Shown: one piece after another, positions 1-10,579 of the stretch
How positions within the stretch are numbered: position 1 is the stretch's first letter
Layout: the number at the start of each line of letters is the position of its first letter
Assembly: GCA_946410525.1 (NCBI GenBank)
Contig: CAMKAQ010000018.1
Coordinates: forward strand, 1 to 10,579
Direction of reading: 5' to 3'
Source: an uncultured Caryophanales bacterium
GTDB lineage: Bacteria; Bacillota_I; Bacilli_A; RFN20; CAG-826
DNA length: 10,579 bases
Notes under the pieces: generated by a model
Seen by the model: only the letters and a program-made list of their open reading frames with translations
What the model was told of the DNA's origin: nothing
Database searches by the model: none
Translations under genes and position numbers: made by a program

Positions 1-296
1 ACCTCTGGAACGTCTTCCCACTTTGTGGATTCCGCATCAGCGACCCTGGTGTAGTAATGGTATGAGCCAAAATCGAGGAAAGAGAGATCTGGGCCATAGT
101 TTGGAAGAGGGAACTTCTCAAAAGTCTTTAAAGACTTCAGACGGTACTCGAGCATCCATTCTGGCTCACCTTTGATCTTCGAGATTTCTCTGACAACCTG
201 TTCGTTTAAACCAACGCCGGTTGAAAAGATTTCCTTCGCTTCGGTTTTGAAATTGTATTTGTATTCTTCTTCAAGGAACTTGGTATCTTCTGTCAT
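1..296 (-). CDS. sufB: SufB, Fe-S cluster scaffold subunit (N-terminal part only)
   Basis: SufB is the cytoplasmic scaffold on which SufBCD builds Fe-S clusters. Only the first 98 complete codons are visible; the gene continues past the left edge, so the cluster-binding SufBD core cannot be examined. The visible part reads as a typical SufB start: a YKYNF motif near residue 13, then a block around residues 41-50 (KGEPEWMLEY) that is highly conserved in SufB, then a proline-rich stretch (KFPLPNYGPDL) and a DVPE motif at the edge. I translated it by hand from the ATG at 296, which lies one base after the sufU stop and behind the purine-rich site AAAGGAAA. It is the last visible gene of the suf operon. 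Identification is strong because both sequence and gene order agree; full length and integrity are unknown. Confidence 0.93.
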   Translation of the reverse strand, partial: MTEDTKFLEEEYKYNFKTEAKEIFSTGVGLNEQVVREISKIKGEPEWMLEYRLKSLKTFEKFPLPNYGPDLSFLDFGSYHYYTRVADAESTKWEDVPE

Positions 297-297
297 A

Positions 298-747
298 TCA
301 GTTTCCTTTCTTTTCGAGGTCCTCAAGCATCTCTTTGAGAGCTGTCCAACCCATGGTTGCACAGTGGATTCTTGCGGCCTGTTTTCCGGTATTCATGAAG
401 ACGATAGCCTCATCAAGGACCGAGTCGTCGTATTCCTTCTCGTCGATCATCTTGAGGTATTGCTCAATCATGTATAAAGAGTCTTTGTAGTCTTTGCCGA
501 TGCACTGCTCACAGACAATGTCTGTGGAAGCGGTTGAAATCGTGCAGGCGGTTCCCTCCCACATCGCATCGACAACCTTGCCATCAGACGACTTCAAATA
601 GATATCGATGTCGTCGATGCAGTTGACCGCGCTTGAATGGGTCTTGGTGTATCCTTCGCCAGTTGGGACGCCTTTATGGCGAGGGTTTGAATAATGGTCC
701 ATGATGATTTCACGCATCATCTGGGGATTAAGCTCAAAAGTAGGCAT
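298..747 (-). CDS. sufU: SufU, zinc-dependent sulfur acceptor for SufS
   Basis: SufU is an IscU-like protein that in Bacillota takes persulfide sulfur from SufS through a zinc site and passes it to the SufBCD scaffold. At 149 aa it has the usual length. The expected ligands are present: Cys43 and Asp45 (NCID), Cys68 in a GTACTIS motif, and Cys129 in RIHCATMGW. The N-terminal region (residues 11-25, MREIIMDHYSNPRHK) is also typical. Two points differ from the common pattern: the residue between Cys43 and Asp45 is Ile rather than Gly, and an extra Cys79-x-x-Cys82 pair follows the second ligand. The start at 747 has a very good AAGGAGGAG site and overlaps the 3' end of sufS by 14 bases, implying coupled translation. 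A true IscU scaffold is less likely because iscS, iscA and hsc genes are absent and the suf genes surround it. Confidence 0.95.
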   Translation of the reverse strand: MPTFELNPQMMREIIMDHYSNPRHKGVPTGEGYTKTHSSAVNCIDDIDIYLKSSDGKVVDAMWEGTACTISTASTDIVCEQCIGKDYKDSLYMIEQYLKMIDEKEYDDSVLDEAIVFMNTGKQAARIHCATMGWTALKEMLEDLEKKGN

Positions 748-1966
748 CTAAGAACTCCTCCTTTGCGTGTTTGACGGCATCGACAAGGACGTCGATGTCT
801 TCTTTGGTGGTATAGAAGTAGAAGCTTGCGCGGATGGTCGCTGGGGTGCCAAGGAAGTCATTAAGGATCTTGGCGCAGTGATTGCCAGAGCGGCAAGCGA
901 TACCTTTGCTATTGAGGAAGGTCGCGCCATCTTGGGCAAAGACACCGTTGATGTTGAAGGTGACGATACCCGCTTCGGAATCTTTGTTATAGATGGTTAC
1001 GTTTCCGGTCTTCTCTAACTGTTCGACCGCGTATTTCTTAAGTTCTTCTTCGTGGGCGTTAATGTTCTCGAGGCCAATGTTCATGATGTACTTCACAGCC
1101 GCATCAAGGCCAATGATGCCTTCGAGGTTGACGGTTCCGCCTTCGAATTTGACTGGAGCGTCAAGATATGTGGCTTTGCCACACATGTTGAATCTCGCGT
1201 TCATTCCGCCACCGGTCATGAATGGATCGGTCTTCTGAAGAAGGTCGTATTTTCCATAGAGGACGCCGATGCCGGTTGGGCCGCACATCTTGTGTCCGCT
1301 CATGGAAAGGAAATCGCAATCAAGATCTTTGACGTCGATCTTCATGTGAGGCGCGGATTGGGCGCCGTCGACAACAAGGATCGCGCCGTGTTTGTGGGCA
1401 ACTGCGGCGAGTTCTTTGATTGGGGTGACATAGCCAAGGACGTTGGTGACCTGGGCCACTGCAACGATCTTGGTCTTTGGACCGATGGTCTTCTCAAGGT
1501 TTTCGGCAGTAAGTCTTCCTTCTTTTGTAAGAGGGATGAATTTGGTGACCGCACCTGTCATCTCGCAGACCTTGTACCAAGGAAGGACGTTTGAGGCGTG
1601 CTCCGCTTCGGTAAGAAGAATCTCGTCTCCCTCTTTGAGGAATTTGGCGCCATAGCCAAAGGCGACGAGGTTGATCGACATGGTGGTTCCAGCCGTGAAA
1701 ACAATCTCTTTGGACTCAGCGTTCAAGAGCTTGGCGAGGGTGTTTCTCGCTTCGGCGATTTTCTGGTCCATGTTGTAGCAAAGATCGTAGTCGCCACGGT
1801 GGGAGTTGGAGGTCTCGTGGGTGTAATAATTTGAAATGGCATCAAGGACACAATCAGGTTTGAAAGTGGTCGAGGCATTGTCTAACCAGACGAGTGGTTT
1901 GCCTTGCATTTTGATGCCGTTTCTAAGCATCGGGAAATCGTTTCTCAAAGATTTGAAATCAATCAT
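734..1966 (-). CDS. sufS: SufS, group II cysteine desulfurase
   Basis: SufS is a PLP enzyme that converts L-cysteine to L-alanine and leaves a persulfide on its active-site cysteine for transfer to SufU. From the ATG at 1966 it is 410 aa, the normal family length. The PLP Schiff-base lysine is Lys226 in SGHKMCGPTG. The catalytic cysteine is Cys364 in the RSGNHC motif. His123 (EAEHASN) and Asp200 (VVDGAQS) are the cofactor-stacking and pyridine-binding residues, and Arg379 (TIRAS) is the expected substrate-carboxylate arginine. I prefer this start to an in-frame ATG at 1984: it follows the sufD stop by one base, has AGGAGG eight bases upstream, and gives the usual SufS N-terminus. The 1984 start would add six residues overlapping the ribosome site. 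The gene sits between sufD and sufU in the standard order. Confidence 0.97.
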   Translation of the reverse strand: MIDFKSLRNDFPMLRNGIKMQGKPLVWLDNASTTFKPDCVLDAISNYYTHETSNSHRGDYDLCYNMDQKIAEARNTLAKLLNAESKEIVFTAGTTMSINLVAFGYGAKFLKEGDEILLTEAEHASNVLPWYKVCEMTGAVTKFIPLTKEGRLTAENLEKTIGPKTKIVAVAQVTNVLGYVTPIKELAAVAHKHGAILVVDGAQSAPHMKIDVKDLDCDFLSMSGHKMCGPTGIGVLYGKYDLLQKTDPFMTGGGMNARFNMCGKATYLDAPVKFEGGTVNLEGIIGLDAAVKYIMNIGLENINAHEEELKKYAVEQLEKTGNVTIYNKDSEAGIVTFNINGVFAQDGATFLNSKGIACRSGNHCAKILNDFLGTPATIRASFYFYTTKEDIDVLVDAVKHAKEEFLDAYF

Positions 1967-1967
1967 T

Positions 1968-2657
1968 TTAGAAACCTCCTTCAATGATGGAATCGATGCG
2001 ATTTTTCACATTTTCATCAGCAAATCCCGCTTCGATTGGTCTAAGGTAGCCTGAAGCGATGAGTCGTTTTGCCTCTTCTAAAGAGACGCCACGGCTTTGC
2101 AGATAATAGAGATGTTCCTCGTTAAGACGGCCAACGACTGCGGCGTGTGACGCGCTCACATCGTTGTCATCAATGACGAGGGCCGGGGAAGCAACGCCAT
2201 CGCTCTTTGGATCAAAGACGATGATCTTTGCAACCTGCTTGGTGTTAGTTTTAACAGCGCCTTTTTCGATGGTGCCAGTCCCTTTGAAAATGAGACGGCT
2301 CTCATCTCTTGCGATGCCATAGTTAGACATGCTTGCGGTCGTGTGAGGCGCACTATGGATGACAGAAGTGATGAACTCCTTCTTGGAATCCTTGGTGCCC
2401 ATTGACGAAAGATGCCAATTGCACTCAGCACCTTCTTCGAGAAGCTCAACCAAAACCTCAATCTTGCCCTGGAAGACACTGAAATCAGCCATGTAGGCTT
2501 CGAAGTCAGCGTCGCGATGGACTTTAACGACGATCTTGGAGCTTTCGAGTTTCTCAAAAGACGCGATGTTGAGGGTCAACTTCGTGTCTTCCGGAACATC
2601 AATGCTTAACGACGCAGGAAGGTTATCAATGTAGGAAAGGATTTTCTCACTTCTCAT
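1968..2657 (-). CDS. sufD: SufD, short form of the SufBCD scaffold partner
   Basis: SufD pairs with SufB and SufC to form the cytoplasmic cluster-assembly complex. The protein is about 229 aa from the ATG at 2657, much shorter than the roughly 420-440 aa of Bacillus SufD: it keeps the SufBD beta-helix core and C-terminal helical region but lacks most of the N-terminal part. The diagnostic C-terminal block is intact, with an (I)DDNDVSASHAA motif whose His171 matches the functionally important SufD histidine, followed by EEHLYYLQSRGVS and the final helices. Two starts are possible: the ATG at 2657, overlapping the sufC stop by 11 bases, and an in-frame TTG at 2690 adding 11 residues. Neither has a strong ribosome site; I chose ATG because such short overlaps fit coupled translation. 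No frameshift is visible, so the gene looks naturally compact, not broken. Confidence 0.88.
   Translation of the reverse strand: MRSEKILSYIDNLPASLSIDVPEDTKLTLNIASFEKLESSKIVVKVHRDADFEAYMADFSVFQGKIEVLVELLEEGAECNWHLSSMGTKDSKKEFITSVIHSAPHTTASMSNYGIARDESRLIFKGTGTIEKGAVKTNTKQVAKIIVFDPKSDGVASPALVIDDNDVSASHAAVVGRLNEEHLYYLQSRGVSLEEAKRLIASGYLRPIEAGFADENVKNRIDSIIEGGF
1975..1981 (-). promoter_or_regulatory. sufS ribosome-binding site (decides the start)
   Basis: Minus-strand AAGGAGG lies 8 bases before the ATG at 1966, which is ideal spacing. It overlaps the last codons of sufD, so ribosomes finishing sufD would stop on top of it. This supports 1966 rather than 1984 as the sufS start. Confidence 0.8.
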
Positions 2658-3477
2658 TTTTGACAGCTTCTCTAGTTGCGCATACGCCAATCGAGACCTG
2701 GTTCATCGCTGGATTGATCTCTTTGGCGACTTCGATGCCGAGCTCGGTTTTGATCCACTCATAACCTTCGGTATCGACACGTTTGATAATCTCTGGGCCA
2801 CCTGAGACGACGATGCGTCCGTTGATGATGATGGCGGCTCTGGTTGGTTTCACAAGATCAAGTAATCTTGCGTAGTGGGAAATGACAAGGATGCCTGCTC
2901 CCCTGGCGTGCTCTTCGTTAATGACATCAGAGACGACGTTGATCGCATCAACATCAAGACCGGAGTCGATTTCGTCGAGCATAGCGATCCTTGGTTTGAG
3001 GAGTCTCATCTGAAGGATCTCGTTGCGTTTTTTCTCACCACCGGAGAAACCTTCGTTGAGGTTACGGGAATTCATCTCAAATGGGATGCCGACCTCTTTG
3101 TAAGCTTTCTCAAGCTCACGGTAGAACTGGAAAAGGGCCATTGGTTTTTCACGATGTGAATTCATGGCGGCTTTATAGAAATCCGCGCTGTTTAAGCCAG
3201 GGATTTCGGCTGGATACTGCATGCCAAGGAATAAACCAAGCTGGCTGCGTTTATCTGGTGACATGGCCAAGACATCCTGGCCATCGAAAGTGATGGAACC
3301 TCCATCAACGGAATATTTTGGATCACCCATGATGGTGGCGATCAAAGTGCTCTTACCGTGTCCGTTTGGACCAAGAAGAGCAACGGTTTCGCCCTCATCC
3401 ATCTCAAAGTTAAGTCCTCTGAGAATCGATGTCCCTTTAACGGAGACATATAGGTCTTTGATAATTAGTTTTGCCAT
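2647..3477 (-). CDS. sufC: SufC, ABC-type ATPase of the Fe-S assembly complex
   Basis: SufC is a soluble ABC ATPase that drives conformational change of SufB and SufD during cluster assembly; it is not a transporter. All nucleotide-binding motifs are present in the 276 aa protein: Walker A GPNGHGKST at 36-44, Q-loop Gln87, signature FSGGEKKR at 144-151, Walker B AMLDEIDSGLD at 165-175 and the switch His201. The stretch LNEGFSGGEKKRNEILQM is characteristic of SufC rather than of import or export ATPases. Compared with the usual 250-260 aa it has a modest C-terminal tail (about residues 253-276) that encodes the overlap with sufD. The ATG at 3477 has an AGGAGGT site a few bases upstream. It is the first gene of the operon and follows a plausible promoter. 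Confidence 0.97.
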   Translation of the reverse strand: MAKLIIKDLYVSVKGTSILRGLNFEMDEGETVALLGPNGHGKSTLIATIMGDPKYSVDGGSITFDGQDVLAMSPDKRSQLGLFLGMQYPAEIPGLNSADFYKAAMNSHREKPMALFQFYRELEKAYKEVGIPFEMNSRNLNEGFSGGEKKRNEILQMRLLKPRIAMLDEIDSGLDVDAINVVSDVINEEHARGAGILVISHYARLLDLVKPTRAAIIINGRIVVSGGPEIIKRVDTEGYEWIKTELGIEVAKEINPAMNQVSIGVCATREAVKNEK

Positions 3478-3501
3478 AGCAACCTCCTAAAAGGCGTGAA
3501 T

Positions 3502-3530
3502 ATTCTAAAACCCTCAACTTAAACTCACAA
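3502..3530 (-). promoter_or_regulatory. Probable sigma-A-type promoter of the suf operon
   Basis: On the minus strand a TTGTGA box (3530-3525) is followed after exactly 17 bases by TAGAAT (3507-3502). These match four and five of six consensus positions. Transcription would start near 3495, giving a short leader that contains little besides the sufC AGGAGGT site, so no riboswitch or long leader is expected. I see no clear operator for an Fe-S-sensing regulator next to it. Confidence 0.55.
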
Positions 3531-3621
3531 TCAATGTAGTAAAAAATGTTACAAATAGCATCAAAAAACATAGTTTTTGGCATTTATGAAGCCCGCATCG
3601 TGAGTTTTGGAAATTTTGTTG

Positions 3622-3650
3622 TTGCACCAATTCTCTTAAGAGAATAGACT
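3622..3650 (+). promoter_or_regulatory. Possible promoter of the lipoprotein pair
   Basis: TTGCAC (3622-3627) and TAGACT (3645-3650) are separated by 17 bases on the plus strand. The -35 box matches the consensus fairly (TTG plus partial) and the -10 box matches four of six. Transcription would start around 3657 and leave a leader of about 35 bases. The whole spacer is occupied by a perfect palindrome, described separately. A start slightly downstream, using TATCTA at 3651, cannot be excluded. Confidence 0.4.
3630..3645. promoter_or_regulatory. 16-bp perfect palindrome, candidate operator
   Basis: The sequence ATTCTCTTAAGAGAAT is identical to its own reverse complement with no central gap. 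It fills the spacer between the proposed -35 and -10 boxes upstream of the two lipoprotein genes and 47 bases before the first ATG. This is a typical position for a repressor or MerR-like regulator that acts on spacer geometry. No regulator gene lies in the window, so the binding protein is unknown. It lacks a loop and is therefore unlikely to act as an RNA hairpin. Confidence 0.5.
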
Positions 3651-3670
3651 TATCTAGCATCGTTTGTGCA

Positions 3671-3676
3671 AGGAGG
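3671..3676 (+). promoter_or_regulatory. Ribosome-binding site with unusually long spacing
   Basis: AGGAGG is a consensus site, but 15 bases separate it from the ATG at 3692, more than the usual 5-9. No ATG, GTG or TTG in the same frame lies between. The ATG is nevertheless convincing, because it gives a perfect lipoprotein signal peptide (Met-Lys-Lys-Thr-Lys). The long spacer may lower or modulate initiation. Confidence 0.6.
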
Positions 3677-3691
3677 AACGAGTCCACACTT

Positions 3692-5953
3692 ATGAAGAAA
3701 ACGAAATGTGCTCTCGGCCTGGTTGCGTTTGCTACCTCTGTTATGGCCCTTTCGGGCTGCGGCAGAGCCACCGCTTCCAAAGACGGCGTCATTATGACCT
3801 ACACCGACGCCAACGGAAACCGCACCAGCTATACGGCCGAGGACTTGCTCAAGAACTATCAGTCTTACAGCAGTTCTTTGAGCAGCGAATTTGACAAGAT
3901 CTATGAAGTTCTTGTCCGTCATTATTATGACCAGGACGCTCAGTCCACTAAATTAGCTTCCCTCAAAGCGGAAGCCACCAATAAGGTTTTGTCCGACAAG
4001 CAGAAAGCAGAAACCAATGCTGCCAACAACAAGACCTCTTACGAAGCTGAATTCCAAACCTATTTGGATGCCGCTAACGTCGACAACGTTGACCAGCTTT
4101 ATGAAAAGTATCTCTACGACGAAGAAAAGGCTGACTTCCAGAACGAGATCTATAACACCTACGGAACCGGCGACAGCAGCGTCAACGGTTACGAGGCTAT
4201 GAAGAATGGCTATTACATGAATGGCACCACCCTCACCGAAGCCTTCCCAGAATCCAAAGATAGCAATGGATTCGTCTGGGGCCGCGGCTCTGAAGGCTGG
4301 CTTGGCACTCAAATGCCATACCACATCCGCCACATCCTTATCAAACTCAATGGCGGCGGTGATAAGAAATACACTCAGGATAGAATCGCTGAAACCGCTA
4401 ACGAAGGCGGCGAGACGACCAAGCTCACCTCGACCCTCTTCCGTTTAGCCGGTGCCACCATCGGCGCCGATGGCAAATTAACCACCGATACCGATCGTTG
4501 GACCTTCGGTTCCATCGCCAAGAGCTTCTCCGACGATGAAGGAAGCGCCAAGAACTTTGGTGAATACGGCATCATGGAAAAGACCATGGCTCAGGACCTT
4601 GTCCACGAATTCAAACTTGGCACCTATGCCTTTGAATCCCTTTATAGCGCGAGAGAGAAAGCTTCTCCAGAGGCCTACAAGCTTATGCCAGGCCTTGAGG
4701 AAGACGCTGCCAGTGCCGCTGATGTCGACACCAAGCAGACCCTTCTCGACAGCAACACCACAGTCTATGACTACTTTGCAAACTTCGATGATGATAACGA
4801 TGGCCATGCCGACGGTGTAGGTCAAATTCCGTTCGGCGCCGCTATTGCCTTATATGATACTAAGAAGGTCGTCACTGATGCCGCGGGCAACCCTGTCTGG
4901 AACGACAATCAGGATTCTTTCTATCCAAGAAACGTCATCTATAACAAGTACTTCAACAAACACAACGTCTGTGTCATCACTCCAAACGTCATCGGCAGCA
5001 ACTACAAGTCCGCTCTCCTTGACGACGCGAGCAAAGCTTCCGCCAGAACCATCCTTGGTGGTTATACCTTAAGCGCCGATGGCAAGAGCGTCACTGCTGA
5101 AGACTTCAAGGGATCCTATAGCGCCCAGCTCGGTGCTCTCCCAGGATTCAGCGTCGACACCAAGAACGTCCTTTCCGGTGCCGATTTCGAACACAACGTT
5201 CTCACCAACGAAAAAGGTCAGGTTGTCTTAGCCGTCAGAGCCGGTGCCGGTTCTAGCTACCAGGGCATCCACTTCATGACCGTTGAGAGAAGCGCCCTTA
5301 ACAAATACGGTCTCAAACTCGATGGTGCCAAATACGTCGAAGCTACCGCTGCCGACCTTGGAACCGTTACCGATCTTGGAACCGTCGGTGGAAAGAAAGC
5401 CGAGAAGATCGCCTACACTGGCGCAGCCACTTCCCTTTCCGACTACTACACCCCATATGCTCCAAACGAAGTCGACTATCCAAAGTATGGCGAGAACAAA
5501 GCCGTCAATACCTACGTCAACTTCAATAAGACCGAGACCAGCGAGTGGTCCGATCGTGTTAAGACCATCACCAGTGCCATCACTGGTTTCAACAGCAACC
5601 TTAACACCTACTACTTCCAGAGACTTTGCGAGAGCGGTGCCATCACCTTCGCCGACAAAGACCTTGAAGATTCCATCAAGAACTTCTCCGTTACCAAACG
5701 TCAGAGCTCTGTCGATGACAACTTCGAGACCTGGAAGAAGAACTGGCTTGAGTACGCTGAAATGCTCGAAGCCCAGCAAGCCCAGCGTTTCGAGAACTTC
5801 GGAACCATCAAGGGCGAGCTCATCACTGAGTTAGCCGCTATCTCTTATAGCCAGGCCAACCAGGATGTCCAGACCCTCGACGTCACCGTCGCCGGCACCA
5901 ACAACTTAGCCGGACTTTGGAAGGAAGGAGGAGCCTGCTACTATGGCAAATAA
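3692..5953 (+). CDS. Large PrsA-like lipoprotein with interrupted parvulin (PPIase) domain
   Basis: Predicted 753 aa lipoprotein on the outer face of the membrane, probably helping exported proteins fold. The N-terminus is a classic lipoprotein signal: KKTK, a hydrophobic core (7-20) and the lipobox LSGC with Cys23 as the lipidated residue. Residues about 33-160 are mostly helical, like the N-domain of SurA/PrsA proteins. Parvulin signatures follow: HIRHILIK at 211-218, FGSIAKSFSDDEGSAKNFGEYG at about 272-293, VHEFKLGTYAF at 304-314, and much later AVRAGAGSSYQGIHFMTVER at 514-533, which resembles the last parvulin strand. The domain is thus split by insertions of about 50 and 200 residues. 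The second carries DDDNDGHAD at 366-374, resembling an EF-hand calcium loop. Residues 600-753 form a helical C-terminal region. PPIase activity is not assured; a chaperone-only role is possible. The gene overlaps the next by 11 bases. Confidence 0.75.
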   Translation: MKKTKCALGLVAFATSVMALSGCGRATASKDGVIMTYTDANGNRTSYTAEDLLKNYQSYSSSLSSEFDKIYEVLVRHYYDQDAQSTKLASLKAEATNKVLSDKQKAETNAANNKTSYEAEFQTYLDAANVDNVDQLYEKYLYDEEKADFQNEIYNTYGTGDSSVNGYEAMKNGYYMNGTTLTEAFPESKDSNGFVWGRGSEGWLGTQMPYHIRHILIKLNGGGDKKYTQDRIAETANEGGETTKLTSTLFRLAGATIGADGKLTTDTDRWTFGSIAKSFSDDEGSAKNFGEYGIMEKTMAQDLVHEFKLGTYAFESLYSAREKASPEAYKLMPGLEEDAASAADVDTKQTLLDSNTTVYDYFANFDDDNDGHADGVGQIPFGAAIALYDTKKVVTDAAGNPVWNDNQDSFYPRNVIYNKYFNKHNVCVITPNVIGSNYKSALLDDASKASARTILGGYTLSADGKSVTAEDFKGSYSAQLGALPGFSVDTKNVLSGADFEHNVLTNEKGQVVLAVRAGAGSSYQGIHFMTVERSALNKYGLKLDGAKYVEATAADLGTVTDLGTVGGKKAEKIAYTGAATSLSDYYTPYAPNEVDYPKYGENKAVNTYVNFNKTETSEWSDRVKTITSAITGFNSNLNTYYFQRLCESGAITFADKDLEDSIKNFSVTKRQSSVDDNFETWKKNWLEYAEMLEAQQAQRFENFGTIKGELITELAAISYSQANQDVQTLDVTVAGTNNLAGLWKEGGACYYGK

Positions 5954-7625
5954 TTTCAAAAAGGTTTTAACCTTAACCGCCGCTGCTTTAGCGTTCGGAC
6001 TCACCAGCTGCGACCAAGTCGAAGCTAAGCTCCCAGAAGACAAAAACGTCCTCACCTTTGCTGATGGCGAGGAAGTCTACAACAACCAGCTTTCCAAAAT
6101 CTACGATGCCCTTGTGAGCAGTGGCGACACCAACTCCCAGCGCATCCTCAACAACATCCTTTACCTCTATAGTGAAGCCACCTTTGGTTCCTTCTATGAT
6201 GTGATGGATGGCACTACCGTCAAAGAATACGGCATCAAGAGTGCCGTCGAAGGCGGTGAGGCTGGTGCAGCCTTCTCCTCCTACATCGAAGCCCACAAGG
6301 CCATGCAGGTCATCGAGAATGGCTCCATCAACAAATCCAAATCCTTCACCAAGGTCAAGAACATGTACGCCGAGATCATCGGCCGTATCTACAAGCTCTT
6401 CTACAGCTACGTCCTCGATGCCTCTTATCAGGATAGATCCCGCTTCTGCGAAGAGAAGTTCTACCAGGCTCAGGTCAAGAACTACTATGATCTTGGCGCT
6501 GCCTACTACACCACCGATGAGGCTAACTACTATGTCCCAGTGAACGGTGCTTTCCGTCTTGATGACACTTACACCGCTGACGATCAGCTCAAAGATTACT
6601 TCAAAGATCTCTTCGCCACCTATAAGAACTACATCGAGCTCAACATCCTTCCAGACATCTATAGAAGCGAGTTAACCGCTCAGTACCTCTACACCCAGAA
6701 CATCTACCAGATCCGTAACACCATGGCTCGTAAGATCGACTATGTCGCTCTCAGCGAGAACAGTGACTATAACGGTAAAGTCAAAGACTTGATGAACGCT
6801 TACTGCAAGCTCATCGTCAACGCTGGCAAGCAAGACACCTATGACTTCACCTGGTTAGACAGAGTCAACAAAGGCGCTGAAGCCACCATCATCGCTGATG
6901 CCCAGGCCCAGGCCCTCTATGCTGAAGCTGGCTGGACCCTCAGACACATCACCGTCGGTGGTCAGAACTATGACTACTACTGTGAGTCCGTCTTCGGAAC
7001 CACCTGCCTTAAGTACCAGAAGCTTCTTGATAAGACCACCCGTGACGAGACTGAGCTCTCCAACATCGAAGCTGACTTCACCTCCAACGGCGCCTACACC
7101 AAGGAAACCGGCTTCAAGATCAAACTCAACCAGCTCCTTGCTGACAACAACACCGAGTATGATTGGTACACTTCCGGATCCCTCAATGGCATCCCAGCTG
7201 ACATGGCCACCCGTGCCTTCAAGATTCAGGTTGCCAACGAGCTCGATGACGATGACGCCACCGAGAGATACCTCCGTAAGATCGCCGATGACGGTGCCAC
7301 CACCAAGAACGCTTACTTGATGCCAGCCAACTATGAGACCGGCACCGAATACCCATACTTGGTCCAGGATTCCAGCAAGTACTACATCGTCAAAGTCGAA
7401 GAGGCCACCAAGGCCGCTAAGCTCAATGAGAGCTATATCAACGACTACTATGGCGACGAGAAGGCTGAGATCATCGCCCGTAAGATTGCTTACAGCTTAA
7501 GCAGCTCTGACACCTGGAAGAAAGCCGCCAACACCTACTACGTTGAGCAAATGGCTTCCATCTTCCACGATGATTACGTCCTCGAGTACTTCGAGCACAC
7601 CTTCCCAGAGATCTTCGAGAACTAA
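5943..7625 (+). CDS. Second PrsA/SurA-like lipoprotein, diverged parvulin region
   Basis: Predicted 560 aa exported lipoprotein: positively charged start (NNFKK), hydrophobic stretch 8-20 and lipobox LTSC with Cys23 as the anchor. The mature start (VLTFADGEEVYNNQLSKIYDAL, about 36-57) looks like the opening of a SurA/PrsA N-domain and resembles the KIYEVL region of the gene before it. A weak parvulin outline remains: LRHITVGG at 333-340 resembles the first strand, GSLNGIPADMATRAFKI at 412-428 may be the glycine-rich loop and following helix, and YLVQDSSKYYIVKVEE at 472-487 resembles the last strand. Active-site residues are not clearly kept, so this may be a folding chaperone without isomerase activity. 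The ATG sits inside the end of the preceding gene, nine bases after GGAGGAG, so the two products are probably made together. All seven prolines use CCA, and C-ending codons dominate, suggesting high expression. Confidence 0.68.
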   Translation: MANNFKKVLTLTAAALAFGLTSCDQVEAKLPEDKNVLTFADGEEVYNNQLSKIYDALVSSGDTNSQRILNNILYLYSEATFGSFYDVMDGTTVKEYGIKSAVEGGEAGAAFSSYIEAHKAMQVIENGSINKSKSFTKVKNMYAEIIGRIYKLFYSYVLDASYQDRSRFCEEKFYQAQVKNYYDLGAAYYTTDEANYYVPVNGAFRLDDTYTADDQLKDYFKDLFATYKNYIELNILPDIYRSELTAQYLYTQNIYQIRNTMARKIDYVALSENSDYNGKVKDLMNAYCKLIVNAGKQDTYDFTWLDRVNKGAEATIIADAQAQALYAEAGWTLRHITVGGQNYDYYCESVFGTTCLKYQKLLDKTTRDETELSNIEADFTSNGAYTKETGFKIKLNQLLADNNTEYDWYTSGSLNGIPADMATRAFKIQVANELDDDDATERYLRKIADDGATTKNAYLMPANYETGTEYPYLVQDSSKYYIVKVEEATKAAKLNESYINDYYGDEKAEIIARKIAYSLSSSDTWKKAANTYYVEQMASIFHDDYVLEYFEHTFPEIFEN

Positions 7626-7642
7626 ATCTCGATTCTCAAAAC

Positions 7643-7676
7643 AAAAAATTGAGGCGGTTAATTCCGCCTCTTTTTT
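7643..7676 (+). terminator. Intrinsic terminator of the lipoprotein operon
   Basis: A GC-rich stem GAGGCGG (7651-7657) pairs perfectly with CCGCCTC (7664-7670) across the six-base loop TTAATT and is followed by six T residues. Six A residues (7643-7648) precede the stem, so it could also terminate in the opposite direction, although no minus-strand gene reads into it. It lies 25 bases after the second lipoprotein's stop and separates that operon from hit. Confidence 0.92.
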
Positions 7677-7698
7677 ATACCTATTATTAATAAGGATA

Positions 7699-7704
7699 TA
7701 TAAT
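7699..7704 (+). promoter_or_regulatory. Consensus -10 box upstream of hit
   Basis: A perfect TATAAT lies 26 bases before the hit ATG in AT-rich DNA just after the terminator. No good -35 hexamer stands 16-18 bases upstream, and the extended -10 TG is absent, so it may be a moderate promoter. Transcription would begin near 7711, leaving about 19 bases that include the GAGGT ribosome site at 7719-7723. Confidence 0.5.
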
Positions 7705-7729
7705 TACTTAGAACATTCGAGGTTACATT

Positions 7730-8152
7730 ATGAAAGACGTATTTTGCCGTATCATCGATGGGGAGATCCCATCAACCAAGGTCTATGAGGATGATGACGT
7801 TCTCGCCATCCTTGATATCTCTCAGACCACGAAAGGGCACACTCTCGTCATTCCTAAGAAGCATTATGATAACTTTTTAGCTTGCCCACTTGAGACCATG
7901 GAAAAGGTCATGGCCGTCGCTCAAAGAATCGGACAGGCTGAGATGGGTGTATTAGGCGCCAAAGGCGTTAACATCCTTACCAACGTGGGTGAAGTCGCTG
8001 GACAAAGCGTCAACCACTTCCACGTCCACGTTATTCCTCGCTACATCGGTGGCGAAGGCGGATTCCAAATCACCATGAAAGGACAAGACACATCCGGAAT
8101 GGATCTGCCTCGTCTTGCCATGCAGATTTCTGACAAACTTAAGAACGAATAA
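7730..8152 (+). CDS. hit: HIT-family nucleotide hydrolase/transferase (Hit)
   Basis: A small cytoplasmic protein of the histidine-triad superfamily (Hint/HinT branch), whose members hydrolyse purine nucleoside phosphoramidates and acyl-AMPs. The 140 aa length is typical. The signature HFHVHVIPR carries His96, His98 and His100, with His98 expected to be the nucleophile. The N-terminal FCRIIDGEIPSTKVYED, DISQTTKGHTLVIPKKH (29-45) and GQSVNHFH blocks are very close to Bacillus Hit. Only one cysteine (Cys6) of the N-terminal zinc-type pair found in some members remains. It has its own -10 element and a GAGGT site close to ATG. Its stop codon directly abuts the stop of the oppositely oriented yhaM. 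In Bacilli hit lies near prsA and yhaM, as here; the cellular substrate is not known. Confidence 0.95.
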   Translation: MKDVFCRIIDGEIPSTKVYEDDDVLAILDISQTTKGHTLVIPKKHYDNFLACPLETMEKVMAVAQRIGQAEMGVLGAKGVNILTNVGEVAGQSVNHFHVHVIPRYIGGEGGFQITMKGQDTSGMDLPRLAMQISDKLKNE

Positions 8153-8167
8153 TTATTCGCGGTTCTT
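8141..8167. terminator. Inverted repeat over the hit/yhaM stop codons, possible two-way terminator
   Basis: A perfect 14-bp palindrome CGAATAATTATTCG (8146-8159) covers both stop codons. Outer arms AAGAAC (8141-8146) and GTTCTT (8162-8167) are also complementary, so a longer hairpin with a three-base bulge can form in transcripts from either strand. A clear T-run is missing, so classical intrinsic termination is uncertain. It may instead stabilise 3' ends or limit read-through between the convergent genes. Confidence 0.4.
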
Positions 8168-9103
8168 CTTCTCGTAAGAAGGAACGTAATAGGCTCTCCC
8201 ATCGAGAGCGAAGATCTTTTCGGTGAATGACCCTAGGTCGGCGTTTTCGACTGCCTTGTCGACGATGTTCATCTTCGCATCGAAGTCATCGATCATGGCA
8301 AGGGCTAAAGCCTCTCTGGTAAGAGGAGGGACTGGTGAGCCGAATTCTGGCTTAGAGTGATGGGAGGCGATCATATGCTCGAGGAGGGTGAGCTTCTCGC
8401 CTTCGATCTTGAGTTCTTTGCAGGCCATTCTGATTTCAGCGACCATGATGGAGATATGGCCAACCAAGTTTCCTTCGATGGTGTACTTGGTGGCGATTGG
8501 ACCAGATAATTCGATGGTCTTTCCAAGGTCATGGATGAGAGCGCCGGCAATGACCCAATCGCGGTTGAGTTTGGTGTAGAGCTTACAGACCTGCTCCGCT
8601 AAATCGGCCATGCAAAGGGAATGATAAAGAAGTCCGCTGGCGAAGTTATGGTGATTCCTCACCGCGGCTGGATGGATGACGTATTTGTCGTGGAACTTGT
8701 TAACGAGATAAGTGACGATCTTCTTAAGGTCTTCGTCCTTAAGGGATTCGATGTAGGAATCGAGTTTCTTCTCAAGTTCTTCCCTTGGGACAGGAGCCTG
8801 AGGGACGAATTTGGTGACATCGACATCAGAGACGGAGACTTGGGCACCAGAAATGATTTTGAACTGAAGGGTTCCTTTGTATTTGAGGACCTCTCCTTCA
8901 ACGGCGACGATGTTGCCTTCTTTGAAGACCTCTAAATCACCATCGAAAACATCCCACTTCTTTCCAAGGATGGATCCGGTTGAGTCCTGAAGGGTGACGT
9001 TAAGATAGCTTCTCCCTTGGGTGGTGACGCATTTGTCGACCTGAGTGACAAGCAATTGGTTGAAGACGTGCTGACCGTCTTCGAAGTCTTTGATCATTTC
9101 CAT
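8153..9103 (-). CDS. yhaM: YhaM, 3'-5' exoribonuclease (OB-fold plus HD domain)
   Basis: YhaM is a metal-dependent 3'-5' exonuclease of Bacilli that trims mRNA 3' ends by a few bases; a related protein (Cbf1) was described as a DNA-binding factor. At 316 aa it matches Bacillus YhaM (about 314). Residues about 10-95 form an OB-fold (VTTQGRSYLNVTLQDSTGSI, then VEGEVLKYKGTLQFKI). The HD phosphohydrolase domain follows, with metal ligands His161 (LLYHSLCMADLA), His191-Asp192 (LIHDLGKT), His216 (NLVGHIS), His248-His249 (IASHHSKPEFGSP) and Asp272/Asp273 (AMIDDFDAKM). The ATG at 9103 immediately follows the recX stop with no gap and has an AGGAGGT site about nine bases upstream, inside recX. It is the last gene of the glycosyltransferase-recX-yhaM run. 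Confidence 0.96.
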   Translation of the reverse strand: MEMIKDFEDGQHVFNQLLVTQVDKCVTTQGRSYLNVTLQDSTGSILGKKWDVFDGDLEVFKEGNIVAVEGEVLKYKGTLQFKIISGAQVSVSDVDVTKFVPQAPVPREELEKKLDSYIESLKDEDLKKIVTYLVNKFHDKYVIHPAAVRNHHNFASGLLYHSLCMADLAEQVCKLYTKLNRDWVIAGALIHDLGKTIELSGPIATKYTIEGNLVGHISIMVAEIRMACKELKIEGEKLTLLEHMIASHHSKPEFGSPVPPLTREALALAMIDDFDAKMNIVDKAVENADLGSFTEKIFALDGRAYYVPSYEKKNRE

Positions 9104-9898
9104 TTATAGTACCTCCTCTAGGTATTGGTTAATGCTTTGGATCTCGTAGCCTTTTCTGGCTAGAGCGGCAAACATATGTTGCCTTAAGTCGTAACCCTCG
9201 TATTTGCGTTTATATTGTTTTAAGAGGGTTTCGCCGGTGATTTTTAGATTTTTGGATTCGTTTTTGCTGCTCTTTTTGTAATTAGAGACCGCTTTAGAAG
9301 CGATGTCATATGAGAAGCCTCTTCTTTGAAGCGCCTCAATCGCTTTGGCGATTTTGGCGTTATACGGATACTTGTCGTACTTCTTCTCGATTTGAGTGGC
9401 TGCTGTCTTAGCGTGTTCAAGCTCATGGGTGAATCTAAGTGAGTTCACGATCTCTGGAGCGATCACTTTCTTGTGGAGAAGATCGTCTTTGATTCTCTCT
9501 TCGCCATAAAGGAGATTCTCTTTCTCCTCTTTGTATTCTTTGGCGAGTTCTTTGTCATTAAGAAGGTCCGCTTTCTTTAAGCGAGTTATCACGTTGGCGA
9601 CGCTTTGTTCCTCTTTCTGTTTGGCCTTGAGTTTCATGACGATCTCGAAGGTGCTGTAGCAGCCTTTGGACGCTAAGGAGAGGCCATACTGGTAGAGGCT
9701 ATCCTGTTTAATCTTGAATAAGAGTTCCTGATATTCCTTGGATGAGAGCTCTTTGCCAACGTAGAGATAGTAATCACTGAAGACGTCTTGGCTGATCTCC
9801 ACTTTATCCGCGCCGAAATAGACACTCACCTTTCTCTTCTTCGGAGAAAAGGAGATCTTGGTTATCGTTTTACCAGTTCTTTTTGATGGCGCGTTCAT
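9104..9898 (-). CDS. recX: RecX, regulator of RecA
   Basis: RecX is a cytoplasmic helical-repeat protein that binds RecA filaments and modulates recombination and the SOS response. The 264 aa length equals that of Bacillus RecX. The N-terminal extension (residues 1-60, a small beta-rich part) is followed by three-helix repeats. The first core repeat reads YGLSLASKGCYSTFEIVMKL (71-90). It is followed by VITRLKKADLLNDKELAKEYKEEK, the characteristic ND..hA..Y motif around 113-126, and then YGEERIKDDLLHKKVIAPEIV. Two more repeats follow, including AIEALQRRGFSYDIASKAV and MFAALARKGYEIQSINQYL at the end. Start at 9898 overlaps the preceding glycosyltransferase gene by 29 bases, with AAGGA 11 bases upstream. 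No recA is nearby and no LexA-type operator is seen within the window. Confidence 0.93.
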   Translation of the reverse strand: MNAPSKRTGKTITKISFSPKKRKVSVYFGADKVEISQDVFSDYYLYVGKELSSKEYQELLFKIKQDSLYQYGLSLASKGCYSTFEIVMKLKAKQKEEQSVANVITRLKKADLLNDKELAKEYKEEKENLLYGEERIKDDLLHKKVIAPEIVNSLRFTHELEHAKTAATQIEKKYDKYPYNAKIAKAIEALQRRGFSYDIASKAVSNYKKSSKNESKNLKITGETLLKQYKRKYEGYDLRQHMFAALARKGYEIQSINQYLEEVL

Positions 9899-10579
9899 AG
9901 ACGTGCAAAATCCTTTCGTAGAAAGATTCCATGGAATATGGCTCTAAGCCTTCGATGGCTTTGGCAATGACTTCTTTCTTTTTCTCCGGATCGAGCGAAG
10001 AAACCATCTCTAGCTTCTTTGCCATATCGACTTCATCGACGAAGAAGAAACCATTCTCATTGTCGGTGATGGTGTTCTTCAAAGTGTCGTCGTAGCGGCA
10101 AAGGAGAACGATGCCAGAGGCCATCGCTTCCATGAAGGTGAGGCCTTGGGTTTCAGTAATCGAGGCGGAGACGAAGACATCGCCTAGGTGGTAATAGAGA
10201 GGAACGGTATCTGGTGAAACAGGTCCAACGAAGCGGACATTCTCAGAAATGCCAAGCTTTGTGGCAAGGGCTTTAAGCGGTTCGAGAGCAGGCCCTCCTC
10301 CCACTATAACAAATAGAGTCTTTTTCTTCGGTTTTTTGTATAAATATTCGGCATAGCCTTTGATGCAGATATCAATCGACTTCTCTTTGGCGACACGGCC
10401 AATAGAAAGAACGACATAAGTGTCATCGCTAATGCCAAGGTCCTCTTTGAGTTCCTTAAGTCTTTCCTGGTCGACGTTCTCTTTCTTGAACGCGTCGAAA
10501 TCAATACCAGTTGGAATGACGTTGATGTAGGAATCGACGTTGATAAAACGCATGTATTCCTTGATCTTCTGGCTTGGGG
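9870..10579 (-). CDS. GT4 glycosyltransferase, probably a diacylglycerol glucosyltransferase (C-terminal part)
   Basis: This is the C-terminal nucleotide-sugar-binding half of a family-4, GT-B fold, retaining glycosyltransferase; the N-terminal acceptor domain is beyond the right edge. The frame is open to the edge, with PSQKIKEY preceding the internal Met at 10553, so that Met is not the start. Visible features are the interdomain INVIPTGID motif, SIGRVAKEK with the phosphate-contacting Arg and Lys, GGGPALEPLK, and the ETQGLTFMEA block holding the EX7E pair (visible residues 142 and 150). The sequence ETQGLTFMEAMASG resembles enzymes that add glucose to diacylglycerol for glycolipid or lipoteichoic acid anchors (Acholeplasma MGS, LafA/BgsB type). 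Membrane glycolipid synthesis is thus the likely role, but exact donor and acceptor cannot be read here. It overlaps recX by 29 bases and appears to be in its operon. Confidence 0.85.
   Translation of the reverse strand, partial: PSQKIKEYMRFINVDSYINVIPTGIDFDAFKKENVDQERLKELKEDLGISDDTYVVLSIGRVAKEKSIDICIKGYAEYLYKKPKKKTLFVIVGGGPALEPLKALATKLGISENVRFVGPVSPDTVPLYYHLGDVFVSASITETQGLTFMEAMASGIVLLCRYDDTLKNTITDNENGFFFVDEVDMAKKLEMVSSLDPEKKKEVIAKAIEGLEPYSMESFYERILHVYERAIKKNW

Follow-up and report, generated by a model that had tools for sequence, protein, structure and literature searches.

We analysed a window of 10,579 nucleotides from a metagenome-assembled genome (about 1.0 Mb, 85% complete) of an uncultured rumen-type Bacilli bacterium, in which two large genes, here called A and B, lie in tandem (Table 1). 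The two ORFs of 753 and 560 aa, their overlap of 11 bases (5943-5953) and the lipobox with Cys23 in both products, as given in a preliminary description, were confirmed from the ORFs and the sequence. Both proteins are also unusually large, as had been noted, because the PrsA-type NCBIfam models are only 283–336 positions long; neither 753 nor 560 aa is near the 285–340 aa of a PrsA. The proposed closing terminator was found as a 7-pair stem with a T tail directly after gene B. The terminator scan of positions 3400-8200 gave 4 sites, two of them this hairpin on both strands, and shuffled sequences lead one to expect 4.2; the hairpin was counted as terminator-like because of its position directly 3' of B, not its score. 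On the minus strand beyond the HIT gene we found yhaM, followed by recX and a glycosyltransferase gene. Among named records, the nearest A genes came from rumen and gut MAGs labelled Bacilli, Erysipelotrichaceae or Bacillales bacterium, and Candidatus Alloenteromonas was also in this set.

Table 1. Positions of the A/B genes, their parts and the neighbouring genes in the window.
Feature	Positions	Strand	Basis
SufC, divergent neighbour, part of minus-strand suf operon	2647..3477	-	family match; 69 of 74 testable related loci
Gene A, 753-aa PrsA-type lipoprotein with enlarged parvulin domain	3692..5953	+	ORF, ATG start, profiles, model
A: signal peptide and lipobox (LSGC), predicted lipid Cys23	3692..3760	+	sequence; Cys23 invariant in 73 aligned rows
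A: helical N-terminal part of NC chaperone domain, residues 24-204	3761..4303	+	model; PrsA chain 6vj4
A: parvulin domain, first part, residues 205-329, His214 and Asp282	4304..4678	+	Pfam, structure, alignment
A: insertion in parvulin domain, ~180 residues (330-508)	4679..5215	+	densest in invariant residues
A: final parvulin strands, residues 509-538, His527	5216..5305	+	model, alignment
A: C-terminal part, residues 539-753, long helix 656-700	5306..5950	+	model
Ribosome-binding-like AAGGAGGAG for gene B, within 3' end of gene A, ahead of the ATG of B	5925..5933	+	sequence
Gene B, 560-aa PrsA-type lipoprotein; parvulin-like domain without active-site His	5943..7625	+	ORF, ATG start, profiles, model
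B: signal peptide and lipobox (LTSC), predicted lipid Cys23	5943..6011	+	sequence; Cys23 invariant in 82 aligned rows
B: parvulin-like domain, residues 261-489	6723..7409	+	structural rows
B: C-terminal helices and common B-family end motif	7410..7622	+	H542 in 77/82 rows, D543 in 82/82 rows
Terminator-like hairpin after gene B; stem 7651-7670, 7 pairs (6 GC), T tail	7651..7676	+	terminator scan
HIT-family gene, next downstream of B	7730..8152	+	family match; by the script's rule, next gene in 69 of 71 testable related loci
YhaM 3'-5' exoribonuclease homologue, convergent	8153..9103	-	family match

The predicted structures of A and B showed the PrsA/SurA layout with large insertions: a helical chaperone part of the expected PrsA/SurA-like kind, split by a parvulin domain. 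The structural rows covered one parvulin-like stretch in each model and barely compared the remaining parts. The PrsA chain 6vj4 aligned to the model of A between residues 64 and 662, and the SurA, PpiD and Par14 rows aligned to the model of B between residues 256 and 489. Of the structural rows listed for B, the first 22 were without exception parvulin/SurA-like chains. The parvulin trace described beforehand in B, much fainter than that in A, was confirmed by the model of B; Pfam matches were weak in A and absent in B. In the protein scan, A stayed below the cut-off for Rotamase_3 (19.9 of 22.5 bits) and Rotamase (18.8 of 21.7), and in the genome scans it came just to the cut-off for Rotamase_3 (22.5) and remained below it for Rotamase (20.2 of 21.7). 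It was the sole place matched by the two Pfam parvulin models in this 85%-complete genome. Across the order, PF00639 was above cut-off in 60 of 147 genomes, and all 60 places were at gene A, as judged by eye. Pfam scans of the protein and the genome gave no parvulin match in B; nor did the sequence of B have any other match of weight in Pfam, NCBIfam or PDB, and no NCBIfam PrsA model was listed for either window protein. Normal-size relatives do match the NCBIfam PrsA models, also below cut-off. The link of the window pair to PrsA-type proteins passes through smaller relatives.

We assigned the equivalents of the PrsA active-site residues H146, D194 and H239 (numbering from PMC2678132) by motif and alignment. 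Among the aligned rows of A, His214 was kept in 70 of 73, Asp282 in 73 of 73 and His527 in 67 of 73. No His was present in columns 262-271 and 476-487 in any of the 82 aligned rows of B; 5 of these 82 rows had a His at column 261, one position ahead of the strand. In the normal-size proteins of more distant families, the first and the second His were each found in 17 of 29 A proteins and Asp in 27 of 29, and in B the two His were found in 0 of 29 and Asp in 5 of 29. Judged by these residues, the active site of B is degenerate in every row we examined, and the His pair has been lost from some A proteins too. The expectation that one member keeps isomerase residues thus holds for the window A and nearly all its aligned relatives, and it fails for the 12 of 29 normal-size A proteins that are without the first His. 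Because the His pair is reported as not essential in hPin1 (PMC2678132), we take its loss in B as a sign of divergence and not as proof of inactivity.

The two genes were found together, and in the same order, wherever the locus could be followed. Among 147 sampled genomes of the order, 137 had a match to profile A and 131 to profile B. For 10 of the 16 genomes in which profile B had no match, we fetched the A locus, and an ORF at the B position followed A in all 10 (8 of these ORFs are in the tree, 2 are not); of the other 6 genomes, 4 fit assembly gaps. Both genes were absent from G076, G095, G106 and G120, which belong to the same family, and this joint absence is best explained by assembly gaps, because no SufC match at E 1e-30 was found in the first three and SufC lies at a contig edge in G120. 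In G056, B was at the contig start with no A match, and SufC was downstream on the same strand. With G001, G015 and G063 set aside, no examined genome with an intact locus clearly had one gene only. Neither of the two results named beforehand as refuting the pair, structures without the fold or wide occurrence of one gene alone, was therefore obtained. Among the best 80 named-record loci for A, B followed A in 77 of 77 testable cases; a check of this order in related genomes had been proposed in the preliminary description. The neighbourhood was largely kept at these loci. HIT came next in 69 of 71 testable cases, and in L082, one of the two exceptions, it lies behind a B that is broken up; SufC was upstream and divergent in 69 of 74, and YhaM next and convergent in 61 of 68. 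The A and B genes overlapped in 68 of 77 loci, most commonly by 11 bases (34 loci) or 14 bases (21 loci), when the ATG closest to the stop of A that fits a lipobox was taken as the start of B. Two genomes of one family carried an A-B-A-B arrangement. The second A proteins were sisters across these two genomes and so were the second B proteins, as expected if the pair had duplicated as a unit before the genomes split; the remaining branching in this family differed between the A and B halves, with low support.

Searches of the wider class reached smaller forms of the pair. The class sample held 198 genomes, 24 of them in the order, and in the other 174 we found 2 weak matches for A and none for B, because the normal-size proteins are too distant for the window-family profiles. 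A normal-size B profile matched in 127 of 296 genomes, many of these being weak N-terminal matches to other PrsA-like proteins; in its best 30 loci, A was directly upstream of B in 30 of 30. Sizes were 523–682 aa for A and 402–635 aa for B in other families of the order (ten single pairs fetched), the B proteins falling both below and above the 560 aa of the window. Farther away in the class, two families had the pair at normal PrsA size (A 322–382 aa, B 283–311 aa; lengths are ATG-first ORF calls, and L172_A and L177_B, which are cut or misplaced, are not counted). A lipobox was present in 27 of 29 normal-size B proteins and in 7 of 29 normal-size A proteins, the rest of which, in those looked at, had a TM-like start. 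At one of these loci (L154), A (about 326 aa) had a clear parvulin domain (Rotamase_3 2.6e-20; PrsA 4wo7 3.6e-10), B (about 284 aa, a PrsA-like lipoprotein) matched PrsA 6vj4 at 1.8e-6, and the two matched each other directly in BLASTP (3e-6).

Profile comparisons formed a chain from small A through mid-size A to the window-family A at 99.8–100%, and a second chain from small B through mid-size B to the window-family B, also at 99.8–100%. The small A and small B profiles matched each other at 99.8% over nearly their full length, but in each comparison like matched like more strongly than A matched B. Trees built from the N-terminal parts separated 35 A and 36 B proteins with 0 errors (at least 23 errors with shuffled labels), with a support of 0.965–0.985 for the split whether signal peptides were included or removed; two single PrsA proteins joined between the A and B groups in these unrooted trees. 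From the chains and the error-free split we conclude that A and B represent two PrsA lineages of old standing, which arose by duplication and grew afterwards; the window pair is almost certainly a PrsA-derived tandem pair. The duplication that had been suggested is therefore supported by the profile chains, the L154 match and the tree, and the suggested expansion is also real but came after it. His214 and His527 of A are 313 residues apart, whereas the spacing is 88 and 108 in the two normal-size outgroup A proteins that were measured, which indicates that most of the growth of A is the parvulin insertion, together with a C-terminal part that is also longer. Of the 69 invariant columns of A, 25 fall in the insertion, in 24% of the length of A. 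According to the compared strand positions, B grew in its N-terminal part and inside the parvulin-like domain.

Tandem ORFs of 811–1084 aa in other families were first taken as A/B, since the small-B profile listed them (for example at 5e-11 in G267). They were rejected, as profiles A1 to A5 did not match them with the HMMER composition correction and they match each other (hhalign 100%, E 2e-88) far better than A or B; we regard them as PrsA-like proteins that were enlarged in tandem separately. With the same correction on, profiles A1 to A5 do match three other large ORFs.

We then compared the distances in the trees of the genes at the locus. The correlation between A and B was 0.958, and 0.886 as a partial correlation controlled for HIT, YhaM, SufC and SufS (59 loci); the values for the other 14 gene pairs were at most 0.346, though permutation counts reached 0 of 500 also for two of these pairs. 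Linkage alone does not explain the A-B correlation, because HIT and SufC also adjoin; some of it might be due to the extracytoplasmic life style that A and B have in common. The lengths of A and B covaried as well (Spearman 0.52, n=72, not corrected for kinship).

On the indirect evidence of the fixed order, the close coupling, the pairwise-inherited second pairs and the correlated evolution, we favour the reading that A and B work as a heteromer, with a probability of roughly 0.6. PrsA is described in PMC12445088 and PMC12524980 as a bowl-shaped dimer joined through its N/C domains, and by analogy the simplest reading would be that a tandem duplication converted the PrsA homodimer to an A:B heteromer. 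In this model PrsA duplicated in tandem at the suf / hit / yhaM locus, and both copies were enlarged later. Both products would be lipoproteins at the outer face of the membrane and would form, through their N/C chaperone domains, an obligate heteromer in place of the PrsA homodimer, in whose cleft newly exported proteins would be held. A would contribute the parvulin isomerase together with the conserved module added within its parvulin domain, and B would be a catalytically degenerate scaffold. Physical contact between A and B, isomerase activity of A and binding of clients are what we infer in this model.

The chief competitor, which we consider rather unlikely, is that A and B are subfunctionalised paralogues forming two homodimeric foldases with different clients, the operon serving joint expression only. 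Homodimerisation of PrsA through the N/C domain and the reported non-redundancy of Listeria PrsA1 and PrsA2 (PMC12445088 and PMC12524980) fit this alternative, as does the family with two A-B pairs; however, the A-B distance correlation far above that of other linked neighbours, the pairwise inheritance of second pairs in two genomes and the frequent gene overlap argue against it. It is clearly less probable that the pair no longer folds clients and that its enlarged ectodomains reuse the PrsA fold for another role, as receptors or adhesins at the surface or as assembly factors. The largest share of the invariant residues of A lies in the insertion and not in the parvulin core, and B has no recognisable catalytic residues, but A keeps His214, Asp282 and His527 in most of its rows, the two parvulin models match nowhere else in the genome, and locus and gene order are the same as for the normal-size pair. 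The idea that B is unrelated to PrsA and converged in layout, raised as an alternative in the preliminary description, fits the lack of weighty database matches in the window B but is highly improbable, being already contradicted by the tree, the near full-length profile chain to the PrsA-like lipoprotein of about 284 aa and the structural rows.

The heteromer reading can be taken further, tentatively and at somewhat doubtful odds: the pair may be an obligate foldase, present in several Bacilli families, that joins a catalytic with a pseudo-enzyme PrsA. The main conserved working surface would then be the module added within the parvulin domain of A and no longer the isomerase site, and both proteins would have grown together as an extracellular folding chamber.

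A and B share with PrsA the predicted lipoprotein nature, a helical N/C chaperone domain interrupted by a parvulin domain, and the profile ancestry; they differ in being about twice the size and encoded by two tandem genes, in the lack of the parvulin His pair in one partner (B) and in the large conserved insertion within the parvulin domain of A. More than one PrsA per genome is also found in Listeria, Streptococcus and Bacillus anthracis (PrsA1/PrsA2-type paralogues; PMC12445088); the copies here, A and B, are adjacent, overlapping and strongly co-evolving, with one degenerate active site. In the PpiD-YfgM heterodimer of the Sec translocon, YfgM is a TPR protein and not a parvulin paralogue, in contrast to B, which is a PrsA paralogue; the window A and B are lipobox proteins, although a TM-like segment does open the normal-size A of the outgroup loci L153/L154. 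SurA has an N/C chaperone domain with parvulin, like A and B, and is reported to include an inactive parvulin domain. It also has an active parvulin, and both of its parvulins lie in one chain, unlike those of the two separate proteins A and B. No description of a tandem or inactive PrsA partner was found in the titles and opening lines of abstracts among the matches listed, and the A/B pair is a PrsA-type foldase variant for which we found no earlier description.

PrsA is known as a homodimer, and the role of its isomerase part versus its chaperone part is an old question. A duplicated PrsA split into isomerase-bearing and isomerase-degenerate partners, kept across several Bacilli families, would make this question directly testable. 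It would also give a likely function to two large protein families for which the only name given, in those listed rows that have one, is 'hypothetical protein'.

In gene A, the first of the two tandem PrsA-type lipoprotein genes, two cysteines stand out among the 73 aligned rows: Cys749, in the C-terminal GGACYY, is invariant, and Cys427, in the insertion within the parvulin domain, is kept in 70. These residues could form a cysteine pair. The insertion also carries the strong motif PRNxxxNKYFN, and the codons of GGACYY overlie the ribosome-binding-like site and start of gene B, the second gene; the conservation of this stretch may be due to its role in the protein or to the gene overlap.

Coordinates of features in gene A and at related loci
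Feature	Sequence	Nucleotides	Residues of A
Insertion of gene A	window	4679-5215	330-508
PRNxxxNKYFN	window		412-422
GGACYY	window	5927-5944	
A-B-A-B genes	L142	4158-10419	
A-B-A-B genes	L143	2517-9394	
Two additional ORFs	L156	11253-13783	

Two genomes from a single family (L142 and L143) each carry four tandem PrsA-type genes arranged A-B-A-B, and in L142 the first A has a Listeria-Bacteroides repeat at its end (PF09479, 1.5e-11). In the tree, the A of a third genome (L151) grouped with the first A and its B was placed near the second B, the pattern that loss of the second and third genes would leave, though these placements have low support. Another locus, L156, has two additional lipoprotein-like ORFs (413 and 425 aa) between the HIT-family gene and yhaM.

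L099, a metagenome-assembled genome titled Staphylococcus epidermidis, has the A-B locus with a gene A about 29% identical, and is probably a mislabelled bin. P0024, a homologue of A (805 aa), is annotated with PF00501 (AMP-binding) and lies on a contig of 2.9 kb; it is probably an assembly chimera.

Even larger paired tandem ORFs (811-1084 aa) were found in two other families (L190, L191, L192, L193, L194, L196 and L200), with yhaM within the fetched stretch at 4 of the 7 loci. In profile comparison, first and second members matched each other at 100% (E 2e-88), but small PrsA-like proteins more weakly. Since the members are closer to each other than to those small proteins, the pairs apparently represent a tandem enlargement separate from that of A and B.
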